Shown: in pieces, positions 1 through 64,000 of the stretch
How positions within the stretch are numbered: position 1 is the first letter of the stretch
Layout: every line of letters begins with the position of its first letter
Assembly: GCF_019312585.1 (NCBI RefSeq)
Contig: NZ_JAHWDP010000004.1
Coordinates: 1-64,000 of the forward strand
DNA from: Halomarinibacterium sedimenti
GTDB lineage: Bacteria; Bacteroidota; Bacteroidia; Flavobacteriales; Flavobacteriaceae
Direction: 5' to 3'
Length of the DNA stretch: 64,000 bases
Made by a program: the position numbers and the translations under genes
Notes under the pieces: generated by a model
Database searches by the model: none
The model's input: only the letters and a program-made list of their open reading frames with translations
Told to the model about the DNA's origin: nothing

Positions 1-2238
1 TCCTCCTTGTGAACCATTGTTATTGGTGGCAAAAAGTGTTGTGATAGATCCTGGAATAGGAGCACCACCACCAGAGGTTACTGTATATCCACAGGCTTCA
101 TCTACGCTCAATAGTAAATCGGCTACGTTTACGGTTACGGTACCTGTTGTTCCGTCTAAAGTGGCGTCATAAACAGTAGAAGTTGGCGCTAAAAAGGTTT
201 GACCTATATTTATATCTCCAGGGGAAGAGGCAGAAGGAGCATTCCATGTAAAGTCTGGATAATATGTTCCAGTGCCTGTAAGTTGCAAAGATTCTCCAAT
301 TGGAGTGCTACTAGGTTCAGAAACTCCAATATCGGTTGAGGTTAGCCCAGAAGCAATTCCATCTACGGCAGTAAAGCTCCCTTCATAACTTAAAAATTGA
401 ATAACGTTTCCATTATTAGCTAAAACGATTCCGTCTGGAGAGCCATTTTGAATACCCGTTATTGGAAAATTGATAGCACCAAACCCATCACCCTCATCAT
501 CAATTGTTCCCGATAGTGCTACGGTATTATATTCTGTACCACCATTTCCATTATATAGTACAATGGAATAAGAACTTAAGTCTGTTCCAGCTGGTCCGGC
601 GATTTCTATAGCTTCGTCTTGGTCTGCCCCGGTGTTGTCATAATGAATTTCATTTATAAATACGGGAGCTCCAGACACTTCGCCAGCACAAGCTATTACA
701 GGTGCAATATTATCCTCTATGGTAATTACAGCGCTACAGGTGGAAGTATTTCCAGAAGCATCAGTAGCAGTTACTTGCACATTGTTTGGTCCAATATCCA
801 TACACGTAAAGTCCAAACTTGAAGATAACGATCCTCCTGCATTGTAAATAATGTTTCCATTAAATACTCTAGGATTAAAATTAGAGGCAAATGGATAAGC
901 TAGTCCAGCACCTTCATAGAACTCTAAATTAGCATCACTGGCAAAAAGTGATCCTGTTGTAGATCCATTAGTATAATTAATAGCAGTAGTAGAAGTAAGT
1001 GTTACATAGAAGGCAACCGTTTGTCCTGCGGTAACATTAATTCCTAAGTTAAGGTTTAATGGAGTAGGTACATCTGTTCCAACAGAAGTTACATTTGTAG
1101 TTGCCACAAGAGTCCAATCTCCGGGAGTGTTTACAGAAGGAAGGTAAGGACCTGTTTTAAAGTAAACCTCTACGTCATCTGTAACTCCAGAATCCATATT
1201 AATATCAAAAGATTCAATAGTAATATCGTTTAATGCAACAATATCAAACATGTTTCCAGATTGACCATTATTTGAAGCAAATGTGGTAGTTAAGCTTCCA
1301 TTAATGGCTGGTGCACCAAACTCTAAAGTAACGGTTGGACAGTTATCTGTAGCAGTAGCAACATCTCCAGGGAATACTGTTACGTTTCCAGTAGCATCTA
1401 ATTGCGCAGTAAAGTCTGTGCAAACAACCACTGGGTCTTCAACATCATTTACTGTAACATCGAAAGTACAAGTTGAAGTGTTTCCATCGCTATCAGTAAC
1501 AGAAGCAGTAACAGTAGTTGTTCCTACTGGGAAGGTACTTCCGCTTGGTGGAGAGTACACAATATCCCCAGAAATATCGCCATCTTCTGTATCAATGGCT
1601 GTACCTGCATAATTAGCAACAGCACTACATTCACCAGCGGTATTATTAATCATAATGGTTGAAGGACAAGAAATAACAGGAGGATTTCCTGCTCCTCCAG
1701 AAAACGTTTGATTTACATTAATAGTCCCAGGGGATTCAGCGACAGGTCCTGTCCAAGAAAAATCCGAGTATAGATTTCCCGAGCCAATAAGCTGAAGCGA
1801 TTGACCAACGGCAGGTGCGGGTTGTTCAGAAACCCCAATATCTGTTGATGCTTGTCCATTTGCAGTTCCTGCTGTTGCAGTAAAAGCTCCTTCATAACTT
1901 AAAAATTGAATAACGGTATTCGTGTTATCAATTAATGCTAATCCATCTGGAGCACCATTTTGGATTCCTGCTTCAAGAAAACTAAGAGCACCATAACCTG
2001 AACCTTCATCATCAATAGTTCCAGAAAGGTTTAATGTTGAGTAAAGCGAGCCGTTAGCACCATTGTAAAATTCTACTGTCCAACCCGTTAAATCGGTACC
2101 AGCAGGGCCAGCAATTTCTACAAATTCACCAACATCGGCGCCAGTGTTGTCGTAATGTAATTCATTAATAAAAACAGTTTGCGCTTGCGCAAAAAAAGCT
2201 GTGATTATCAATAAAAAAGTAAGCGTAATTTTTTTCAT
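1..2238 (-). CDS. Large secreted protein with duplicated lamin-tail-like and HYR-like modules (3' end outside window)
   Basis: Uninterrupted reading frame of 746 codons running off the left edge, so the C-terminus is not seen. Residues 1-20 form a signal peptide ending in AQAQ. Two copies of a module beginning FINE(L/I)HYDNTGAD (about residues 21-190 and 520-685) resemble lamin-tail domains. Between them lie an HYR-like domain (about 183-265, starting PPVISCP), a beta-sandwich-like segment (about 306-465) and a second short HYR-like end ('TATDASGNTSTC'). The module with ASNNGQSGN appears to start again at the left edge (ATNNNGSQGG). Such proteins are exported and surface-attached, and in Flavobacteriia usually end in a T9SS sorting domain, which would lie outside the window. 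The function is probably adhesive or structural; no catalytic motif is seen. The ATG at 2238 precedes the signal peptide directly. Confidence 0.85.
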   Translation of the reverse strand, partial: MKKITLTFLLIITAFFAQAQTVFINELHYDNTGADVGEFVEIAGPAGTDLTGWTVEFYNGANGSLYSTLNLSGTIDDEGSGYGALSFLEAGIQNGAPDGLALIDNTNTVIQFLSYEGAFTATAGTANGQASTDIGVSEQPAPAVGQSLQLIGSGNLYSDFSWTGPVAESPGTINVNQTFSGGAGNPPVISCPSTIMINNTAGECSAVANYAGTAIDTEDGDISGDIVYSPPSGSTFPVGTTTVTASVTDSDGNTSTCTFDVTVNDVEDPVVVCTDFTAQLDATGNVTVFPGDVATATDNCPTVTLEFGAPAINGSLTTTFASNNGQSGNMFDIVALNDITIESFDINMDSGVTDDVEVYFKTGPYLPSVNTPGDWTLVATTNVTSVGTDVPTPLNLNLGINVTAGQTVAFYVTLTSTTAINYTNGSTTGSLFASDANLEFYEGAGLAYPFASNFNPRVFNGNIIYNAGGSLSSSLDFTCMDIGPNNVQVTATDASGNTSTCSAVITIEDNIAPVIACAGEVSGAPVFINEIHYDNTGADQDEAIEIAGPAGTDLSSYSIVLYNGNGGTEYNTVALSGTIDDEGDGFGAINFPITGIQNGSPDGIVLANNGNVIQFLSYEGSFTAVDGIASGLTSTDIGVSEPSSTPIGESLQLTGTGTYYPDFTWNAPSASSPGDINIGQTFLAPTSTVYDATLDGTTGTVTVNVADLLLSVDEACGYTVTSGGGAPIPGSITTLFATNNNGSQGG
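380..1914. repeat. Internal DNA repeat from module duplication
   Basis: A 27-bp stretch at 380-406 is identical to 1888-1914. Both encode the same part (VIQFLSYEG) of the two lamin-tail-like modules of the large secreted protein. The surrounding modules are similar in sequence but not identical, so this is an older intragenic duplication with one well-conserved core. Confidence 0.8.
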
Positions 2239-2265
2239 AGTATACCTTTAAAATTTTTTAAAGGG

Positions 2266-2273
2266 CAAATATA
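2266..2273 (-). promoter_or_regulatory. Putative -7 element upstream of the large secreted protein
   Basis: The minus strand reads TATATTTG, a perfect match to the Bacteroidota -7 consensus TAnnTTTG, 28 nt before the ATG. No clear -33 TTTG is seen at the usual distance. Such 8-mers occur by chance in AT-rich DNA, so confidence is moderate. Confidence 0.45.
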
Positions 2274-2348
2274 AAAGATACCTTTTGCTTATAAAATTTA
2301 TAGAAGTTTAAATAAAGGTTAACTTTTGAAAAATCAAGGAAATGAAAC

Positions 2349-3353
2349 TTAATTGAGTTTTTCAGTCAATTTTTTAAAGACCTTTTTGGGGTTTTTATGA
2401 TCGTAGAGTACATCATAAACAGCTGTAATAATTGGAATTTTTGCCTTCTTTTTGCCTTTGGCTTCGTTAAGGTGATAGGCACTTTTTGTTGCGTAATACC
2501 CTTCAGCCACCATATTCATTTCCATCATGGCGCTTTTTACCGTGTAGCCTTTTCCTATCATGGTGCCAAATAATCGATTTCGGCTAAACGTGGAATAACC
2601 CGTTACTAACAAATCTCCTAAATAAGCAGATCCGTTAATATCGCGTTTCATTTTATGGACTTTTTTTACGTAGCGCTTCATCTCACGAATAGCGTTACTC
2701 ATCAACACACTTTGGAAATTATCTCCATACCCCAATCCGTGAGCGATTCCGGCAGCTAAGGCATAAATATTTTTAAGCATGGCGGCATATTCGGTGCCAA
2801 TAATATCATCACTGGTAGTACATTTTATGTATTCGCAGGAGAGCACATCTGCCACTATTTTTGCTTTCTTTTCATCGGCACAAGCAATGGTTAAATAAGA
2901 AAGCCTTTCTAGCGCGACTTCTTCAGCATGGCAAGGCCCCGTAATTACGCCAATATCTTTAAACGGAATATTATAATTTGTAAAGAAATGATCTCCCACA
3001 ATCAAACTACTTTCGGGCACAATCCCTTTAATGGCCGAAAAAATAATCTTACCTTCTAAAGATTCAGTAATGGTTTTTAATTCGGTTTCTACAAAGGCTG
3101 AAGGAATGGCAAAAATGAGATAATCTGCGTAAGCAACCAACTCGTTAATGTCGTTGCTTAGTTTAAGTTTAGTAACATCAAATTCTACCGAACTTAAATA
3201 ATTTGGATTGTGAAATTCGGTTTTAATATGCTCAACAGCTTGTTCGCTTCGCATATACCAACCTACTTCATCAAGGTTTTCGCAAAGCATTTTTACAATG
3301 GCAGTGGCCCAACTTCCTCCTCCAAAAACGGCAAATTTTGGTTTTTTTGACAT
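2349..3353 (-). CDS. gpsA: NAD(P)H-dependent glycerol-3-phosphate dehydrogenase
   Basis: Cytoplasmic enzyme that reduces dihydroxyacetone phosphate to sn-glycerol-3-phosphate for phospholipid synthesis. The 334 residues match the family length. The N-terminal Rossmann motif FGGGSWATA (about 10-18) binds NAD(P)H. 'ITGPCHAEE' (about 140) and 'AMLKNIYALAAG' (about 189-200, with the catalytic Lys) are family signatures, followed by the all-helical C-terminal domain. It is a single gene with its own likely promoter: minus-strand TATTTTTG at 3373-3380, 20 nt before the ATG. Confidence 0.96.
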   Translation of the reverse strand: MSKKPKFAVFGGGSWATAIVKMLCENLDEVGWYMRSEQAVEHIKTEFHNPNYLSSVEFDVTKLKLSNDINELVAYADYLIFAIPSAFVETELKTITESLEGKIIFSAIKGIVPESSLIVGDHFFTNYNIPFKDIGVITGPCHAEEVALERLSYLTIACADEKKAKIVADVLSCEYIKCTTSDDIIGTEYAAMLKNIYALAAGIAHGLGYGDNFQSVLMSNAIREMKRYVKKVHKMKRDINGSAYLGDLLVTGYSTFSRNRLFGTMIGKGYTVKSAMMEMNMVAEGYYATKSAYHLNEAKGKKKAKIPIITAVYDVLYDHKNPKKVFKKLTEKLN

Positions 3354-3372
3354 GAATCACTTTTCAGATACT

Positions 3373-3380
3373 CAAAAATA
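3373..3380 (-). promoter_or_regulatory. Putative -7 element for gpsA
   Basis: Minus-strand TATTTTTG fits the Bacteroidota TAnnTTTG element and lies 20 nt upstream of the gpsA start. No good -33 TTTG is visible. Confidence 0.4.
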
Positions 3381-3528
3381 CATAATTAGTATCTCAAGAA
3401 CTAAAATACAAAAAGGGAATCTGTTTAAATCACTTTTCATTAATGTTAATCATCTAAAAAACAATAAGTTAAAAATTGTGGCACGCTTTTCGATTTTCTG
3501 AAGTTTAGAAATCCTAAAATCACATCTT

Positions 3529-4446
3529 ATGAAAGCATTAAAACTTTTTTTCGGATTCGCCTTAATAGCAACTTTTTTTACTTCGTGTTATACCGAAGTG
3601 ATTGTAGAAGATCACATCGATCCTGTTCCAACCATTACTTTGGGAGAACTTTTGGCTTCACACGAGTTGTGGTATGTGGATATCAATCGTTCTAATGCTA
3701 GTGGGCAAATTCCGTTTATGCAACTAGCGTTTACATTGTCTTTCAGAAATGGAAGCCTCTACGCAAACAACAATTTAGTCGGTATTGGTGACCAAGGCTA
3801 CGGCTTCGGAATTGATATAGGATATTACGATACGTTTGCCGATGAATTGGATGTCTCTCATGACATTGACGGATTCCATCGTTTTGAAGTGACCCAATTA
3901 AACAATCACGAAATAGAGTTGTATTATCGCCCAGCAAATCTTCGATACATATTAGTTGGCTATCAAAGAAGCAATTTCGATTACGATTTATTGTTCTATG
4001 ATAACATCCATTATTTTGTTCAGGAATATGTGGCATGGGAAAAGATTTATACAAGTCCGTATGGGGAGCCCAATCCTTTTGACTATGAAAATTTTATGCA
4101 ATTTCTTTCAGGAGGTGGCGATGGTAATTTTTTGAGCTCTCAAGACCCTAACGGCACGAATATCAATACTATCTATTGGGATTACAGCGGAATTTACAAC
4201 GTGGACGATGTGCAAGGAAATGCCTATAGAAAATATTTAACATTAGATTATGACTATTTGGGCAATGAATTTTTTGAGTTGAGCGTTATTAATGACAACA
4301 CGATAGAATTGTATCATAATCCGTCGGGAACGGTTTACAGATTTAGAGGAAGAGGATACATTACGATTAAAAATAATGAAAGAGGAAAGTTGCGCCTTTC
4401 AAAAGCTGAAATTGAAAAGCAAATGAAAAAAATTAGCAACTTTTAA
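3529..4446 (+). CDS. Lipoprotein of unknown function
   Basis: 305 residues with a lipoprotein signal peptide: hydrophobic residues 6-18, then FTSC, the Cys at about residue 20. The mature part is rich in Tyr, Asp and Asn. It seems to hold two similar halves, each with a 'L...Y.Y.G...F..' pattern and a 'IELYY/IELYHNP' motif (about 130 and 265), suggesting a duplicated beta-rich fold. The C-terminus is strongly basic (about 285-305). I recognise no enzyme motif. It faces nadD convergently across a shared hairpin, so adjacency alone should not be read as a role in NAD metabolism. Confidence 0.8.
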   Translation: MKALKLFFGFALIATFFTSCYTEVIVEDHIDPVPTITLGELLASHELWYVDINRSNASGQIPFMQLAFTLSFRNGSLYANNNLVGIGDQGYGFGIDIGYYDTFADELDVSHDIDGFHRFEVTQLNNHEIELYYRPANLRYILVGYQRSNFDYDLLFYDNIHYFVQEYVAWEKIYTSPYGEPNPFDYENFMQFLSGGGDGNFLSSQDPNGTNINTIYWDYSGIYNVDDVQGNAYRKYLTLDYDYLGNEFFELSVINDNTIELYHNPSGTVYRFRGRGYITIKNNERGKLRLSKAEIEKQMKKISNF

Positions 4447-4480
4447 AATATAGAAAACTTTTTGGTTGGTTATTTAGTTG

Positions 4481-4533
4481 AAAACCGTCTGACTTGTCCC
4501 CGTGAAAAAGGGGGATCTAAGTTGGGCGGTTTT
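4481..4533. terminator. Long hairpin between convergent genes, probably a bidirectional terminator
   Basis: AAAACCGTCTGACTT (4481-4495) pairs with AAGTTGGGCGGTTTT (4519-4533) over 15 bp, with G-U wobbles but no mismatch when read as plus-strand RNA. An inner TCCCC/GGGGA stem extends it. The stem ends in runs of A and T on the two sides, as expected for a terminator serving both the lipoprotein gene and nadD. The CCCC...GGGGGAT core also resembles small intergenic repeats common in this phylum. Confidence 0.6.
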
Positions 4534-4559
4534 TGTTTTGAAGAATTCTCGGTGTTTTT

Positions 4560-5153
4560 CTAGGCTTTATAAAAATTCATCTCATCCAAATACTCCCAAA
4601 CATTCTGCGAAAGCATCGGCCGAATATTTTTCCCATCTTTAATGGCTTTCCGTATAAACGTAGAAGACAATTCCATAATGGGAGCATTCACTTTATGAAT
4701 TTTAGGATGTTTAGTGAATTTAGACTCTATGGTTCCTTCCGAAATTCTTGGATATATATATAACTCATATCGCTCCAAAATAACTTCGTAGTTTTTCCAT
4801 TTATGAAAGCTCTTTAAATTATCCTCACCCATAATTAAACAGAAGCTACTTTCGGGATATTTTTCTTCCAAATGTGCCAAGGTATTAACTGTGTAATTGG
4901 GTTGCGGAAGGTCAAACTCTATATTGCTGGCTTTTAACTTTGGATAATCTTCTAGCGCAATGCGCACCATTGTTAAGCGATGGATATCCTCAAGTAAAGT
5001 TTTCTTTTTTTTATGCGGATTGTGAGGTGTCACGACTATCCAAACTTCGTCCAAATCACTAAACTCCACCATATAATTGGCAATGGTAAGATGCCCAACG
5101 TGAATGGGGTTAAACGTACCAAAGTATAGTCCTATTTTTTTGGGAGAGGTCAT
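4560..5153 (-). CDS. nadD: Nicotinate-nucleotide adenylyltransferase
   Basis: Adenylates nicotinate mononucleotide to deamido-NAD in NAD synthesis; cytoplasmic. The 197 residues are typical. N-terminal 'GLYFGTFNPIHVGHL' carries the GxFxPxHxGH nucleotidyltransferase motif (HVGH about 18-21). The C-terminal 'SSTFIRKAIKDGK' is the ISxTxxR-type ATP-binding motif (about 163-175). It is the last gene of a yicC-gmk-nadD operon: 1 nt separates it from the gmk stop codon. Confidence 0.96.
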   Translation of the reverse strand: MTSPKKIGLYFGTFNPIHVGHLTIANYMVEFSDLDEVWIVVTPHNPHKKKKTLLEDIHRLTMVRIALEDYPKLKASNIEFDLPQPNYTVNTLAHLEEKYPESSFCLIMGEDNLKSFHKWKNYEVILERYELYIYPRISEGTIESKFTKHPKIHKVNAPIMELSSTFIRKAIKDGKNIRPMLSQNVWEYLDEMNFYKA

Positions 5154-5154
5154 G

Positions 5155-5748
5155 CTATTCTTCTTCGTCTAGCGATTTTGAAATATGATTTGCCACTAAT
5201 TTTTCGGCTTCATTCAAAGCTTTGTCAAGCTGATCGTTGATGATAATAAAATCGAATTGAGGGGCCGTTGCCATTTCTATAGAAGCTTTGGCAATACGCA
5301 TATTAATTTTTTCTTCGCTTTCAGTTTTGCGGTTTTTTAATCTAATTTTCAACTCATCCACACTTGGAGGTTTTACAAAAACCGCCAAAGTTTCTTTAGG
5401 AAATTTCTTTTTAATACGCAATCCGCCAACCACATCAATATCAAAAATTACATTTTTACCTTGTGCCCAAATGCGCTCTACTTCACTTTTAAGAGTCCCG
5501 TAAAAATTATCGCGATAGACTTCTTCCCATTCTAAAAAATCACCATTTTTTATGTGTTGTTTAAATTCCTTCAAATCCATAAAATAGTAATCTACACCGT
5601 GTTTTTCTTCACCTCTTGGCGCTCGCGAAGCTGCCGAAATGGAGAACTCCAAATTTAATTCAGGTTGTTTGAGCAGGTGTCTTACAATAGTTGTTTTGCC
5701 ACTGCCAGAAGGTGCCGAAAAAACAATTAATTTTCCTCCCTTTTTCAT
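5155..5748 (-). CDS. gmk: Guanylate kinase
   Basis: Phosphorylates GMP to GDP with ATP. The P-loop 'APSGSGKTT' is at about residues 11-19. The GMP-binding region includes 'SAASRAPRGEEKHGVDYYF' (about 38-56) and 'FLEWEEVYRDNFYGT'. The 197 residues are normal for the family. It overlaps the yicC stop by 1 nt and is followed by nadD at 1 nt, a tightly coupled operon seen in many Bacteroidota. Confidence 0.97.
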   Translation of the reverse strand: MKKGGKLIVFSAPSGSGKTTIVRHLLKQPELNLEFSISAASRAPRGEEKHGVDYYFMDLKEFKQHIKNGDFLEWEEVYRDNFYGTLKSEVERIWAQGKNVIFDIDVVGGLRIKKKFPKETLAVFVKPPSVDELKIRLKNRKTESEEKINMRIAKASIEMATAPQFDFIIINDQLDKALNEAEKLVANHISKSLDEEE

Positions 5749-6605
5749 TACAAAACATTTAGGGCTTGTTCCTTAATTTTTTCTAGCTCATCCTTCATTT
5801 GCACCACCAAATGTTGCATAGGGGCATAGTTGGCTTTACTCCCAATGGTATTAATTTCACGACCAATTTCCTGTGTGATAAAGCCTAATTTTTTTCCGTT
5901 GGAGTCTGAAGAATTTAAAGTTTCAACAAAATACTTTAAGTGGTTTTCGAGCCGAACTTTCTCTTCGGTGATATCGTATTTTTCGAGGTAGTAGATAAGT
6001 TCCTGTTCAAAGCGATTGGCATCGACGGTTTCTTTTAATTCTGAAACGGCTTTTTGCAATTTTTCCCTCACATGTTCAATACGTTCGGGATCTATTTTCA
6101 TTACTTCTTTTAGTAAATCTGAAATTATTTCAATTCTGCCTTTAAAATCGTCTTCTAGCACCTTTCCTTCATCACTTCGGTATTGATTAATGGCTGCCAA
6201 TGCTTCATCTACCCCTTTCATAATGTGTTTAAATTCATCTTCATCAATCTCATCACGTTCTGTTTTTAACGCATCGGGCATGCGTACCGCCATTTTTAGT
6301 AATTCGGTTTCGTCCCCATCCACAATATTCTTCATTTGATTCATATACTCCTTAACCACCACTTCATTAATCACGCTACTGGTAGCTTCTCCCGTCACCT
6401 CCACATAGAGGTTAAAATCCACTTTTCCGCGGGTAAGGGACTTGGCGATGTAATCGCGTAACACGAGTTCTTTTTCGCGATAGCTAGAGGGAACGCGTGC
6501 ATTAAGGTCGAGCCCTTTGCTGTTAAGCGATTTAATTTCGATGGTAATTTTTTTGGAAGGCAATTCGAGGATGCTTTTGCCGTATCCGGTCATGGACTGA
6601 ATCAT
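5748..6605 (-). CDS. yicC: YicC/YloC-type endoribonuclease
   Basis: 285 residues starting with the family signature MIQSMTGYGKS. The end, 'QEIGREINTIGSKANYAPM' (about 245-263), is the conserved C-terminal DUF1732-type region. Family members are RNases with a role in RNA turnover and stationary-phase survival. The ATG is followed by gmk and nadD in the same direction, so this is the operon's first gene. A likely promoter element lies 19 nt upstream. Confidence 0.93.
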   Translation of the reverse strand: MIQSMTGYGKSILELPSKKITIEIKSLNSKGLDLNARVPSSYREKELVLRDYIAKSLTRGKVDFNLYVEVTGEATSSVINEVVVKEYMNQMKNIVDGDETELLKMAVRMPDALKTERDEIDEDEFKHIMKGVDEALAAINQYRSDEGKVLEDDFKGRIEIISDLLKEVMKIDPERIEHVREKLQKAVSELKETVDANRFEQELIYYLEKYDITEEKVRLENHLKYFVETLNSSDSNGKKLGFITQEIGREINTIGSKANYAPMQHLVVQMKDELEKIKEQALNVL

Positions 6606-6623
6606 AGTGAGCTGTTAAGAAAG

Positions 6624-6631
6624 CAAAGGTA
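6624..6631 (-). promoter_or_regulatory. Putative -7 element for the yicC-gmk-nadD operon
   Basis: Minus-strand TACCTTTG, a perfect TAnnTTTG, 19 nt before the yicC ATG. The -33 region reads AAAA on the minus strand rather than TTTG. Confidence 0.45.
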
Positions 6632-6646
6632 CAACTTTATGAAATT

Positions 6647-6988
6647 CTAATTTTCATTAAATTTTTCCTTTAAATACCTTTCAGTATAAGGAATAATCAA
6701 TAAAATAAGGAGTGTATTGGCTATGACCGTGAGTAAAAAATTATACTCTGGAATTACAAAATAAAACACCCCAGGAAACATAAAACTAAACAGGGCTAGT
6801 TGTATCGACTTTTTGGAGGCGTACTCTTGTGCGGCTTTCCAAGTTTCTTCATTTTTCATAGAACGTGAGGTTCTATAGCCGTACCACCAATTTATCTTTT
6901 TGGGAGGATATTTTTGCATGATAGCAAATAAGAGCAGAATAAAAGCACAATACCCTGTGGCCCAATAAAGTTGTGTCTCGACATCCAT
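6647..6988 (-). CDS. SdpI-family small membrane protein
   Basis: 113 residues with three hydrophobic segments (about 10-24, 60-77 and 82-100). The 'WWYGYRTSRSMKNEETWKAAQEYASK' region (about 34-59) is the conserved loop of SdpI-type proteins, named after the Bacillus SDP-toxin immunity protein. The role outside Bacillus is not known. It lies 5 nt after the DUF1080 gene 6994-7734 in the same direction and is probably cotranscribed with it, though a functional link to sugar use is not evident. Confidence 0.75.
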   Translation of the reverse strand: MDVETQLYWATGYCAFILLLFAIMQKYPPKKINWWYGYRTSRSMKNEETWKAAQEYASKKSIQLALFSFMFPGVFYFVIPEYNFLLTVIANTLLILLIIPYTERYLKEKFNEN

Positions 6989-6993
6989 AAAAC

Positions 6994-7734
6994 TTAATCC
7001 AGTTTCATAATCTTAATATTTCGATACCACACTTTGTCTCCGTGGTCTTGTAACGCAATATGACCTGTTGGGTATTTTCCAAAACCTTCCCAAGTAGCAA
7101 ACTTTGATTGCCCTACCATATCGTCCCATGCTTCTCCATTTACTGGGAAGTACACAATATCTACTCCATTCATAGTCACTTTCCCTTGACCTGTGTTATG
7201 ATTCACTTCAATGACACAAAGATTCCATTCGCCAGCAGGTTTTACAGCTTTTTCTCTTGGAGCTAACATATCGTATAATGCTCCCGCTTTGTGCGTTCCT
7301 TCGCCCACAAAAGAGTCGGGATGTTTTTCATCATCCAGCACTTGTATTTCGGGACCTGTTTGATACGCCTCTGGGAATTTAGGATCTTCATGAACTCCCC
7401 AGAAAATCCCGCTATTACCACCTTCCGAAATTTTCCATTCTAAGGACAATACAAAGTTGGTAAAAGTTTCTTTGGTAATAATATTTTTTCCACCTTCCTT
7501 GCTAGGCGTAAATGCCATGGCGCCGTCTTTTATAGACCATTCTGCAGGCATCTCTTCCATGAGATAGCCTCTCCATTTATCGAGCGAAGAGCCATCAAAA
7601 AGGGTAATCCATTCTTGTACTGCTTCAGTTTTTAATTCTTCCATAGGTTCGGTCTCAGCCATATTTTCTTTTGCTTTTTCTTTACAAGAAATAGTTATTA
7701 AAAGCACAACTGCTAATAGGGATATTTTTTTCAT
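6994..7734 (-). CDS. DUF1080-family lipoprotein (3-keto-glycoside hydrolase/lyase family), copy A
   Basis: 246 residues. Lipoprotein signal peptide with lipobox ITISC (Cys about 17), then an acidic linker. The DUF1080 domain runs from about 42 to 246, beginning 'WITLFDGSSLDKW' and including 'LSLEWKISEGGNSGIFWG' and the end 'HIALQDHGDKVWYRNIKI'. DUF1080 is a concanavalin-like beta-sandwich; characterised members cleave 3-keto-glycosides. It would act at the envelope. The next gene upstream is a second DUF1080 lipoprotein. They share architecture but not detailed sequence, so different substrates or linkages are plausible (inference). Confidence 0.88.
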   Translation of the reverse strand: MKKISLLAVVLLITISCKEKAKENMAETEPMEELKTEAVQEWITLFDGSSLDKWRGYLMEEMPAEWSIKDGAMAFTPSKEGGKNIITKETFTNFVLSLEWKISEGGNSGIFWGVHEDPKFPEAYQTGPEIQVLDDEKHPDSFVGEGTHKAGALYDMLAPREKAVKPAGEWNLCVIEVNHNTGQGKVTMNGVDIVYFPVNGEAWDDMVGQSKFATWEGFGKYPTGHIALQDHGDKVWYRNIKIMKLD

Positions 7735-7744
7735 ATTCTTTTAT

Positions 7745-8533
7745 TTAAAGTTCGCGCACCCAAATATTGCGATAGCTTACGCCACTCATATCTTGATGGT
7801 CTTGCAATTTAATTGGAGCAGGACCATGGGCATCATTTTTAGGCCAGCCGATATATTCGGTTGTTCCTTCCAATTCAAAATGATCTTGCACCAAAACACC
7901 ATTTAATAGTACGGTTAGTGTTGCCGATTTAGTTTTATTACCTTCTGCATCAAACTCAGGCGCGTGAAAAATAATGTCATAGGTGTTCCATTCTCCAGTG
8001 GATACAGCTGCCATAACCAATGGAGGGGATTGTTTATAAATGGAAGAAACCATTCCGTTTACATAAGTAGGATTATCATTGTTATCAAGAATTTGTACCT
8101 CGTATCTATTTTGAAAAAACACCCCGCTATTGCTTCGGTTTTGATTAGTTTGTTTATTCTCTGGATTGCTTCGCCATTCTAAGTGCAATTGAACACTTCC
8201 AAAGTTTTGCTTGGTTTGAATATCTCCTGTTTTGTCCTTTACGGTCATACTGCCATCTGAATTAAGAGTCCATTTTACTTCGGTAGAATCCACTGCCGAA
8301 ATCCATTCATCGAAGTTTGTTCCATCGAACAGAATAATGGCATCGCTAGGGGCGCCGTTATTTCCTTTAGGGTTTACTTTTGCAGGAATGGGTTCCCAAA
8401 TTTCGGTTTCTTCAGGTTTTGTGGGTTCTTCATTAGAAACATCTTCAGTCACCACTTTGGTTGTTTCTTCAACAACTTCTTTGCAAGCAATTACTAGTAT
8501 GGTCGCACAAATAATGAAGGCTATTTTTTTCAT
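7745..8533 (-). CDS. DUF1080-family lipoprotein (3-keto-glycoside hydrolase/lyase family), copy B
   Basis: 262 residues with a lipobox (VIAC, Cys about 17) and a long Thr/Glu/Pro-rich linker (about 20-60) that would hold the domain away from the membrane. The domain begins 'IILFDGTNFDEW' (about 67) and contains 'HLEWRSNP...NRSNSGVFFQNRYEVQILD' and the C-terminal 'PIKLQDHQDMSGVSYRNIWV'. The stop overlaps nothing downstream, but its ATG overlaps the stop of the TIM-barrel gene at 8530 by 4 nt (ATGA), so translation is likely coupled. It is presumed envelope-located like copy A. Confidence 0.88.
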   Translation of the reverse strand: MKKIAFIICATILVIACKEVVEETTKVVTEDVSNEEPTKPEETEIWEPIPAKVNPKGNNGAPSDAIILFDGTNFDEWISAVDSTEVKWTLNSDGSMTVKDKTGDIQTKQNFGSVQLHLEWRSNPENKQTNQNRSNSGVFFQNRYEVQILDNNDNPTYVNGMVSSIYKQSPPLVMAAVSTGEWNTYDIIFHAPEFDAEGNKTKSATLTVLLNGVLVQDHFELEGTTEYIGWPKNDAHGPAPIKLQDHQDMSGVSYRNIWVREL

Positions 8534-9585
8534 AATCCTAATATTTTTTTCAGTTTTTCTTTGTCAATTGCTGCACCTGCAAAATCATCAAATCGTTTTT
8601 GGGTTACTTCAATAATTCGATCGCTAATAAATTTGGCCCCTTCTCGAGCGCCCTGTTCGGGGCTTTTTATTACACACTCCCATTCCATGACTGCCCAAAC
8701 ATCACAGCCGTATTCGGTTAATTTACTGAATACTGTTTTGTAGTCTATTTGTCCATCACCTAAAGAGCGATAGCGTCCAGCACGGTCTTTCCAGTCGCTA
8801 TACCCGCCAAAAGCACCGCGTTTTCCATCGGGAATAAATTCGGAATCTTTTACATGAAAGGATTTTATAAATTCGTGATAATGGTCAATGTATTGAATGT
8901 AATCTAATTGCTGAAGCACAAAATGACTTGGGTCGTATAAAATATTTACTGCTTTGTGATTGCCTGTGGCTTTTAAAAATCGTTCAAAAGTAACCCCGTC
9001 GTGTAAATCTTCCCCTGGGTGAATTTCGTAACAAACAGCAACTCCGTTTTCTTCAAATTCATTTAATAACGGAAGCCACCGTTTTGCCAATTCTTCAAAA
9101 CCCATTTCTACTAAACCCTCTGGGCGTTGTGGCCATGGGTGCCATGTATGCCAGAGCAATGCACCACTAAAAGTGGCGTGAGCTTTTAGCCCTAAATGTT
9201 TGCTGGCTTTTGCTGCGCTAATAAGTTGTTGACGAGCCCACTCGGTGCGCTTTTTCGGGTTGTTTTTGCAGTCGTCTGGAGCAAAATTGTCGAACATTAA
9301 ATCGTATGCAGGATGCACCGCTACCAATTGTCCTTGGAGGTGAGTAGAAAGTTCGGTGATTTCGAGTCCAAAGCTGTTAATTTTTCCTTTTAGTTCGTCA
9401 CAATACACTTTGCTTTCTCCGGCAAGATTTAAATCGATTAATCTACTTTCCCAAGTAGGGATTTGAATTCCCTTATATCCTAAATCTGCTGCCCATTGGC
9501 AAATACCTTCCAAGGTATTGAAAGGTGCTTTGTCATCCATAAATTGGGCTAAAAAAACAGCAGGTCCTTTAATGGTTTTCATCAT
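8530..9585 (-). CDS. Sugar phosphate isomerase/epimerase family TIM-barrel protein (cytoplasmic)
   Basis: 351 residues, no signal peptide. AP-endonuclease-2-type TIM barrel. Likely metal and substrate ligands are in 'CYEIHPGEDLHD' (about 190), 'NILYDPSHFVLQ' (about 219-230), 'SFHVKDSEF' (about 248) and 'VMEWECV' (about 305). The family covers xylose isomerase-like, inosose and 3-keto-sugar epimerases; the substrate cannot be told from sequence. Its placement between the DUF1080 genes and the Gfo/Idh/MocA dehydrogenase suggests work on a keto- or dehydro-sugar inside the cell. Two ATGs in a row (9585, 9582) are possible starts. Confidence 0.85.
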   Translation of the reverse strand: MMKTIKGPAVFLAQFMDDKAPFNTLEGICQWAADLGYKGIQIPTWESRLIDLNLAGESKVYCDELKGKINSFGLEITELSTHLQGQLVAVHPAYDLMFDNFAPDDCKNNPKKRTEWARQQLISAAKASKHLGLKAHATFSGALLWHTWHPWPQRPEGLVEMGFEELAKRWLPLLNEFEENGVAVCYEIHPGEDLHDGVTFERFLKATGNHKAVNILYDPSHFVLQQLDYIQYIDHYHEFIKSFHVKDSEFIPDGKRGAFGGYSDWKDRAGRYRSLGDGQIDYKTVFSKLTEYGCDVWAVMEWECVIKSPEQGAREGAKFISDRIIEVTQKRFDDFAGAAIDKEKLKKILGL

Positions 9586-9594
9586 TGTATGCTT

Positions 9595-10728
9595 TTATAA
9601 TTCTTTCCAAACATTACCCTCTTTGTGGGAGGCAACGCTGGTTTCAATAAAGTTCATTCCGCGAACACCATCTCGCATGGAGGGAAATTCGGCTTTATCA
9701 TATGGTTGATTTCTTACCGCTTTTGCCACTCCTTTGTATATATTCCCCATAGCATCAAAAATACCTTCAGGATGTCCTGGGGGCAACTTAGTTCCGTCCA
9801 GAGATAGTTTACTATTGTAAACGTTTCCAGGTTTTAACGTTTTAATGGGCTCACCGTCTACTAAATGGTATAAATAATTAGGGTTTTCCTGTTCCCATTT
9901 TAACGCCCCTTTTTTCCCGTAGACCGCCACGGCAAAATTATTTTCTTCGGCGGTGGCAATTTGGCTAGCTCTTATAACCCCTTTGGTGTATTTTCCTAAA
10001 CGTACTAATACGGTGCCGTCGATATCCATTTGGTTATCGTCGTACAAATGGTTGAGGTCTGCCAAAATGGTTTTTACTTCCATTCCCGTAACAAACTCCA
10101 ACATCTGGTATGCGTGAACTCCAATATCTCCCATACAGCAGCTTATCCCCGATTTGGAAGGGTCTAATCTCCATGTGGTATTACGCTTTTCTTTATCGTG
10201 AATAATGGGATTAATCCATCCTTGGTAGTATTGTACATCTACTTTTTGAATGTCGCCAAGAACACCCTCTTCTATCATTTTCTTCATTTGGCGTACCATT
10301 GGGTAGCCTGTATAGGTATGGGTAAGTGCAAAAATGTTGTTGTTTTGTTTCTGAATGGCTTCCAATTCTAGAGCCTCGGCATAGGTCATGGTCATCGGCT
10401 TTTCACAAATAACATGAAAGCCATTTTCAAGTAGCTTTTTCGCCATGGGAAAATGCAAAAAGTTAGGTGTTAAAACTGAAAACACCTGAATCCTTTCACT
10501 TTTTGCTAATTTTAATTCTTCCGCTACCATGGTGTCAAAATCTTTATAGATTCTGCTAGTTGGGATTCCTATTTCGTTGGCAAAAGCCTTATTAGCTTCA
10601 AAATCGGGATTAAAAACGGCCCCTGTTAATTGATAAGCGTCAAACATGCTAGCGGCTACCCGGTGCAATACTCCAATTAGAGAATCGCCACCGCCGCCTA
10701 GGACACCCCATCGTATTTTGTTACTCAT
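9595..10728 (-). CDS. Gfo/Idh/MocA-family NAD(P)-dependent oxidoreductase
   Basis: 377 residues. The Rossmann motif 'GVLGGGGDSLIG' is at about 8-19. 'VICEKPMTMT' (about 109-118) is the hallmark EKP motif, whose Lys is catalytic. 'GDIGVHAYQMLEFVTG' (about 196-211) supplies the usual catalytic Asp/His pair. No signal peptide is present, so it is cytoplasmic. Such enzymes oxidise or reduce cyclic sugars and inositols at C3. It lies 9 nt upstream of the TIM-barrel gene and 4 nt downstream of the permease gene, in one operon. It may interconvert glucoside and 3-keto-glucoside with NAD after import. Confidence 0.9.
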   Translation of the reverse strand: MSNKIRWGVLGGGGDSLIGVLHRVAASMFDAYQLTGAVFNPDFEANKAFANEIGIPTSRIYKDFDTMVAEELKLAKSERIQVFSVLTPNFLHFPMAKKLLENGFHVICEKPMTMTYAEALELEAIQKQNNNIFALTHTYTGYPMVRQMKKMIEEGVLGDIQKVDVQYYQGWINPIIHDKEKRNTTWRLDPSKSGISCCMGDIGVHAYQMLEFVTGMEVKTILADLNHLYDDNQMDIDGTVLVRLGKYTKGVIRASQIATAEENNFAVAVYGKKGALKWEQENPNYLYHLVDGEPIKTLKPGNVYNSKLSLDGTKLPPGHPEGIFDAMGNIYKGVAKAVRNQPYDKAEFPSMRDGVRGMNFIETSVASHKEGNVWKEL

Positions 10729-10732
10729 AGTT

Positions 10733-11962
10733 TTATTCTTTGTATTCTATTTTTTCGTTTTTAAATAATAAGGCAAAAAGCACTAAAACTCCAGCTGCAA
10801 ATAATGCAGGGAAGGTCCAAATGGATTGCCAAGTATGACCTCCTTCAGTAATAATATTCGAATCAGTAATTTTTCCCGCCACATAAAATCCAACAAGCAT
10901 ACCTACCCCATACGTTGCTAAGGTAATTAACCCTTGCGCAGCACTTTTTACTTTTTCACCCGCTTTGCTATCTGTATAAATTTGGCCTGATACGAAGAAA
11001 AAGTCATAACATATTCCGTGGAGCACAATTCCAGTGATTAACATAAAAAATAACTCGCCAGCATTTCCATAGGCAAAGAGTAAGTATCGTAAGACCCAAG
11101 CTAACATTCCAAACAGAATGGTCTTTTTGAATCCAAATTTTTTGAAAAAGAAAGGAAGTAATAGCATAAATAATACTTCCGAAATCTGTCCTGCTGAGGC
11201 CCAAGCGGTAGAGTTTTCTACACCACTTTCAGTTAAAAAAGGACTCAGATTTTGATAGTAAAAGGCTAATGGAATACAGATTAATACCGATGCTAGGAAA
11301 AATACTAAGAAATTTCTATCCTTTAATAATTTAAGGGCGTCTAATCCTAATATATCAGATAGAGTAACTTTTTCACCTTTGGGAACACTAGGAGGTGTTT
11401 TTGGAAGTAGAAAACTAAAAACTCCCAAAACAGCTGAGGCTATTGCGGTCATTAAAAAAGTATTAGATAACATTCCTTGGCCTATATTTTCTAACGAGTC
11501 CCATTGAAAGGCAAAACTAATAAGGAGCCCTGCAACGATCCATCCTATGGTACCCCAAACTCTAATAAGTGGAAAGTCTTTTGAAGGATCTTTCATTTGG
11601 TTAAATGAAACTGAATTCACCAAGGCAAGAGTAGGCATATAGGCAATCATATATCCTAAAACGTAAGGATAAAAAACAGGAAAATCTGTGGCTTGCGACA
11701 TTTGATACATTAATACGGCACCAATTAAATGTAATACACCTAATATTTTTTCTGCATTAAAAAAACGATCTGCGATAAGTCCTATAATAAAAGGGGCAAT
11801 AATCGCTCCCCAAGATTGTGTGGAGTATGCCATACCAGTTTCGGCACCAGAGGCAGAAAGGTTATTTCCTAAAAAAGTACCCATAGTAACAAACCAGCCT
11901 CCCCAAATAAAGAATTCGAGGAACATCATAAACGATAATTGAAAACGAGTGGTTGATTTCAT
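10733..11962 (-). CDS. NHS-type MFS permease (nucleoside/sugar:H+ symporter family)
   Basis: 409 residues with about 12 hydrophobic segments. The N-terminal 'FMMFLEFFIWGGWFVTMGTFL' and 'SQSWGAIIAPFIIGLIADRFF' are typical of the NupG/XapB-like nucleoside-proton symporter family. In Bacteroidota, relatives of this transporter sit in sugar clusters with Gfo/Idh/MocA and TIM-barrel genes, so the cargo here may be a sugar or keto-sugar rather than a nucleoside (inference). It is inner-membrane, and is followed at 4 nt by the dehydrogenase gene. Confidence 0.85.
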   Translation of the reverse strand: MKSTTRFQLSFMMFLEFFIWGGWFVTMGTFLGNNLSASGAETGMAYSTQSWGAIIAPFIIGLIADRFFNAEKILGVLHLIGAVLMYQMSQATDFPVFYPYVLGYMIAYMPTLALVNSVSFNQMKDPSKDFPLIRVWGTIGWIVAGLLISFAFQWDSLENIGQGMLSNTFLMTAIASAVLGVFSFLLPKTPPSVPKGEKVTLSDILGLDALKLLKDRNFLVFFLASVLICIPLAFYYQNLSPFLTESGVENSTAWASAGQISEVLFMLLLPFFFKKFGFKKTILFGMLAWVLRYLLFAYGNAGELFFMLITGIVLHGICYDFFFVSGQIYTDSKAGEKVKSAAQGLITLATYGVGMLVGFYVAGKITDSNIITEGGHTWQSIWTFPALFAAGVLVLFALLFKNEKIEYKE

Positions 11963-11972
11963 ATTTTTTAGA

Positions 11973-12953
11973 TTAGTTAGCTTTTTCTAGTCCCTTAATG
12001 ACCAAATTCTTTGTTGCCATAATTCCTTCTGAAGGATCTTCGTATTCTTCATTTTCGTATTCTACCCCAATATATCCTGAAAAACCGGCATCTTTAAGTA
12101 TTTGCATCATTTTGTAATAATCAATCTTTGTTTCATCCCCATTTTCATCAAAATTTTGAGATTTTGCAGATACAAATCCTTTAGCGTGTTTCATCAATTT
12201 TGCAATTCCTTCATAACGATCGTATTCCTCTAAACAAGGCCCATTCCATCGGTTACTTTTTTCTCTTAAAACACAAAAATTGCCAAAATCGGGAAGAACA
12301 CCAACGTTGGGCATATTTACTTCATCAATCACCGCAACCATATAATCTGCATTATTAGAGAGTTGTGCATGATTTTCGGGTAAAATCATAATATTCTTTT
12401 CGGCCGCATAGGCACCTAATTCCTTTAAGGCGGCGACAGAAGCATTATGCCATGGTTCTAACTCTGTAAAGCCAAATAAATTTACTCGAATAGCAGGTGA
12501 ACCAACAGCGGCGGCGGCATCAATCCAATTCTTGTGTTTTTTAATAGATTCTTGTCTCTTTTTTTCGTCTGGATCTGCTAATTCGCCTGCGGTATCAATC
12601 ATAATTAGACCAAAGGATACCCCTGCCGAATCATTTTTAATTTTCCATTCATTAGCTAGGTTCATCACCCAATCTTCATAGGGAATGGTAGTGTCTTTGG
12701 GATATAACTGATCAACATATTCAATCATATCGAATCCTAAATCTTTTGAGCGTTTTGCAAAATCCATGGGATCCATTAATCCTTTTTGAATGGGTAGGTG
12801 AAATGACCATTGTGCTAATGAGAATTTAACATCATTTGTTGGAATTGTGTCATTAGAAACAACGGTTTCTAAGGTTTCTGCAGGTTCTTCTTTGCCGTTT
12901 TTACAGGCCATTAATGTGGTTAGGGAGAATAAAAGGATAAAGATATTTTTCAT
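11973..12953 (-). CDS. Lipoprotein with a sugar isomerase/epimerase-type TIM barrel
   Basis: 326 residues. Lipoprotein signal peptide with Cys in 'LMAC' (about 17), then a short linker and an AP-endonuclease-2-type barrel. 'IMILPENHAQLS' (about 194-205), 'GVLPDFGNFC' (about 222) and 'YIGVEYENEEYEDP' (about 295) hold candidate metal and acid/base ligands. An isomerase fold outside the cytoplasm is unusual but recurs in Bacteroidota 3-keto-sugar clusters. It is the first gene of the minus-strand operon, 10 nt before the permease gene. Confidence 0.83.
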   Translation of the reverse strand: MKNIFILLFSLTTLMACKNGKEEPAETLETVVSNDTIPTNDVKFSLAQWSFHLPIQKGLMDPMDFAKRSKDLGFDMIEYVDQLYPKDTTIPYEDWVMNLANEWKIKNDSAGVSFGLIMIDTAGELADPDEKKRQESIKKHKNWIDAAAAVGSPAIRVNLFGFTELEPWHNASVAALKELGAYAAEKNIMILPENHAQLSNNADYMVAVIDEVNMPNVGVLPDFGNFCVLREKSNRWNGPCLEEYDRYEGIAKLMKHAKGFVSAKSQNFDENGDETKIDYYKMMQILKDAGFSGYIGVEYENEEYEDPSEGIMATKNLVIKGLEKAN

Positions 12954-13064
12954 TGTATGAGGATGTTGGTTATTTAAGTTTTATTTTTTTGAAAAATTTC
13001 TTCTAAGATAATCCTTTTTTGAAAGGACTCAATCCCTAAAGGGCATCGATTGCGAATTTCGCAC

Positions 13065-13080
13065 CCGAAAACGTTTTCGG
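13065..13080. promoter_or_regulatory. Perfect palindrome of LacI-family operator type
   Basis: CCGAAAACGTTTTCGG, a perfect 16-bp palindrome with a central CpG, the usual form of LacI/GalR-family operators. It sits in the intergenic region between the two divergent arms of the sugar cluster (12953 and 13236), where one repressor could control both. No lacI-type gene is in the window. The inner 12 bp recur upstream of gdhA at 22840-22851. Confidence 0.7.
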
Positions 13081-13106
13081 TTGTCAATCTTGTTCTTTTA
13101 GGAATG

Positions 13107-13114
13107 TATTTTTG
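13107..13114 (+). promoter_or_regulatory. Putative -7 element for the GMC oxidoreductase operon
   Basis: TATTTTTG matches TAnnTTTG and starts 27 nt after the end of the 13065-13080 palindrome. The 5' leader to the ATG at 13236 would be about 115 nt. The -33 box is not clear. The rest of the 282-bp intergenic region (12954-13235) holds nothing else I can name. Confidence 0.4.
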
Positions 13115-13235
13115 TGTAATCGGAAAAAATAGCGGAAATTAGTAGTTAACTTTATAGTTCTTAGTTTAAGATTTTGCGACTTCTATACTAAGATATTTTT
13201 AGACTAAAATCACTTTTAAAACTAATAAACACACA

Positions 13236-14933
13236 ATGGCAAACCCTGATGAAATGTATGATGCTATCGTAGTTGGTTCTGGAATAAGCGGCGGATGGGC
13301 TGCAAAGGAACTTTGCGAAAATGGCATGAAAACCTTGGTTCTTGAAAGAGGACGAATGATAAAACACATTGAAGATTACCCAACAGCTAATATGGATCCT
13401 TGGGATTTTAAGTTTAAAGGGCAATTACCTGTCGAAGAACAACAAAAACAGCTCAAACAAGCTAGAACTGGATACACCACAGATGAAGCACACAGGCATT
13501 TCTTCGTGAATGATTTGGTGCATCCTTATAATGAAACAAAAAGATTCGATTGGATTCGCGGATATCACGTGGGAGGTCGTTCTATTATGTGGGGGCGTCA
13601 AAGTTATCGTTTAAGTGATATTGATTTTGGGGCTAACAAAAAAGAAGGAATTGCCGTAGACTGGCCTGTTCGATATAAAGATATAGCGCCGTGGTATGAT
13701 AAAGTGGAAGAATTTATAGGAGTAAGTGGGGAAGCCCTTGGACTTGAAGTATTGCCTGATGGAATATTCTCTCCTCCTATGGAATTAAACTGTGCCGAAA
13801 TAGAATTAAAAGAATCTATGGCTAAGAATTATGATGATGGAAGATTGGTAACTATTGGTCGTACGGCCCATCTTACAGGGACTAAAACTCATGACGGTCG
13901 TTCCAATTGTCAATTTAGAAACCGTTGTATGAGAGGATGCCCATTTGGAGGTTATTTTAGTAGTGTTTCTTCAACACTGCCTGCGGCTGAAAAAACAGGA
14001 AATTTAACATTACGACCTAACTCAATTGTACACGAAGTTATTTATGATGATGCTACAAAAAAAGCTACAGGTGTTAGGGTTATAGATTCAGAAAGTGGAG
14101 AAAAGATGGTTTTTAATGCCAAAGTAGTTTTCTTATGTGCTTCAGCCATTGCAACTGCCAGTATATTACTTCAGTCCAAAAGCGATAGATTTCCTAATGG
14201 AATGGGCAATGATAGTGGAGAGTTAGGATGTAATATCATGGACCATCATTTTAAAGCAGGAGCATGGGCCAATGTAAATGATTTTGAAGACAAACATTAT
14301 AAAGGACGTAGACCTAACGGACTTTATATTCCAAGATTCCGAAACATTGGCGGAAAAACAGATATGCCCAACTTTAAAAGAGGGTATGGATATCAAGGAG
14401 GTGCTAGCCGTGGTCGTTATGACGAAATGGTCGCCGAACTTGGCTATGGAAAAGATTTAAAAAAGGCCGTGACAGAACCTGGAAATTGGAGAATGCTCCT
14501 TTTAGGGTTTGGAGAGTGCCTACCGTATCATGAAAATAAGATGACGCTAGATTACGACAAACTTGATAAGTGGGGATTGCCTACCATTACATTTGATGCC
14601 GAGTGGAAAGAAAATGAATACGAAATGCGTAAAGATATGGTGCAACAAGCTGTTGAAATGCTAGAAAAAGCTGGATTTAGTGATATTGAACCTTGGGATG
14701 ATCCTGGAGCACCAGGATTGGGAATCCACGAAATGGGAACGGCTCGTATGGGGAAAGACCCCAAAACATCTGTTTGTAATGGAAACAATCAACTCCATGC
14801 GGTACCTAATGTGTACTGCACCGATGGTTCTTTTATGACCTCGGCTAGTTGTGTAAACCCATCACTAACCTATATGGCATTTACTGCACGAGCTGCAAAT
14901 CACGCTGTTAATCAAATTAAAAAAGAAGCCTAA
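13236..14933 (+). CDS. GMC-family FAD oxidoreductase (sugar dehydrogenase catalytic subunit)
   Basis: 565 residues. The FAD-binding Rossmann motif 'VVGSGISGGWAAKEL' is at about 12-26 and 'GGRSIMWGRQ' at about 112-121. A Cys-rich 'CQFRNRCMRGCPFGG' lies at about 226-240. The C-terminal 'GIHEMGTARMG' (catalytic His about 495) and 'YCTDGSFMTSASCVNPSLTYMA' are GMC signatures. Its size and the partner gene match gluconate/fructose-dehydrogenase-type flavoprotein subunits. It has no signal peptide. The stop overlaps the start of the subunit-3 gene (TAATG), whose Tat-like signal may export both as a complex. It likely oxidises a sugar or glycoside to a keto form. Confidence 0.93.
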   Translation: MANPDEMYDAIVVGSGISGGWAAKELCENGMKTLVLERGRMIKHIEDYPTANMDPWDFKFKGQLPVEEQQKQLKQARTGYTTDEAHRHFFVNDLVHPYNETKRFDWIRGYHVGGRSIMWGRQSYRLSDIDFGANKKEGIAVDWPVRYKDIAPWYDKVEEFIGVSGEALGLEVLPDGIFSPPMELNCAEIELKESMAKNYDDGRLVTIGRTAHLTGTKTHDGRSNCQFRNRCMRGCPFGGYFSSVSSTLPAAEKTGNLTLRPNSIVHEVIYDDATKKATGVRVIDSESGEKMVFNAKVVFLCASAIATASILLQSKSDRFPNGMGNDSGELGCNIMDHHFKAGAWANVNDFEDKHYKGRRPNGLYIPRFRNIGGKTDMPNFKRGYGYQGGASRGRYDEMVAELGYGKDLKKAVTEPGNWRMLLLGFGECLPYHENKMTLDYDKLDKWGLPTITFDAEWKENEYEMRKDMVQQAVEMLEKAGFSDIEPWDDPGAPGLGIHEMGTARMGKDPKTSVCNGNNQLHAVPNVYCTDGSFMTSASCVNPSLTYMAFTARAANHAVNQIKKEA

Positions 14934-15622
14934 TGGATAGAAGACAAGCCTTACGAAACCTAGGATGGGGAGCTGGAGCCTTAGTAGCAACACCTACCAT
15001 TATTAGTATATTACAAAGCTGTAAAGAAGCGGGACCCACTTTTACCCCAGCTTTTGTTACGCAAGCACAAGGACATGCACTAAAAAGCATGGTGGATTTA
15101 ATCATTCCTAATGACGAAGAAATACCTGGTGCAGTGGCCATGGGAGTACATCAATTTATTGATAGTTATTGGAATGAAGTACTGCCTTCAGATAAAGCCG
15201 ATATTGAAGATGAATTTTGGGAAGTTTCTTCCTCAAGGGAAAAGCAATTTGTAAAAAATGCTTTTAATACGTTTGAAGCTGAATTTAAAGCGACCTTTAA
15301 TAAAGAATTGGATAAAGGAACGCCAGAAGAATTTGATCAAATGCTAGCGAAGTACTTAAAAACACCTAAAGAAACTCAAATAGAATATGGTAGAAAGTAT
15401 GGGGAGTTTTTAGAAGCAAGTAAAACAGATCCTGCTGCTACTTTTGATAAAGATGCACAGTTGTTTTATTTAACCTCTTCCATTAGAGGATTAACGGTTT
15501 GGGGATGGAAGACAAGTGAAGAGATTGGTAAAAATGTACTTTGGTACGATCCGGTTCCTGGACAACAAAAAGGGTGTATTCCTTTAAGCGAAGCAGGAAA
15601 CGGAAAAGCTATGGCTTTATAA
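14933..15622 (+). CDS. Gluconate 2-dehydrogenase subunit 3-like partner protein
   Basis: 229 residues. The N-terminus 'MDRRQALRNLGWGAGALV' is Tat-like (RR followed by a hydrophobic stretch), and 'LQSC' near residue 28 may be a lipobox. The body holds 'LKSMVDLIIPNDEEIPGAVAMGVHQFID' (about 49-77), the core of the small subunit of GMC-type sugar dehydrogenases. The small subunit is needed for assembly and export of the flavoprotein. It overlaps the GMC gene by 1 nt, so it is translationally coupled. No cytochrome c subunit gene follows, unlike many three-subunit members. Confidence 0.9.
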   Translation: MDRRQALRNLGWGAGALVATPTIISILQSCKEAGPTFTPAFVTQAQGHALKSMVDLIIPNDEEIPGAVAMGVHQFIDSYWNEVLPSDKADIEDEFWEVSSSREKQFVKNAFNTFEAEFKATFNKELDKGTPEEFDQMLAKYLKTPKETQIEYGRKYGEFLEASKTDPAATFDKDAQLFYLTSSIRGLTVWGWKTSEEIGKNVLWYDPVPGQQKGCIPLSEAGNGKAMAL

Positions 15623-15632
15623 TTTTAAAGAA

Positions 15633-16568
15633 ATGAACCGCAGAAAATTTATACAAAAGGGAGCCTTAACGGGTTCCCTTTTTACATTAGGAGGAAGTGT
15701 TTTGGCTACTGAATTGATTTCAAAAAAGACTCAATTTATAACTGGAAAGCATTCATTTAATTTAAAATATGCTCCTCATGATGGGATGTTTAAAGCTCAT
15801 GCTGGGGAAGATATTATTGCTCAGTTAGAGTTTATGGCGGCACAAGGGTTTACTGCTTTTGAAGATAATGAAATGCGAAACCGCCCTATGGAAGAACAAA
15901 ACCGAATAGCTTCAAAAATGGAGCAATTAGGTATGGAAATGGGCGTTTTTGTGGCACACAAGATTTATTGGAAAGAACCTAATCTGGCTAGTGGGAAACA
16001 AGAATGGCGAGATGAGTTTCTTCAGTATATAAAAGACGCTGTTGAGATAGCAAAAAGAGTAAATGCTAAATGGATGACGGTAGTCCCGGGACATGTTGAT
16101 TTACGCTTGGACAATGATTTTCAAACGGCAAATGTGGTTGAAACTTTAAAGCGGGCAAGTGATATTTTGGAGCCTCACAATTTAACCATGGTTTTAGAGC
16201 CACTTAATTTTAGAAATCATCCGGGTTTGTTTTTAAACGAATCTCCACAAGCTTTTCAAATTTGTAAAGCGGTGGATAGCCCTTCTTGTAAAATACTTTT
16301 TGATATTTACCACCAGCAAATTCAAGAAGGAAACTTACTACCTAATATGGAGGCTTGTTGGGATGAGATTGCTTATTTTCAAATAGGAGATAATCCTGGG
16401 AGAAACGAACCTACCACTGGAGAAATTAATTATAAAAATGTATTTAAATACATTTATGAAAAGGGGTATAAAGGTATTTTAGGAATGGAACATGGGAATT
16501 CGGTTTCTGGAAAAGAAGGCGAACAAAAAGTCATTGATGCCTATAAAAAAATGGATGATTTTTTATAA
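15633..16568 (+). CDS. Tat-exported hydroxypyruvate isomerase-like TIM-barrel protein
   Basis: 311 residues. N-terminal 'MNRRKFIQKGALTGSLFTLGG' is Tat-like (RRKF plus hydrophobic stretch). The barrel matches hydroxypyruvate-isomerase-like proteins: 'MVLEPLNFRNHPG' (about 186-198, catalytic Glu), 'KILFDIYHQQIQEGN' (about 222-236), 'YFQIGDNPGRNEP' (about 248-260) and 'GILGMEHGNS' (about 284-293, second Glu). It lies 10 nt after the subunit-3 gene, in one operon. It probably acts on the oxidised sugar in the periplasm; the true substrate is unknown. Confidence 0.87.
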   Translation: MNRRKFIQKGALTGSLFTLGGSVLATELISKKTQFITGKHSFNLKYAPHDGMFKAHAGEDIIAQLEFMAAQGFTAFEDNEMRNRPMEEQNRIASKMEQLGMEMGVFVAHKIYWKEPNLASGKQEWRDEFLQYIKDAVEIAKRVNAKWMTVVPGHVDLRLDNDFQTANVVETLKRASDILEPHNLTMVLEPLNFRNHPGLFLNESPQAFQICKAVDSPSCKILFDIYHQQIQEGNLLPNMEACWDEIAYFQIGDNPGRNEPTTGEINYKNVFKYIYEKGYKGILGMEHGNSVSGKEGEQKVIDAYKKMDDFL

Positions 16569-16606
16569 AACCACCCATTTTCAAATTATGGCAAAAATAA
16601 ATCGAG

Positions 16607-17119
16607 TTATTCTACTATAAATTTTCCTTTCATCATAGCAACATGCCCCGGAAAGCTACAGATAAAGTCATAAGTTCCTGCTGCGGGTGCAGTAAATGTA
16701 ATGCTTGTAGATTCACCTCCACCCAACATTTTTGTGTGAGCTATAACCTCTTTTCCATCTTCAGGAATCCAATCTGTCGCCTCCCCAGCTTCAGAAGCTT
16801 TTATACCAAATTCTTGCATATTTACGCCCTGCATTAGTAGTACAAAGTTATGTCCCATCACTTTTTTATCTAATTTCCCCACATGTCGAAGTGTTAAGGT
16901 AACTTCTTGTCCTGCTTTTACTTTAATCTCATTTTTATCGTATTGCATCATGTCGTTTCCAGTAAGTGCTACATTTACTGTATTGGAATCTTCAACTTTT
17001 TCGGTTTTTTGAGTCCCAATCTTCATGGTCTCTTTTTCTTCTTTCTTTTCTTCTTTTCCACCACAGCTTATAAAAAAGCTTAAGGATACTAAGAGTAGTA
17101 ATGACATTATTTTTTTCAT
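16607..17119 (-). CDS. Azurin-type blue copper lipoprotein
   Basis: 170 residues. Lipobox ISC with Cys19, a charged Lys/Glu linker (22-45), then an azurin domain. Copper ligands are visible: His90 (MGHNFVLL), Cys154, His159 and Met163 (in ICSFPGHVAMMKG), with the family's C+5 and C+9 spacing. It is a one-electron carrier at the envelope. It is probably cotranscribed with the upstream hydrolase gene (4 nt gap). It is convergent with the GMC operon, so any role as electron acceptor for that dehydrogenase is inference. Confidence 0.92.
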   Translation of the reverse strand: MKKIMSLLLLVSLSFFISCGGKEEKKEEKETMKIGTQKTEKVEDSNTVNVALTGNDMMQYDKNEIKVKAGQEVTLTLRHVGKLDKKVMGHNFVLLMQGVNMQEFGIKASEAGEATDWIPEDGKEVIAHTKMLGGGESTSITFTAPAAGTYDFICSFPGHVAMMKGKFIVE

Positions 17120-17123
17120 AGTT

Positions 17124-18083
17124 CTATCTTTTTGTTAAAAATTGAAGTGTTCGTTCTTCGCTATAATAGGTTTCATCAGTTTTATGAAATCCAACATGAC
17201 CTCCGTATTTAGGAGTTTCAAGATAAATGTTTTTCGACTTTTCCGCAAGCGAAATGGGATAACAATTTTGTGATAAAAAACTATCGTTTTGTGCATTCAG
17301 AATTAAAACAGGAATATCAATTTCTGGTAAAAACTGAAGGCTGCTATTTTTTTCATAATAGTCGAAAGCGTCTTTAAATCCGTGAGCAGGCGCTGTATAA
17401 ATATCATCAAAGGTTTTGAGACTTTTAATTTTTTTGTAATCGGAAACACTCATTAGTTCAGGAAATTGCTTCATTTTTTGTTTGTATTTCTTTCGTAAAT
17501 CGAATAAAAAAGAAGTGCGATAAACCCAATTATTCCATAGGGAAAGTTGTTCTAAGGAACCTTTTAAACTCAATGGTACAGAAATAGCTACTCCTGCTAA
17601 AATTTCTCTCGGGACAAAGGTTCGTTCTCCTAAATATTTTAAAAGTAAATTCCCGCCCAAGCTAAAACCAACTAAAGCTATTTCAGCATAACGATTTTTC
17701 TCCAGAAGGTGGTTTACAATAGCCTCCAAATCCTCTGTTTTACCAGCGTTATACGATTGATAACTAAGATTGGTTTCACCACTGCACCCACGATAATTTA
17801 CGGCGCAGGTGTCCCATCCGTTTTTACACAATACGTTTGCTTGACCCCGCATGTATGTGCGTTGAGCGTTTCCTTCCAATCCGTGAAGAATAATAGCAAT
17901 TTTATTTGTAGGTTTCTCTGAAAAAGCAAAATCTAAATCTATAAAATCACCATCTTCTAATTTAATCCGTTCCCTTTGCTGTATAAGCTTTGGAGCGGTT
18001 CTTAATTTCGCAGAATAAATGGTAGAAAAATGCCCATTTTTAAAAAGTCCTTTAGGAAAATACTGCGAAGAAACTAATGGCAT
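17124..18083 (-). CDS. YheT-family alpha/beta hydrolase
   Basis: 319 residues. 'IILHGLEGNAQRTYMRG' (about 64-80, oxyanion region), 'NYRGCSGETN' (about 95-104), nucleophile elbow 'GFSLGGN' (about 139-145, Ser), and late 'GGHVGF' holding the catalytic His (about 299). This matches the YheT/EMB8 family of cytoplasmic esterases of unclear substrate. It is followed by the azurin gene after 4 nt. Confidence 0.88.
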   Translation of the reverse strand: MPLVSSQYFPKGLFKNGHFSTIYSAKLRTAPKLIQQRERIKLEDGDFIDLDFAFSEKPTNKIAIILHGLEGNAQRTYMRGQANVLCKNGWDTCAVNYRGCSGETNLSYQSYNAGKTEDLEAIVNHLLEKNRYAEIALVGFSLGGNLLLKYLGERTFVPREILAGVAISVPLSLKGSLEQLSLWNNWVYRTSFLFDLRKKYKQKMKQFPELMSVSDYKKIKSLKTFDDIYTAPAHGFKDAFDYYEKNSSLQFLPEIDIPVLILNAQNDSFLSQNCYPISLAEKSKNIYLETPKYGGHVGFHKTDETYYSEERTLQFLTKR

Positions 18084-18145
18084 TTATAATATATTTATGA
18101 ATATTTGGTTTAAAAGAGCCTTAAATTTACGGCAAAAATTAGAAC

Positions 18146-18619
18146 GTGTATACAAAACAATTTGAAATACGATGGAGCGATGTAGATGCAAACCTTCATT
18201 TAAGAAACAGTGCCTATATAGATTATATGAGCCATACCCGTATGAGTTATTTTAACGAAAAGGGATTTGGTCAAAAGCGATTATACAAAATGCATTTGGG
18301 TCCTGTAGCGCTCTATGAACATATGTATTATTTTAAGGAGGTTTTCCCTGGTAAGCCAATACAAGTTTCCATTCAGTTAAATGGAATTTCGGAAAAAGGT
18401 ACTTTCTTTTCTTTTGTCCATAATTTTTACAATCGAGAGGGTAAAAATCTTGCGCGATGTGAAATGCTTGGTGCTTGGATAGATTTAGAAACACGAAAAT
18501 TGGCAGATCCCCCTCAAGATATCTGGAATTTTTTAGATGGAATAGATAAAACCGAAGATTTTAAAATTCTTACTAAAGAAGATACCCGTAAATTTCAGCA
18601 ACACCCTAAGGATTTATAA
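18146..18619 (+). CDS. Acyl-CoA thioesterase, hot-dog fold
   Basis: 157 residues. 'FEIRWSDVDANLHLRNSAYIDYMSHTRMSYF' holds the 4-hydroxybenzoyl-CoA thioesterase-like motif with catalytic Asp (about 12-14). It hydrolyses an acyl-CoA of unknown chain type. The start is GTG at 18146; no in-frame ATG lies upstream and the next ATG would remove the catalytic region. Its 3' end overlaps the convergent exporter gene by 14 nt. Confidence 0.87.
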   Translation: MYTKQFEIRWSDVDANLHLRNSAYIDYMSHTRMSYFNEKGFGQKRLYKMHLGPVALYEHMYYFKEVFPGKPIQVSIQLNGISEKGTFFSFVHNFYNREGKNLARCEMLGAWIDLETRKLADPPQDIWNFLDGIDKTEDFKILTKEDTRKFQQHPKDL

Positions 18620-19508
18620 CTTTTGCTTTAGGTTTTCTAGTAGAGAGAAATACTCCTGTAAAAATTAAAACAGCAGCGATCATTCTTAATGGCGTTAAGG
18701 AATCTGCACCTACAAGTAGGGCAAATATGGTTGCTACCACAGGTTGCAGGTACATAAAAACACCAATGGTAGAAGGGCTAAGCTGTTTTAAAGCGTAAAT
18801 ATTAAAAAGATAGGTAAGGAAGGTTGTACCCACTACCACAAAAATTAGTTTTGCAATTTGCGAAATTTGAAGGGTTTCCCAAGAAACTTCCATAAATTCC
18901 GAAATACCAATTGGGAGGTTTATTATTAGAGCAAAAAGGAAAAAGAACTTCATTAAGGTAATGGAACTGTATTTACCTACGAGGGGCTTCACTAAAATTA
19001 AATAGACCGAATAAGACGCTGCATTCATCACAAAAAAGAAGTTTCCTAACGGAATGTTTGGAGCATTGGGTTGTGTTTTTGCGCCAAATAGAATTAGCGT
19101 TAGTACCCCAATAATACCTAAAGAAATACCAATAGATTTTAACCACGTTATCCGTTCTTTTAAAAAAATAGCAGAAAGAATCAATAAAAGAACCGGAGCA
19201 GCAGTAATTACAACCGAACTATTTACTGGAGTGGATAGTTCTAATCCCTTAAAAAACATATTCATGTTAAGAACCATTCCAAAAAAGGCACAAGCAATAA
19301 TGGTAAAGAGGTCTTTTTTATCAATTTTTTCAGAAGGATAAAAAACACTTATAGCCCAAAATAATACGGCAGCACCTCCCACACGCAATAGTATAAAACC
19401 AAAGGGTCCAATAACATCGGGCATTAATCCCTTTGCTATGGTGTGGTTAATTCCATAAATTGTACTGGCTGCTGTTGCGGCTAATAGTGCCCAAGCACGA
19501 GCATTCAT
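18606..19508 (-). CDS. EamA/DMT-family transporter
   Basis: 300 residues with about ten hydrophobic segments in two EamA halves (about 7-140 and 155-292). The first half begins 'AATAASTIYGINHTIAKG' and the second 'GNFFFVMNAASYSVYLILVKPL'. It is an inner-membrane drug/metabolite exporter of unknown substrate. It is last of a three-gene chain with the ArsC-like and DUF3298-like genes; its ATG overlaps the ArsC-like stop (ATGA). Confidence 0.88.
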   Translation of the reverse strand: MNARAWALLAATAASTIYGINHTIAKGLMPDVIGPFGFILLRVGGAAVLFWAISVFYPSEKIDKKDLFTIIACAFFGMVLNMNMFFKGLELSTPVNSSVVITAAPVLLLILSAIFLKERITWLKSIGISLGIIGVLTLILFGAKTQPNAPNIPLGNFFFVMNAASYSVYLILVKPLVGKYSSITLMKFFFLFALIINLPIGISEFMEVSWETLQISQIAKLIFVVVGTTFLTYLFNIYALKQLSPSTIGVFMYLQPVVATIFALLVGADSLTPLRMIAAVLIFTGVFLSTRKPKAKVINP

Positions 19509-19861
19509 GAGTTGTGTATAGATTCTTTGGCTGAAGCAACCGTTTTTTTGCTGTTTCCAATAAAAATGTTATTTCCATTCACGATTACTGGACGACTTAA
19601 AAACGTATAGTGCTCCAAAATGAATCGTTTGTAATCTTCTTCGGTTAGTGTTTCGTTTTTAAGATTTCGTTCTTTATAAAGATTCGCTCTTCGACTAAAA
19701 AGTGCTTCATAACTTCCCGCTAACTTTTTTAATGCTTCAAGTTGTTTTACGGTAAGTTCTTCTTTTTTGATATCCTGCAGCACAAAATCTGAAGGAAGAT
19801 CAAGTTCTTTTATAATTCTTACACAAGTGCTACAAGTAGAAACATGGTAGATTTTTTTCAT
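19505..19861 (-). CDS. ArsC/Spx-family thioredoxin-fold protein
   Basis: 118 residues. N-terminal 'YHVSTCSTCVRIIKEL' gives a CxxC (Cys9, Cys12) in place of the CX5R pattern of classic arsenate reductase. 'LSRPVIVNGNNIFIG' (about 88-102) is the conserved cis-Pro region. Family members are glutaredoxin-like reductases; a true arsenate reductase role is uncertain because no ars genes are nearby. It overlaps the neighbouring genes by 4 nt on both sides. Confidence 0.83.
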   Translation of the reverse strand: MKKIYHVSTCSTCVRIIKELDLPSDFVLQDIKKEELTVKQLEALKKLAGSYEALFSRRANLYKERNLKNETLTEEDYKRFILEHYTFLSRPVIVNGNNIFIGNSKKTVASAKESIHNS

Positions 19862-20619
19862 GGGAAATAGGTATTAGAAAGAAAGGGTTTGGCTTCTTTT
19901 AAAGGGATTTCAAAAATAATAGGCCCTTCGGCATAACTTGCAATATCGTATGGGTTGTAAATAAAAACGATATTTTTCTTTGAAATACCGATGGTTTCAG
20001 GAAGGTAAAATGTGTCGTCTTCAAACCAAAACCCGGTATAATTAATAGATTCATTTTCAGGAATTTTGTATTTCTTTCTGAAGGCTTTTTCAGTTAGCTC
20101 TAAAAATCCTTTTTCATCTTCAAATAATTCGCTTACGGTAATTTCTTCGCCTGTTTCTTCGTCAATATTTTTAAAATGTGTACTTCCGTAACCATGTGCA
20201 CCTCCTGTAAAAAGATAACTTTGTAACTGAAGACAAAGGATATTTTCGTTTTCATACATTTTTGAAACAGTTACTTCGGCTTCATACTTTAAGTTGTATT
20301 CAAATTCATTTTTATGGTCTCTGTAGGCTATGATAAATTGGCGTGCAGCTTCCTCAATTGATTTGGCTGAAGGCCTTTCATCCTCTCCTAAGAAAAGTGA
20401 CTTTATAATATACGACTCGATTTGAGAGTTAATTTTTGAAGCAATTGCTTCATCCCCAACAACTTTTATATAATCGATGGTAATTTTTGAACAAGAATCG
20501 TTTTCACAGATTTTTAAATCACTTTCTGAAAAACTTTCCAAAGAAAATGATAACGTAGATGTTTTCTTACACCCTATAAAAATGGTGATACTTAATAAAA
20601 GCAAAAGGCGTAATTTCAT
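19858..20619 (-). CDS. DUF3298/DUF4163-type lipoprotein
   Basis: 253 residues from the ATG at 20619, chosen because it places the signal peptide (MKLRLLLLLSITIFIGC) at the start; an earlier in-frame start only adds MYFCT. The lipobox is IFIGC. The body has 'YEAEVTVSKMYENENILCLQLQSYLFTGGAHGYG' (about 105-138), the core of the DUF4163-DUF3298 pair (RsiV-like extracellular fold). 'FWFEDDTFYLPETIGISKKNIVFIYNPYDIASYAEGP' belongs to the second domain. It is envelope-located with unknown function. Confidence 0.85.
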   Translation of the reverse strand: MKLRLLLLLSITIFIGCKKTSTLSFSLESFSESDLKICENDSCSKITIDYIKVVGDEAIASKINSQIESYIIKSLFLGEDERPSAKSIEEAARQFIIAYRDHKNEFEYNLKYEAEVTVSKMYENENILCLQLQSYLFTGGAHGYGSTHFKNIDEETGEEITVSELFEDEKGFLELTEKAFRKKYKIPENESINYTGFWFEDDTFYLPETIGISKKNIVFIYNPYDIASYAEGPIIFEIPLKEAKPFLSNTYFP

Positions 20620-20660
20620 GGTACAAAAGTACAAAGTTTTTATAATGATTGGGGAAAGCG

Positions 20661-20668
20661 TACTTTTG
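20661..20668 (+). promoter_or_regulatory. Putative -7 element for cystathionine gamma-synthase
   Basis: TACTTTTG fits TAnnTTTG, 19 nt before the ATG. A GTTTTT run sits about 23 nt upstream in place of the -33 TTTG. Confidence 0.45.
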
Positions 20669-20687
20669 TTTCTTCAAAAATTGATTT

Positions 20688-21827
20688 ATGAAATTTAACA
20701 CTAAAACTATACACGGAGGACAGGAACATGACAAGGCTTATGGAGCGGTTATGCCTCCCATTTACCAAACTTCTACTTATGCCCAATCCACTCCTGGGGG
20801 ACATAAAGGGTATGAGTACTCTAGAACACACAACCCTACACGAAATGCTTTAGAAAATGCTTTCGCAAGTATCGAAAATGGAAATTACGGGTTGGCTTTT
20901 GGAAGTGGATTAGCTGCCATAGATGCAGTTATAAAATTATTGAAGCCTGGCGATGAAGTCATCTCTACAAATGACCTATATGGAGGAAGTTACCGACTTT
21001 TTACTAAAGTTTTTGAAGGGTTTGGTGTGAAATTTCATTTTATAGGAATGCAAAATGCTTCAAATATCGAAGCGTATGTAAATGCAAATACAAAACTCAT
21101 CTGGGTTGAAACCCCTACCAACCCAATGATGAACATCATTGATATTAAAGCTTGTGCTACCATTGCAAAAAAGCACAATCTCCTATTGGCAGTGGATAAT
21201 ACTTTTGCTACGCCTTATTTACAACAACCACTTGATTTGGGAGCCGATATTGTGATGCACAGTGCCACAAAATATCTAGGAGGGCATAGTGATGTTGTCA
21301 TGGGAGCATTGGTAGTAAAGGATAAAGATTTAGCTGAGAGATTATATTTTATTCAAAATGCAAGTGGAGCCATTTGTGGGCCGCAAGATAGCTTTTTGTT
21401 ATTACGCGGCATTAAAACACTTCACGTTAGAATGCAACGCCATTGTGAAAACGGGAAACAAATTGCAGAATATTTAGTAAATCACCCTAAAATTGAAAAA
21501 GTATATTGGCCAGGGTTTGAAAACCACCCAAACCATGAAATTGCTAAATCTCAAATGAAGGATTTTGGCGGAATGATATCTTTTGTAACCAAAGGGAATA
21601 GTTTTGAAGATGCTATAAAAATAGTTGAAAAACTAAAAGTGTTTACACTTGCTGAAAGTTTAGGAGGCGTTGAAAGCTTGGCTGGACACCCTGCTAGTAT
21701 GACTCATGCAAGCATTCCTAAAGCGGAACGAGAAAAAACTGGTGTTGTAGATTCCTTAATTCGTTTAAGCGTAGGAATTGAAGATGTAGATGATCTAATA
21801 GGAGATTTAAAACAGGCAATTGGATAA
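20688..21827 (+). CDS. metB: Cystathionine gamma-synthase (PLP trans-sulfuration enzyme)
   Basis: 379 residues, full length. PLP-fold signatures: 'YSRTHNPTRNALE' (about 44-56), 'GSGLAAIDAVIKLL' (about 73-86), 'WVETPTNPMMNI' (about 138-149) and the PLP lysine in 'HSATKYLGGHSDVVMGA' (about 194-210). It joins an activated homoserine with cysteine to form cystathionine, in methionine synthesis. A cystathionine gamma-lyase role cannot be excluded from sequence alone. It is a single gene with its own promoter and a strong terminator. Confidence 0.88.
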   Translation: MKFNTKTIHGGQEHDKAYGAVMPPIYQTSTYAQSTPGGHKGYEYSRTHNPTRNALENAFASIENGNYGLAFGSGLAAIDAVIKLLKPGDEVISTNDLYGGSYRLFTKVFEGFGVKFHFIGMQNASNIEAYVNANTKLIWVETPTNPMMNIIDIKACATIAKKHNLLLAVDNTFATPYLQQPLDLGADIVMHSATKYLGGHSDVVMGALVVKDKDLAERLYFIQNASGAICGPQDSFLLLRGIKTLHVRMQRHCENGKQIAEYLVNHPKIEKVYWPGFENHPNHEIAKSQMKDFGGMISFVTKGNSFEDAIKIVEKLKVFTLAESLGGVESLAGHPASMTHASIPKAEREKTGVVDSLIRLSVGIEDVDDLIGDLKQAIG

Positions 21828-21828
21828 T

Positions 21829-21859
21829 AAAAAAGGCACCATATCTTGGTGCCTTTTTT
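21829..21859 (+). terminator. Rho-independent terminator after cystathionine gamma-synthase
   Basis: AAAAAAGGCACC, a 7-nt loop, then GGTGCCTTTTTT: a 12-bp perfect stem with a T tract. It lies directly after the stop codon and can also serve the convergent gene at 21880. Confidence 0.9.
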
Positions 21860-21879
21860 ATAATATTATATTCAATTAT

Positions 21880-22701
21880 TTAATCTAAGTAATAAATATA
21901 TCCCACATTGAGCCAAAAAATCCAGTCATTGGCTTTATTTTCAGGAACAGGAACACCGTTTCCTTCACCTAGGGATTGTTCGTTGAATTCTTCTTGAGGG
22001 TTTAAACCATCTACCCAATTAGAAAAATAATATTGCCAACGTGCATCTAGCATTAAATCACTTAAAGGGCCTAACTTATAACGAATACCTGTACTCATTA
22101 CTATACTCCAAGTAGAGTCACCTTCCTGTTGGAATGCATTATAGTACTTAATAGGAGTCGTAATAGGAGTATTTAGTGCTCCTAAGTCACTATACACTTC
22201 AGGATCAAAACTAACCCAATGAACCCCAAAACTTCCAAATGGAGCTATTTTATAGGATCCTGCCGCAAAGTCACGGATACTTAGAGGGAAAAATTCTAAT
22301 TGTGCGCCAATATCAAATACGGTAGAAGAACCTTTCATGGCTCTCAATTGATCTGCAGTAATAGATACCCTATCTGGATCTACCCATTTCCCTAAATGCT
22401 CAAAATTAGTTTTATGATAATCTATTTCACTTCGTACTTTAAAGTGGTCATTAAAATAGGTGTCTTTGGTATAACAATTACAATCTGCTCTATACGAGAA
22501 ATTTAAGTAATGAACAATTCCAACTCCAAAACCTACATTACCAATGTTAGTTTCAAAATCATTTCTTACACCAAAATCTGAGTAGAAAACAACGGGTCCT
22601 GTGATGACTCCAATCTCATGGGAGAAGCCAAATTGGCTATAAACTTCTTGCCTTACAAGCGCAAAAAATAAAAATACCAATAGCAAAATTCTGGTATTCA
22701 T
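21880..22701 (-). CDS. Exported protein, probably an outer-membrane beta-barrel
   Basis: 273 residues. The signal peptide (about 1-22) ends near 'EVYSQ'. The rest alternates polar and hydrophobic residues with many Gly and aromatics, for example 'GFGVGIVHYLNFSYRADC', 'YKIAPFGSFGVHWV' and the aromatic end 'FWLNVGYIYYLD', as in small Bacteroidota outer-membrane barrels. Next to gdhA but divergent to it. I recall flavobacterial relatives beside gdhA that carry misleading 'glutamate dehydrogenase' names; nothing here is dehydrogenase-like. Confidence 0.75.
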   Translation of the reverse strand: MNTRILLLVFLFFALVRQEVYSQFGFSHEIGVITGPVVFYSDFGVRNDFETNIGNVGFGVGIVHYLNFSYRADCNCYTKDTYFNDHFKVRSEIDYHKTNFEHLGKWVDPDRVSITADQLRAMKGSSTVFDIGAQLEFFPLSIRDFAAGSYKIAPFGSFGVHWVSFDPEVYSDLGALNTPITTPIKYYNAFQQEGDSTWSIVMSTGIRYKLGPLSDLMLDARWQYYFSNWVDGLNPQEEFNEQSLGEGNGVPVPENKANDWIFWLNVGYIYYLD

Positions 22702-22729
22702 TTTAATTTAGGTTTAGATTGAGACGTAA

Positions 22730-22737
22730 CAAATATA
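22730..22737 (-). promoter_or_regulatory. Putative -7 element for the barrel-like protein gene
   Basis: Minus-strand TATATTTG (TAnnTTTG), 29 nt before the ATG at 22701. It lies in the 312-bp region divergent to gdhA, which also holds the gdhA promoter and a LacI-type palindrome. Confidence 0.4.
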
Positions 22738-22820
22738 TAAAAACATATCTAACAGAGAAATATATTATAATTAAATAGCTTATTTCGGAAAAAAAGACAG
22801 TGCTTTTTTTATAGATAACT

Positions 22821-22828
22821 TATATTTG
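22821..22828 (+). promoter_or_regulatory. Putative -7 element for gdhA
   Basis: TATATTTG matches TAnnTTTG. The palindrome at 22840-22851 starts 12 nt further on, which would cover the region just after the transcription start. The 5' leader to the gdhA ATG would be about 180 nt. Confidence 0.45.
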
Positions 22829-22839
22829 TGACTAATTAC

Positions 22840-22851
22840 GAAAACGTTTTC
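22840..22851. promoter_or_regulatory. LacI-type palindrome downstream of the gdhA promoter
   Basis: GAAAACGTTTTC, a perfect 12-bp palindrome identical to the core of the site at 13065-13080. Its position right after the putative -7 box fits a roadblock repressor site for gdhA. Confidence 0.55.
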
Positions 22852-23013
22852 AAAACTTCTAAATTGTAGGTTTGAAGATTTTTTTGAGATTTAATTTTAA
22901 AAGATTATTACTTTTTAAACTTTCTTGTGAAATGCCTTTTTGTAATCTCTATGTAATAATGATGAATCATAAGGTATTCCATCGTTCCATTAAAAAACAA
23001 ATATTTTATTCAG

Positions 23014-24357
23014 ATGAAACAAAGCATTAAAGATTTCATTTCAAAAGTTGGCGAAATGAACCCCAATGAGCCTGAATTTATGCAGGCTGTTACCGAAGTT
23101 GCAGAAACTGTAATCCCATTTATTGAAGAAAATGAAATGTACCAGGGCAAAATGCTTTTGGAGCGCATGGTAGAGCCTGAGAGAACCTTAATCTTCAGAG
23201 TTCCGTGGACAGATGATAAAGGGAATATTCAGGTAAATAGAGGATATAGAATAGAATTTAATTCGGCTATTGGGCCCTACAAAGGCGGTTTGCGTTTCCA
23301 TCCTTCAGTCAATTTAAGTATTTTAAAATTCTTAGGCTTTGAGCAAACTTTCAAAAACAGTTTAACAACACTTCCTATGGGAGGCGGTAAAGGAGGAAGT
23401 GACTTTAACCCTAAGGGTAAAAGTGACAATGAAGTAATGCGTTTTTGTCAAAGTTTTATGACAGAGCTTTCTAGACATATTGGTCCTAATACTGATGTGC
23501 CTGCAGGAGATATTGGTGTTGGTGGTCGTGAAATAGGCTTTATGTTTGGTCAATATAAAAGATTGCGTAATGAATTTACAGGAGTATTTACAGGAAAGGG
23601 ACTTAGTTATGGAGGATCTTTAATAAGACCAGAAGCAACAGGCTATGGGAATGTATATTTTGCCAAAAATATGCTGTCCACAAAAGGCGAAAGCTTTAAA
23701 GGGAAAACTGTTGTTATTTCTGGATCTGGAAATGTTGCTCAATATGCGGCAGAAAAAGCTATGGAGTTTGGTGGAAAGGTGGTTACTTTTTCAGATTCAG
23801 CAGGGTATATTTATGATGAAGAAGGCATTAATGAAGAAAAACTTGCCTTTGTTATGGATTTAAAAAACAACAAACGAGGTAGAATTAAAGAATATGTAGA
23901 TAAATACCCTTCGGCAAAATATGAAGAAGGGAAACGTCCCTGGGGAGTAAAATGTGATATCGCCTTACCATGTGCAACACAAAATGAATTAAATGAAGTA
24001 GAAGCACAAACACTTGTAAATAATGGATGTATTTGTGTGGGAGAGGGAGCTAATATGCCTTGCACACCTGAAGCGATTGCTGTCTTTCATAAAGCAAAAA
24101 TCTTATTCTCGCCAGGGAAAGCATCTAACGCAGGAGGGGTGGCAACTTCAGGATTAGAAATGTCACAAAACTCGTTACGTTTAAACTGGACACGAGAAGA
24201 AGTGGATGAAAAATTACATAACATTATGAATGATATTCATGCAGCTTGTGTAAAATATGGAAAAGATGGTGATGGCTATGTGGACTACGTTAAAGGAGCA
24301 AATATTGCAGGCTTTGTAAAAGTAGCCGATGCCATGATGGCACAAGGAGTTGTGTAA
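23014..24357 (+). CDS. gdhA: NADP-specific glutamate dehydrogenase
   Basis: 447 residues, the length of hexameric NADP-type enzymes. Substrate and catalytic motifs: 'YKGGLRFHPSVN' (about 89-100), 'LPMGGGKGGSDF' (about 121-132, catalytic Lys) and 'DVPAGDIGVGGREIGF' (about 160-175). The NADP-binding region is 'VISGSGNVAQYAAEKA' (about 234-249). It aminates 2-oxoglutarate with NADPH to make glutamate. It is a single gene between a LacI-type operator-like site and a terminator, so it may be tied to carbon-source signals. Confidence 0.96.
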   Translation: MKQSIKDFISKVGEMNPNEPEFMQAVTEVAETVIPFIEENEMYQGKMLLERMVEPERTLIFRVPWTDDKGNIQVNRGYRIEFNSAIGPYKGGLRFHPSVNLSILKFLGFEQTFKNSLTTLPMGGGKGGSDFNPKGKSDNEVMRFCQSFMTELSRHIGPNTDVPAGDIGVGGREIGFMFGQYKRLRNEFTGVFTGKGLSYGGSLIRPEATGYGNVYFAKNMLSTKGESFKGKTVVISGSGNVAQYAAEKAMEFGGKVVTFSDSAGYIYDEEGINEEKLAFVMDLKNNKRGRIKEYVDKYPSAKYEEGKRPWGVKCDIALPCATQNELNEVEAQTLVNNGCICVGEGANMPCTPEAIAVFHKAKILFSPGKASNAGGVATSGLEMSQNSLRLNWTREEVDEKLHNIMNDIHAACVKYGKDGDGYVDYVKGANIAGFVKVADAMMAQGVV

Positions 24358-24375
24358 TTCAATTAAACAATAACT

Positions 24376-24403
24376 AAAAGGTTGCCTAAAGGCAGCCTTT
24401 TTT
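24376..24403 (+). terminator. Rho-independent terminator after gdhA
   Basis: AAAAGGTTGCC, a TAAA loop, then GGCAGCCTTTTTT, with one T-G wobble in the stem and a T tract. Confidence 0.85.
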
Positions 24404-24472
24404 GTTTTAATATTGCAATAAATGCACATTTAATTTGTTTATCAGTCATAGTTATAGTTTTATAAAAACGAG

Positions 24473-26749
24473 ATGAAACACCTTTCATTTTTCTTACTTT
24501 TTTTAATAACATATCTAGGAATAGCTCAAAATTTCGAAGACGAATGGAAAGGGTTTTTTTCTTACGTTTCAGTTAAGTCAATTACTCAAGGTAACGATAA
24601 GTTATTCGTTGGAGCTGAAAATGCAGTTTTTTCATTCGACCTTTCTACCCAGGAAATAAAAACTATTTCTACCATAAATGGATTGTCTGGAGAGTTAATT
24701 TCAACTGTTTATTACAGTGTGGATTATCGTGTTTTGTTTGTTGGTTATGAAAACGGACTTATTGATGTAGTAATTGAAGGAGAAGAAGATGTGCTAAAAG
24801 TGGTTGATATATTGGAAAAGCCTACTATTCCTCCAAATAAAAAGCGGATTAATCAATTTTACGAATATGACGAGCAATTATACATCGCTACAGATTATGG
24901 GATTTCGGTGTATGACATTGATAGATTAGAGTTTGGAGACACCTATTTTATAGGAGAGTTGGGAGCTCAAATACAGGTTTCACAAACAACGGTGTTAGAA
25001 ACCTATATTTATGCCTCTACACAGGACGAAGGACTTAAAAGAGCCCGTATTGATAGTGGAGATTTAATTGATTTTGCAGAATGGCAAAGCATTTCGGGAG
25101 GGGCAATGGTAGGAGTCCAAACAGTAGGTGAAAACTTGTTTTTTGCTAGACTTAATAATTTAGTTTTACAGGCTAATGTTGGAGTTGTGGCAACTTTTAA
25201 CAGCCCTATTGTAGATTTCTATTCAGATGGTGAAACCTTAACAATTACCACTGAAAACTCAATAAATGCATACGATTCTAACTTTAATTTGCTTTCTTCA
25301 GTAAACTTTTTAAACAATCTTGATGATGAATTTCAATCAGGAATTTCTCTACTTCAAAATTTTTATATAGGGACGTCAGAAAATGGTCTTTTACGAGTTC
25401 CATTTGGGAGTAATCAATATGATCAAATTTTACCAGATGGCCCTATATTAAACAATCCTTTTTCAATTGATGCAAGTCCTGGACAATTATGGGTGACTTT
25501 TGGAGATATTACGCAAACTAGCAACCCTTTTCCCTTAGACGAAAGAGGGATAAGTAATTTAAGAGAAGAGACTTGGACAAATATTCCTTTTGAAGATTTA
25601 TTTGGAGCAACAGATATTGTAAAAGTTATTATAAATCCGAATAACCCCAATGAAGTTTATATGAGCTCCTATATGGAAGGGCTTTTAAAAATTGAAGACC
25701 AAACTCCTGTTTTTTTATTTAATGAAACTAATAGCGCTCTTGATGAAGCGATACTACCCCCCAATAATAGTAATGCCGGAATTAGATTGTATGGATCAGA
25801 ATTTGATCGTGAAGGAAATTTATGGGTAGTTCAATCATTAATAGATGAGGGCATTTTAAAATTGACACCATCTCAACAAATTCAAAAAGTAGATATTTCA
25901 GATATCATTGAGCCACTAGAGGAGCAGGCTCTAAGGGCACTTGATATTAGTAGAGAAGGACATATTTTTATAGCTACTACAAATAACGGTGTAATTGGGT
26001 ATAATACTTCCACAAATACCTTCAATAAAATTGGAGAGGGACTCGGGCAAGGAAATTTACCCCGAGAAAATGTGAAGGCTGTTAAATTTGATGCGTCAAA
26101 TAGGTTATGGATAGGTACAACAAAAGGGTTAAGAGTTTTATTTAATGTAGGAGGGTTTTTTGATGCTGGAACTAATATAGACGCTCAACAAATTATTATT
26201 TTGGATGATGGAGTGCCACAGGAATTGTTGTTTGAGCAAACCATTACCGATATTGAGGTAGATGGATCCAATAATAAATGGATTGCGACTTCAACGTCTG
26301 GAGTGTTTTATCTTTCTGCAAATGGGCAAGAAACGCTTTTGCGCTTTACAAAAAGTAATTCTCCTTTGCCATCCAATAATGTTCAGGATATTGCCATTGA
26401 CGATTCAACTGGGCGTGTATACTTTGCTACTGTAAATGGATTGGTTGCTTTTGAAGGAACCTCCACAGCCCCTCGTGATAACCTAGAAAATGTGTATGCT
26501 TTTCCCAATCCTGTACGTCCTGGTTTTACAGGGAATGTTACCATCGATGGTCTTACAGCAGATGCCAATGTAAAAATTACCGATATTGAAGGAAACCTTG
26601 TTTTTGAAACTACGAGCCAAGGAGGAAGCGTTCTTTGGGATACTTCAGCTTTTGGAAAATACAAAGTAGCCTCTGGGGTGTATATGGTTTTAATTACATC
26701 AGACGACCAACTGGAAACCAAAGTAACCAAAATAATGGTGATACGATAG
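24473..26749 (+). CDS. porZ: PorZ-type T9SS component, beta-propeller protein with T9SS sorting domain
   Basis: 758 residues. Signal peptide 1-18 (ends GIAQ). The N-terminal propeller begins 'WKGFFSYVSVKSITQGNDKLFVGAENAVFSFD' (about 26-57), the PorZ start. More propeller blades run to about 640, including two-component-regulator-propeller-like 'FDREGNLWVV' and 'FDASNRLWIGT'. The C-terminal 85 residues ('VYAFPNPVRPGF...GVYMVLI') form a type A sorting domain. PorZ is part of the surface attachment complex that links T9SS cargo to anionic LPS. It precedes recO by 1 nt, a pairing I recall as common in Flavobacteriia. Confidence 0.88.
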   Translation: MKHLSFFLLFLITYLGIAQNFEDEWKGFFSYVSVKSITQGNDKLFVGAENAVFSFDLSTQEIKTISTINGLSGELISTVYYSVDYRVLFVGYENGLIDVVIEGEEDVLKVVDILEKPTIPPNKKRINQFYEYDEQLYIATDYGISVYDIDRLEFGDTYFIGELGAQIQVSQTTVLETYIYASTQDEGLKRARIDSGDLIDFAEWQSISGGAMVGVQTVGENLFFARLNNLVLQANVGVVATFNSPIVDFYSDGETLTITTENSINAYDSNFNLLSSVNFLNNLDDEFQSGISLLQNFYIGTSENGLLRVPFGSNQYDQILPDGPILNNPFSIDASPGQLWVTFGDITQTSNPFPLDERGISNLREETWTNIPFEDLFGATDIVKVIINPNNPNEVYMSSYMEGLLKIEDQTPVFLFNETNSALDEAILPPNNSNAGIRLYGSEFDREGNLWVVQSLIDEGILKLTPSQQIQKVDISDIIEPLEEQALRALDISREGHIFIATTNNGVIGYNTSTNTFNKIGEGLGQGNLPRENVKAVKFDASNRLWIGTTKGLRVLFNVGGFFDAGTNIDAQQIIILDDGVPQELLFEQTITDIEVDGSNNKWIATSTSGVFYLSANGQETLLRFTKSNSPLPSNNVQDIAIDDSTGRVYFATVNGLVAFEGTSTAPRDNLENVYAFPNPVRPGFTGNVTIDGLTADANVKITDIEGNLVFETTSQGGSVLWDTSAFGKYKVASGVYMVLITSDDQLETKVTKIMVIR

Positions 26750-26750
26750 T

Positions 26751-27470
26751 ATGCAAGTTTCTTCAAGAGCATTGGTTTTTTCGTCTTTAAAATATGCCGA
26801 AGCCGATTTAATTGTCTCTTGTTTTACTGAAAAATTTGGACTTAAAAGCTACCTTCTTCGTGGAATTTTAAAATCAAAAAGGGGAAAGTTACGTACGTCG
26901 ATGTTTCAACCCCTTTCGTTACTTCAGATAGAGGCGTACCACAAAGACAAAGGAAGTTTAGAACGAATAAATGAAGCAAAAGTAATTTTACCCTACAAAA
27001 CGCTTCATACCGAAGTGGTAAAAACCTCTTTATTGTTGTTTCTTTCTGAAATTTTAAAAAACTCGGTTAAGGAGGAGGAGGCGAATCCGTCCCTTTTTCA
27101 GTTTATCGAAAATTCATTAAAATGGCTTGATATAAATGAAAAAATTGCCAATTTCCATTTGCTTTTTCTCTTAAAATTGACAAATTTTCTAGGGTTTTAT
27201 CCAGACTTTTCAGAAAATAATGCACCTTATTTTAATTTAATGGAAGGCAACTTTCAGCAGCATTCTTTAGGGCAATTTTGTGAGGAAGGAGAAGCTATTG
27301 TAGCATTAATACAGCTTGATAAATGCGAGTTTAAATATCTTTCGGAATTAAGCATACCAAAAAGTGTTCGTTTAAAAACTTTAGATTTATTATTGAAATA
27401 TTATCAACTTCACATTCAGGGTTACAAGGCGCCAAAATCACTTCCCGTACTTACCCAACTTTTTCATTAG
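26751..27470 (+). CDS. recO: DNA repair protein RecO
   Basis: 239 residues. The N-terminal OB fold starts 'SSRALVFSSLKYAEADLIVSCFTEKFG' (about 4-30). 'YLLRGILKSKRGKLRTSMFQPLSLLQIE' (about 35-62) matches RecO. The C-terminal helical domain includes 'FLLKLTNFLGFYPDF' (about 141-155). It loads RecA with RecR in recombinational repair. The Zn-finger cysteines of some RecO proteins are absent. It is cotranscribed with porZ, and its last 4 nt overlap the convergent ppc gene. Confidence 0.93.
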   Translation: MQVSSRALVFSSLKYAEADLIVSCFTEKFGLKSYLLRGILKSKRGKLRTSMFQPLSLLQIEAYHKDKGSLERINEAKVILPYKTLHTEVVKTSLLLFLSEILKNSVKEEEANPSLFQFIENSLKWLDINEKIANFHLLFLLKLTNFLGFYPDFSENNAPYFNLMEGNFQQHSLGQFCEEGEAIVALIQLDKCEFKYLSELSIPKSVRLKTLDLLLKYYQLHIQGYKAPKSLPVLTQLFH

Positions 27471-30034
27471 GCGCTATTTCTAGCAGCATTAATATTTCCG
27501 AATAGAGATCGTGTCACCATTTTCTCATAGGTTTCAATAAGCTTTGGGTCTCCATTTTCTTTTTTCAAATTTTGAATTTCTCGCAATGCGTATTGCTGTA
27601 TAGTCAATAAAGGAAGTACTATTTTCTCTCTTACCGCGATAGAAGCTCTCATGGCCTTGCTATCCTCCATAAGCTCCTCGTATCCTGTGACTTTTAATAG
27701 TAGTTTTTTACTGCGCTCATATTCGTTAAAAACAAGCTCCCAAAAACTTCCAAATTCTGGATCATCTTTCATATAAGCAGTTAATGGAAAGAACGATTTT
27801 GTTAGACTCATCATACTATTTTCAAGTAAGGTTCTAAAAAAAGCCGAGTTAATGTATAAAGATTCAACTTTTTCAAATTCACCATTTTTTAGATAGGTTT
27901 CTAATGCGATTCCTACCCCATAAAATCCAGGCACGTTTTGTTTTAACTGACTCCAACTTCCCACAAAAGGAATGGCTCTAAGGTCGCTAAAGACTAGTTC
28001 ATTCCCTTTCCCCCTTTTTGAAGGACGACTTCCAATATTGGTTTTTGCATAGTACTTAAGGGTGCTCATTTGCTCGAGATAAGGTAAAAACTTGGGGTGA
28101 TTTTTAAAATCTTTATAGGCTTCATAGCTTAAAGTGGCTAATTGCTCCATCGTTTTCCTGTCCTCGATCGAAAGAACTTTCTTTTCATCACTAAAAATTT
28201 CGTTGGAAATTCCAGAACTCAACAATTGCTCAATATTATATTGGCAAGAATCTATTGTTCCAAAATTGGAGCTAATCGTTTGCCCTTGAATAGTGAGTTG
28301 TACCTCTTCATGCTCAATAGTATTCCCTAAAGATGCATAAAACTGATGTGTTTTTCCACCCCCTCGAGCTGGAGGACCTCCACGCCCATCAAAGAAAATA
28401 GCTGTAATACCATATTCTCTAGAAATCTCTGTGAGTCGTTCTTTGGCTGTAAATATACCCCAGTTGGCCATGAGGTAACCGCCGTCTTTGGTACCATCGC
28501 TAAACCCCAACATGATAGACTGCTTGTTGTTTCTTCTCTTTAAATGCTTGGCATAACTTGGGTTTGTATATAATGTTTCCATGACTTGGTCTGCCACCTG
28601 TAAATCGTCCACGGTTTCAAATAATGGAATAACATCCACCGTAGGATTTTGCCAATCGCAAAGGCGAATCATTGCAAAGGCCTCTAAAACATTTACCACA
28701 CTTCCATTGTTACTAATGATATATCTATTACAGCCTTGCTCTCCATTAAATTTCTGAATATCTTTCATGGCATACATAGACTCTAAGGTCTTTTGAGCCA
28801 CCTCATCTTTTAAAGATTTTGGATTAATCTTTCCTTGTAGGTTACTTAATTCTGAAATTTTTTCAGCATCACTTAAGGCATCATATTTTTTACTGAATAG
28901 ATTGGGATAATCTTCCGAAATAGCATTCATAACACTCGTATGCACACGCGAATCTTGACGAATATCGAGAGAAGCAAAATACAAGCCAAATAGGGTAACT
29001 TTATTGATTAAATCGTCTATTAATTCTTTAAAAAGGGATTGATGCTTTTCTACTAATACCTCTCTAATTTCGGTAAGGCCATTCAAAATTTCTTGGGCAG
29101 TAATAGTGGCTTTGTTGGGAGGTCGATTCATGTTCTCAAACAATCTTGTTTCCAGAGCAATTAACAGGTTTTCAGCTCCCTCAAATGTAATTCTACGGCG
29201 AAGCTTTCTAATGTCTTTATGATAATTTTTCAGAATAGTTTGCCGAAGCCTTTCGGCTACTTGTAGTGTAATTTCAGTTGTTACATATGGATTACCATCG
29301 CGATCTCCTCCGGGCCAAAACCCTAAATTAATCACTTGATTTTGAAGTGGTTCTCCTTCAAAAATATTATTCTGGATGTAGTCATAAATAGTACTAACAG
29401 ATTGGTAAAAAACATTTTCCAAATACCAGATTAGGCTTACGGCTTCATCAAAAGGGGTAGGTTTCGTTTTTTTGAAAAAAGGAGTTTTTCCTAATTGAGC
29501 CAATAGAAGTTTTATTTGTTCTATTTGATTTTTTTCAATGGCCCTTGCCAAATCAGTAATAATTCCTAATACAGAACCAGGGTAAAATTGGGTGGGATGT
29601 GCTGTTAAAACCGTTCTAACTTTAAAGTGTTGAAGATACTTTTTAAGTGCCTCCTTTTTGCTTTTATCCTCGGCTTCTTCTTTGATATTTCGAAGTGTTC
29701 CACGACCATCCATGTTATTAATAATGGTGAATGTTGCTTCCTCAATAGCGTCGAATAATACAACTTGCCTTTCGATGTATTGAATAAATCGAAACAATAA
29801 ATTTATTTGCTCTTCGTCTGAAGGATTATTGCGGTACTGCTTAAAAAAAGAGGCAACAATTTCACTTGGATTTTTATGATCTGCAAATCCATTTTCACAA
29901 ATTTCCTGAAACAAAGGCAACAAGACTCCTGTTTTGGTGATAGTGTCGAACGGAAGGGTCATAAAAATACTGTTGTACACTTGGTACTTAGACAGCACAT
30001 GTTGTTGAAATCGTTCTTCTTTTGTATGTCGCAT
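27467..30034 (-). CDS. ppc: Phosphoenolpyruvate carboxylase
   Basis: 855 residues, typical length. Active-site motifs: 'VLTAHPTQFYPGS' (about 142-154, catalytic His), 'GFWPGGDRDGNPYVT' (about 231-245), 'MLGFSDGTKDGGY' (about 502-514) and 'FDGRGGPPARGGGKTH' (about 543-558). It makes oxaloacetate from PEP and bicarbonate, refilling the TCA cycle. It stands alone between recO (convergent) and the TonB receptor gene. Confidence 0.97.
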   Translation of the reverse strand: MRHTKEERFQQHVLSKYQVYNSIFMTLPFDTITKTGVLLPLFQEICENGFADHKNPSEIVASFFKQYRNNPSDEEQINLLFRFIQYIERQVVLFDAIEEATFTIINNMDGRGTLRNIKEEAEDKSKKEALKKYLQHFKVRTVLTAHPTQFYPGSVLGIITDLARAIEKNQIEQIKLLLAQLGKTPFFKKTKPTPFDEAVSLIWYLENVFYQSVSTIYDYIQNNIFEGEPLQNQVINLGFWPGGDRDGNPYVTTEITLQVAERLRQTILKNYHKDIRKLRRRITFEGAENLLIALETRLFENMNRPPNKATITAQEILNGLTEIREVLVEKHQSLFKELIDDLINKVTLFGLYFASLDIRQDSRVHTSVMNAISEDYPNLFSKKYDALSDAEKISELSNLQGKINPKSLKDEVAQKTLESMYAMKDIQKFNGEQGCNRYIISNNGSVVNVLEAFAMIRLCDWQNPTVDVIPLFETVDDLQVADQVMETLYTNPSYAKHLKRRNNKQSIMLGFSDGTKDGGYLMANWGIFTAKERLTEISREYGITAIFFDGRGGPPARGGGKTHQFYASLGNTIEHEEVQLTIQGQTISSNFGTIDSCQYNIEQLLSSGISNEIFSDEKKVLSIEDRKTMEQLATLSYEAYKDFKNHPKFLPYLEQMSTLKYYAKTNIGSRPSKRGKGNELVFSDLRAIPFVGSWSQLKQNVPGFYGVGIALETYLKNGEFEKVESLYINSAFFRTLLENSMMSLTKSFFPLTAYMKDDPEFGSFWELVFNEYERSKKLLLKVTGYEELMEDSKAMRASIAVREKIVLPLLTIQQYALREIQNLKKENGDPKLIETYEKMVTRSLFGNINAARNSA

Positions 30035-30080
30035 AGCTCTTTTTTTTCAATATTAAAGGTACTGAATAAAGAGATTAAAA

Positions 30081-30110
30081 AAAACCCGTCAAACTATATT
30101 GACGGGTTTT
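30081..30110 (-). terminator. Terminator after the TonB-dependent receptor gene
   Basis: AAAACCCGTCAA, a 6-nt loop, then TTGACGGGTTTT: a 12-bp perfect stem. On the minus strand it is followed by more T, 10 nt after the receptor's stop codon. Confidence 0.85.
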
Positions 30111-30120
30111 TAATTTATTT

Positions 30121-32526
30121 TTAAAATGCGGCCCTTAAGGACAGAATAAAATTTCGCCCTGCACCCGAGATTCCGGAACTATAGGGTCTATATCGTCTAT
30201 CGGTAATATTTTCCAATCCACCATTTACCGAAATTTTATCGGTAAGTTGATATTGGGCTTTAAAGTTTAATGTGTACCATCCTGGCGCATAGGGATTGCC
30301 ATCATCATTTATAGCATAAATTTCGGTTTTCCCTTTTTCTTCTTCGGCTAAATCTTCAAATTTTACCTCACCACTATAGTCAACATACATTTGCATGTTT
30401 AACTTTTGTGTCTTGAAATTTAGACGAGAGACTCCAAACCACGGAGCCGCGTGACGAGAAGGGCTTGTGGTGCCATCATCCAATTCTTCTTCTCCTTTTT
30501 GAAAGTTAAAATCTGAAGAAAACCCAAATCCTTTAGGTAGTTTTATTTCAAGACCCGCCTGAATTCCATAGACTTTTGCTTCGGCAGCATTTTGAATGGC
30601 TTGTACTTGGCTAAGTTCGCCATTATATACAATACTGTCTTGTCCGTTTAATTTAAAGTCTCTACGAACCAAAGCGTTTTTTAAAAGGGTGTAATATGCA
30701 GACACATCTACTTTTACACTTTTGCCAAATACCTTTGCAATTCCAACATCTCCATTATAGGCATATTCTGCCTCTAAATCTGGATTAGGGACTACTACAG
30801 AGCCAGGTTCAGAATCAAACACCTTTCCCATATCATCCACATTTGGGGCTCTAAAAGCCGTTGCTGCATTCGCACTAATTACCCAGTCTTTACTAGGTCT
30901 GTAAACCATTCCTAAATTTCCAGTGATTGAGCCGTTATCTAAACTTGCCGTTTCAAAAGGGAAGAGATAAAAGGTGGTGTCAAACTCTGCATCTAAGGTA
31001 TTATGGTTGTAACGCACACCACCTTGAACCATAAATTTTTCACTAACTGTAAATTGATTTGAAAGATAAGCAGCATACGACGCCCAAGTAGCGTAAGGAT
31101 AGCGTGATGGCCCCAATGTTGTGACTCCAGTATTGATATTGGTTATAGAACCATTGGAACGAACATCGTTGTGTACAATTTCCAATCCATAAAACAATTG
31201 ATTGCGTTCACCTAAAGATTTTGTAAAATCCAAATTTCCAGAGTATGCATATACTTTTTCGGTTTGGGTTTCTCGGTTACTATCGTTAAAATTTCTACTA
31301 ATTCTACTCTCATCAAAATTTTGAATAGCCAATCGCAATGCCATTTCATCAAACAAAGAGTTGTTGGCATTGTGAATAATGTTTAGATTATTCATCATCC
31401 AAATTTGTGGGCCATAGTCCCACTCACCGTATCTGGGCAAGCCATTTCTAGTACGTTGGTGACGATCATACCTACCGTAAGCTGAGGTTTCAGAATAATG
31501 AAAACCATATTGGAAATCCCATGCATCATTTGGCTTAAAACGCAATTTTTGCATCATATTTATTTGACTAAAGCCAGAGGGTGTTTGCACTCGAGGGTCT
31601 TTATTGGTAATAACAACATCCATACTATCTTGTCGCTGTACATAAAAAGGTCGTAAAAACTCATCAGGACCTACACTTCCTTGTTTTAAATCTCCATATT
31701 CTGTGGCAGTGATACTGGATATAAACGCCCATTTTTTCCAACCCACATTAACATCAAAATGACCTGTTTTTTCATTATTGGCAGATGCGTATCGAGTGAC
31801 TGCTTTTCCAGAAATATAGATTTTTTCATCGGCAGAAAATTCTGGCACAAGTGTTTGAAAACTCATCACACCTCCAATGGCATCACTTCCGTAAATAACA
31901 GCGTCGGGACCAAAAAGCACCTCTGTACGTTCCATGGCAAAAGCATCCAGTGATATTACATTTTGGAGGTTACCACTTCTAAAAATGGCTGTGTTCATTC
32001 TCACACCATCCACTGTATAAAGTAATCGATTGGTCGCAAATCCACGTATCATGGGGCTTCCTCCACCTTGCTGACTTTTTTGAATAAACACTTTCCCAGA
32101 AACTCCTAATAAGTCGGCAGCTGTTTGTGGGTTTTGCAAGGCAATAGTATTTGGTGAAATAGAAACCACTTTCGATGGAATTTTAGAACTAGATTGATTC
32201 CATCTAGTAGCCGAAATAACTACCTGATCAATACTTATGTTTGAAAGGGATAATTGTATTTTAAAATTACTGGATTTTAATTCTGTATAAGATTTAAATA
32301 GGGTTTCATACCCCAAAGTTCTTATTTCTATTTTTTCTGAACTTTCAAAACTAGAAATGTCTGCTTGTCCTTCAGCATTTGTGGTTACAAAGGCTTTAGG
32401 CGAATTACTCATGAGAGTGACTAAATCTAGTGGTTGTCCAGAATCTTCATCTGTTATAGTAATAACTTGGGAGAAAATAGCTTGTGACACTAATAGAAAT
32501 CCCCCAAGAATGAATAGTTTTTTCAT
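30121..32526 (-). CDS. TonB-dependent outer-membrane receptor, possibly heme/hemoglobin type
   Basis: 801 residues. Signal peptide 1-19. A carboxypeptidase-regulatory-like domain follows (about 20-100), then a TonB-box-like 'ISIDQVVISATR' (about 98-109). The plug (about 115-235) contains 'SPMIRGFATNRLLYTVDGVRMN' and 'TEVLFGPDAVIYGSDAIGG'. The barrel ends 'GRNFILSLRAAF' with a terminal Phe. The plug resembles the heme/hemoglobin receptor branch, but the ligand is not proven. The gene upstream (32616-33149) encodes a small membrane-anchored protein in the same direction, with an inverted repeat between. Confidence 0.9.
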   Translation of the reverse strand: MKKLFILGGFLLVSQAIFSQVITITDEDSGQPLDLVTLMSNSPKAFVTTNAEGQADISSFESSEKIEIRTLGYETLFKSYTELKSSNFKIQLSLSNISIDQVVISATRWNQSSSKIPSKVVSISPNTIALQNPQTAADLLGVSGKVFIQKSQQGGGSPMIRGFATNRLLYTVDGVRMNTAIFRSGNLQNVISLDAFAMERTEVLFGPDAVIYGSDAIGGVMSFQTLVPEFSADEKIYISGKAVTRYASANNEKTGHFDVNVGWKKWAFISSITATEYGDLKQGSVGPDEFLRPFYVQRQDSMDVVITNKDPRVQTPSGFSQINMMQKLRFKPNDAWDFQYGFHYSETSAYGRYDRHQRTRNGLPRYGEWDYGPQIWMMNNLNIIHNANNSLFDEMALRLAIQNFDESRISRNFNDSNRETQTEKVYAYSGNLDFTKSLGERNQLFYGLEIVHNDVRSNGSITNINTGVTTLGPSRYPYATWASYAAYLSNQFTVSEKFMVQGGVRYNHNTLDAEFDTTFYLFPFETASLDNGSITGNLGMVYRPSKDWVISANAATAFRAPNVDDMGKVFDSEPGSVVVPNPDLEAEYAYNGDVGIAKVFGKSVKVDVSAYYTLLKNALVRRDFKLNGQDSIVYNGELSQVQAIQNAAEAKVYGIQAGLEIKLPKGFGFSSDFNFQKGEEELDDGTTSPSRHAAPWFGVSRLNFKTQKLNMQMYVDYSGEVKFEDLAEEEKGKTEIYAINDDGNPYAPGWYTLNFKAQYQLTDKISVNGGLENITDRRYRPYSSGISGAGRNFILSLRAAF

Positions 32527-32561
32527 TGTTTGGTTTTTCGTTTAACAAATAGATTTGTGTA

Positions 32562-32576
32562 CGATTTTTTAAATCG
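32562..32576. promoter_or_regulatory. Small inverted repeat between the 177-residue protein and the TonB receptor
   Basis: CGATTT, a TTT loop, then AAATCG, with partly pairing flanks (TGTGTA / CACA). It could be an operator or a processing hairpin in the leader of the receptor gene. No T tract makes it a convincing terminator. Confidence 0.3.
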
Positions 32577-32615
32577 CACAAAAATTATGCTCAAAATGAA
32601 AGAGGCAGGTATTTA

Positions 32616-33149
32616 TTAAACAAAAAGAGGAGGAGGGACTTGAGGAATTGGTGATAAAGAGTTGTAAATAAGGTTGTAATAGTATATTTTTCTCTTAGGT
32701 GTTAAAGCAAAAATAGCGGATTTCCAGGCTTCAGATGGTTTAAAAATGAGTGTTTGATTAAATAATTTAATCTGAATTTGTTTCTGTTGTTGTGTAGAAT
32801 CATTCCCAAAGGCCGAAGCTACTAATTTATCTAATTTTTTGTAAAGAGACGTTTCTCTATGATCTTTCCAACACCAAAAATAATACGTGTTGTTTTCAAC
32901 CTTTTGTTTTACAATATCGTACATGATACCTTCAAAGGAAAATTCCATTTCATGTTTCCATGTAAGTAGCGTTTGTGTTTCTTCTTTTGAAATAATTAAT
33001 AAAGTAAGTTCACTTTCATTTACTCCAGCGATCAATTGTTTTTTAACTTCTTTTCGAATTTCTTTTTGCTGGAATTTAAACCAAATAAAAGTCCCAACCG
33101 ATGGAAGTAACAGTGAAAATAGCAGAAATAGCGAAATGAATTTCTTCAA
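32616..33149 (-). CDS. Small membrane-anchored protein of unknown function upstream of a TonB receptor
   Basis: 177 residues. One N-terminal hydrophobic segment (about 4-22) acts as a signal or anchor. The domain behind it contains 'LLTWKHEMEFSFEGIMYDIV' (about 61-80) and 'YYFWCWKDHRETSLYKKLD' (about 89-107). The C-terminus ends in a proline-rich 'PIPQVPPPLFV'. I recognise no catalytic motif. It lies 89 nt upstream of the receptor gene in the same direction, so a joint role in uptake is plausible but unproven. Confidence 0.7.
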   Translation of the reverse strand: MKKFISLFLLFSLLLPSVGTFIWFKFQQKEIRKEVKKQLIAGVNESELTLLIISKEETQTLLTWKHEMEFSFEGIMYDIVKQKVENNTYYFWCWKDHRETSLYKKLDKLVASAFGNDSTQQQKQIQIKLFNQTLIFKPSEAWKSAIFALTPKRKIYYYNLIYNSLSPIPQVPPPLFV

Positions 33150-33168
33150 AATTTGGGTTGGTTTTTGG

Positions 33169-33176
33169 CAAATGTA
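33169..33176 (-). promoter_or_regulatory. Putative -7 element upstream of the 177-residue protein and TonB receptor
   Basis: Minus-strand TACATTTG (TAnnTTTG), 20 nt before the ATG at 33149. No clear -33 box. Confidence 0.4.
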
Positions 33177-33205
33177 ATTAAATTTTAATGTTCATTTCCC
33201 AAAAA

Positions 33206-35113
33206 TCACAATGCATTTTCTATAATTTCTTGAACCACTTCGGGGTTTAATAATGTACTGGTATCTCCCAGATTTGAAGTTTCTTTATGTGCAATTTTCC
33301 GAAGGATTCTACGCATAATTTTACCGCTCCGTGTTTTGGGCAGTCCAGAGGTAAACTGAATTTTATCCAGTTTGGCAATTGGCCCAATTTTCTCGGTTAT
33401 GAGTTGATTAATTTCTTTACGAAGGTTACCATGATTTCGTGTTTCTCCTGTTTCTTTTAAAATCACATAGCCGTACAGTGCATTTCCTTTTACATCATGA
33501 GGGAAGCCAACAATAGCACTTTCGGCCACCGCAGGGTGTTCATTGATAGCATCTTCAATGGGAGCGGTCCCTAAATTGTGTCCCGAAACTATAATGACAT
33601 CATCAACTCTCCCGGTAATTCTGTAGTAACCAGTATTGTCTCGCAAGGCTCCATCACCCGTAAAGTACTTGTTTTCAAAAGTTGAAAAATAGGTGTCTTT
33701 ATACCGTTGATGATTTCCCCAAATGGTTCGAGCCATAGAAGGCCAGGGGAATTTAACACAAAGTCTTCCATTAGCAGGATTTCCTTTTATTTCTTCTCCT
33801 GTTTCATCCATTAGGCAAGGCTGAATTCCAGGAAATGGTAAAGTAGCAAACGTTGGAATAGTTGGTGTAACAAAAGGGATGGGTGAAATCATAATACCAC
33901 CAGTTTCAGTTTGCCACCAAGTATCAACAATGGGAGTGTTTCCTTTTCCAATTATATCATCGTACCAATGCCAAGCTTCTTCATTTATAGGTTCTCCCAC
34001 CGTACCCAGAACCTTTAAGCTTGAAAGGTCATACTTTTCAACAAAACTCAAATTTTCTTTTGCCAATGCCCTAATCGCTGTTGGGGCTGTATAAAACTGA
34101 TTCACTTTGTGTTTTTCCACAATTTGCCAAAATCGCCCCCAATCGGGATAATTGGGAACACCTTCAAACATAACAGTTGTGGCACCGTTTGCTAATGGCC
34201 CATATAAAATATAACTATGACCCGTAATCCAACCAATATCTGCAGTACACCAATACACATCTTCTTCACGATATTGAAAAACATTTTTAAAGGTATAGGC
34301 AATGTAAACCATATATCCAGCTGTGGTATGCATCATTCCTTTAGGCATTCCTGTGGAGCCCGAAGTATACAAAATGAATAAAGGATCTTCTGCATCCATC
34401 ACTTCAATAGCACAGTCTTTGTAAGCAGCTTCAATTAATGGTTCGAGCCAAAAATCGCGACCTTCTTTCATCTCAATTTCAGAATGTGTTCGTTGTGCTA
34501 CTAAAACTGTTTCTACACAAGGCGCATCTTTTAAAGCTTCGTCGACAATTACTTTTAAATCGATAGTTTTATTTCCTCGGAAAGATCCATCACTTGTAAT
34601 CACCATATTACATTCGCAATCGTTAATTCTGGTGCGCAATGCAGTGGCTGAAAAACCTGCAAAAACAACACTATGTATAGCCCCAATACGAGCACATGCT
34701 AGAACCGAAATAGCCAATTCGGGAATCATGGGTAAGTAAATACATACGCGGTCTCCTTTTTTTATTCCTTTTTCCTTTAAAACGTTGGCAAACTGACATA
34801 CCCTCTGGTGTAACTGTTTGTAAGTTATATGTTGTGTTTTTTCTTCTGGATTGTTGGGCTCAAAAATGAGAGCTGTTTTGTTACCGCGAGTGGGAAGGTG
34901 CCTATCGATACAATTTTCGGTGATATTGAGTTGGGCGCCTTGAAACCAAGTTACTTTGGGTTTACTAAAATCCCAATCGAGTACTTTATTCCAACGTTTT
35001 CTCCAAATAAAATTTTCTTCGGCGATTTCTTCCCAAAAAGTCTCTGGGTCGCGAATACTTTTTCGATATACTTGAAAATACTCCTCTAAACTTTTAATGT
35101 GATACTGACTCAT
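33206..35113 (-). CDS. acs: Acetyl-CoA synthetase (acetate-CoA ligase)
   Basis: 635 residues. AMP-forming motifs: 'ILYTSGSTGMPKGMMHT' (about 249-265), 'DTWWQTETGG' (about 398-407) and 'SGHNLGTAPIEDAINEHPAV' (about 510-529). 'PKTRSGKIMRRILRKIA' (about 593-609) holds the Lys that is acetylated in Acs enzymes. It activates acetate with ATP and CoA. It lies downstream of the his operon by 57 nt in the same direction with no terminator seen, so some read-through is possible. Confidence 0.96.
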   Translation of the reverse strand: MSQYHIKSLEEYFQVYRKSIRDPETFWEEIAEENFIWRKRWNKVLDWDFSKPKVTWFQGAQLNITENCIDRHLPTRGNKTALIFEPNNPEEKTQHITYKQLHQRVCQFANVLKEKGIKKGDRVCIYLPMIPELAISVLACARIGAIHSVVFAGFSATALRTRINDCECNMVITSDGSFRGNKTIDLKVIVDEALKDAPCVETVLVAQRTHSEIEMKEGRDFWLEPLIEAAYKDCAIEVMDAEDPLFILYTSGSTGMPKGMMHTTAGYMVYIAYTFKNVFQYREEDVYWCTADIGWITGHSYILYGPLANGATTVMFEGVPNYPDWGRFWQIVEKHKVNQFYTAPTAIRALAKENLSFVEKYDLSSLKVLGTVGEPINEEAWHWYDDIIGKGNTPIVDTWWQTETGGIMISPIPFVTPTIPTFATLPFPGIQPCLMDETGEEIKGNPANGRLCVKFPWPSMARTIWGNHQRYKDTYFSTFENKYFTGDGALRDNTGYYRITGRVDDVIIVSGHNLGTAPIEDAINEHPAVAESAIVGFPHDVKGNALYGYVILKETGETRNHGNLRKEINQLITEKIGPIAKLDKIQFTSGLPKTRSGKIMRRILRKIAHKETSNLGDTSTLLNPEVVQEIIENAL

Positions 35114-35170
35114 GAAAGCAAATTTGAAACCGAAAAGTTACAAATTTTCAGCCACTCAGAACACAGCTGT

Positions 35171-35758
35171 CTATTTACTTCTCGATTTCAAAATACTTTC
35201 AATTTCTTCAAAAGAAGTTTCCTTTACTTTCAATAACAACAAAAGATGGTATAACAAGTCCGCAGCTTCATTTTTAAAAAGTTCAGAATTAGAATCCTTC
35301 GATTCTATGATTAATTCTACAGCTTCTTCACCTACTTTTTGAGCTACTTTGTTAATACCTTTTTTTGCCAATTGATAGGTGTATGAATTTTCATTTTTAT
35401 TACTAATTCTTTCGGTAATGGTATCCTCTAAATCATAAATAAAACCTTTTGACCTTGCTTCTCCAAAACAGCTCATTGTGCCTTTGTGACAAGTGGGGCC
35501 AGTAGGCAGAACCTTGATTAAAATGGTGTCTTTATCACAATCAACGTGTATTTTTTTTACAATAAGCTTATTATTGGAAGTTTCTCCTTTGGTCCATAAC
35601 CGCTGTTTGCTTCGGCTAAAAAAAGTAACCAAGCCTGTTTTCCTTGTTTGCTGAAAAGCTTCTTCATTCATATAACCCAACATCAAAACTTGAAGCGTAT
35701 TTACCTGCTGAATGATTACTGGAACTAATCCATTGCCTTTTTCAAAATTTATATTCAT
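35171..35758 (-). CDS. hisIE: Bifunctional phosphoribosyl-AMP cyclohydrolase / phosphoribosyl-ATP pyrophosphohydrolase
   Basis: 195 residues. The HisI half (about 1-110) holds the metal-binding 'HVDCDKD' and '[11 protein letters not shown]' motifs. The HisE half (about 112-195) contains '[13 protein letters not shown]' and '[14 protein letters not shown]'. It carries out the second and third steps of histidine synthesis. It is the last gene of the his operon and overlaps hisF by 4 nt. Confidence 0.95.
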
Positions 35759-36507
35759 CGTACTGGAATTTTATCTTTTCTTAATTGATTTTTTAAAGTG
35801 GAAATTTCAATTTCTTTAAAATGAAATATACTTGCTGCAAGCGCCCCTGTAACTTTTGTTTTTTTGAAAACTTCTGAAAAATCTTCAATACTCCCTGCTC
35901 CTCCCGAAGCGATGACAGGGACATTAACCGTTTCAGATATGATGTTTAATAATCGTGTGTCAAACCCTTTTTTAGTTCCGTCAAAACCCATGGACGTAAG
36001 AAGAATTTCACCAGCCCCAAGCGCGACCCCTTTTTTTACCCATTCCAGAGTTTTATGAGATGTTTCTACCTTTCCACCTTGTATAAAAACGAGATCGTTT
36101 GCTCCTATTTCTTTTGAGTCTATTGCCAATACAACACATTGACTTCCAAAAGTTTCCGAAATTTCTTTTAGTAAGATTGGATTTTTTACGGCGGCACTAT
36201 TAATAGAAACTTTATCGGCTCCCGCTTGTAACAATACCGAAACATCTTCAACCGATTTAATACCACCCCCAACTGTAAATGGAATACTCAATAAGGAAGA
36301 CAAATCTTTCACGAGTGGGACTAATGTAGAACGTCTTTCTTCAGAAGCGGAAATATCCAGGAAAACGAGTTCATCGGCACCTTCTTCTTGATATCGTTTT
36401 GCAAGTTCCGCTGGATCACCTGCATCCCTTAACCCTTCAAAATTAATTCCTTTAACCGTGCGACCATTTTTAATATCCAAACAAGGAATGATTCTTTTTT
36501 TTAGCAT
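35755..36507 (-). CDS. hisF: Imidazole glycerol phosphate synthase, cyclase subunit
   Basis: 250 residues. '[16 protein letters not shown]' (about 5-20) carries the first catalytic Asp. '[13 protein letters not shown]' (about 77-89) and '[15 protein letters not shown]' (about 169-183) bind phosphate, and '[13 protein letters not shown]' (about 198-210) closes the barrel. It works with HisH. It overlaps hisA by 7 nt and hisIE by 4 nt. Confidence 0.97.
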
Positions 36508-37214
36508 AATTCCTTCAATTGTTTGAGTGTTATTTTTCCTTCATAAATGGCCTTCCCTACAATGGCTCCATCGCATCCTAAACCTATTAGTTTTTCTAAA
36601 TCTTCTATAGAGGAAACACCTCCACTTGCAATAAGTTTTACTTTTGTTTTTTGAAGAATCTCACGATACAAATTCAATGAAGGTCCACGAAGCATTCCAT
36701 CTTTGTCAATATCGGTACAAATCACTTGTTGAACACCCTTTTCTTCATACTCTTGAATAAACTCCAAAACATCCCAAGTCGATTTCTCAAGCCATCCGAA
36801 GGTGGCTATTTTTCGATTTTTGCAATCGGCACCAAGGATAATTTTTTCGCTCCCAAAGGTTTTAATCCATTGTTCAAAAACGTCTGGTTTTGAGACGGCA
36901 ATACTTCCTCCGGTAATTTGGGATGCACCACAATCAAAGGCCATTTTAACATCGGCATCGCTTTTAAGACCCCCTCCAAAATCTATTTTTAATTGAGTTT
37001 GTGAAGCTAGTTTTTCGAGTATTTTATGATTTACAATTTGTTTTGATTTAGCCCCTTCAAGATCTACTAAATGTAAGTATTGAATGCCAGCATTTTCAAA
37101 TTGCTTGGCTACCTCCAGTGGGTTTTCATTGTATATTTTTTGTGTAGTATAATCTCCTTTACTAAGGCGAACACATTTTCCTTCAATAATATCTATTGCG
37201 GGTATAATTCTCAT
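36501..37214 (-). CDS. hisA: ProFAR isomerase
   Basis: 237 residues. '[21 protein letters not shown]' (about 2-22) holds the catalytic Asp. '[14 protein letters not shown]' (about 76-89) and '[13 protein letters not shown]' (about 193-205) are phosphate-binding barrel motifs; '[13 protein letters not shown]' (about 164-176) supplies the second Asp. It opens the ribose ring of ProFAR in histidine synthesis. It overlaps hisH by 4 nt. Confidence 0.97.
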
Positions 37215-37789
37215 AATTCTAAAAAGTTTTTTAATACAGTTTCCCCTATTGAATCCGATTTTTCAGGGTGAAATTGTGTCGCGAAAAAATTATCTTTTTC
37301 TAAGGTGGCACTAAATGGAAGGATATAATTACATACCGATTTTGTGTCTTTGGAAATGGTTGCATAATAGCTATGAACGTAATAGAAATCCTGAAGCGGT
37401 TTTATGCCCTGCATAAGTGTTCCCTGTACTTTGGAGAAATTGTTCCAACCCATATGCGGAATAATATCTTGAGGCGGAAATAATTTTACGATACTTTCAA
37501 AAATTCCCAGACAAGGAGTGTTCCCCTCCTCACTGCGCTTGCACAAAAGTTGAAGCCCAAGGCAAATACCCAATACGGGTTGCTTCAAGGTAGGTATAAA
37601 AGAATCGAGCCCATTTTCTATTAAAAATTTCATTGCAGAACGAGCTTCACCAACACCAGGAATAATAACTTTTTCTGCCTTTAAAAGCTCGTCTCGATTG
37701 AGGGTAATAATAGAAGCATAGCCCAAGCGATTTAAAGCATTTTGCACCGATTTTATATTTCCAGCATTATAATCTAAAATGGCTATCAT
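37211..37789 (-). CDS. hisH: Imidazole glycerol phosphate synthase, glutamine amidotransferase subunit
   Basis: 192 residues. A class I glutaminase: nucleophile Cys in '[12 protein letters not shown]' (about 71-82), and His and Glu in '[13 protein letters not shown]' (about 170-182). '[16 protein letters not shown]' is the usual HisH start. It feeds ammonia to HisF. It overlaps hisB and hisA by 4 nt each. Confidence 0.97.
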
Positions 37790-38877
37790 AGGATTCCTTT
37801 GGTGCTTGGGATGTTGTAATTTTCATTTTTTTGAACCGCCATTTTCAATGCTTTTGCAAACGCTTTAAAAATGGATTCAATTTTGTGATGTTCATTATCA
37901 CCTTCGGCTTTAATGTTGAGGTTGCATTTGGCTGTATCTGTAAATGATTTGAAAAAGTGGAAAAATAATTCGGTAGGTACATCACCAATTTTCTCTCTTT
38001 TAAATGTTGCGTCCCAAACCAACCAAGATCTTCCTCCAAAATCTAAAGCTATTTGTGCCAAACAATCATCCATAGGGAGTAAAAATCCATAGCGTTCTAT
38101 GGCTTTTTTTGAACCCAATGCTTCCAAGAAGGCCTCCCCAAGTGTTAAGGCAGTGTCTTCTATGGTGTGGTGTTCGTCAATTTCAAGGTCACCATTCACC
38201 TTTATTTGTAGGTCAATAGATCCATGCTTAGCGATTTGCTCCAACATGTGATCAAAAAAGCCTAAACCAGTTTTTATACTATTCTTGCCTGTTCCATCTA
38301 GATTCAATGCAACTTCAATTTGTGTTTCTTTTGTGTTTCTTTTAACGAATGCCGTCCTGGGCTTCGCTTTCAAAAACCGATAAATTTCTTCCCAACTTTT
38401 TGTTGCTAGTGCTGTAGCTCTTGCACACTTTTCTCCAAGAAATATGCCTTGTGCTCCCAGATTTTCAGCCAATTCCACATCGGTTTCTCGATCGCCAATG
38501 GCAAACGAATTCTTTAAATCGTAATTTCCAAATAGATACTTCTGCAAAAGCCCTGTTTTAGGTTTACGGGTAGGAGCGTTATCCTCGGGGAAAGATTTAT
38601 CTATTAAAATTTCTTTAAATAGTATCCCTTCATTTTTAAATGTTTCTAGCATTTTGTTGTGTGCGGGCCAGAAGGTTTCTTCAGGAAAAGAGGCTGTTCC
38701 CAAACCGTCTTGATTGGTAATCATCACCAGTTCATAATCCAATTCTTTTACAATTCTGGATAACCATTGAAACACCTCTGGGTAAAACTCTAAAACCTCC
38801 AAACTATCAATTTGCTCGGTGATGGGGGGTTCTATAATTAGTGTGCCGTCTCGGTCTATAAATAGTACTTTTTTCAT
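37786..38877 (-). CDS. hisB: Bifunctional histidinol-phosphatase / imidazoleglycerol-phosphate dehydratase
   Basis: 363 residues, a HisN-HisB fusion. The N-terminal HAD phosphatase (about 1-165) has 'FIDRDGTLI' (about 6-14) and 'ITNQDGLGT'. The C-terminal IGPD part (about 173-363) has '[14 protein letters not shown]', '[16 protein letters not shown]' and '[18 protein letters not shown]', whose His pairs bind Mn. It serves two non-consecutive steps of histidine synthesis. It overlaps hisC and hisH by 4 nt. Confidence 0.97.
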
Positions 38878-39896
38878 TGCGTAATTTTTTGGAGGGATTC
38901 GATTAATTTTTTGTTTTCGGAAGGGCTTCCAATAGTAATTCTTAAGGCATTTTTTATTTGTGAACTTCGATTGCGAACAATAATTTTTTCAGATTTTAAT
39001 TTTGTATAAACGTCGTCTGCATTTTCAATTTGAATCAATAAAAAATTGGTTTCTGAAGGAAAGATGCGGAAAATGCCTTTAATTTTTGAAAGCGCCACTT
39101 TAATTTTATCTTTTTCAGAAAGAATTTCTGCTTTGTTGTTTTCGTAAAATGATTTGTTTTTAAGGGCTTTGACAGCTAATTGCTGATTTACTTCACTAAT
39201 GTTATAGGGAGGCTTTATCTTATTGAGATAGTGTATGATTTGATCATTTGCAAAGGCAAAGCCAATACGTAATCCTGCTTGCCCCCAAGCTTTACTTAGG
39301 GTTTGTAAAACCACAAGATTTGCGTATTTATCTAAAATAGTTAGGGAAGATTTCTCTTTTGTAAAGTCAATATAAGCTTCATCCACTACCACGATTCCGT
39401 TGAAATTTTCTAGGATAATTTGTACAGTTTTTAAAGGAATAGAATTGCCTGTAGGATTGTTTGGGGAGCAAATAAAAATAAGCTTTAAAAACGGGTCAAC
39501 TAAACTATTCTTGAGGGCTAATTGATCTATTTCAAAGGATTGGTTCAAAGGAATTTCTAATAATTCTACGTCATTTATTGCCGCCGAGACTTTATACATG
39601 CCATAGGTTGGTGTAAACGTGAGCGCTTTGTCTTTCCCTGGATTACAAAAAATTCGAAATAAAAGATCTATCGCTTCATCACTACCATTTCCTACAAAAA
39701 TATTTTCTATAGGTATTTTTTTAATTTTTGAAACCTCTTCTTTTAATTGATTTTGATACGGATCTGGATACCGATTATAGGCTCCAAAAGGATTTTCGTT
39801 GGCATCTAGGAAAACTCCTTCTTCCCCAGAAAATTCATCTCTTGCACTGGAATAGGGCTGAAGGGCTTGTATGTTTTTCCTTATTAATTGATTCAT
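38874..39896 (-). CDS. hisC: Histidinol-phosphate aminotransferase
   Basis: 340 residues. '[16 protein letters not shown]' (about 31-46) is the fold-type I start. '[15 protein letters not shown]', 'SPNNPTGN' (about 144-151) and '[10 protein letters not shown]' (about 171-180) follow, with the PLP lysine in '[13 protein letters not shown]' (about 200-212). It transfers an amino group from glutamate to imidazole-acetol phosphate. It lies 4 nt after hisD and overlaps hisB by 4 nt. Confidence 0.96.
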
Positions 39897-39900
39897 ATTA

Positions 39901-41187
39901 TTACGATTTTAAGGCATTTAAACGTATTGTTACGGCATTTTTATGGGCATCTAATCCTTCGGCGGCAGCCATAATTTCTATAACTGGGCCTATTTTTTGA
40001 ATCCCTTTTTTGGTGATTTTCTGAAAGGTGATTTTTTTACAAAAACTATCCACCGAAACACCACTATAATTTTTTGCATACCCATTAGTGGGTAATGTAT
40101 GGTTGGTTCCAGAGGCATAATCACCGGCACTTTCACAGCTATAATTTCCTAGAAAAACCGATCCTGCATTTATGATACTATCGGAATATCTTTCGGCATT
40201 TTTTGAAGCCACGATAAGATGTTCTGGAGCATATTCATTACTAAATTGAAAGCATTCTTCCATTTTTTTAAAAACCACCGAAAAACTATTTTCTAATGCC
40301 TTTTTTGCTATTTCTTTTCGAGGAAATTTTTCGAGTTGAAAGGCTACCATGGTTATTATTTTTTCAATAATGGCTTCATCATTGCTAAGCAAAACCACCT
40401 GACTATCTTCACCGTGTTCGGCTTGGGAAAGTAAATCGGCAGCAACAAAGCTAGGATCACAAGAACGGTCTGCAATTACTAAAACCTCACTGGGGCCCGC
40501 TGGCATATCGATGGTAATTCCTGTTTGCTGGACAAGTTGTTTGGCTTTCGTGACATACTGATTTCCGGGGCCAAAAATTTTATATGCCTTAGGAATGCTT
40601 TCGGTGCCAAATGCCATAGCGGCGATGGCTTGTGCACCTCCCACTTTTACTATCTTTTTTATACCCACCAATTGGGCAGTGAATAAAATTTCCGGAGCAA
40701 TAGTACCGTCTTTTCTGGGAGGTGTACACAAAACAATTTCTTTACACCCAACTAATTTTGCAGGAATACCTAACATTAAAATGGTTGAAAAAAGAGGGGC
40801 GGTTCCTCCAGGGATATAAAGTCCAACTTTTTCGATGGCTACAGATTTTCGCCAGCAAGTCACTCCTTGACGGGTTTTCACTTTTTCTTCTTTAATGAGT
40901 TGTGATTCGTGAAATCTTTTAATATTGGTTTTTGCCTTTTTTATAGCTTTTTTTAATACAGTTGGAACACTAATAGCCGCTTCTTGCATTTCAGCTGGTG
41001 TAACAATTAAAGAATCGAGCTTACATCCTTCAAATTTTTCAGCAAATTCAAGTAAAGCACTATCGCCTTCCTTTTTTACCTTTTCGAGAATTTGAGCCAC
41101 TTTGCTTTCAATTTCTTCTGTTTCCACTTGGGGTCGTTCACAAAGGGAAATCCAAGTATTTTTTGGGGGATTGGTATATTTTTCCAT
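39901..41187 (-). CDS. hisD: Histidinol dehydrogenase
   Basis: 428 residues. 'YIPGGTAPLFSTILML' (about 124-139), 'KVGGAQAIAAMAFGT' (about 182-196), 'DMPAGPSEVLVIAD' (about 229-242) and 'DLLSQAEHGEDSQVVLL' (about 253-269, Zn ligands) are the family signatures. 'EHLIVAS' (about 324-330) carries the catalytic Glu-His. It makes the last two oxidations to histidine with NAD. Its first base overlaps the last base of hisG. Confidence 0.97.
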   Translation of the reverse strand: MEKYTNPPKNTWISLCERPQVETEEIESKVAQILEKVKKEGDSALLEFAEKFEGCKLDSLIVTPAEMQEAAISVPTVLKKAIKKAKTNIKRFHESQLIKEEKVKTRQGVTCWRKSVAIEKVGLYIPGGTAPLFSTILMLGIPAKLVGCKEIVLCTPPRKDGTIAPEILFTAQLVGIKKIVKVGGAQAIAAMAFGTESIPKAYKIFGPGNQYVTKAKQLVQQTGITIDMPAGPSEVLVIADRSCDPSFVAADLLSQAEHGEDSQVVLLSNDEAIIEKIITMVAFQLEKFPRKEIAKKALENSFSVVFKKMEECFQFSNEYAPEHLIVASKNAERYSDSIINAGSVFLGNYSCESAGDYASGTNHTLPTNGYAKNYSGVSVDSFCKKITFQKITKKGIQKIGPVIEIMAAAEGLDAHKNAVTIRLNALKS

Positions 41188-42044
41188 TACAAAATGATTT
41201 TTTCTATAGGAGCGATGAGAATTCCTTCGGCACCTGCATTTTTTAATTCGTCAATGACTTCCCAAAATTGAGTTTCGTCAATAACTGAGTGTAGAGAGCT
41301 CCAACCTTCTATGGCTAAGGGGAGAATGGTTGGGGATTTCATAACAGGAAGAATTTGGCTCACGGCTTCAATTTTATTATTGGGGACATTCATTAGAATG
41401 TATTTTTTGTTTTTCGCTTCGAGCACTGCTTTAATTCGAAAAACAAGTTTATTAAGTATAGCTTCTTTTGCCGAAGGTAATTTTTGTGATTTTGCCAAAA
41501 CGGCTTCAGAAAATAAAATGGTTTCAACTTCTCTCAACCCATTTTTAAAGAGGGTAGATCCCGAACTCACAATGTCACAAATGGCATCTGCCAATCCTAT
41601 GTTAGGAGCAATTTCAACAGATCCTGAGATTAAATGAATTTCTGCTGAAAGCCCTTTTTTGTCCAGATAGTTTTGAAGCGTATTGGGATAGGAAGTAGCA
41701 ATTTTTTTCCCATTTAAAAACTGTAGGGTATATGCTGAAATCTCTTTTGGGACTGCTATAGAAACGCGACATTTTGAAAAGCCAAGTTTCTCTATAATCT
41801 CAATTTGTTTTTGTTTTTCTAATAACAGATTTTCACCTACTATGGCAATATCTGCGACGCCATCTTCCAAATATTGTGGGATATCGCTATTGCGTAAATA
41901 TAAAATCTCAAGAGGAAAATTTTGTGCCGTGACTTTAAGTTGGTCATTTCCGTTTTCGACATTAATTCCACAATCTTTTAATAATTGAAGCGACTGGTCG
42001 TGCAATCTTCCGCTTTTTTGAATAGCTATTTTTAAAATGCTCAT
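41187..42044 (-). CDS. hisG: ATP phosphoribosyltransferase, long form
   Basis: 285 residues, the hexameric long form with a C-terminal regulatory domain (about 212-285, 'YILMNVPNNKIEAVSQILP...') that binds histidine. The catalytic part shows 'IAIQKSGRLHD' (about 6-16), 'DIAIVGENLL' (about 66-75) and the PRPP loop 'DAICDIVSSGSTLFKNGL' (about 153-170). It commits ATP and PRPP to histidine synthesis. It is the first structural gene, 40 nt after an attenuator-like terminator. Confidence 0.97.
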   Translation of the reverse strand: MSILKIAIQKSGRLHDQSLQLLKDCGINVENGNDQLKVTAQNFPLEILYLRNSDIPQYLEDGVADIAIVGENLLLEKQKQIEIIEKLGFSKCRVSIAVPKEISAYTLQFLNGKKIATSYPNTLQNYLDKKGLSAEIHLISGSVEIAPNIGLADAICDIVSSGSTLFKNGLREVETILFSEAVLAKSQKLPSAKEAILNKLVFRIKAVLEAKNKKYILMNVPNNKIEAVSQILPVMKSPTILPLAIEGWSSLHSVIDETQFWEVIDELKNAGAEGILIAPIEKIIL

Positions 42045-42086
42045 TTTATTTTTATTACTGTCTGAGCATACCGAAAGGAAAGAAAA

Positions 42087-42114
42087 AAACCCGTCTGAAT
42101 GCTCAGACGGGTTT
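42087..42114 (-). terminator. Attenuator terminator of the histidine operon
   Basis: Minus-strand AAACCCGTCTGA, GCAT loop, TCAGACGGGTTT, then a T run: a 12-bp perfect stem placed between the His-rich leader peptide and hisG. Its 5' arm can instead pair with TCAGGCG inside the leader reading frame (plus 42153-42159), giving an antiterminator of about 7 bp. Confidence 0.88.
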
Positions 42115-42143
42115 AAGTTTATTTGTGAATTACACGCATATCA

Positions 42144-42203
42144 TTATCTCCTCGCCTGAAAGCCAGTATGAAAATGATGATGATGTAATTGATTTGAATT
42201 CAT
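42144..42203 (-). CDS. hisL: Histidine operon leader peptide
   Basis: 19-residue frame MNSNQLHHHHFHTGFQARR. Four consecutive His codons, a Phe and a further His form the control region. Stalling of the ribosome at His codons when charged tRNA-His is low would leave the segment after them (TTTCAGGCGAGG) free to pair with the 5' arm of the terminator. Normal translation to the stop codon would cover this segment and let the terminator form. It lies 30 nt before the terminator and 100 nt before hisG. The classical design is well known from enteric bacteria; here it is read directly from sequence. Confidence 0.9.
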   Translation of the reverse strand: MNSNQLHHHHFHTGFQARR

Positions 42204-42221
42204 TTCTTATTTTGAATAGGA

Positions 42222-42229
42222 CAAAGCTA
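42222..42229 (-). promoter_or_regulatory. Putative -7 element for the his operon
   Basis: Minus-strand TAGCTTTG (TAnnTTTG), 19 nt before the leader peptide ATG at 42203. The -33 box is not evident. Confidence 0.5.
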
Positions 42230-42266
42230 TAAAACTTTTTTTAATAGAAACCCAGTTGTGAAAATT

Positions 42267-42989
42267 TTATGATTCTTTTTTTACGAAAACCATACAATGT
42301 TGCCAAGGCAGATTTTCGATGTTTTCCTTTAATTGAAATCCAGCAGCTCTCATTTCCTTTATCGCTTGTTTTTCGGTCATTTTATGCACTTTCAAAATAG
42401 GAATCAAAGGATCTTCACCTCGGTATTCGACTAAAAAGATTTTTCCGTTGGGTCGAAGTGCATTTTTAATAGAAGCCATCATTTCCTTCGGAAAACTAAA
42501 TTCGTGATACACATCTACCATTAAAACTTTATCCACTGAATTTTCAGGAAGGTTGGCACTTTTCTCCCCACCTTTTATGAGAGTTACATTTTGGACACCT
42601 TTATTGTTTGCTTTTTTTTGAATTTCATTTAGCATTTCCTCTTGAATATCGACCGCATAGATTTGCCCTTTATTAATCATGGGAGCCATTTTAAAAACAT
42701 GATAACCAGAGCCTGCTCCAATATCGGCGATGACATCGTCGGGTTGAATGTTCATATTTCTAATAAGCGTAGAACTGTTTTCTTCTTTTGCACGTTCTGG
42801 CCGGTCTAGCCATTCCATTCCTTCAAAACCCATCACGTTGGCTATTTCTCTACCCATAAACCATTTTCCAGTTCCGTATGGATTTCCTGCTTCGTATCTA
42901 TATTCTTGTTGTTGATTAATGCTTTGAGAGCCACAGCCTAATAGAAGAAGAGACCCCATTGCAAATCTCAAAAAAAGGAGTTTTTTCAT
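42267..42989 (-). CDS. Exported (lipoprotein) class I SAM-dependent methyltransferase-like protein
   Basis: 240 residues. The N-terminus 'MKKLLFLRFAMGSLLLLGC' looks like a lipoprotein signal with lipobox LLGC. The methyltransferase fold is complete: motif I 'VIADIGAGSGYHVFKMAP' (about 90-107), 'IYAVDIQEEML' (about 113-123) and 'LMVDVYHEF' (about 157-165). The substrate is unknown. A SAM enzyme outside the cytoplasm is odd, since SAM is not expected there; relatives with such signal peptides exist in Bacteroidota. It lies just upstream of the his operon but has its own stop and no link to histidine. Confidence 0.8.
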   Translation of the reverse strand: MKKLLFLRFAMGSLLLLGCGSQSINQQQEYRYEAGNPYGTGKWFMGREIANVMGFEGMEWLDRPERAKEENSSTLIRNMNIQPDDVIADIGAGSGYHVFKMAPMINKGQIYAVDIQEEMLNEIQKKANNKGVQNVTLIKGGEKSANLPENSVDKVLMVDVYHEFSFPKEMMASIKNALRPNGKIFLVEYRGEDPLIPILKVHKMTEKQAIKEMRAAGFQLKENIENLPWQHCMVFVKKES

Positions 42990-43080
42990 ATTAATGGCTT
43001 TTTTTATTGAAGATAAACAAATATTAAATAAAAACGTAAAATATTGAAATACAAAAAGTTGTCTATTAAAAAATCACTTT

Positions 43081-43090
43081 TAAACGTTTA
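43081..43090. promoter_or_regulatory. Short palindrome upstream of ssb
   Basis: TAAACGTTTA, a 10-bp palindrome with the central ACGT seen in the two longer LacI-type sites at 13065 and 22840, but otherwise shorter and AT-rich. It may be chance. It is 35 nt upstream of the ssb -33 box. Confidence 0.25.
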
Positions 43091-43124
43091 CAAACGACAA
43101 TATCCGATAGTAAATGCGTAATAA

Positions 43125-43155
43125 TTTGGTAAAAAAAAAACCTGCCCTATGTTTG
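43125..43155 (+). promoter_or_regulatory. Promoter of ssb with both Bacteroidota elements
   Basis: TTTG at 43125-43128 and TATGTTTG at 43148-43155, separated by 19 nt, a perfect match to the -33 / -7 consensus of this phylum. The mRNA leader to the ATG at 43217 would be about 55 nt. Confidence 0.7.
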
Positions 43156-43216
43156 TCCTGTCGAACTCAACGAAGAGTCGATAGTATTAACTGTTTAACA
43201 ATTAAAATTTAAAATT

Positions 43217-43549
43217 ATGAACACACTAAGAAACAAAGTACAGTTGATTGGAAACCTAGGGAACGACCCAGAAATTGTTACCCTAGAATCAGGTAAAAAG
43301 TTGGCAAAATTCTCTATTGCTACTAATGAAAGTTACAAAAACAACAAAGGTGAACGCGTAACCGATACCCAATGGCACAATGTAGTGGCTTGGGGAAAAA
43401 CGGCCGAAATCATTGAAAGTTTTGTAACCAAAGGAAAGGAAGTTGCCATTGAAGGAAAATTGACCACCCGTTCCTGGGAGGATAAAGAAGGCCAAAAGCG
43501 CTATACTACAGAGGTAGTTTGTAACGAACTCCTAATGTTAGGAAAGTAA
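43217..43549 (+). CDS. ssb: Short single-stranded DNA-binding protein
   Basis: 110 residues consisting of one OB fold: 'NKVQLIGNLGNDPEI' (about 6-20), 'FSIATNESYKNNKGE', 'TQWHNVVAWGKTAEII' (about 52-67) and 'VAIEGKLTTRSW' (about 77-88). The acidic C-terminal tail (DDxPF type) that recruits partner proteins in standard SSB is missing; the protein ends 'ELLMLGK'. It may be a second, specialised SSB, with a tailed copy elsewhere. It has a strong promoter and terminator. Confidence 0.92.
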   Translation: MNTLRNKVQLIGNLGNDPEIVTLESGKKLAKFSIATNESYKNNKGERVTDTQWHNVVAWGKTAEIIESFVTKGKEVAIEGKLTTRSWEDKEGQKRYTTEVVCNELLMLGK

Positions 43550-43570
43550 TTTCTTGTAAATACTGTATAG

Positions 43571-43601
43571 AATTTGGGGCGGCCGTAGGCCGCCCCAAAT
43601 T
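43571..43601. terminator. Strong bidirectional terminator between ssb and the CoA transferase gene
   Basis: AATTTGGGGCGGCC, GTA loop, GGCCGCCCCAAATT: a 14-bp perfect, GC-rich stem followed by T on the plus strand and by T from AATTC... on the minus strand. The plus-strand T tract reaches the last codons of the convergent CoA transferase gene. Confidence 0.9.
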
Positions 43602-43603
43602 TT

Positions 43604-44887
43604 TTAAAGACTATAAAAACGCTCAAAAATATCTTTCTCCAATTGTTCTCTATGATTGGGATGTGCTATCGAGATAAGTTCTTTTGCTCTTTGTTTTAAA
43701 CTCTTACCGTAAAGATTTACCACTCCAAATTCAGTAGCGACATAATGCACGTGGGCTCTAGTAGTAGTTACCCCTGCACCATACTTTAGGTGAGGAACAA
43801 TTTTTGAAATTCCATTTTTAGTAGTAGACGGCATCGCTATAATGGGTTTTCCTCCTTCAGAAAGAGAGGCAGCACGAATAAAATCCATTTGTCCACCAAC
43901 ACCAGAATATTGATAGGGACCAATCGTATCGGCACAAACCTGACCTGTTAAATCAATTTCAATAGCACTATTTATGGCTGTAACCTTTGGGTTTCTTTTT
44001 ATAATTGCGCTATCATTTGTATACCCAGCTTCTTTAAAATGAACTAATGGATTGTCATCAATAAAATCGTATAGTTTTGGGGAACCTATCGCAAAAGTGG
44101 TCACAATTTTACCCGTTTTAATCTCTTTTTCTTCCCCTGTAATAATTCCTTTTTCAATTAATGGGAGCACACCATCCGAAAACATTTCGGTATGTATCCC
44201 AAGACGCTTGTGATTTCCGAGGTTATGTAAAACTGCATTCGGAATATTCCCAATTCCCATTTGTAACGTGGCACCGTCTTCAATAAGATTAGCCACATGT
44301 TTTCCTATCGCTATTTCAACTTCAGAAGGTATTTGGCTATGTGATTCATGAATAGGTTGATCTATAGATACAGCAAAATCTATCTGACTCGCATGAATAA
44401 TCCCATCCCCATGCGTTCTGGGCACTTTAGGATTTACTAATGCCACGACTTTTTTTGCTTTCTGAACCGCAGGAAGGGTAATATCAACCGAAACTCCTAG
44501 GGAACAATAGCCATGTTTATCGGGTGGTGAAACTTGAATAAATGCCACATCTAATGGAAGAATATTTCTTCGAAATAGCCAATGAATTTCACTTAAAAAA
44601 ATAGGAATATAGTCTCCGTTATTAGTGTTTACACCTTTTCTTACATTGGAGCCTACAAAAAAACTATAAAGTTTAAAAGCCTTATTATAGGGCTCTCTTA
44701 TATACGGAGCATCCCCATCGGTATGGATTTGAACGATTTCAACATCTTTTAGCTCGTTGTATCGTTCGCATAAATGATCAATAAGGTAATTTGGGGTCAT
44801 GGCTGCACCTTGGAAAAATACTCTATCTCCAGATTTTACAATGCCAACAGCTTCCTCAACAGATACAATCTTTAAATTTTTATTCAT
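43604..44887 (-). CDS. Acetyl-CoA hydrolase/transferase family protein (butyrate/4-hydroxybutyrate CoA-transferase-like)
   Basis: 427 residues. 'RVFFQGAAMTPNYLID' (about 22-37), 'TLQMGIGNIPNAVL' (about 212-225), the catalytic Glu in 'TAINSAIEIDLTGQV' (about 309-323) and 'GVGGQMDFIRAA' (about 335-346) are CoA-transferase signatures. It moves CoA between short-chain acids, probably with acetate or acetyl-CoA as one partner. It is a single gene. Confidence 0.9.
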   Translation of the reverse strand: MNKNLKIVSVEEAVGIVKSGDRVFFQGAAMTPNYLIDHLCERYNELKDVEIVQIHTDGDAPYIREPYNKAFKLYSFFVGSNVRKGVNTNNGDYIPIFLSEIHWLFRRNILPLDVAFIQVSPPDKHGYCSLGVSVDITLPAVQKAKKVVALVNPKVPRTHGDGIIHASQIDFAVSIDQPIHESHSQIPSEVEIAIGKHVANLIEDGATLQMGIGNIPNAVLHNLGNHKRLGIHTEMFSDGVLPLIEKGIITGEEKEIKTGKIVTTFAIGSPKLYDFIDDNPLVHFKEAGYTNDSAIIKRNPKVTAINSAIEIDLTGQVCADTIGPYQYSGVGGQMDFIRAASLSEGGKPIIAMPSTTKNGISKIVPHLKYGAGVTTTRAHVHYVATEFGVVNLYGKSLKQRAKELISIAHPNHREQLEKDIFERFYSL

Positions 44888-45003
44888 GGTATTCTATTTA
44901 AAATGCAAAGGTCTAATTTGTAAAAGATTCTTTATATGATATATGTCAGAACCCCTTAAGATTCTTACTTCTTGTTATTTTTTTTAAATATTAAAAGGAT
45001 GCT

Positions 45004-45011
45004 TACCTTTG
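45004..45011 (+). promoter_or_regulatory. Putative -7 element for trhO
   Basis: TACCTTTG (TAnnTTTG), 29 nt before the ATG at 45041. A T-rich run lies at the -33 position without TTTG. Confidence 0.45.
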
Positions 45012-45040
45012 CCCAAAATTAACTCTTAAAGACGTATAGC

Positions 45041-46072
45041 ATGCAACTGTACAATACCTTAAGTGCTAATGAGAGATCTGCATTGTTAGAACAAGCAGGT
45101 GAAGACCGTTTGACACTTTCTTTTTATCAATATGCCTATATAGGCAATCCAGAACTATTTAGAAACCATTTATTTGTCGCTTGGGATGCGATGGACGTCC
45201 TGGGACGTATTTATGTAGCTAATGAGGGAATTAACGCCCAACTTTCGTTACCTGCCAAAAATTTTGAGGATTTTAAATCTTTTTTAGACGGCATTTATTT
45301 TCTTGAAAATGTACGATTGAATATTGCTATTGAACAGGATCTTAAATCTTTTTTAAAATTGAAAATTAAGGTTCGTGATAAAATCGTAGCAGACGGATTA
45401 AACGATGCTACTTTTGATGTGACTAACAAAGGTATCCATCTGGATGCAGTATCGTTTAATCAAATAATTGAAGATCCCGACACTGTTTTAGTCGATATGC
45501 GCAATCACTACGAAAGTGAAATAGGACATTTTAAAAATGCTATCACACCCGATGTGGACACCTTTCGAGATTCTTTAGATATTATTGAAGAAGACCTAAA
45601 AGACCACAAAGAAGATAAGAAGCTAGTGATGTATTGCACAGGGGGTATACGTTGTGAAAAAGCCAGTGCTTATTACAAACATAAAGGTTTTAAAAATGTA
45701 TTTCAGTTAGAAGGAGGTATCATAGAATATGCACGACAAGTGAAAAACTTGGGGCTTGAAAATAAATTTTTAGGAAAAAATTTTGTTTTTGATCATCGCC
45801 GAGGCGAACGCATTAGCGACCACGTTATATCGCAGTGCCATCAGTGCGGTGAAGCCTGCGACACGCATGTAAACTGTGCTAATGAAGCATGTCATTTATT
45901 GTTTATACAATGCGATAACTGTAGAGCACAAATGGAAGAATGTTGTTCGGTTGAGTGTCAAGAAATCATCCAATTGCCTTTAGAAGAACAAAAAGCATTA
46001 CGATCGGGGCTCCATAACAGCAATAAAATATTTAAAAAAGGGCGAAGTGAAAAACTTAGGTATAAAAAGTAG
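45041..46072 (+). CDS. trhO: tRNA uridine(34) hydroxylase TrhO, rhodanese family
   Basis: 343 residues. An N-terminal ferredoxin-like part (about 20-125) precedes the rhodanese domain with 'VDMRNHYESEIGHFKNA' (about 150-166) and the catalytic loop 'YCTGGIRCEKA' (about 197-207). The C-terminal Cys-rich segment ('CHQCGEACDTHVNC', 'CHLLFIQCDNC') likely binds Zn. The enzyme hydroxylates U34 of certain tRNAs using oxygen. Confidence 0.94.
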   Translation: MQLYNTLSANERSALLEQAGEDRLTLSFYQYAYIGNPELFRNHLFVAWDAMDVLGRIYVANEGINAQLSLPAKNFEDFKSFLDGIYFLENVRLNIAIEQDLKSFLKLKIKVRDKIVADGLNDATFDVTNKGIHLDAVSFNQIIEDPDTVLVDMRNHYESEIGHFKNAITPDVDTFRDSLDIIEEDLKDHKEDKKLVMYCTGGIRCEKASAYYKHKGFKNVFQLEGGIIEYARQVKNLGLENKFLGKNFVFDHRRGERISDHVISQCHQCGEACDTHVNCANEACHLLFIQCDNCRAQMEECCSVECQEIIQLPLEEQKALRSGLHNSNKIFKKGRSEKLRYKK

Positions 46073-46097
46073 TGCTGTAAATAGTTTAGAAAAAGCT

Positions 46098-48170
46098 TTA
46101 GTTTATCGTCGCACCATTTTCAACCCCTGCATCATCAGGATTCACAAATACCAATTTCCCATCGGTGTTTTCGGTCATTAAAATCATTCCTTGACTTTCC
46201 ACACCTCGTAAGGCACGAGGTGCTAAGTTGACCAGCACAGTTACTTTTTTACCCACGACTTCTTCTGCCGAAAAACTTTCGGCAATACCCGAAACAATAG
46301 TACGCACATCTATGCCAGTATCCACTTTCAGCACTAATAGTTTATTGGCTTTCGGCATTTTTTCGGCCTCAATAATAGTACCCACACGCATATCCAGTTT
46401 GCTAAAATCATCAAAGGTAATCGTGTCTTTTTGTGGCGTAACTTCCTTGTTCATGGCTTCATTTAATTTTTTTGAGGCTTCTAATTTTGCTAATTGCTGT
46501 TGAATTTGCTCATCTTCAATTTTACTGAAAAGCAATTCACTTTGCCCAATAGTGTGATCTGGTTTAAGTAATTCGGTGTTATCTGAAACGGAATTCCAAG
46601 AAAGAGATTCCTCACCTTCGTTCGGAATGACATTGAGCATGCCTTTCAATTTATTCGAAGTAAACGGCAAAAAGGGTTCACTCAATATTGCCAGGGCAGA
46701 AGCAATTTGTAAGGCAATATACATCACGGTTTGGGTACGGGCTTCGTCTGTTTTAATGGTTTTCCAAGGTTCTTCGTCTGCCAAATATTTGTTTCCCAAT
46801 CGTGCTACATTCATCAATTCGGCTTGCGCTTCACGGAAACGGTATTTTTCAATGGAGCTGGAAATGACTTCAGGATAGGTTTTTAAGGCCGCAAGGGTTT
46901 GTTCGTCCACTTCATTAAACGAAGCTGGTTCTGGAACCACCCCGTTATAATATTTATGGGTTAAAACCGTCACACGATTGATAAAATTTCCGAAGATCGC
47001 TACCAATTCATTATTGTTTCGTGCTTGGAAATCGGACCAAGTAAAGTCGTTGTCTTTGGTTTCAGGAGCATTGGCAGTTAACACATAGCGCAACACATCC
47101 TGCTGATTGGGAAACTCCTCCAAATATTCGTGCAACCACACCGCCCAGTTTTTACTGGTAGAAATTTTGTTGCCTTCGAGGTTTAAAAACTCGTTGGCAG
47201 GAACATTATCCGGTAGAATGTAACTGCCTTCGGCCTTCAACATACTTGGGAAAATAATACAGTGAAATACAATATTGTCTTTCCCAATAAAATGAAGCAA
47301 TTTGCTATCCTTGTCTTTCCAATAGGGTTCCCAATCTTTTCCGACGCTATTTGCCCATTCTTTGGTAGAGGAAATATACCCAATAGGCGCATCGAACCAA
47401 ACATACAATACTTTTCCTTCGGCGCCTTTTACAGGAACAGGAATTCCCCAATCTAGGTCGCGAGTCACGGCACGAGGACGCAATCCGTCGTCAATCCAAC
47501 TTTTGCATTGCCCTAACACATTGGTTTTCCAGTCTTTTTGATGTCCTTTTACTATCCACTCTCGTAACCAACTTTCATATTGGTCTAAGGGTAAAAACCA
47601 GTGTTTGGTTTCTTTTAAAACAGGTTTATTTCCGGAAATAGCACTCTTCGGATTGATTAAATCGGTAGCATTATGCGAAGTACCACAACGCTCACATTGG
47701 TCGCCATAGCTTTCTTCATTTCCACATTTTGGGCAGGTCCCAATGACAAAACGATCGGCTAAAAATTGCTGAGCCTCCTCATCGTATAATTGCTGGGTAA
47801 CTTCTTCAATAAATTTTCCGTCGTCGTACAGTATTTTGAAAAACTCGGAAGCCGTTTCATGATGAATCTTCGCTGAAGTTCTTGAATAGTTATCGAATGA
47901 AATTCCGAAGTCTTCAAACGATTTTTTGATAATGGCATGGTATTTATCCACCACCTGCTGCGGCGTAATACCTTCCTTTTTTGCTTTAATGGTAATAGGG
48001 ACACCATGTTCATCGCTTCCGCAAACAAATAAAACATCTTTATTTTGAAGTCTTTGGTAACGGGCATAAATATCGGCAGGCACATACACTCCTGCTAAAT
48101 GTCCAATGTGAACCGGCCCATTGGTGTACGGAAGGGCGGCAGTAATGGTATATCTTTTTGGATTGCTCAT
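46098..48170 (-). CDS. metG: Methionyl-tRNA synthetase
   Basis: 690 residues from the ATG at 48170 (an upstream in-frame start would only add an unneeded MYFCHLIQT). '[16 protein letters not shown]' holds the HIGH motif (21-24). Zn ligands '[18 protein letters not shown]' are at about 147-164, and the KMSKS equivalent is 'KISTSKN' (about 336). A C-terminal tRNA-binding EMAP-like domain ('[24 protein letters not shown]') spans about 590-690. The linker region carries a repeat-derived insertion, at 46598-46634. Confidence 0.97.
46598..46634. repeat. Intergenic-type short repeat carried in frame inside metG
   Basis: On the minus strand it reads ATGTCATTCCGAACGAAGG and continues TGAGGAATCTCTTTCTT, close to a short repeat I know as frequent between genes in Bacteroidota ('GTCATTCCGA(A/G)CGAAG...GAGGAATCT'). 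Here it encodes residues around [11 protein letters not shown], in a linker between the anticodon-binding and tRNA-binding parts of MetG, without breaking the frame. Confidence 0.5.
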
Positions 48171-48186
48171 CGTCTGTATTAAGTGG

Positions 48187-48194
48187 CAAAAATA
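48187..48194 (-). promoter_or_regulatory. Putative -7 element for metG
   Basis: Minus-strand TATTTTTG (TAnnTTTG), 17 nt before the chosen ATG at 48170. It lies partly within the longer frame, supporting the shorter start. Confidence 0.45.
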
Positions 48195-48210
48195 CACATT
48201 TTAAAAACTA

Positions 48211-48240
48211 AAAAAGCATTCCTAATGTGAGAATGCTTTT
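48211..48240 (-). terminator. Terminator after the DUF1501 gene
   Basis: AAAAAGCATTC, 9-nt loop, GAATGCTTTT: on the minus strand a 10-bp stem followed by T, 21 nt after the stop codon of the DUF1501 gene and upstream of metG. Confidence 0.8.
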
Positions 48241-48260
48241 CAAATTTATGTGCTTTAGAC

Positions 48261-49889
48261 TTATTTAATCATTAATGATTTACTATAATGTTGCCCACCT
48301 ATACTTATTCGGTAAATGTATTGCCCAAAGCTTAATCGCTTGCCAAGGGCTTCTTTAATATCGATACTATGCCTGCCTTCGAAAAAGAGTTTGTTGGCTA
48401 TGGTTCCAATTTCGCGTCCCACTAAATCATACAAGACAATGGTGCCGCGTCCTGCGGACGGGACATTCAATTCAAGATACACAGTATTATTTTTATAGAC
48501 AGGAACGTGTGAAAATCGATTTACATTACTGAAGTCATTTGTAGATAGTGTTTCACATTCTATTCCTAAATCTAATATTTCGTAGGATTGATTTAAAAGG
48601 ATGGTGTTTATCACCGAAGGATCTAAACAAAACCAGTTGGTTAACACCGAATTGTACACATCTCTAAAGTCGTTTGTTGGGATTAAATTATCGTTAGCAT
48701 CCCATTCGTTAATGTCGGGATGTTCGCCTACAAAACCACTTCCGTTTAGGCCTGCACCAAAAAGCATCACAGGCGAAGCTGCGCCGTGGTCTGTTCCGTC
48801 CGATCCGTTTTCGTAAGGTCTTCGTCCAAATTCTGAAATGGTCATCCCTAAAACTTTGTCATCCATTCCTGAAACAGCTAAATCTTCATAAAAAGCTTTA
48901 ATGGAATTTGATAAATCTTGTAATAATTCCTGGTGTCTTTCTGGCTGATTGGCATGAGTATCAAAACTTCCTAAGGAAACCATATACACTTTGGTGCCTA
49001 ATCCCCCTTTTATAAGTCGTGCCACTGCTGACAATTGTTGCCCCAAATCGCCTTCACCATAATCAGCATTATTTGAAGCCGCTGTATAGGCATCGTGGAT
49101 AGTTTCGGCATATAAAAACGTCGTGTTTGCTGTTGCTCGCATAAACAGGAGCTTATCTCCATAGACACAGTCTGGAATATTTACCACATCGTGAAGCGTC
49201 CCATTTTCAGCAACGTTTTGTAACTGCTCCAGATTGGCTACCGTAAATGCGTAGTTATTGTTATTTCCATCAAAAATAAGATTGCCTACATTGCCTATTT
49301 GTACCGCAGGTGGAATTTCGGGGGGGTTGATTAAATAATCTGGGTACAAATCTTCAAAATAACGCCCCCACCAGCCTGTAGGTTCTTCATAGGTGTCTGC
49401 GGTAGATGCCCAAATATCTGTAGAGCGAAAATGTGATAGATTTTGTTGCGGATAGCCTACCCCGTGCACCACTTTCATATTTCCATCCCCCCAGACGGAT
49501 TCCAAGGCATTCATATAATTGGGGATGGCAAAATCAGCATTTAAATTGAGTAAATCACTTTGCTGATGGCGTATCGTTGGACGTAAATTGGCGTAGGAGG
49601 CATAATCATACACCGGGACAATGGTATTCAATCCGTCGTTTCCACCTTCTAAGCGAATAATCACCAAAATATGATCATTTTCACTTTGGGCAAGTGCCAC
49701 CGAAAGGGGCGAGGGTTTAGTTGCCGAAACCGTATGGCTTCCCAGCATCATGCTTCCACCACCTACGAGGCCTAAAGCTTGTATAAACGAACGCCGGTTC
49801 CACAATAAATGTTCTTGATCGTGGACGGTTCTTTCGTCTTTAGATTCTTTTTCTTTCTTCTGAAATAAAGGATGATCGTGATTACACAT
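48261..49889 (-). CDS. DUF1501 family secreted protein with T9SS sorting domain
   Basis: 542 residues. An N-terminal cytoplasmic-looking stretch (about 1-30) is followed by 'NRRSFIQALGLVGGGSMMLG' (about 31-50), a Tat-like signal. The DUF1501 domain (about 72-420) contains 'LVIIRLEGGNDGLNTIVP' and 'VLGMTISEFGRRPYENGSDGTDHGAASPVMLFG', an alkaline-phosphatase/sulfatase-like fold of unknown activity. Residues about 455-542 form a T9SS-type sorting domain ('GTIVLYDLVGREIG...GQYIYRISIGGQHYSKSLMIK'). It is preceded at 6 nt by the DUF1800 gene; the two families are usual partners. Confidence 0.9.
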   Translation of the reverse strand: MCNHDHPLFQKKEKESKDERTVHDQEHLLWNRRSFIQALGLVGGGSMMLGSHTVSATKPSPLSVALAQSENDHILVIIRLEGGNDGLNTIVPVYDYASYANLRPTIRHQQSDLLNLNADFAIPNYMNALESVWGDGNMKVVHGVGYPQQNLSHFRSTDIWASTADTYEEPTGWWGRYFEDLYPDYLINPPEIPPAVQIGNVGNLIFDGNNNNYAFTVANLEQLQNVAENGTLHDVVNIPDCVYGDKLLFMRATANTTFLYAETIHDAYTAASNNADYGEGDLGQQLSAVARLIKGGLGTKVYMVSLGSFDTHANQPERHQELLQDLSNSIKAFYEDLAVSGMDDKVLGMTISEFGRRPYENGSDGTDHGAASPVMLFGAGLNGSGFVGEHPDINEWDANDNLIPTNDFRDVYNSVLTNWFCLDPSVINTILLNQSYEILDLGIECETLSTNDFSNVNRFSHVPVYKNNTVYLELNVPSAGRGTIVLYDLVGREIGTIANKLFFEGRHSIDIKEALGKRLSFGQYIYRISIGGQHYSKSLMIK

Positions 49890-49895
49890 AGCAGG

Positions 49896-51365
49896 TTATT
49901 TTAGTTGAAATTCGGGGATGGTGGCAATATGCACTAATAACAGATACACTTGATAGGGAGCAGACTCCCAATCGAGGTTCCAAAGTCCTTCATCGTAATA
50001 ATTTTGAGGGACTTCCCATTTAAAAATATCGGTTGCAATGTCGTAATCGCTAGCCGTAAAAAGTTCTTTTGCGTTGAGGTAATCGACAATGACTCGAGTG
50101 ATAAATTCTGGGTCAATACTGTCATTACTTAAGTCTCGGGCAAATTCTCTAAAGGTTTCTTCTTGGCCGTTACCAAACAGTGTTCCTAAATAAGCTTCAA
50201 ATAATTGCCATCGCCCGGTTAGGGTTGAAGTGCTTATCCAATCTTCGTCTCGTTGCCAACCCGCTACATTGGGGGGTTGATATAAGCCTTGTCCTAGAGT
50301 CCCTGCGAAGTACAAAAATGCCTCCATGAGCTCATCGTTGTATGGAAATTCACTCTCATTTACAAAATTGAAAATAAGATCGAAAGGACTTTTTATCACT
50401 ACGCCCAATGCTCGTTCGTCAAAAAAATGTTCGCTTTTAAAAAGCTGCTTTAAAACGGGAACCAATTCAAAATTGTTATTGATAAGAGTTTGCGCCAAAG
50501 GCTGAATGATATTGGCTTCAATGGTAGCATCCACATCCGGACTTACAAAATATTGGTATAATTTTCGGCAGATAAAAGGAGCAATTAAAGCGCCTCTTTC
50601 CTGAAAAAGAATATCGATAACATCGTCGTACCCCCAATTCCCTGTTTGCCCAAAAATGGTTTTATCTCCATCTACAAAGGTGCTTGGGTCAAAATATAAT
50701 GGCGCTCCAGGTTCTGTGGTGTGATTATACCCGGTGAGGGCTTTAGAAGTTTCTACAATGTCTGTTTCGGTATAGCCATTTCCTTCTCCCAATGTAAAGA
50801 GTTCGTAAAGTTCGCGGGCATAATTTTCATTAGGTTCTACGTTGGTATTTTCAAACCCATTTAAATAGAGCAACATCGCTGGGGTAATACCAATTTCACG
50901 AACAAAATCTTTAAAATTGCCCAGGGCATGGGTTTCGCAAACCTTGTAATATTGAAATAAATAAGGCGCATAAAAATAGGTGTCTAGCTCGGTAACAAAA
51001 TGATTGAGCCAAAACTCTGTGAGACGTCCGCGTAATTCCTGTGTTATAAAGTTATTCCCCGTTAAAACACGCCACTCTAAGATGTATTGTTCATTTTCTG
51101 TTTCAAAATTTCCGAAATCACTCACTGCATAATAGCCCCAAAAAGGAGCAGGTGTAGCAGGAAGGGTAGCGGCACCATCCACTAGGGTATCTATCAAGTC
51201 ATTGGGTGTTTGCGAAAGCCCGTTATCGATGGTACTTGGAGAGGCACCAAAGCCTACTCTGCGATAGGCATGTTGTACTTTTGAAAATGTCCACGGATTG
51301 GGACCCGAGGGAATATAAGGCGTTAAAGTAGCGGTATTACACGAAGCAGAAGTCAAGGTTTCCAT
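49896..51365 (-). CDS. DUF1800 family protein
   Basis: 489 residues from the ATG at 51365; a TTG four codons upstream is less likely. 'HAYRRVGFGASPSTIDNGL' (about 33-51) and 'LRGRLTEFWLNHFVTELDTYFY' (about 112-133) are family signatures, with 'NYARELYELFTLGEGNGYTETDI' (about 180-202). 'PNVAGWQRDEDWISTSTLTGRW' is at about 365-386. The function is unknown; the family is usually coupled to DUF1501 and exported. No clear signal peptide is present at this start. It heads the two-gene operon. Confidence 0.88.
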   Translation of the reverse strand: METLTSASCNTATLTPYIPSGPNPWTFSKVQHAYRRVGFGASPSTIDNGLSQTPNDLIDTLVDGAATLPATPAPFWGYYAVSDFGNFETENEQYILEWRVLTGNNFITQELRGRLTEFWLNHFVTELDTYFYAPYLFQYYKVCETHALGNFKDFVREIGITPAMLLYLNGFENTNVEPNENYARELYELFTLGEGNGYTETDIVETSKALTGYNHTTEPGAPLYFDPSTFVDGDKTIFGQTGNWGYDDVIDILFQERGALIAPFICRKLYQYFVSPDVDATIEANIIQPLAQTLINNNFELVPVLKQLFKSEHFFDERALGVVIKSPFDLIFNFVNESEFPYNDELMEAFLYFAGTLGQGLYQPPNVAGWQRDEDWISTSTLTGRWQLFEAYLGTLFGNGQEETFREFARDLSNDSIDPEFITRVIVDYLNAKELFTASDYDIATDIFKWEVPQNYYDEGLWNLDWESAPYQVYLLLVHIATIPEFQLK

Positions 51366-51476
51366 AGGCAAGTACAAGATTTTGAGACTTTTAAAGTATA
51401 TAATTCTGTGGGAACTACATAATTAAGACCCAGATTTAACAAAATAGTTTAATTTTATAAAAACAGAAGTCCATTG

Positions 51477-52412
51477 ATGCAAATACCCCCTTATCTAAAA
51501 CGTGGCGATAGCGTTGCCATTGTTTCCACCGCTCGAAAAATTACAAAAGATGAGGTGCAACCGGCGTTAGCATTGTTAAAATCTTGGGGATTGAACCCTA
51601 TTTTAGGTAAGACCATTGGAGCTGAAAGCAACCAATTTGCTGGGGATGATGCCTTGCGAGCCAAGGATTTTCAGGAAATGTTAGATAATACTGAAGTAAA
51701 GGCCATTTGGTGTGCTCGAGGAGGGTATGGAACGGTACGAATGATTGATGCATTGGATTTTTCAAATTTTCTGAAACATCCTAAGTGGATTGTTGGCTAT
51801 AGCGATATTACGGTGTTTCATAACCATATACATACTTTAGGGGTAGTGACACTTCACGCGCAAATGTGTTTGGAAATTGAAAATAAAACGGAAGCCACTC
51901 GCGAAACCTTACGCAAAGCCCTTTTTGGAGAACCTTATAGTATAGAATATGCCCTTCCGGTGGCTTCGAGAACCTCAGCCACCTTACAACGTAGTGGCGA
52001 AGCTCAAGGACCCCTTGTTGGCGGTAACCTTTCGATGTTGTATTCCCTCTGCGGAAGTCCTTCTGCATTAAATACCCAAGGGAAGATTTTGTTTTTAGAA
52101 GACTTGGACGAGCATTTGTACCACGTAGATAGAATGATGCAAAACCTAAAACGCAACGGGATGCTAAAGGAGTTAGCAGGACTTATGGTGGGAGGGATGA
52201 GCGATATGAAAGACCACACACAGGCACACGGATTTGCAACCGATAGACCCTTTGGCAAAACCGCCGAGGAAATTATTTACGATACCGTAAAAGAATATAG
52301 CTACCCCGTTTGTTTTAACTTTCCTGCGGGACATATTAAAGATAACAGGGCGCTGGTGATGGGGCGAATGAGCAATTTAAAAATTGATGAAAAAAGGGTA
52401 TCTTTAAATTAA
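51477..52412 (+). CDS. LD-carboxypeptidase, peptidase family S66
   Basis: 311 residues from the ATG at 51477 (TTG at 51474 is also in frame). Family motifs: 'PPYLKRGDSVAIVSTARKI' (about 4-22), 'IWCARGGYGTVRMID' (about 77-91, Ser/Gly nucleophile region), 'GYSDITVFHNH' (about 106-116), 'LFLEDLDEHLYHVDRMM' (about 204-220) and 'FPAGHIKDNRALVMG' (about 282-296, catalytic His). It trims the terminal D-Ala of murein tetrapeptides during wall recycling. The gene is 8 nt from the next lipoprotein gene. A second, orphan 3' end of the same family lies 1.2 kb downstream. Confidence 0.92.
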   Translation: MQIPPYLKRGDSVAIVSTARKITKDEVQPALALLKSWGLNPILGKTIGAESNQFAGDDALRAKDFQEMLDNTEVKAIWCARGGYGTVRMIDALDFSNFLKHPKWIVGYSDITVFHNHIHTLGVVTLHAQMCLEIENKTEATRETLRKALFGEPYSIEYALPVASRTSATLQRSGEAQGPLVGGNLSMLYSLCGSPSALNTQGKILFLEDLDEHLYHVDRMMQNLKRNGMLKELAGLMVGGMSDMKDHTQAHGFATDRPFGKTAEEIIYDTVKEYSYPVCFNFPAGHIKDNRALVMGRMSNLKIDEKRVSLN

Positions 52413-52420
52413 AACTTGTT

Positions 52421-53617
52421 ATGAATCTAATAAAATCAATCGTAGTAATTATTATCACCATTGCGTTTTTTTCATGTAGTAATGATGATAAAACTTCCAC
52501 ACAAACCAATTTACCTCCTGGAGATTTTACATTGAGCGTTGAAGACATTGCTACTTTCTCTGCACGTGTAACTTGGACAGAATCACAAAATAATAGCGAC
52601 TCACCATTAACATACAAGGTGTATTTAAATGATGAATTACTAGGGGAAGAAATTACGGATAATGAATTTTTGATTACTGAACTTGAAAGTGTGACCAATT
52701 ATTCGGTTAAAGTTGAAGCAGTTAACGATTATGGGACAAAAAATGAGACCACTACTTTTGAAACATTAGAAATACCCGAATTATATTTTTTCAAGTTTTA
52801 CAATCCTAACAATCCATGTTTTTACGATGAAGTAAATTACCTTCCAAATAAAAAAACAGATAGTATTAAACGTTTTAGTTTGTGTACACCTCCTTATTAT
52901 GATAATATAAAATATAAATTTTCGTATGATAACGACGGAAAAATCATTAAAGTTCATGGAACAAGTAATACGTGGGGAACTGCTATAGAGAATTATTCAT
53001 ACAGTGGAATTAACGTCTCAAAAATAGATAGTTATTATGGTTGGGGAGCGGATGGAAGTGTTGTTGATACAATTACTTATACCCCCAATTTTACGGAATA
53101 TGAATATAGAAGATATCATTATGGTTTATCGAGCTATTATTTATTTGAAACAACCCAAAATTATATTTTAAATGGACCAGATGATAAATTGATACAGCAT
53201 AGAAAGAATATTACCTATTCTTATTTAGGTGAAGTGGGAGAAATAATTTATGATTTTGAGTATGAAAATGGAAATCTCATTAGAATTTCAGATTCCAATG
53301 GGGATTTTTGGGATATTGAATATGATAATGCACCAAGTTTTATTACATTTTCAATGAGTTTTGCTTCTAGTTGGCTGCCAGATCATGCTATTACTAAAGT
53401 TGCAGGGCTTTATCAACATAATGATGAAAATTTAATAAATGACCTAAATAAAATTCCAGAAATGTTTAATCATTTCAATACAAACAATCCAAGAATATAT
53501 AGGAAAAATGGGACTATTATAAGAGAGATTCAATACGAGTATAATATTTTTGGTTATCCAAGTAAAGTTATGATTGAAGGAATTGATGATATTCATATTG
53601 ATTATATAGAATTATAA
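52421..53617 (+). CDS. Lipoprotein with fibronectin type III-like domain, unknown function
   Basis: 398 residues. Lipobox 'FFSC' (Cys about 19). A fibronectin type III-like domain spans about 34-112 ('ATFSARVTWTESQ', 'YKVYLNDELLGEE', 'YSVKVEAVNDYG'). The rest has YD-type sequence ('YKFSYDNDGKIIKVHG', 'YDFEYENGNLIRISDSNG', 'IQYEYNIFGYPSKVMIEG'), typical of beta-rich surface lipoproteins. It is AT-richer than its neighbours and sits between an intact and a truncated LD-carboxypeptidase gene, which suggests insertion. Confidence 0.82.
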   Translation: MNLIKSIVVIIITIAFFSCSNDDKTSTQTNLPPGDFTLSVEDIATFSARVTWTESQNNSDSPLTYKVYLNDELLGEEITDNEFLITELESVTNYSVKVEAVNDYGTKNETTTFETLEIPELYFFKFYNPNNPCFYDEVNYLPNKKTDSIKRFSLCTPPYYDNIKYKFSYDNDGKIIKVHGTSNTWGTAIENYSYSGINVSKIDSYYGWGADGSVVDTITYTPNFTEYEYRRYHYGLSSYYLFETTQNYILNGPDDKLIQHRKNITYSYLGEVGEIIYDFEYENGNLIRISDSNGDFWDIEYDNAPSFITFSMSFASSWLPDHAITKVAGLYQHNDENLINDLNKIPEMFNHFNTNNPRIYRKNGTIIREIQYEYNIFGYPSKVMIEGIDDIHIDYIEL

Positions 53618-53624
53618 TTCCACT

Positions 53625-53804
53625 ATGGTCTACAACCATGAACTTGATAAACGTGGCGTGGAGATTATTTACGATGCTGTAAGAAAATACAGTTACCCCA
53701 TTTGTTTTAACTTTCCCGCAGGGCATATAAAAGACAATAGGGCGTTGGTGATGGAGCAGAAAACTACATTGCAAATTACGCCTACCACAGTACAATTTTT
53801 TTAA
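53625..53804 (+). pseudogene. Orphan 3' end of a second LD-carboxypeptidase gene
   Basis: 59-codon frame. Residues EIIYDAVRKYSYP through FPAGHIKDNRALVM (53661-53753) match 52269-52361 of the intact LD-carboxypeptidase at 27 of 31 positions. Many differences at DNA level are synonymous, so this copy evolved as a coding gene before loss of its 5' part. Its tail (KTTLQITPTTVQFF) matches the family's normal beta-strand end but not the intact copy's tail. The upstream 12 codons are not homologous. The catalytic His remains but the nucleophile domain is gone, so it is not functional. Confidence 0.8.
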
Positions 53805-53817
53805 AAATAGCTTAAAA

Positions 53818-54023
53818 GTTAGTTTTAAACTAACTGCAGTTAGTTAAAAGCTAACAGTAGTTACCGAAAAGCTAACTCGGGTTAGTAAAAAGCTAACAGT
53901 GGTTAGCTAAAAAGATACTTTTGTTACCGAAAAGCTAACTTGTGTTAGTTAAAAACAAACAAGTGTAACCAAAAAGCTAACCGTAGTTAGTTAAAAGCTA
54001 ACACAGGTTAATAAAAAGCTAAC
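53818..54023. repeat. Ten-unit tandem array, exact 21-bp period, quasi-palindromic 17-bp units
   Basis: Ten copies of a 17-bp unit, consensus GTTAGTTAAAAGCTAAC, each followed by a 4-bp variable spacer (tgca, agta, tcgg, agtg, tttt, ttgt, aagt, cgta, acag). Unit starts are 53818, 53839, 53860, 53881, 53902, 53923, 53944, 53965, 53986 and 54007, with no indel. Arms GTTAG / CTAAC are inverted; the first unit is a perfect GTTAGTTT-T-AAACTAAC palindrome. The right half (AAAAGCTAAC) is better conserved than the left. One frame would read as heptapeptides of K-L-T-x-V-(S/T)-(E/K) type broken by several TAA codons. It lies between the LD-carboxypeptidase remnant and the gene at 54095. Confidence 0.9.
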
Positions 54024-54094
54024 TTTTGAGGTTTTTGGACTAAAGGGGTGGTGTTGTGGATTTAGAAAATAGGATTTTGTATTTTAGCTGACAT

Positions 54095-54745
54095 ATGAAA
54101 GTATACATAATAATAATTTTTTTTCTAATTTTTTTCTCAGGTATTGGACAAATTGAAAGAAGCCCGACAATATTAGTACTCAATTCACAGAAAACAATTG
54201 TAGATAAGAAATATGATTCAATTGCAAAATTAATGGTTAGGAAGGGTCTGACTGAAGAGCATAAAAAAAGAATAAGAGAGTCGAACGCCGAGTTTCCATT
54301 AATATCAGAAAAAGAGATATTGTTTTTAGAAGAGGTTGATATTTCTACGCAAATACCATACGGAGTTTATTATATTTTAAGCTATAAGTTTTTTGAATAC
54401 TATCAAAATCTATTGATTTTTCCAGCTAAAGAGAATAATGATTCAAGTTTGGAACAATTAAATATAATATCTGAGAAATATGATACAAATTGGGTTGTAA
54501 ATATTCCTTTAACAGAGTTTTATTTTGAGAATGGAGTAAACAAAGGGATAGTTAAATACCAACTTTATAATAAAAAATCAAAAGAAATTTTAATAGAGAA
54601 AGAGTTAAATATTAATGATCATAACTTTGGAGGAGAAATGGCTTGTTTAGAAGGTACTATTAGTTGTGTAATTATGAACTCAATCTGGACAATATCTCTT
54701 GAAGTTTATAATTTCATGCTTAAAAATAAAATGTACTGGCGTTAA
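54095..54745 (+). CDS. Exported protein of unknown function
   Basis: 216 residues. A hydrophobic signal segment spans about 2-18 ('VYIIIIFFLIFFSGIG'). The rest contains 'YDTNWVVNIPLTEFYFENGVNKGIVKYQLYNKKSKEILIEKEL' (about 129-171), a beta-rich segment as seen in some lipoprotein-like proteins, and two Cys late (about 188 and 195). No known family is recognised. It is very AT-rich compared with yraN and mfd beyond it, and lies directly after the 21-bp array. Confidence 0.7.
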   Translation: MKVYIIIIFFLIFFSGIGQIERSPTILVLNSQKTIVDKKYDSIAKLMVRKGLTEEHKKRIRESNAEFPLISEKEILFLEEVDISTQIPYGVYYILSYKFFEYYQNLLIFPAKENNDSSLEQLNIISEKYDTNWVVNIPLTEFYFENGVNKGIVKYQLYNKKSKEILIEKELNINDHNFGGEMACLEGTISCVIMNSIWTISLEVYNFMLKNKMYWR

Positions 54746-54790
54746 CTTAAAAAGTATAATACCAAATCCAGTAGAGTTTAAATTCAATCA

Positions 54791-55153
54791 ATGGCCTACC
54801 ATAACGAACTCGGCAAATTAGGCGAGGAGCTCGCCACACAATACCTGCTTAGGGAAGGGTACAATATCCTGGAGCGTAATTTTGTGTACGACAAAGCTGA
54901 GATCGACATCATTGCCCAAAAAGAGGAAGGTGTTATCGTAATTGTGGAGGTTAAAACCCGTAATAGTGCTGCGTTTGGGAATCCACAGGAGTTTGTTTCA
55001 AAAAGTAAAATAAAATTATTGGTCAAAGCTGCAAACGAGTATATCATCGACCGCCAACTCGACGCCGAGGTACGGTTCGATATTATTGCCGTGCTTAAAA
55101 ACAAAAAGGAAGAACGCATCGAGCATTTTGAGAATGCGTTTTATCATTTTTAA
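54791..55153 (+). CDS. YraN / UPF0102 family endonuclease-like protein
   Basis: 120 residues. 'LGKLGEELATQYLLREGYNILERNFVYDKAEIDIIAQKEEGVIVIVEVKTRNS' (about 6-58) holds the PD-(D/E)xK-type core (Glu, Asp, then ExK in VEVKTR). The family resembles archaeal Holliday-junction resolvases; its role is not settled. It is a single gene followed by a REP-like element. Confidence 0.92.
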   Translation: MAYHNELGKLGEELATQYLLREGYNILERNFVYDKAEIDIIAQKEEGVIVIVEVKTRNSAAFGNPQEFVSKSKIKLLVKAANEYIIDRQLDAEVRFDIIAVLKNKKEERIEHFENAFYHF

Positions 55154-55174
55154 TATTTGTCATTCAGGAGTTTA

Positions 55175-55193
55175 CACTGAGCCTGTCGAAGTG
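55175..55193. repeat. REP-like palindromic element
   Basis: CACTGAGCCTGTCGAAGTG, a short sequence with inverted CACT/AGTG ends that I know as widely repeated between genes in many bacteria. A related GTCCTGTCGAACTC occurs upstream of ssb at 43155-43168. Confidence 0.5.
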
Positions 55194-55205
55194 TGAGCAC
55201 AGCAT

Positions 55206-55340
55206 CTACTTCTCCTTCTTCTTAAACAAAAACCCCAGTGGCAACCAAATAAGAAAAAAGAAGAATTTCCCTGTAACCAATCCCACAATGGTGATGATGG
55301 CAGCAATAATCATGAAAATGTAACTCCAATTCGTATTCAT
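55206..55340 (-). CDS. Small membrane protein (44 residues)
   Basis: Frame from ATG 55340 to TAG 55206. It has one long or two short hydrophobic segments (about 7-26 and 26-39, 'YIFMIIAAIITIVGLVTG' and 'FFFFLIWLPLGFLF') and a basic tail KKKEK. It sits 9 nt before the mfd 3' end's complement and after yraN, on the mfd strand just downstream of mfd. The frame, the membrane-like composition and the basic end support a real small gene; the function is unknown. Confidence 0.6.
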   Translation of the reverse strand: MNTNWSYIFMIIAAIITIVGLVTGKFFFFLIWLPLGFLFKKKEK

Positions 55341-55349
55341 ATCAACCCA

Positions 55350-58300
55350 TTATTCAAAACGTTCCAACGCCTGTAAGGCTTTATTTACTGAAGTAATCCC
55401 TTCGATAGTTAACAACAATCGCAAGCCGTTTCGAGTTTGTTTTTCCTTCATTTTTACCTGTTGCGGATTTTGCTGTACAAACTCTAACACTTTCCCAAAG
55501 GCAGGACTTTGGTAAAAGTTGCTCTGTTGGTCGCTTATAAAATACCCCACCAGCCTTTTCTTCTTCATCACCACACGTTCTAAGCCCATTTGTATGGCCT
55601 TCCATTTTATACGGACGCTATTCAATAAATCCACAGCAGGTTGTGGCAATTCTCCAAATCGATCCACCAATTGGGCTTCAAATTTTTGAAGTTCGGCTTC
55701 CGTTTTTAAGTCGTTGAGTTGGGTGTACAAATTCAATCGTTCGGTGATATTATTCACATAATCATCTGGGAACAGTAACGTGAAATCGGTATCAATCACC
55801 GTTTCTTTGATGAATTCTTTTTTCTCGTGTTCGGTACCCGAATAAAGGTCTTTAAACTCTTTTTCTTTCAGTTCATCAATCGCTTCCGCCAGAATTTTTT
55901 GATAAGTTTCAAAACCAATCTCATTGATAAACCCGCTTTGCTCACCTCCTAATAAATCTCCTGCGCCACGAATTTCCAAATCTTTCATTGCAATCTGAAA
56001 GCCGCTTCCCAATTCACTAAACTGCTCCAAAGCTGTGATTCGTTTTCGAGCATCATCGGTCATCGCACTGTATTCCGGCGTGATAAAGTAACAGAAGGCC
56101 TTTTTGTTGCTTCGGCCAACACGACCTCGCATTTGGTGAAGGTCACTAAGTCCAAAATTATTGGCGTTATTAATAAAAATGGTGTTGGCGTTGGAGACAT
56201 CCAAACCACTTTCAATAATGGTGGTGGACACCAAAACATCAAATTCATTATTCATAAAAGCCAGCATCAAGCTTTCCAGCTTTTTTCCGTCGAGTTGTCC
56301 GTGACCAATGCCTATTTTGGCATCGGGCACTAGCCGCTGAATCATCCCCGCCACTTCCTTGATATTTTCAATACGATTGTGCACAAAAAAGACTTGTCCG
56401 CCACGGGATATCTCATATCGAATTGCATCCCGAATGGTTTCTTCCGAAAAACGAATGACTTGCGTTTCCACAGGATATCGATTAGGTGGAGGGGTAGTTA
56501 TCACCGATAAATCCCGCGCTGCCATTAAACTAAACTGAAGCGTTCGCGGAATGGGGGTTGCCGTTAAGGTAAGGGTATCGACATTTTCTTTGATGGTTTT
56601 TAGCTTGTCTTTTACCGCGACTCCAAATTTTTGTTCCTCATCAATAATGAGTAACCCGAGGTCTTTAAATTGCACCGATTTATTCACTAACTGGTGCGTG
56701 CCAATAACGATGTCGAGCGTTCCGTTTTGCAATCCGTCAATCACTTCTTTTCGTTGTTTGGCACTTCTAAATCGGTTGAGGTAATCTACTTTCACGGGCA
56801 TATCGGCCAAACGTTCAGTAAAGGTTTTAAAATGCTGAAAAGCCAAAATGGTGGTTGGTACTAAAACCGCTACTTGCTTTCCATTGTCCACGGCTTTAAA
56901 TGCTGCTCTTATGGCGACTTCGGTTTTTCCAAATCCCACGTCACCACACACCAGGCGGTCCATAGGACGTTCGTTTTCCATGTCCCGTTTTACGTCTTCG
57001 GTGGCGGTGATTTGGTCGGGCGTATCTTCATAGATAAAGGAGGATTCTAATTCGTGTTGTAAGTAGGAATCGGGCGCAAACTGAAACCCTTTTTGGAGCC
57101 TGCGTTTGGCGTATAATTCAATAAGGTTAAAGGCAATTTCCTTAACGCGGGATTTGGTTTTCTGCTTCAGGTTTTTCCAAGCCGCACTTCCCAGTTTATA
57201 GATTTTAGGAACGGTGCCATCCTTTCCATTAAATTTTGAAATTTTATGCAACGAATGAATACTGAGGTATAAAATATCCCTGTCGCCATAAATTAATTTA
57301 ATGGCTTCCTGCATTTTGCCTTCCACATCAATTTTTTGAAGTCCCGCAAATTTTCCAATTCCATGGTCAATATGGGTTACATAATCACCAATTTCTAGCG
57401 AAGTGAGTTCTTTTAACGTAATGGCCTGCTTTTTGGCGTATACGTTCTTTAGCTGAAATTTATGATAGCGCTCAAATAATTGATGGTCTGTATAGCATAG
57501 TATTTTTTGTTCCTCATCCCGAAACCCTTGATAGAGTGGAAACACTACAGTTTCAAACTGGTCAACGTGCTGGTGCGAATCTTCAAAAATGTCGTGAAAT
57601 CGTTTGGCTTGGGATTCGCTACTGCAAAAAATGTAATTGGTAAATCCTTTTGCAGTATGCTCATTAAGGTGGTCCATCAACAAATTAAATTGCTTGTTGA
57701 AGGAAGGCTGTGGCTTTACATTAAATGAAATATTTTCGGAAGAAAGATTATTTTCCGAAGGCGAAACCACAACAGTCTTAAATGATTCCAGTTGTTTTTT
57801 CAGTAAAGCCGAAGTGCAAAATAATGCCGATGGCTCACTTAACTTAACTTCCGTTTTAATTTCTGAAAAGGCTTCTGTTGCTTTTGCAAAAAGTTTGTCG
57901 AGACTACTGCTAAGAAGCTCTTCGTTTTTAATAAAAACCACCGTTTTATTGGCTATGTATTGTAAAAAAGTTTCCCGCTTTTCATCCAACATTTTGTTTT
58001 CCACATTGGGGATGATGGATACTTTTTTGTGTTGTTCTAGCGACAGTTGTGTTTCCACATCAAAGGTGCGAATACTTTCAATTTCGTCGCCAAAAAATTC
58101 AATCCGGTAGGGCTCATCATTGCTAAACGAAAAGACATCCAAAATCCCACCACGTACTGAAAATTCGCCAGGTTCGGTCACAAAATCGGTGCGTTTAAAC
58201 TTATATTCAAACAAGACTTCGTTTACAAAGTCGATGGAAAGTTCATCGCCATTGGCAATTTTTAGGGTGTTGCGTTCTAGTTCTTTTCGAGTAACTACTT

Positions 58301-58691
58301 TTTCAAAAAGTGCCTCAGGATAGGTGACAATAAGCGCAGGTTTTTTTCTAGAATTAATACGGTTAAGTACTTCACTTCGCAACAGTACATTGGCGTTATC
58401 TGTTTCTTCAATTTGGTAAGGCCTTCGATAGCTTCCTGGGTAAAAGAGGACATTGTCTGCACCCAATAAGTTTTCCAAATCATTAAGGTGATAGGCCGCT
58501 TCTTCTTTATCGTTTAAAATAATAAGAAAGGGTAACGCAGTGGTTTTAAAAACGTCAGCAATAACAAGCGATAAAGAGGAGCCAGCAAGGCCAGAAAGTG
58601 TTGTCTTTTCTTGAGTTTGGGAAATAGTATCCCGCAGTTTTCGTGTTTTCGAAGACTGTGCAAAAAGAGATGAAACCAGCGATTTACTCAT
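55350..58691 (-). CDS. mfd: Transcription-repair coupling factor Mfd
   Basis: 1113 residues. UvrB-like N-terminal domains (about 1-330), then the RNA-polymerase-interacting CarD-like domain starting 'LEIGDYVTHIDHGIGKFAGLQKI' (about 430-452). Helicase motifs: Walker A 'GDVGFGKTEVAIRAAF' (about 585-600), 'LLIIDEEQKFGV' (about 687-698), 'LTLTATPIPRTLQ' (about 713-725) and 'QMRGRVGRS' (about 855-863). The TRCF C-terminal domain is at about 960-1070. It removes stalled RNA polymerase and recruits UvrA. The putative -7 box ends 9 nt before the ATG, so the leader would be very short. Confidence 0.97.
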   Translation of the reverse strand: MSKSLVSSLFAQSSKTRKLRDTISQTQEKTTLSGLAGSSLSLVIADVFKTTALPFLIILNDKEEAAYHLNDLENLLGADNVLFYPGSYRRPYQIEETDNANVLLRSEVLNRINSRKKPALIVTYPEALFEKVVTRKELERNTLKIANGDELSIDFVNEVLFEYKFKRTDFVTEPGEFSVRGGILDVFSFSNDEPYRIEFFGDEIESIRTFDVETQLSLEQHKKVSIIPNVENKMLDEKRETFLQYIANKTVVFIKNEELLSSSLDKLFAKATEAFSEIKTEVKLSEPSALFCTSALLKKQLESFKTVVVSPSENNLSSENISFNVKPQPSFNKQFNLLMDHLNEHTAKGFTNYIFCSSESQAKRFHDIFEDSHQHVDQFETVVFPLYQGFRDEEQKILCYTDHQLFERYHKFQLKNVYAKKQAITLKELTSLEIGDYVTHIDHGIGKFAGLQKIDVEGKMQEAIKLIYGDRDILYLSIHSLHKISKFNGKDGTVPKIYKLGSAAWKNLKQKTKSRVKEIAFNLIELYAKRRLQKGFQFAPDSYLQHELESSFIYEDTPDQITATEDVKRDMENERPMDRLVCGDVGFGKTEVAIRAAFKAVDNGKQVAVLVPTTILAFQHFKTFTERLADMPVKVDYLNRFRSAKQRKEVIDGLQNGTLDIVIGTHQLVNKSVQFKDLGLLIIDEEQKFGVAVKDKLKTIKENVDTLTLTATPIPRTLQFSLMAARDLSVITTPPPNRYPVETQVIRFSEETIRDAIRYEISRGGQVFFVHNRIENIKEVAGMIQRLVPDAKIGIGHGQLDGKKLESLMLAFMNNEFDVLVSTTIIESGLDVSNANTIFINNANNFGLSDLHQMRGRVGRSNKKAFCYFITPEYSAMTDDARKRITALEQFSELGSGFQIAMKDLEIRGAGDLLGGEQSGFINEIGFETYQKILAEAIDELKEKEFKDLYSGTEHEKKEFIKETVIDTDFTLLFPDDYVNNITERLNLYTQLNDLKTEAELQKFEAQLVDRFGELPQPAVDLLNSVRIKWKAIQMGLERVVMKKKRLVGYFISDQQSNFYQSPAFGKVLEFVQQNPQQVKMKEKQTRNGLRLLLTIEGITSVNKALQALERFE

Positions 58692-58699
58692 TGCTGGCG

Positions 58700-58707
58700 C
58701 AAAGATA
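58700..58707 (-). promoter_or_regulatory. Putative -7 element for mfd
   Basis: Minus-strand TATCTTTG (TAnnTTTG), only 8 nt before the mfd ATG. If used, the transcript starts almost at the start codon. Confidence 0.4.
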
Positions 58708-58780
58708 ACAATCCCCTAAAGGCAGAAAAAAAGTTACCGTTATTTTTATGAAATATTTCAGTAAAAAGAATAACAAACTT

Positions 58781-58788
58781 TATATTTG
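58781..58788 (+). promoter_or_regulatory. Putative -7 element for the TerB-like gene
   Basis: TATATTTG (TAnnTTTG), 17 nt before the ATG at 58806. TTTC lies near the -33 position. Confidence 0.5.
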
Positions 58789-58805
58789 CACAATAAATTT
58801 GAACT

Positions 58806-59231
58806 ATGTCATTTACAGATCTTTTTGAAAGTGGAACACGCGGAAGAAACCTTGGGCATTTTGCCGCTATGGTTAATATTGCAACTTCTCACGGGACCAC
58901 TCATGAAAATGAAACTAAATTATTGAAACGTTTTGCTAGAAAATTAGACATTACAGACCTTGAGTATGAGGAGATAATAAAGAATCCTTCAAAATATCCT
59001 ATCAGCCCTCCAAATAGTGCAGATGAGCGTTTGGAAAGAATGCTTGATTTATTTAAAATGATTTTTGCCGATCACGAAATTGATGACGAAGAGCGTGTGC
59101 TCATTGAAAGATATGCTATTGGCTTAGGATATACTGAAGAATTGGCTGCTACTTTAATTAAGCGTTCTATCGAAATTTTTAATGGCGGATTAGACCTTGA
59201 AGATTATCGCTATTTACTTAATAAAAAGTAA
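58806..59231 (+). CDS. TerB-like helical protein
   Basis: 141 residues, all-helical. 'NLGHFAAMVNIATSHGTTHENETKLLKRFARKLDI' (about 15-49) and 'MLDLFKMIFADHEIDDEERVLIERYAIGLGY' (about 80-110) match the two halves of TerB/tellurite-resistance-like domains, with acidic metal-binding residues. Despite the name, such proteins mostly sit in stress or signalling loci. Its stop codon abuts that of the convergent histidine kinase gene without spacing. A functional link to the kinase-GTPase set is possible but not shown. Confidence 0.8.
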   Translation: MSFTDLFESGTRGRNLGHFAAMVNIATSHGTTHENETKLLKRFARKLDITDLEYEEIIKNPSKYPISPPNSADERLERMLDLFKMIFADHEIDDEERVLIERYAIGLGYTEELAATLIKRSIEIFNGGLDLEDYRYLLNKK

Positions 59232-60758
59232 TTATTGATTTAAACTTTCCTTTATAGCCTTAAACAATTCTTTTTTGGTAAAAGGCTTCATTAGATAATT
59301 AGAAATTTCTTTTTCTTCTAAAGTATTTTGGAATTCTAATAATGAATTGCCACTTGCTACAATAATAGGGGTTTTATTTATAGAATCTTCGGGATGTTCT
59401 TTTACTTTATCAATAAAACTGAAGATATCTATATCGGGAATCGTGGTTTTAGCAATAATAACATCAATTCTCTTTTTCTCTAAAAGCGAAAATGCCATGG
59501 CGCCATCGGTAGCTAAGTGCATCACATAAGCTTCGTCGTTATTAAGAAAATGCTTAAAAAATAGCATTTGGTTGTCCTTTATATCTTCAATTACCAGGAT
59601 GTTTTTGTTGATATAAATTCCTGGGATTTTTTTTGTTTTATAAGCCTTCTTTTTAGGAATTCTTGTGGTAAATGGGATATCCAAAATAAATTCTGTACCA
59701 ACATCTATTTTACTTTCAACAGCAACGGTTCCATTCATTAATTGGACAAGATTTTTCACTATTTTAAGACCCAAGCCATCTCCCAAAGGTTTGAGTTTTT
59801 CCTTTTCGAGTTGTAAATAATTGTCAAAAACTTTGCTTATTTTCTCTTGGGCTATTCCTTTTCCAGTATCTTTTATGATAAATCGAATGACGGTTTCATT
59901 AGAAGATTTTATGTGTTGGTTATTTGGAGAAGGGACAACACTCAACGATACACTCCCACGATAGGTATTTTGAAATGCATTTTCGATTAAATTAAATAAT
60001 ATTTGATGTAATCGGTTGGGGTCTCCAATAAGTGCTGTATGTACCTTGCTTTCTGTTTCTACAGTAAAGTGAATATCGCTGGAATACTTATGCTGAAAAT
60101 GCTTATAAATAGCCGCCATAAAGGTAGAAAGGTTAAAGTTTACGTGCTTTAACTCTAATACCCCATCCTCTATTTTTGAAATGTCCAATAAATCTTCCAT
60201 CAACACCTTAAGTTGCAACCCAGTTTTTTGAGCAACTTTTAACAGTTCGGTTTGTTCATAGCTCAAGGAACTTGCCGAAAGTGTTTCTAAAAATCCTAAA
60301 AGATTGTTGAGCGGGTTACGTATTTCGTGATTTAAGTTTGCTAGGAACGTATTTTTAAATTCTTCTTTTGCTTCAAGCAACTTTTTCTCGAAATCCAATT
60401 TATTTTTTGCAATTGAAGCTTCGTTTTTTTCCTGAACTATGGGTTGTGAATTTTCATAGTGTTCAGTAAGGTCGAAGAAAAACAGGAAGAAGCGTTTTTC
60501 TTTTTTAATGACCTCAACATCAATAATCTTTTTTACTCCTTCAAATTCAATATTGATACAAGGAAATTGAATATTTTCATTAATAGACGTTAAAACCTCT
60601 GGGAAAAGTTCAAAAAAGAGATGAAAATTAGAAATATTAGACTTTTCTGCAATGTTGAAAATAGCGTTATCACTGGAAATCACTTCTCCTTTTTGAGAGA
60701 TTTCAATTTCTTGAACCCGACTCTCAAAAAGCTGCTTTTTTAAGTTTCCATATGCCAT
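59232..60758 (-). CDS. Hybrid histidine kinase with a receiver lacking the phospho-Asp
   Basis: 508 residues, no membrane segment. An N-terminal PAS-like sensor domain (about 12-100) and a coiled coil (about 108-137) precede HisKA with His144 in 'NHEIRNPLNN'. The ATPase domain has the N box 'LFNLIENAFQNT' (254-265), 'DTGKGIA' and 'GDGLGLKIV', so the kinase looks active. The C-terminal receiver (about 385-508) keeps Glu391/Asp392, Ser469 and Lys491, but the phospho-acceptor position is Lys437 ('DVIIAKTTIPDID'). It overlaps the GTPase stop by 1 nt (TAATG). The sensor-like domain is paralogous to the free protein 61301-61699. Confidence 0.9.
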   Translation of the reverse strand: MAYGNLKKQLFESRVQEIEISQKGEVISSDNAIFNIAEKSNISNFHLFFELFPEVLTSINENIQFPCINIEFEGVKKIIDVEVIKKEKRFFLFFFDLTEHYENSQPIVQEKNEASIAKNKLDFEKKLLEAKEEFKNTFLANLNHEIRNPLNNLLGFLETLSASSLSYEQTELLKVAQKTGLQLKVLMEDLLDISKIEDGVLELKHVNFNLSTFMAAIYKHFQHKYSSDIHFTVETESKVHTALIGDPNRLHQILFNLIENAFQNTYRGSVSLSVVPSPNNQHIKSSNETVIRFIIKDTGKGIAQEKISKVFDNYLQLEKEKLKPLGDGLGLKIVKNLVQLMNGTVAVESKIDVGTEFILDIPFTTRIPKKKAYKTKKIPGIYINKNILVIEDIKDNQMLFFKHFLNNDEAYVMHLATDGAMAFSLLEKKRIDVIIAKTTIPDIDIFSFIDKVKEHPEDSINKTPIIVASGNSLLEFQNTLEEKEISNYLMKPFTKKELFKAIKESLNQ

Positions 60759-61246
60759 TATGAGAGGGTCTTTTGTGCTATTTCGATAAACATGGTTTCC
60801 ACATTGTCACCTGTTTTTGCACTTGTGAAATAACTATTTTTAAACACTTCTTTATCAAAAAAACTTTCAGAAAAATCTTTTGTGAATAAATCGGCTTTAT
60901 TCCCAACAATGCAATATGGGATGCTATTGAAATGTTCTTTAATATAGGCTATTTCACTTTCTATATTTTCATAGGTTTCTGGTCTAGAAACATCAAATAC
61001 ATATACAAAAGCATGACTTCCTAAAAGATAAGATTTTCGAGCTTCTTCAATATTATTTTTACCTTCGATATCCCAAATAATTAATGAAATATCCTCCCCA
61101 TTAATGGTAACTGTTTTCTTTTTAATATGAACGCCCACTGTAACAAGATATTCTTCGCTAAAGGCCATGTCCACAAACCTGCGTACTAAACTAGTTTTGC
61201 CAACACCAAAATGACCAAGTAAGACAACTTTTTTTGCGATGTTCAT
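60758..61246 (-). CDS. Rab-like small GTPase
   Basis: 162 residues from the ATG at 61246; a TTG two codons upstream is less likely. G1 'GHFGVGKTS' (11-19), switch I 'TVGVHIKKKTV' with Thr36, G3 'WDIEGKN' (58-64, DxxG with Lys63 at the Ras Gln61 position), G4 'NKAD' (116-119), G5 'SAK' (142-144). The layout matches a minimal Ras-superfamily GTPase, most like Rab in switch I. There is no C-terminal Cys for lipid attachment. It is translated just before the histidine kinase and has its own promoter with both boxes. Confidence 0.92.
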   Translation of the reverse strand: MNIAKKVVLLGHFGVGKTSLVRRFVDMAFSEEYLVTVGVHIKKKTVTINGEDISLIIWDIEGKNNIEEARKSYLLGSHAFVYVFDVSRPETYENIESEIAYIKEHFNSIPYCIVGNKADLFTKDFSESFFDKEVFKNSYFTSAKTGDNVETMFIEIAQKTLS

Positions 61247-61259
61247 AATCAAATTTTGT

Positions 61260-61291
61260 CAAAATTACGAATACTTAGTGTGTAAATCAAA
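61260..61291 (-). promoter_or_regulatory. Promoter of the GTPase-kinase pair
   Basis: Minus-strand TTTG at 61291-61288 and TAATTTTG at 61267-61260, separated by 20 nt, close to the full Bacteroidota consensus. It lies in the 54-bp gap before the GTPase gene, with 13 nt from the -7 box to the ATG. Confidence 0.6.
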
Positions 61292-61300
61292 GCTAAGGGA

Positions 61301-61699
61301 TTAATCCTTTTTCTTTTTCATTCGGTTTTCAAATTTATGAGACTGTTCCTTTAACATAAATCTGTTCTTTTCCTGTGTTTCCTGATGAACTTCTTGGTAG
61401 TGTTTTGAGAAATTAAAGAGTAAAATCACAAAAAAATCCCGTTCTTTTTTTAGAGTTATGTCACAAATAAATTTTTCATTGTTAACATCCATTAAAATAC
61501 AAGGGAAAGCAATATTTTTTGGGACATTAGCATCTTCTTTTACAATTTCCTTTAAACATTCAAAGAAGGGATGAAGTAGGAATATATTTCCTCCTTTTTT
61601 TAATTCAATAAGAGCATTATCGGTTCTTAATATTTCTCCAAACTTGTTAATTTGAATTAGCTGAATTTTATTTGAAAATGAATTTTTTTCCATACACAT
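61301..61699 (-). CDS. Free-standing PAS-like sensor domain protein, paralogue of the kinase N-terminus
   Basis: 132 residues, no signal peptide. It aligns end to end with the first 125 residues of the histidine kinase: 'LIQINKFGEILRTDNALIEL' against 'EIEISQKGEVISSDNAIFNI', 'IAFPCILMDVNNEKFICDITLKKERDFFVILLFNFSKHY' against 'IQFPCINIEF...RFFLFFFDLTEHY', then a basic coiled-coil tail. The fold is PAS-like by pattern; the ligand is unknown. It may compete with or dimerise with the kinase sensor. Two starts (61699, 61693) are possible. Confidence 0.75.
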   Translation of the reverse strand: MCMEKNSFSNKIQLIQINKFGEILRTDNALIELKKGGNIFLLHPFFECLKEIVKEDANVPKNIAFPCILMDVNNEKFICDITLKKERDFFVILLFNFSKHYQEVHQETQEKNRFMLKEQSHKFENRMKKKKD

Positions 61700-61747
61700 A
61701 AGTTTGGGTCTACTAAAGATATAAAAACCGAAAGGAATTTAGCTTTT

Positions 61748-62587
61748 TTATTGCAGTGTGCCTATTTTAGATAATTGCGCTTCAAAAAACGACTTTAAAA
61801 TGGTATCGACCTCTGGTTTGGATAATTTTGAAATCTTGGGTGAAAGTTGTTCAGAAAGTTTTAAAAGCCTATTTTCTATTTTACTCTCAAATGTTCGTGT
61901 GTAATTTCCAGATACGACTACCGCGATATAATAGCTGAAAAAATTTTGAATATGCAGTGTATATAACTCATATTCTATCGCCTCTAGATTCTGATTGCCA
62001 CCGGAAAAAGCATCTTCAACAAAACTCTTAATTGCAGTGAGCATTCCAGAAACCATATCTTTATCCAAAGTTTCGGTAGTGCTAAAATTACCCAATAATA
62101 AACCAGAACCTTTTTGGATTACTAAAACCTCATTTACTAATGCTTCATTGGCTTCACTAAGAATTAAATCACTTTCTTTTACACCACTAAATTTTGCTCG
62201 AAATTTACGTTTTAAGCCTGCAAGGGAAAATGCACTATTTACTTTTTTATTAATTTTTTCGGAAAGGACTTTAATTTCATTTTGTATGTAACGCTTTATC
62301 ATTTTACCCATAATGGGGTATAAAGCTTCTACTACTTCATCTTTTGAATTGGCTATTTGCTCTTTTAAAGTTTTTGTAATGGTTGGGCCTAATCTATCAG
62401 GTATTTTTATAACAAACTCATTGAGCTTTTCGTCAATAATAGGATCTACTTTTTCAGAAAGCTTTTGTTTTTCTTCAAGGGTCTTGCTAATAGTTTCAAG
62501 GCGTTCATTAATAGCATGGGCAATTTCCCTGTCTTCAATCAACAGGATTTCTCTAAGAAGTTGTAATTTATCTTCTTGCTTTACCAC
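61748..62587 (-). CDS. Protein with roadblock/longin-like segment, putative GTPase partner
   Basis: 279 residues, starting at a GTG (an in-frame TAA lies just upstream and no ATG is near). An N-terminal coiled coil (about 7-60) is followed by 'VVEALYPIMGKMIKRYIQNEI' (about 85-105) and a domain (about 150-255) with 'VNEVLVIQKGSGLLLGNFSTTETLDKDMVSGMLTAIKSFVEDAF'. In other bacteria, close relatives of this segment are fused to OmpA domains or lie by small GTPases. The pattern resembles roadblock/longin folds, which act as GAPs or docking sites for GTPases (inference). It is cytoplasmic by composition and lies in the same direction as the GTPase. Confidence 0.78.
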   Translation of the reverse strand: MVKQEDKLQLLREILLIEDREIAHAINERLETISKTLEEKQKLSEKVDPIIDEKLNEFVIKIPDRLGPTITKTLKEQIANSKDEVVEALYPIMGKMIKRYIQNEIKVLSEKINKKVNSAFSLAGLKRKFRAKFSGVKESDLILSEANEALVNEVLVIQKGSGLLLGNFSTTETLDKDMVSGMLTAIKSFVEDAFSGGNQNLEAIEYELYTLHIQNFFSYYIAVVVSGNYTRTFESKIENRLLKLSEQLSPKISKLSKPEVDTILKSFFEAQLSKIGTLQ

Positions 62588-62605
62588 GCTTATTATTTAA
62601 ATGAA

Positions 62606-62956
62606 TTATGAGCTAACCTTTTCTCCTAGAGAGATTAGGAGTTTTCCAAGTTCTTTGCGGTCTACTTTTTCCTCGGTAAGGGCTTCTGTCTTTGCTTGTA
62701 GACTGTCTTCTAGGTCTGTAATTCTTATATTCACATCGGTGCTTAAAGAATCGATAGATTGCATTAATTCGTTACGGACTTCATCAATGTAATTTTCAAG
62801 AAGAGCTTTCTTTTTATCAATTTCGCTTTTTAGTGTTTCAAACTCACTATCGTATTGTTGAATATTCTCTCCAAAAATTAAATTCTTGATGGCTTCGATT
62901 TTTGAAGAAGAATCCATAGTGGGTTTCTCTTTCTCTGGTGAAGTTTTTTTTGCCAT
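62606..62956 (-). CDS. Coiled-coil protein of unknown function
   Basis: 116 residues. A charged N-terminus (about 1-20) is followed by helices with heptad-like spacing over about 40-108 ('YDSEFETLKSEIDKKKALLENYIDEVRNELMQSIDSLSTDVNIRITDLEDSL'). It lies 18 nt before the roadblock-like gene in the same direction and is probably its operon partner. It may be a scaffold for the neighbouring GTPase or kinase; no enzyme motif is present. Confidence 0.75.
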   Translation of the reverse strand: MAKKTSPEKEKPTMDSSSKIEAIKNLIFGENIQQYDSEFETLKSEIDKKKALLENYIDEVRNELMQSIDSLSTDVNIRITDLEDSLQAKTEALTEEKVDRKELGKLLISLGEKVSS

Positions 62957-63011
62957 AGTATATAGGTTTTACTTCACCAAATTAACGAAAAAAAGATATA
63001 ATAAGAGGGTT

Positions 63012-64000
63012 TTATGTAAGTTGCATGAAATTTTCGACCTTTTCGACCATATTTTTGCTCCCACAAAAGAAAGGAGTTCTTTGGTGCAGTTCGGTAGGCT
63101 GAATGTCCATAATACGTTCAAATCCATTACTTGCTTTTCCACCTGCTTGTTCTGCTATAAAAGCCATTGGGTTACATTCATAAAGCAACCGAAGCTTTCC
63201 GTTAGGGTCTTTTGCCGTGTTGGGATAAATATATATTCCGCCTTTAATCATATTTCTGTGAAAATCAGAAACCAGCGAACCAATGTACCGCGAGGTATAA
63301 GGTCGGTCATCCTCTTCTTTTTGACAATATTTGATGTAGTCTTTTACCCCTTGCGGGAAGTGCACATAGTTTCCTTCATTAACCGAATAAATGTTTCCAT
63401 CTACTGGAAATTGCATATTTGGATGTGAAAGGTAGTAGGTTCCAATAGCTGGGTTAAGTGTAAAACCATTAACGCCGTGTCCTGTAGTATATACAATCAT
63501 GGTTGAAGTTCCGTAGATGATATATCCCGCAGCAACTTGCTTATTTCCAGGTTGAAGAAAATCTTCTAAAGTTACGGGGGTTCCTTCATGGGTTATGCGT
63601 CTATAAATTGAAAAAATGGTACCTACCGAAACATTCACATCAATATTAGAAGACCCATCCAGTGGATCAATTAACACCACATATTTATTATCATTGTTAC
63701 CACTTCTTCCTTTAATCGTAATAAAATCGTCTTCTTCTTCACTTGCAATACCGCACACAATCTCACGATTTGTTAAGGTTTTAATAAATGCATTGTTGGC
63801 GAAAACATCCAATTTTTGTTGGTCTTCTCCTTGTACATTAGTATCGCCAGCTGTTCCTAAGATGTCCACCAGCCCGGCTTTATTTACCTCGTGATTTACA
63901 ACTTTGGCGGCTAAACGAATGGAATTAATTAACCTGGAAAGCTCTCCAGAAGAATATCGAAATTCACTCTGATTCTCAATAATAAATTCGCCTAGCGTTT
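63012..64000 (-). CDS. fbp: Fructose-1,6-bisphosphatase, class I (5' end outside window)
   Basis: The frame continues to the right edge; the visible start region reads '[51 protein letters not shown]', so the true start is outside. Metal and substrate motifs: '[11 protein letters not shown]', '[26 protein letters not shown]' and '[40 protein letters not shown]'. It removes phosphate from fructose-1,6-bisphosphate in gluconeogenesis. It lies upstream of the coiled-coil and GTPase genes in the same direction, with a 55-nt gap. Confidence 0.96.

Follow-up and report, generated by a model that had tools for sequence, protein, structure and literature searches.

Origin and structure of the array

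In the window, the 64,000-nucleotide stretch of Halomarinibacterium sedimenti DNA analyzed here, a string of ten short units at 53818..54023 on the + strand raises the question of whether the repeat is read as DNA, as RNA or as protein. A sequence-only reading had described ten 17-bp units with a strict 21-bp period. This description is accurate, as the units start at 53818+21n and are all exactly 21 bp apart. They follow the consensus GTTAGNNAAAARCTAAC and are each followed by a variable 4-bp spacer. Unit 1 (GTTAGTTTTAAACTAAC) is inverted, while units 2-10 are direct repeats, and it is indeed the palindrome that had been proposed, with perfect 8-bp arms flanking one central base. With its palindromic edges, AAAAGTTAG ... 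CTAACTTTT, the array covers 53814..54027, and these edges are common to the two related arrays at C8 and C9 described below. TRF calls repeats at 53817-53913 (period 21) and at 53830-54023 (periods 21 and 63), and the lag-21 self-match is 0.66 over 189 bp, compared to a maximum of 0.44 in 200 simulated 64-kb order-1 Markov windows. The exact left arm GTTAG is present in six of the ten units and the exact right arm CTAAC in eight. The suggestion that the right half is better conserved therefore holds for the exact arms, but the advantage is marginal because the mean pairwise identities of the two arms are alike (0.84 and 0.85). The array was correctly set apart from CRISPR, since its spacers are 4 bp long and its units vary.

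The GTTAG unit forms three arrays in the same genome (G000): the ten units in the window, ten units on the minus strand at C8:562191-562396, and five units at C9:340394-340494. All 16 genome matches with 0-1 mismatch fall inside these arrays. With two mismatches allowed, the pattern has 27 matches, 23 of which are within the three arrays, and the reversed control has 25, so the total is not informative by itself, and what stands out is the grouping at 21-bp intervals together with the 16 close matches. The first unit is inverted in both the window and the C8 array, and the order of the unit variants and the spacers differ among the three arrays. Identity between the arrays is 0.82-1.00 in the arms and 0.89-0.95 in the A-tract, and at the chance level of 0.21-0.33 in the spacers. 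Judging from the sequences, kept units with free spacers would be expected from selection on a shared recognition sequence, not from duplication with neutral decay. The proviso that the array would be a local slippage product if no other copy existed does not apply, given the two further arrays in the genome.

Outside G000, 16 of 39 other genomes contain 1-4 scattered matches to the 17-bp pattern, at or below the control level and never as arrays. A stricter pattern was found in two of 299 genomes, namely G000 and G151, the latter with one single match in coding-looking DNA. The array at C8 is placed between an open reading frame of 161 amino acids, here called ORF-A, and a gene for a 117-aa protein with a Cro/C1-type helix-turn-helix (HTH) and a leucine zipper (C8:561802-562152, minus strand), and is directly upstream of the latter. 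The C9 array has no HTH gene and is accompanied by a promoter region that only weakly resembles the leaders of the modules described below (44 nt, 75%). A fourth array in this genome, with a different unit (C8:122822-123040), precedes a paralogous HTH gene, and the order of ORF-A, array and HTH gene seen at C8 is also found in the relative G043.

Association of the arrays with a family of HTH proteins

A profile of three proteins (1e-12) identified six copies of the HTH family in G000 and three in G043, while the remaining 247 of the 249 genomes drawn from the bacterial family had none. A scan of named genomes gave 28 HTH loci, mostly from Aequorivita and some from other Bacteroidota MAGs, and a further search of 395 genomes of the phylum with a 30-member profile gave matches in 15, including G000.

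The array is tied to this one HTH protein family across genera. All nine HTH genes of G000 and G043 have an array of the 21-bp series upstream, which is weaker in three of them (L083, L084 and L085). The strongest period belongs to the 21/22 series in 24 of the 27 loci of the 28-locus scan that have upstream DNA, and the HTH frames are truncated or broken in the three exceptions. At a self-match threshold of 0.58, a 21/22-bp-series array lies upstream of 30/30 HTH genes and of 2/153 control genes, which are other genes of the same loci; the corresponding numbers are 30 and 3 at 0.55, 28 and 1 at 0.60, and 25 and 0 at 0.65. Excluded before this count were L103, L105 and L106 (truncated or broken HTH frame, no array signal) and L113 (no upstream DNA), and the 30 genes include two near-identical pairs (L087/L088 and L098/L100). 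Among the readings originally proposed for the window array, the evidence supports that of a series of putative protein-binding sites.

An independent set of family genes from seven genomes outside G000 contained arrays at 9 of 11 genes at the 0.58 threshold, which L157 just reaches, and at none of eight generic XRE genes, which are weak profile matches (best self-match 0.48). The two family genes without a clear array are those of L158 (0.51), where another gene abuts the HTH gene, and L163 (0.54, at lag 64). In G527, all four loci (L160, L173, L176 and L178) combine a 22-bp array with an HTH gene, and an ORF-A homolog is located upstream in three of them (L160, L173 and L178), while L176 starts near a contig end. 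The L160 locus also contains a TATATTTG box and a leader ending in AACAAGTTGGGC. Arrays with a 21-bp lag were also seen at L075 2030-2570 (G054), which has long open frames on both strands, and at L076 2130-2340 (G049), with no HTH-family gene among the nearby listed open reading frames.

The partner protein is about 117 amino acids long and contains a Cro/C1-type HTH and a C-terminal leucine zipper, for which the libraries searched have no specific family name. Its membership in the Cro/C1 (XRE) HTH superfamily is indicated by the AF2 model, Foldseek and Pfam HTH_26. The AF2 model has a pLDDT of 86 and a long C-terminal helix, and Foldseek matches it best to XRE-type regulators and antitoxins, with probabilities up to 1.00 but E-values above 0.02. 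Pfam HTH_26 is matched by five of nine family members at E-values up to 1 (best 2.3e-5). Among 27 pattern stretches from a search of viral contigs, none is related to the HTH family. Within the protein, conservation is lower in the DNA-binding half (0.36-0.37) and higher in the C-terminal half (0.58-0.62).

Array anatomy and probable co-divergence with the HTH protein

The anatomy was studied in thirty arrays, which include two near-duplicate pairs (L072/L087 and L080/L082). According to the fitting script, these contain 4-12 units, with a median of 9. The spacing between units is 21 bp in 177 cases and 22 bp in 30 cases, with nine double steps (42-44 bp). Spacings of 20 and 23 bp did not occur, although the fit allowed 20 bp, with a penalty, in arrays fitted to 21 bp and 23 bp in those fitted to 22 bp. 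The distance from the array end to the HTH start codon has a median of 30 bp (range 0-141). Dyad symmetry is significant (p<0.05) in 10 of the 30 arrays, compared to an expectation of 1.5, and the other 20 have no significant dyad. Unit sequences differ strongly between modules, so that each module has its own unit. Searches for orphan arrays of two other unit types, the L080 type in G043 and the L071 type in G000, returned clusters only in the modules' own arrays.

By a first measure, similarity between arrays did not go with similarity between proteins (rho 0.003). A second measure, based on log-odds with a column-shuffled null and applied to the 23 modules that have six or more units, gave Mantel correlations with the array of 0.24 for residues 1-23, 0.295 for residues 24-49, 0.285 for residues 50-78, 0.186 for the zipper and 0.312 for the whole protein. 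Since the correlation is spread over several segments, it is not a property of the recognition helix alone. In partial Mantel tests, the array correlated with residues 18-58 given the rest of the protein (r 0.294, p 0.0005), and with the rest given residues 18-58 the values were r 0.101 and p 0.11. The 18-58 boundary was set afterwards and the second measure replaced the first, so both were chosen on the way. With the measure and the boundaries chosen in this manner, we read the tracking of the DNA-binding half by the unit as suggestive of protein-DNA co-divergence.

Genes and signals surrounding the modules

ORF-A is located upstream of the array in 18 of 34 loci, and by eye a terminator-like hairpin often precedes the array. 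It represents an all-helical family of about 162 amino acids that recurs across genera (L009 3400-3885, L072 1902-2393, L160, L173 and L178). No significant Pfam family was identified for ORF-A, and its all-helical model had no structural match with an E-value below 3.9. In L085, the gene at 2137-2577 occupies the ORF-A position upstream of an array, and we take this to be contractile-tail-tube-like.

Downstream of the array, the motif TAnn(n)TTTG, which is the -7 promoter motif of Bacteroidota, is present within 40 bp of the HTH stop codon in 21/33 loci, compared to 15/190 control stops. Variable genes follow after the HTH gene. Among the first downstream genes, 9 of the 20 scanned have a Pfam match at 0.001, with no family occurring twice. 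The sequence TATAACNAGTTG is present at nine places in G000, while the control gave one. Four of these places are behind complete modules and two are behind 3' remnants of HTH genes (L149, with an array, and L154). Inspection by eye placed two of the remaining ones in promoter-leader regions where no HTH gene was seen, and one apparently inside coding DNA. HTH-less states thus exist besides that in the window, as both C9, with its array and promoter region, and L149, in which the array, an HTH remnant and the leader are kept, illustrate.

The array in the window as an orphan

Core genes bound the region of the window array on both sides. Within it, the array has an accessory gene on either side and is preceded by a broken duplicate of one core gene's 3' end. 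On the left is a gene for an LD-carboxypeptidase (Peptidase_S66), here named ldcA (51474..52412, +), followed by an accessory gene for a 398-aa protein with an fn3 domain (52421..53617, +) that by eye looks like a lipoprotein. The 3' end of ldcA is then repeated in broken form (53649..53798, +), covering residues 262-311 with 62% identity, directly ahead of the array. Directly downstream of the array is a gene for a 216-aa protein with a hydrophobic start, as judged by eye, and no Pfam family (54095..54745, +), which is the candidate for an array-controlled gene. The right-hand core gene (54791..55153, +), which is presumably of the yraN family, adjoins ldcA directly in several relatives. There is no recognizable HTH remnant or module leader beside the array; it is therefore an orphan whose binder would come from C8, if from anywhere, and for the same reason it is possibly a dead leftover.

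The ldcA/yraN site was matched in 28 of 31 genomes, and a scan of these 28 loci with 1.5-kb flanks, some of them cut by contig ends, found no conserved array. It returned the window array itself and one heptamer repeat, in G014, which only mimics the 21-bp period. The latter is of the TGAGAAG type, is located between ldcA and the right-hand core gene at about 1260-1400 of L122, and is unrelated. No intact repeat-protein gene, the finding that would have pointed to a pseudogene, was present at the orthologous sites that were read. The same-genus genome G001 has another gene between ldcA and the right-hand core gene (L120 692-1672), presumably DNA-methylase-like, which indicates that the site gains different genes. 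Phage records gave no match for 53600-54100, which together with the searches of viral contigs and plasmid records led us to reject a phage or plasmid origin.

Alternative explanations for the arrays

That the arrays act as RNA, as a transcribed string of hairpins that is processed or binds protein like the repeats of type III antitoxins, is an improbable explanation. The hairpin reading originally offered does fit the window array, which folds well (z -6.2 against shuffles), as does the C8 array (z -8.7), and across the thirty arrays z is below -3 in 10 and below -2 in 13. However, it is not general, as z is above -1 in 10 of the 30 arrays (-0.14 in L099), and a hairpin RNA was on this ground rejected as a general account. 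An RNA would moreover have no need of an exact period of 21 or 22 bp, the similarity between units tracks the DNA-binding half of the protein, and a search of 52300-55200 against Rfam returned nothing except one match far below the gathering score (E 0.13). The other reading first proposed, that of a decayed coding heptad (K-L-T-x-V-S/T-K), is hardly credible any longer and is refuted as a general account. One frame does read KLTxVS/T-K/E/Q with synonymous-looking differences, and one module (G043, L072) has an open frame of 76 codons, but 22-bp modules shift the frame at every unit, 22 of the 30 arrays have no fully open frame among the six while 8 have one, and all three GTTAG arrays, including that in the window, contain an in-frame TAA. 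A minisatellite with no function, propagated through slippage and gene conversion, for which the 21-bp-lag repeats in G054 and G049 with no HTH family seen nearby and the heptamer repeat at the same site in G014 could be cited, is very improbable. Slippage alone would not yield randomized spacers between units that are alike within and between loci, nor does it fit the close association with a single protein family in different genera.

Alternatively, the array might mark sites of accessory-gene insertion or recruit the machinery to them, with the HTH protein serving as a recombination accessory. This is consistent with the finding of different modules and accessory genes at identical genomic sites in different species (L091/L097/L100/L101 and L092/L098/L099), and with the motif [AT]AACnnGTT in the leader behind the HTH gene in 11/33 loci, compared to 5/190 control stops. 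In L095, the HTH gene is separated from a leader-like end (6640-6700, GTATAAACAAGTTAGTGGC) by a gene for an XerA/IntI-like tyrosine recombinase (5368-6492), and the start of another gene follows the leader-like end. We nevertheless consider this explanation unlikely. The variable genes join beyond the HTH gene and not at the array, and L095 is the only case with a neighboring integrase, which scores 182 bits, below the TIGR02249 integron-integrase cut-off of 265 bits. None of the five tyrosine recombinases in G000 exceeds this cut-off (best 149.8), and none is of the L095 type, the best match being XerD at 30% identity. Closer relatives of the L095 recombinase occur in G043, G527, G417, G611, G714 and G716, and the five loci of such relatives that were read, L182-L186, have neither an HTH family gene among the listed open reading frames nor a clear array. 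A weak AT-rich signal at lag 22 (0.58) upstream of an unrelated gene at about 3390-3520 of L184 (G611) is not clearly an array.

A model for array function

We favor the interpretation, to which we assign a probability of roughly 0.65, that the window array consists of tandem recognition sites for a Cro/C1 HTH-zipper protein and is, as an orphan, bound in trans by the C8 protein. It contains the unit of the C8 module and has no HTH gene of its own, which makes the C8 protein its probable binder in trans. According to this model, HTH dimers would line up next to each other along the same face of the helix, at units two helical turns apart (21 or 22 bp), and an HTH protein bound upstream of its own gene would adjust its own transcription. 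The array and the DNA-binding half would diverge together, so that each module would keep a private specificity. On the window array, the C8 protein would most likely repress or tune the neighboring accessory gene at 54095-54745. We infer the binding, the action in trans and the regulatory effect from sequence comparisons, and the window array may possibly serve as a protein sponge or be a dead remnant.

More tentatively, and at odds that we place below even, the modules may represent a hitherto undescribed chromosomal platform of the Bacteroidota, composed of ORF-A and a terminator, a private array of about ten units at 21 or 22 bp, the HTH-zipper gene, a promoter and leader, and an exchangeable accessory gene. 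The array and the DNA-binding domain would co-diversify under selection against cross-talk between the several platforms of one chromosome, a nucleoprotein filament on the array would decide the expression of the captured gene, and orphan arrays like that in the window would subject further accessory genes to the protein of an existing platform.

Comparison with known systems

The iterons that precede plasmid rep genes are direct repeats of about 17-22 bp that are located two helical turns apart, upstream of the gene for the protein that binds them. In the modules, direct repeats in phase at about 21 bp similarly precede an HTH gene, whose product is the putative binder. However, this product is a 117-aa Cro/C1 HTH protein with a zipper that matches no Rep family in Pfam or NCBIfam, and a search of 72,556 plasmid records gave no match for the C8 protein. 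The parC-type centromere arrays of ParR and TubR consist of about ten direct repeats adjoining the gene for a small DNA-binding protein. No motor gene is among the two recurring neighbors of the modules (ORF-A and HTH), and the modules differ in that several paralogs are present per genome, each with its own unit. The controller (C) proteins of restriction-modification (R-M) systems and the XRE antitoxins HigA, HipB and GraA belong to the same fold class as the modeled HTH protein and have autoregulatory operators beside their own gene. These operators consist of one or two dyads rather than about ten phased units, and no toxin or R-M partner recurs beside the modules.

Integrons combine a promoter (Pc), an att site and cassettes, and the modules resemble them in two respects: a promoter-like box at the HTH stop codon faces outward, and a leader is followed by variable genes. 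They differ in that none of the five recombinases in G000 reaches the integron-integrase cut-off and in the array itself, which has no integron counterpart. Inspection by eye showed no complementary attC ends. In contrast to type III toxin-antitoxin systems, the gene behind the module arrays encodes an HTH protein and not a ToxN-type endoribonuclease, while the window array is followed by the gene for the 216-aa protein, which matches no Pfam family.

Phased multi-site arrays that adjoin the gene for their binding protein have precedents. What distinguishes the modules is that they form a chromosomal paralogous family with a private array sequence for each copy, the copies sharing only the two-turn spacing and the protein family. 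A narrow search of the open-access literature found no description of the pairing of array and HTH gene. Heptamer repeats of the TAACTGA type are likewise intergenic and in many cases located upstream of start codons, and they are also reported from one Aequorivita (PMC4679880). They have a 7-bp unit of unrelated sequence, and the candidate binding proteins proposed for them belong to other families (PMC4679880).

The modules would provide a natural series of matched protein and DNA pairs in which the divergence of specificity without loss of function can be studied. In addition, they flag the places where accessory genes are exchanged, and many of these genes have no known family. As 11 of the 20 scanned first downstream genes have no Pfam match at 0.001, the modules point to unexplored gene content. 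Finally, inspection by eye showed a dispersed CTTCGACAAGCTCAGTGTGACA-type repeat, or fragments resembling it, near several modules, at about 3985-4060 of L009 and about 1320-1420 of L085, and at about 55170-55205 of the window.
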